Below are positions 1 through 5,041 of a stretch of 5,041 nucleotides of DNA, one piece after another. Both the position numbers and the translations under genes were made by a program. The DNA is taken from the NCBI GenBank assembly GCA_023300065.1, contig JALZWJ010000299.1, positions 1-5,041 of the forward strand, read 5' to 3'. The notes under the pieces were generated by a model, which did not search any database, was not told the DNA's origin, and was given only the letters and a program-made list of their open reading frames with translations. The stretch comes from Akkermansiaceae bacterium (GTDB lineage: Bacteria > Verrucomicrobiota > Verrucomicrobiia > Verrucomicrobiales > Akkermansiaceae). Within the stretch, counting starts at the first letter, position 1; every line of letters starts with the position of its first letter.

Positions 1-69
1 GTAGTTCAACGGATAGAACAAGGGTTTCCTAAACCTTAGATCTTGGTTCGATTCCAGGTCGGAGCGCCA
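1..69 (+). tRNA. tRNA-Arg (anticodon CCT), 5' end cut by window edge
   Basis: This is the 3' part of an arginine tRNA that reads AGG codons. The D stem GTTC/GAAC, the anticodon stem AGGGT/ACCTT (21-25/33-37) around the loop TTCCTAA with anticodon CCT at 28-30, a 4-base variable loop, and the T stem CTTGG/CCAGG around TTCGATT are all present. The 3' acceptor strand TCGGAGC (59-65), discriminator G and an encoded CCA (67-69) close the gene. About six bases of the 5' acceptor strand lie outside the window. The ModA-like gene starts only five bases after the CCA, so the two may share a transcript. Confidence 0.95.
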
Positions 70-74
70 TTTTA

Positions 75-857
75 ATGAAGCGGCTGCTGATTGTTCTCCT
101 TTTTCTTTTTAGCGTTTTGGCAGGCGCGATTTGGTGGCTGGTTGAGGAACGGGATGAGGTGGAGCTTGGAGGAGGCCGCTTGCAGGTTCATTGCGCGGCG
201 GGATTCCGGCGGCCGATGACGATGATCGCCCGTCAGTATGAAGAGGAATTTGCGGTCCGAGTGGATCTGCAATTCGGAGGATCCGGCGCTTTGGCGAGTC
301 AGCTAGAGATTGCAGGCGGTGATCTTTTTTTGCCAGCGGATGCTAGCTATCTAGAAGCAATTCGTAAGAGGGGGGCGGTGTTGGAGAGTCTTAAAGTCGC
401 GCGATTAACCGCTGGAGTTGTGGTAGCGAGAGGGAACCCGAAAGGGATCACAAGTCTAGGCGATCTGGGTCGAGCTGGGTTGAGGATTTCGCTCGCTGAG
501 AAGTCGGCCTCGATTGGAAAGCACACGTGGGCGGTATTGGATGAGGTCGGGTTGCTAGGGGAGATTACCCCGAATGTCGTGGTGACAAAGCCAACCGTAA
601 ATAACGTGGTCGAAGATATTGCGATAGGAGCGGCCGATGCCGCGATCGTATGGGATGCCGTTGTGCGTGATTACTCAGGAGTAGAGTGGATCGCGGTGCC
701 GGAGTTTACGCAGCGAGCCAAGCGAGCTGATCTAGGCGTGTTGGCAACGAGCGATGATGTGGAGCGGGCGCGGCACTTTGCCCGCTATGTTGTTGATTCC
801 AATCGGGGGCGGAAGGTTTTTGATGAGATGGGGTTTGCTCGCCCCGAGCGGGACTGA
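75..857 (+). CDS. ModA-like periplasmic substrate-binding protein of an ABC transporter
   Basis: This is a 260-residue solute-binding protein of the molybdate/tungstate (ModA/WtpA) type, expected to capture an oxyanion outside the cytoplasmic membrane and pass it to an ABC permease. Residues 1-22 are a hydrophobic signal peptide or membrane anchor, which supports the start at ATG 75. ModA-like landmarks follow in order: the first strand LQVHCAAGF (36-44), GGSGALASQLE (68-78), DLFLPADASYL (83-93), VVVARGNPKGI (115-125), SIGKHTWAVLDEVGL (146-160) and TVNNVVEDIAIGAADAAIVWD (174-194). The length matches the family. No modB or modC adjoins it: it is followed by a terminator and a convergent gene, so its permease partner must be encoded elsewhere. 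There is no Shine-Dalgarno sequence, and the start codon is five bases from the tRNA-Arg. The exact ligand (molybdate, tungstate or another anion) cannot be read from the sequence. Confidence 0.88.
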   Translation: MKRLLIVLLFLFSVLAGAIWWLVEERDEVELGGGRLQVHCAAGFRRPMTMIARQYEEEFAVRVDLQFGGSGALASQLEIAGGDLFLPADASYLEAIRKRGAVLESLKVARLTAGVVVARGNPKGITSLGDLGRAGLRISLAEKSASIGKHTWAVLDEVGLLGEITPNVVVTKPTVNNVVEDIAIGAADAAIVWDAVVRDYSGVEWIAVPEFTQRAKRADLGVLATSDDVERARHFARYVVDSNRGRKVFDEMGFARPERD

Positions 858-873
858 AGTTATTTGGTCAGAT

Positions 874-909
874 AAAAAAAACCGCCGGCCCTAAGGGACC
901 GTCGGTTTT
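874..909 (-). terminator. Rho-independent terminator between convergent genes, strongest on minus strand
   Basis: A hairpin pairs AAAACCG (878-884) with CGGTTTT (903-909), then CGG with CCG across a C/T mismatch, then CCC (889-891) with GGG (895-897) around a TAA loop, with one bulged A. On the minus strand it is followed by an eight-base T tract (the A run 874-881), so it should end the PEP-CTERM transcript efficiently. On the plus strand only four Ts follow, so it may also serve the ModA-like gene, more weakly. Confidence 0.85.
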
Positions 910-938
910 GATCATAAAAGGAAGTCAGCGACTAGCTA

Positions 939-1436
939 CTAGCGACGGCGGCGGCCAACAAGTCCAAGTGCGCCAAGTGCTACGAGGAGAGTGGATGAAG
1001 GCTCAGGGACGGGGGCGGACTCGAAGTTAACGGCAACAAGAGCAGCACCATTTCCGGAGAAAGCGATGTTACGTGTGCCGTTGTCAGGAACACTAGAAGT
1101 GGAGGTGGTGAATGACTCACCTGAGCCAACGCCAGCAAAGACGAAGTCGATGTTCACGGCTGGAGCTCCTTCGAAAGTGACAATGAGTTGCTCTCCGTTT
1201 TCAAATCCGATTCCTGTGAATGGAGGGAATTGGTCGGTGATTTCAAGATCGGTAGGAGGAGTTCCAAAGTTGTTTGGTCCTTCAGTGAAGCGAACGTCGC
1301 CATATCCAGGAACGTTTACGACGATGTTGTTATTCAGTTCAGCGCCAGCGGCGAATGCCGTGAAGTCGAGCGTGAAGGCGCTCGCAGAAGTTGCGAAACC
1401 AACAGCGGCAATAGCAATTGCATTTACAGTTTTCAT
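939..1436 (-). CDS. Small secreted PEP-CTERM sorting domain protein
   Basis: This is a 165-residue exported protein. Residues 1-20 form a signal peptide with a typical cleavage site after SASA. The middle (about 21-140) is low in Cys and Lys and rich in Gly, Ala, Thr, Asn and Phe in alternating beta-strand-like stretches, such as EQLIVTFEG and VNIDFVFAGVG. The C terminus is a textbook PEP-CTERM tag: VPEPSS at 143-148, a hydrophobic segment LLVALGALGLVG, then RRRR before the stop. In the known PEP-CTERM/exosortase system, the tag is recognised by a membrane exosortase that processes the protein for delivery to the cell surface or extracellular matrix. No exosortase is in the window. The body matches no function I recognise. 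ATG 1436 is chosen because it gives a clean signal peptide. An A-rich stretch, not a Shine-Dalgarno sequence, precedes it. A terminator lies 30 bases beyond the stop. Confidence 0.9.
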   Translation of the reverse strand: MKTVNAIAIAAVGFATSASAFTLDFTAFAAGAELNNNIVVNVPGYGDVRFTEGPNNFGTPPTDLEITDQFPPFTGIGFENGEQLIVTFEGAPAVNIDFVFAGVGSGESFTTSTSSVPDNGTRNIAFSGNGAALVAVNFESAPVPEPSSTLLVALGALGLVGRRRR

Positions 1437-1610
1437 CTTTTTTTCTTAGTTAGGGGGAGTGCGTGCACGTGAAATGACTCTCCTGCAGCGGGTGAAAGGA
1501 ATCACCTTGTTTTCAGTGGGTCAAATGGTTTTTGTTATCTATTTCATCCTGTAATATTTATCATTAACGAGTGTTAAATAAATGAATCGATTGCCATGGT
1601 CGGTCTGAGA
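1437..1610. other. AT-rich divergent intergenic spacer
   Basis: This spacer separates the minus-strand PEP-CTERM gene from the plus-strand selenoprotein candidate and should hold the promoters of both. The stretch 1530-1592 is clearly AT-rich compared with the genes. On the plus strand TTGTTA with a 17-base gap to TATTTA, and TTTTCA with a 17-base gap to TGTTAT, are loose sigma70-like pairs. On the minus strand TTGACC occurs near 1520 but lacks a good -10 partner. None is strong enough to call. A TAA at 1575-1577 closes the small gene's frame upstream, which limits its start to ATG 1596, ATG 1611 or a later GTG. Confidence 0.5.
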
Positions 1611-1796
1611 ATGCACCTTGTGGCGGTGAATTTGAATCAAGTCGAATGTCCTTCCTGCGGGGAGTGGTTTGAGGTGTCGCAACTGGCTCCCGAAGATTTT
1701 GGGGGTGAGTTAGACTACGATTGTGCGGTTTGTTGACGTCCGATGGTGCTCATGGTCGATGAGCAGGGTGGGGTGCAAGCGCGAGGAGAACTGTAA
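1611..1796 (+). CDS. CPXCG-family cysteine-rich protein, putative selenoprotein (in-frame TGA read as Sec)
   Basis: Read through an in-frame TGA at 1734-1736, this gene encodes 61 residues ending at TAA 1794-1796. Cys13 and Cys16 form the CPSCGE motif. Cys38, Cys41 and residue 42 (TGA) form DCAVC-U-RPM. CPXCG cysteine-rich proteins (Pfam Cys_rich_CPXG) typically have CPYCGE near the N terminus, then DCxVCCRP, and a tail ending near VxARxE, at about 60-70 residues. Here the tail RPMVLMVDEQGGVQARGEL fits that pattern, so the TGA replaces the second Cys of CC. A SECIS-like hairpin follows the TGA. If TGA were a stop, the product would be 41 residues without the RP motif. The family's role is unknown; two Cys pairs suggest metal binding or redox chemistry, and Sec would favour redox. 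ATG 1611 places the first Cys at residue 13, usual for the family; ATG 1596 and GTG 1626 are alternatives. No clear ribosome site is seen. A nonsense mutation or sequencing error is the main alternative. Confidence 0.82.
1737..1770 (+). promoter_or_regulatory. Putative bacterial SECIS element directing Sec insertion at TGA 1734
   Basis: Immediately after the TGA, TGCTCAT (1747-1753) pairs perfectly with ATGAGCA (1759-1765) around the five-base loop GGTCG (1754-1758). A lower stem can form between CGTCC (1737-1741) and GGGTG (1766-1770), with GATGG bulged on the 5' side. The loop GG lies 18-19 bases after the TGA. Bacterial SECIS hairpins bound by SelB, such as that of E. coli fdhF, carry a GGU apical loop at a similar distance within the coding sequence. 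Loop identity, spacing and location all agree, but the folding was judged by eye. Confidence 0.8.
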
Positions 1797-1941
1797 TTTA
1801 GCTTCTCTTCGAAGCTGGATGGGGGCTGGAGTAGGCGAGAATCGCCTATCGTCAAAGCGTCTTGGAAAAAAGAGACGATTTACTGCGGTTTCATCTTGCC
1901 ATTTTCCGGATCGTGACACAGGTTGCCGCCCTCACAAGTGA
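1797..1941 (+). other. Spacer with two compact hairpins upstream of tRNA-Pro
   Basis: No convincing gene is seen here. AGCTTC (1800-1805) pairs with GAAGCT (1811-1816) four bases after the selenoprotein stop, and TAGGCGA (1832-1838) pairs perfectly with TCGCCTA (1842-1848) around GAA. Neither has a T tract, so they are not ordinary intrinsic terminators; they may stabilise an mRNA 3' end or act as processing sites. A loose promoter for tRNA-Pro, TTGCCA (1896-1901) with a 17-base gap to CAGGTT (1919-1924), has the right distance to the tRNA but a poor -10. The small gene and tRNA-Pro could be cotranscribed. Confidence 0.4.
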
Positions 1942-2023
<82 letters not shown>

Positions 2024-2029
2024 ATTTAG

Positions 2030-2057
2030 AAGGCCCTTGAGTAATCAAGGGCTTTTT
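2030..2057 (+). terminator. Rho-independent terminator of the tRNA-Pro unit
   Basis: GCCCTTGA (2033-2040) pairs perfectly with TCAAGGGC (2045-2052) around the loop GTAA, and five Ts (2053-2057) follow. It lies 12 bases after the tRNA CCA and should end the tRNA-Pro transcript, including any readthrough from the small upstream gene. Confidence 0.93.
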
Positions 2058-2158
2058 GGTGTCCGGGTCGCAGGGAGATTTGGATTTAGTGGAGGGTGAG
2101 CGTTAGAATTCGGGAAAAAATGATCGTTTCTCTCAAGATATGACGCACGTTTTAGAGC

Positions 2159-3334
2159 ATGATTAAGCCACTTATCATTGTCAGTTTACTGGGAAGTTTT
2201 TCCATGGGGGAGCTCACGGAGAAGGCCGCCGCGGTGACTGTGAAGGAGACTTTTGAGAAGCTCTCGGCAGAGCGGGCGCTAGAGATGAAGGAGATCCGCG
2301 AGGGCTTCATGCAGTTCGATATTACGGCCGCTGAGAAGACGATGAAGTGCCTTGGGAAGCTTTATGGTGAGGCGGCACCCGGCGAACGGCGGCTTTATAT
2401 TTCGATGCATGGCGGAGGCGGGGCTCCGGCTCAGGTGAACGATCAACAATGGCAGAATCAAATCCAGCTCTATGTCCCGGAGGAGGGGTGGTATGTCGCT
2501 CCGCGCGCGCCGACGAATACGTGGAACCTCTGGCATGAGTCGCACATTGATCTGCTTTTTTCAAAGCTCATCGAGGATATGGTGGCGAAGCACGGGGTGG
2601 ATCCTAATAAGGTTTACCTCATGGGTTACTCGGCCGGAGGGGATGGGGTTTATCAACTCGCGCCACGCCTCGCGGACCGGTTCGGCGCTGCGACGATGAT
2701 GGCGGGGCATCCTAATGGTTCGTCTGCCGATGGTCTCTTTAATCTCCCGTTCCGTATTTATATGGGAGGAAAAGACGCAGCCTTTAAACGGAATGAAATC
2801 GCAGCGAAGTGGAAAACGAAATTAGAGAAACTTCAAAAGGAACGGGGAGGGTATGAACACAAAGTCACGATCTATCCAGAGGATGGACATTGGATGAAGA
2901 GAAAGGACGCGGAAGCCGTTCCGTGGATGGCGGGGAAGACGCGGAATCCTTGGCCTAAGAAAGTAATTTGGGGGAAGTCCGGCACGCGTGCGGAGCGGTT
3001 TTATTGGCTGGGTGGAGCGCCGAAGGGCGTGATCGAGGCCGAGGTGAAAGGGCAAGAAATCACGATCACGGGTGCGGGGGTAGATGAGCTGTCTCTCTAT
3101 CTGAGCGATGAGCTTTTGAATTTAGATGAGCCGATTCAGGTAACGCTTGATGGTAAGATCGTCTTTAAAGGTCAAATTGAGCGAACAAAAGAAGCGATCC
3201 TAACCTCTCTCGACAAACGCCTCGATAGATCGATGGTTGCGACTTCAATTCTACGAGTGAAGCCTGTCAAAGTGGCTGTCATTCCAGACCGGAATCAAAT
3301 CGAAAAAGTTCCTTCAGGGAGTCAGAAGAAGTAA
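2159..3334 (+). CDS. Secreted alpha/beta hydrolase (esterase/depolymerase-like) with C-terminal accessory domain
   Basis: This 391-residue protein begins with a short hydrophobic signal-like segment (1-17) followed by a charged helical region (20-60). The alpha/beta-hydrolase core shows the oxyanion-type HGGGG (84-88), the nucleophile elbow GYSAGG with Ser158, a likely acid Asp206 in GGKDAAF, and His244 in EDGHW, in the canonical Ser-Asp-His order. This resembles dienelactone-hydrolase/PHB-depolymerase-like and carboxylesterase families acting on ester bonds; the substrate cannot be told. Residues about 265-370 form a beta-rich C-terminal domain (KKVIWG, RFYWL, IEAEVKGQEITITG, LSLYLSDELLNLDEPIQVTLDGK), a combination I associate with planctomycete and verrucomicrobial secreted hydrolases. 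ATG 2159 is the only sensible start, because a TAG lies at 2153-2155 in the same frame and a signal peptide follows. No Shine-Dalgarno sequence is visible. The gene stands alone, after the tRNA-Pro terminator. Confidence 0.88.
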   Translation: MIKPLIIVSLLGSFSMGELTEKAAAVTVKETFEKLSAERALEMKEIREGFMQFDITAAEKTMKCLGKLYGEAAPGERRLYISMHGGGGAPAQVNDQQWQNQIQLYVPEEGWYVAPRAPTNTWNLWHESHIDLLFSKLIEDMVAKHGVDPNKVYLMGYSAGGDGVYQLAPRLADRFGAATMMAGHPNGSSADGLFNLPFRIYMGGKDAAFKRNEIAAKWKTKLEKLQKERGGYEHKVTIYPEDGHWMKRKDAEAVPWMAGKTRNPWPKKVIWGKSGTRAERFYWLGGAPKGVIEAEVKGQEITITGAGVDELSLYLSDELLNLDEPIQVTLDGKIVFKGQIERTKEAILTSLDKRLDRSMVATSILRVKPVKVAVIPDRNQIEKVPSGSQKK

Positions 3335-3386
3335 CTCTCAAGATTCTCACTTACAAACACCGCCTGATTCTACAACGGCGAGAATG

Positions 3387-3415
3387 TTGCTTCCCTAGGC
3401 TAGTCGTGATAACAC
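3387..3415 (+). promoter_or_regulatory. Candidate sigma70-type promoter for the sulfatase-like gene
   Basis: TTGCTT (3387-3392) is separated by 17 bases from TAACAC (3410-3415), which is preceded by TGA as in an extended -10 (TGnTAACAC). The predicted transcription start would fall near 3421-3423, about 20 bases before ATG 3441. The -10 match is only moderate. Confidence 0.35.
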
Positions 3416-3440
3416 GGTGGTCCGCGTTCGCGGGATTTTG

Positions 3441-5041
3441 ATGAACCGTAAGTTGAGTGATCGATGGCATGGCCCTTTTTGGCTTGGTGGGGCGGTGCTT
3501 GCCTTGCTGCCCTTCTTTTTTGCAATTGCCTTTGATGCGCCGCGCGCGCCTTGGGTGAAGGGGGCTGGGAACTTTGGGACCAATATGAGCCTCGCGATTT
3601 GGTGGGGACTTGGCGGGGCTGCAGTGGGTGGTTTGGTATGGATCAAGCTTTCGGGCCGCACGATGGTGGGGAGCTTCCGCCGTTGGTGTGGCGAGGCTCA
3701 CAAATTCCACTGGATGTGGTTTATCCTCTCGGTAGGGGTTTTTGGCCTGCACAATTACATTTCGCTCGGTGGGTTTCCCTTCACGTGGCTGGAGAAGATG
3801 AGCGCGATGACCGGGCGCATTCTGACCGGAGCGGTTCTGGTGGGGCTTTACTGGTTCGCTTGTGGTCTTGCTGGTGCGTTGGCTCCGAAGCGGATGCGGC
3901 GGTGGCCGTGGGTCATTGCGGCCTGTTTGCCATTCGTGATTTTAGCGGATTTCATCGCGATCGTGACTTGGAAAAACCCCGTCATTAATCTGCTCAATCA
4001 GCTGGATGAATCAGGTCGTTTTGACCTCGGGGCGAGTCTGGTATCGAGCGGCGTGGCACTGCCCTCATGGGTCGTGGTGATTGGTTTTTTTGTTCTGGTG
4101 TGGGGAATTTATCTTCTCTGTCATTGGCTAGCGGATTTGAAGTGGGCCTCCCGCTTGCAGCCACCGCGTTGGATTTTAGTGATCTTTATGCTCGGGCTAT
4201 GGGGAGGGGTGTGGGCTGAGAAATTTGTCGGGACAAACTGGAAGTCGCGCAATGCCCTCCGCTGGGAGCACAATGTTTATGATATCCACCTCACCAAGGG
4301 GATGGAGCCGCCACTCGGCGTCGCGGAGTTTCAGGTGAAGTTCTACCCCAAAAGTGAGCCGGCACGTGATGAGAAACCGGCCGCTGGGGTGGCGCGCCCG
4401 GACATCTTTATCATCATGATGGAGAGCACTCGGCAGGATGCCATCGCACCAGAGCATGCTCCGTTTTTGAGTAATTTTAGAGATCACGAGTGCCAGCAAT
4501 TGGGCCGGACTTGGGCCCCTTCTAATTCAACCGCGCTTTCCTGGTATGGTCTTTTTCATGGGGTCCTCCCGGTCTTTTGGTGTGGCGATAAGGCCTCCTT
4601 TCTGGAGAAGGAACAGATCGGCACCCCAGCATGGTTCGAGGTCCTAAAGCAGGCGAACTATCGGATGGAGATCCGCACGGTCTGTGATCTTTCCTACCGG
4701 AACATGGGCGCGACGAGCTTCGGCTCCGCGGAAGAGATTTTTCAAACCTACGGCCAGTCGCCAGAAGGGGAGATTCATTGGAAGGACTATTACTCTCAGA
4801 TCCCAGAGCGGGAGAAGGAGTCGTTTTCCTCCGCGCTGAAGTCTTTGCAAGGCTCTCCTTCGAGCGGGAATTTTCACTTCATCGCCTTAGACTCCACCCA
4901 TTACGGTTACCGCTGGGCGGAGGACTTCGAGGTGCCGTATGAGGATTACTTTGACGGGTCAGGGATCCCGACTTTCCCCGATGAGGAGGAAATCGCCTCC
5001 TTTAAAAGGCGCTACCATAATTCGGTGGCGTGGATTGATTT
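3441..5041 (+). CDS. Polytopic membrane sulfatase-like / LTA-synthase or YejM-like protein (3' end outside window)
   Basis: The frame is open from ATG 3441 to the window end, giving 533 residues so far. The N-terminal part (about 10-260) holds six or seven hydrophobic segments, near 13-31, 52-71, 91-108, 126-147, 156-177, 209-230 and 243-259. A linker leads to an alkaline-phosphatase-superfamily domain beginning at RPDIFIIMMESTRQDA (319-334), where Glu328 is the expected metal ligand. SNSTALSWYGLFHGVLP (361-377) matches the nucleophile region, with Ser363 or Thr364 as candidates. HFIALDSTHYGY (479-490) resembles the DxxH region of YejM/PbgA-like proteins. This layout, a membrane domain plus an external hydrolase domain, is known for lipoteichoic-acid synthases, phosphoethanolamine transferases and YejM; which of these applies is unclear, and a role in the cell envelope is inferred. 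ATG 3441 is preferred because of the candidate promoter; GTG 3417 is possible. C-terminal metal ligands lie beyond the edge. Confidence 0.85.
   Translation, partial: MNRKLSDRWHGPFWLGGAVLALLPFFFAIAFDAPRAPWVKGAGNFGTNMSLAIWWGLGGAAVGGLVWIKLSGRTMVGSFRRWCGEAHKFHWMWFILSVGVFGLHNYISLGGFPFTWLEKMSAMTGRILTGAVLVGLYWFACGLAGALAPKRMRRWPWVIAACLPFVILADFIAIVTWKNPVINLLNQLDESGRFDLGASLVSSGVALPSWVVVIGFFVLVWGIYLLCHWLADLKWASRLQPPRWILVIFMLGLWGGVWAEKFVGTNWKSRNALRWEHNVYDIHLTKGMEPPLGVAEFQVKFYPKSEPARDEKPAAGVARPDIFIIMMESTRQDAIAPEHAPFLSNFRDHECQQLGRTWAPSNSTALSWYGLFHGVLPVFWCGDKASFLEKEQIGTPAWFEVLKQANYRMEIRTVCDLSYRNMGATSFGSAEEIFQTYGQSPEGEIHWKDYYSQIPEREKESFSSALKSLQGSPSSGNFHFIALDSTHYGYRWAEDFEVPYEDYFDGSGIPTFPDEEEIASFKRRYHNSVAWID

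Follow-up and report, generated by a model that had tools for sequence, protein, structure and literature searches.

The window analysed here, a stretch of 5,041 nt from an Akkermansiaceae bacterium, contains a small cysteine-rich gene whose reading frame is interrupted by TGA and continues beyond it. The locus raises the question of whether this UGA ends a short protein or is decoded as selenocysteine (Sec), and of what a selenol would do in a product of this type. We consider it very probable that positions 1626–1796 are a gene of the PF14255 (CPXCG) family, probably of 56 residues, in which UGA likely specifies Sec37; its selenol is predicted to adjoin the metal site that four cysteines form in a zinc ribbon, and would serve there as a redox switch. 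The features of the locus are as follows.

1626..1796, + strand: Sec-CPXCG gene of 56 codons, with inferred GTG start, putative Sec at residue 37 and TAA at 1794–1796 (alignment of 16 orthologues)
1647..1661, + strand: first knuckle CPSCG, with Cys8 and Cys11 as predicted metal ligands (invariance; flanking model strands at residues 4–7 and 14–17)
1722..1736, + strand: second knuckle Cys33-x-x-Cys36, followed by the putative Sec37 (invariance; flanking model strands at residues 28–32 and 39–44)
1734..1736, + strand: in-frame TGA, likely selenocysteine codon 37 (TGA in 16 genes of the genus, TGC or TGT in the other 7)
1747..1765, + strand: predicted bacterial SECIS hairpin, UGCUCAU-GGUCG-AUGAGCA, 7 pairs (single-sequence fold of the window)

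Identification and start of the gene

The frame runs from CPSCGE through DYDCAVC to TGA (1734–1736), continues as RPMVLMVDEQGGVQARGEL to TAA (1794–1796), and is open apart from that TGA. A preliminary description, made from the sequence alone, had placed the product in the CPXCG family, and this was borne out by the PF14255 profile, which scored 29.5 bits (cut-off, 25.2) with the read-through product from 1611 carrying Cys in place of Sec; in the genome search, where the stop interrupted the product, the score was 23 bits. The CPxC...DCxxCC pattern of PF14255 is present in the Sec form when U is counted as C. The 61-residue product with U at position 42 given in the same description needs revision. 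Since a start codon lies 6 or 7 codons ahead of CPxCG in all 15 sister TGA genes, GTG 1626 rather than ATG 1611 is probably the true start, giving 56 residues and Sec37; further in-frame start codons occur upstream of GTG 1626.

TGA at an otherwise invariant cysteine codon

In a sample of 27 genomes of the genus, one per species, the CPXCG protein is encoded in 23, with TGA at codon 37 in 16 and TGC or TGT in 7; the other 4 gave no match to the gene. PF14255 was matched in 110 of 144 relatives, and none of the 87 matching genomes outside the genus has TGA. Codon 37 is TGC or TGT in 59 of 73 named loci and TGA in the remaining 14; these 14 come from assemblies already counted among the above 16, so that the sets overlap and no further independent evidence is gained. 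When 387 genomes were drawn from the phylum, 48 matched, with TGA solely in the window's own genome. A draw of 384 genomes from the class, 179 of them matching, showed no TGA and one TAA among the matches listed, which exclude the weakest matches, the genus's own among them. In an alignment of 70 proteins (10 of the 16 Sec forms and 60 of the 120 listed database proteins, excluding those cut at the UGA), C8, P9, C11, C33, C36 and C/U37 were invariant with U counted as C. The position of TGA on a conserved Cys codon, first noticed in the window, is thus common to 16 of the 27 genomes, and a TGA shared at one codon by so many genomes appears to be more than chance. In the gene tree, which was built from just 57 columns and gives G024 a very long branch, the Sec forms clustered with support of 91/89, with one change of state.

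The source assembly, of which the window is one contig, is a draft (2.2 Mb, 414 contigs, 65% complete), and an error for TGC or TGT might be suspected in such a genome. However, the identical TGA is found in 16 genomes of different species, and the Cys forms lack the hairpin excess described below; the probability of a sequencing or assembly error is therefore vanishingly small.

Probable translation beyond the UGA

The residues 3' of TGA in the 16 TGA genes read RP[MLI]xLxVD[EG]xG. Arg38 and Pro39 are fixed in all 16, encoded by CGT, CGG, CGC or CGA and by CCG, CCA, CCC or CCT, respectively, and pN/pS is 0.37 downstream of TGA (codons 38–49) and 0.19 upstream. Judged by its sequence, the segment after TGA resembles a translated frame, and the family-like coding originally seen past the TGA of the window is retained in every TGA gene.

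If UGA were an ordinary stop, the product would be a truncated 36-residue or decaying protein, and this is where gene callers end it. In a protein collection with 175 matches, at least 29 of about 120 listed proteins, including the window's own (P0065), end exactly at DYDC[EA]VC. These proteins (29 identifiers within P0016–P0078) have 36–85 residues and no Pfam domain and are mostly unnamed or hypothetical; they are probably products of Sec-CPXCG genes cut at UGA. Truncation is opposed by the family-like frame past UGA in 16 of 16 genes, with Arg38 and Pro39 kept over varied codons, and by the structure model, in which two of five strands lie beyond residue 37, so that part of the fold would be lost. 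We therefore consider a truncated or decaying protein very improbable.

Selenocysteine decoding machinery

The window's own genome encodes SelA (483 bits) and tRNA-Sec (54.4 bits, anticodon TCA), and no SelB or SelD above cut-off was found in this 65%-complete assembly. A search for selA, selB, selC and selD, suggested at the outset as a check, was thus successful in part, with SelA and tRNA-Sec(UCA) found in the genome itself and SelB and SelD found in sister genomes. Over cut-off among the matches listed, SelA was present in 15, SelB in 15, SelD in 13 and tRNA-Sec in 11 of the 16 TGA genomes, and each of the 16 has at least two of the four components. The 7 Cys genomes likewise have at least two each, suggesting that the Sec trait is not kept for the CPXCG protein alone.

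SelD was above cut-off in 23 of the 27 genomes of the genus, with one internal TGA in 22 and, in G015, a split match of which the first piece has TGA. In the 15 selD genes read (L077 and L079–L092), this codon lies within SC[GA]G-TGA-ASKLGQAE. On sequence grounds, SelD with its in-frame TGA would be another selenoprotein of these bacteria, and it is an internal control indicating that the genus makes selenoproteins. In the folds examined, a second hairpin in selD, of the ACGCAAG/CUUGCGU kind, begins about 25 nt past the TGA. G010 (contig C5) and G016 (contig C205) also contain additional incomplete SelA-like segments, next to the full selA gene or away from it, the one in G016 with an internal TAG.

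These data also bear on the possibility that UGA is read as Cys or Trp through reassignment or leaky decoding, which would agree with the Cys carried there by the orthologues. However, TGA terminates the ordinary gene at 75–857 in the same window, as well as the Sec-CPXCG gene itself in 5 of the 16 genomes, SelA and a tRNA-Sec with anticodon TCA are present, and the hairpin excess is confined to the UGA forms. Such a reading is extremely improbable.

A predicted SECIS-type hairpin following the UGA

The hairpin-like structure first proposed after the TGA was located at 1747–1765. The constraints published for bSECIS elements are a loop of 3–9 nt with G within its first two positions, a stem of 4–16 bp, a distance of 16–37 nt from UGA and an MFE of at most -7.5 (PMC13188914). 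The window hairpin, with its GGUCG loop, 7 bp and spacing of 17 nt from UGA to loop, lies within them, and its energy is -12.9 kcal/mol over 36 nt and -14.9 kcal/mol over 42 nt. Within the genus, GGTCGA is found in all 16 Sec forms and in none of the 7 Cys forms.

The hairpin was defined from single-sequence folds and tested by pair counts and synonymous recoding. For the 16 Sec forms, none of 1000 sets of synonymous recodings had a local fold energy as low as that observed, while for the 7 Cys forms 966 of 1000 sets did. This local-energy test was devised after a lax stem finder, which detected stems of at least 5 pairs in 11 of 16 Sec forms (recoded sets up to 13, mean 6.1) and in 6 of 7 Cys forms, had failed to separate the two forms. 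As seven hand-picked lineage representatives had omitted the four weakest sequences, the test was repeated with each of 8 clusters represented by a single sequence, the weakest included, and again no set (0 of 2000) was as low. The mean stem length (5.6 versus 4.4; at most 5.6 in 2000 recoded sets) and the 42-nt energy (-12.4 versus -10.1; lowest of 300 recoded sets, -12.05) also stand out from recodings.

Several observations weigh against such an element. In five of the 16 Sec forms (G003, G016, G019, G023 and G025), no perfect stem exceeds 4 pairs; all five fall in one cluster of nine and, taken alone, showed no excess stability (a fraction of 0.49 of 2000 sets being as low). Pair counts for the named stem were modest, with 88.9% of cells paired, a value reached by 67 of 500 shuffles, and covariation was slight, with two pairs showing a double change (16 of 500 shuffles); in G024, the stem has G-C where most show A-U, both sides having changed. 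Single folds of G016 and G024 were unremarkable, and by ordinary shuffling the window fold had a z of -1.6, with 13 of 200 shuffles as low. RNAalifold, applied to an 84-column alignment, preferred another pairing involving the UGA region and detected no covariation. The hairpin is present in the sequence of the window and is predicted to function as a SECIS-type element.

The preliminary description had also named, among findings that would speak against it, relatives having TGA but neither a conserved downstream frame nor a hairpin; in the 16 TGA genes the frame is kept and, taken together, they show the hairpin excess. The shared TGA, the kept frame, the Sec machinery and the UGA-specific hairpin excess led us to reject assembly error, a truncated product and code reassignment. 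Decoding of UGA as Sec is well supported by these comparisons, and selenocysteine as the best reading of TGA now has a stronger case than when first proposed, with 16 TGA genomes, the frame, the hairpin and the machinery behind it.

Predicted fold and role of Sec37

The structure model, which is metal-free, has a mean pLDDT of 84.8 and a pTM of 0.62. Its strand pairs carry CPSC and CAVC at the turns, with Sec37 after the second knuckle, suggesting that the CPXCG product has a zinc-ribbon layout with a predicted metal site. The top Foldseek match in the PDB (E 0.43) is unrelated and not a zinc ribbon. The nearest solved structures include chains of LysW entries and the ZitP zinc finger, as weak matches, and a PDB sequence search gave no credible match. 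The LysW amino-group carrier zinc ribbon differs from the product in having only 13–22% identity with it, the Z value being explicable by the common arrangement alone.

CPxCG is the knuckle motif of zinc ribbons, and four knuckle cysteines satisfy the usual zinc-ribbon site (PMC5906684). In the CPXCG family, Cys or Sec comes next after the second knuckle. Since the four Cys would be able to hold the metal, Sec37 would be left reactive beside the metal site, and a role as redox switch may be proposed from the model; the redox enzyme named as likely in the preliminary description is a putative function. The main rival is a selenoprotein in which Sec37 binds or senses the metal. Its position immediately after the predicted Cys33-x-x-Cys36 knuckle would suit such a role, which is opposed by the sufficiency of the four knuckle Cys for the usual site (PMC5906684), which would leave residue 37 free; we regard a ligand or sensing role as a serious possibility, though one short of probable.

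For the redox switch, the following sequence of events is proposed: i) UGA occupies a Cys codon that is otherwise invariant in the aligned relatives, with the frame beyond kept in 16 species-level genomes, ii) a hairpin whose GGUCG loop is separated from UGA by 17 nt is predicted to act as the SECIS-type signal, iii) decoding would draw on SelA and tRNA-Sec(UCA), whose genes are in the same genome, and on SelB and SelD, whose genes are in sisters, iv) UGA would be read by SelB with Sec-tRNA, v) Cys8, Cys11, Cys33 and Cys36 are predicted to hold a metal in two knuckles, the second followed by Sec37, and vi) Sec37 may be joined reversibly to a nearby Cys as a selenenylsulfide, or react with peroxide or a disulfide, which would alter metal binding and hence partner binding. 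In the Cys orthologues, the same events would proceed more slowly.

Genomic context

Among 21 contexts, which exclude G005, G008, G016 and G017, 13 have a GT2 gene as the next one downstream, beside 10 Sec and 3 Cys forms, an example being L103:6943–7941; the GT2 assignment (PF00535) is from one scanned representative. As this neighbour is common to Sec and Cys forms, it speaks for their orthology, and it gives no mechanism or functional clue. Elsewhere in the window, a partial tRNA at the left end (1–66) is directly followed by a gene for a molybdate-binding ModA-like protein (75–857; TIGR01256, 76.8 bits); the window has no transporter genes. The minus strand at 939–1436 encodes a small protein that bears a PEP-CTERM sorting signal, a tRNA-Pro(TGG) gene lies at 1942–2018, and an open reading frame of 541 residues or more at 3417–5039, with an N-terminus that looks membrane-like by eye, had no Pfam or NCBIfam match at 0.001. 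In G010 and G018, a ModA-like homologue lies upstream of the same CPXCG gene, and a homologue of the PEP-CTERM protein occupies the same place.

Comparison with known selenoproteins

The preliminary description knew of no Sec form of this family, and we found none in the sources searched. PF14255/CPXCG is absent from the whole 2026 table of 119 prokaryotic selenoprotein families (PMC13188914), no NCBIfam model matched the CPXCG product at E 0.001, and text searches of the literature (titles and abstract starts) found no Sec form of CPXCG or Cys_rich_CPXG. The GOS_A family of 2008, with 2 Sec and 155 Cys sequences and no domain named (PMC2398784), is considered here by its description only and could still be the CPXCG selenoprotein. 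Plasmid records gave no match at 1e-5. Among the database entries, one source gives P0044, a Cys-form CPXCG protein, the name 'restriction endonuclease', which is probably wrong.

The FmdB family has zinc-ribbon character. Its regulatory selenoprotein (TIGR02605, UxxU) resembles Sec-CPXCG in being small and in combining paired Cys motifs with Sec, but by its listed motif Sec replaces knuckle residues, whereas Sec-CPXCG keeps four Cys with Sec next to them (PMC13188914). SaoC, SaoL, HgcA and MbdU also have Sec directly after Cys (CU motif) but are listed under other domain identifiers, none of them PF14255 (PMC13188914). The closest relatives are the PF14255 Cys forms of Akkermansiaceae and other Verrucomicrobiota, which have a similar length, the CPxC and DYDCEVC motifs, the tail and, in G002, G006 and G009, the same downstream GT2 gene as 10 Sec genomes. 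They differ in having Cys at 37, and the 7 from the genus lack the GGTCGA loop and excess hairpin stability.

In Sec-CPXCG, a small family that is already known has what is apparently a real selenoprotein form not catalogued before. We tentatively suggest, as an idea that is possible rather than probable, that it represents a new kind of selenoprotein site, in which Sec directly follows the second knuckle of a Cys4 zinc ribbon and one selenol redox-switches a structural zinc site, and that it arose once from a Cys form in one Akkermansiaceae genus and was hidden by the database cut at UGA. Public annotation ends these genes at UGA, and their domain is thereby lost. The UGA, and with it probably selenium, pinpoints one cysteine and so offers a testable clue for a small family without assigned function, and the Sec and Cys orthologues of sister species constitute a natural experiment, in what is apparently an uncatalogued selenoprotein family from uncultured relatives of the gut bacterium Akkermansia.
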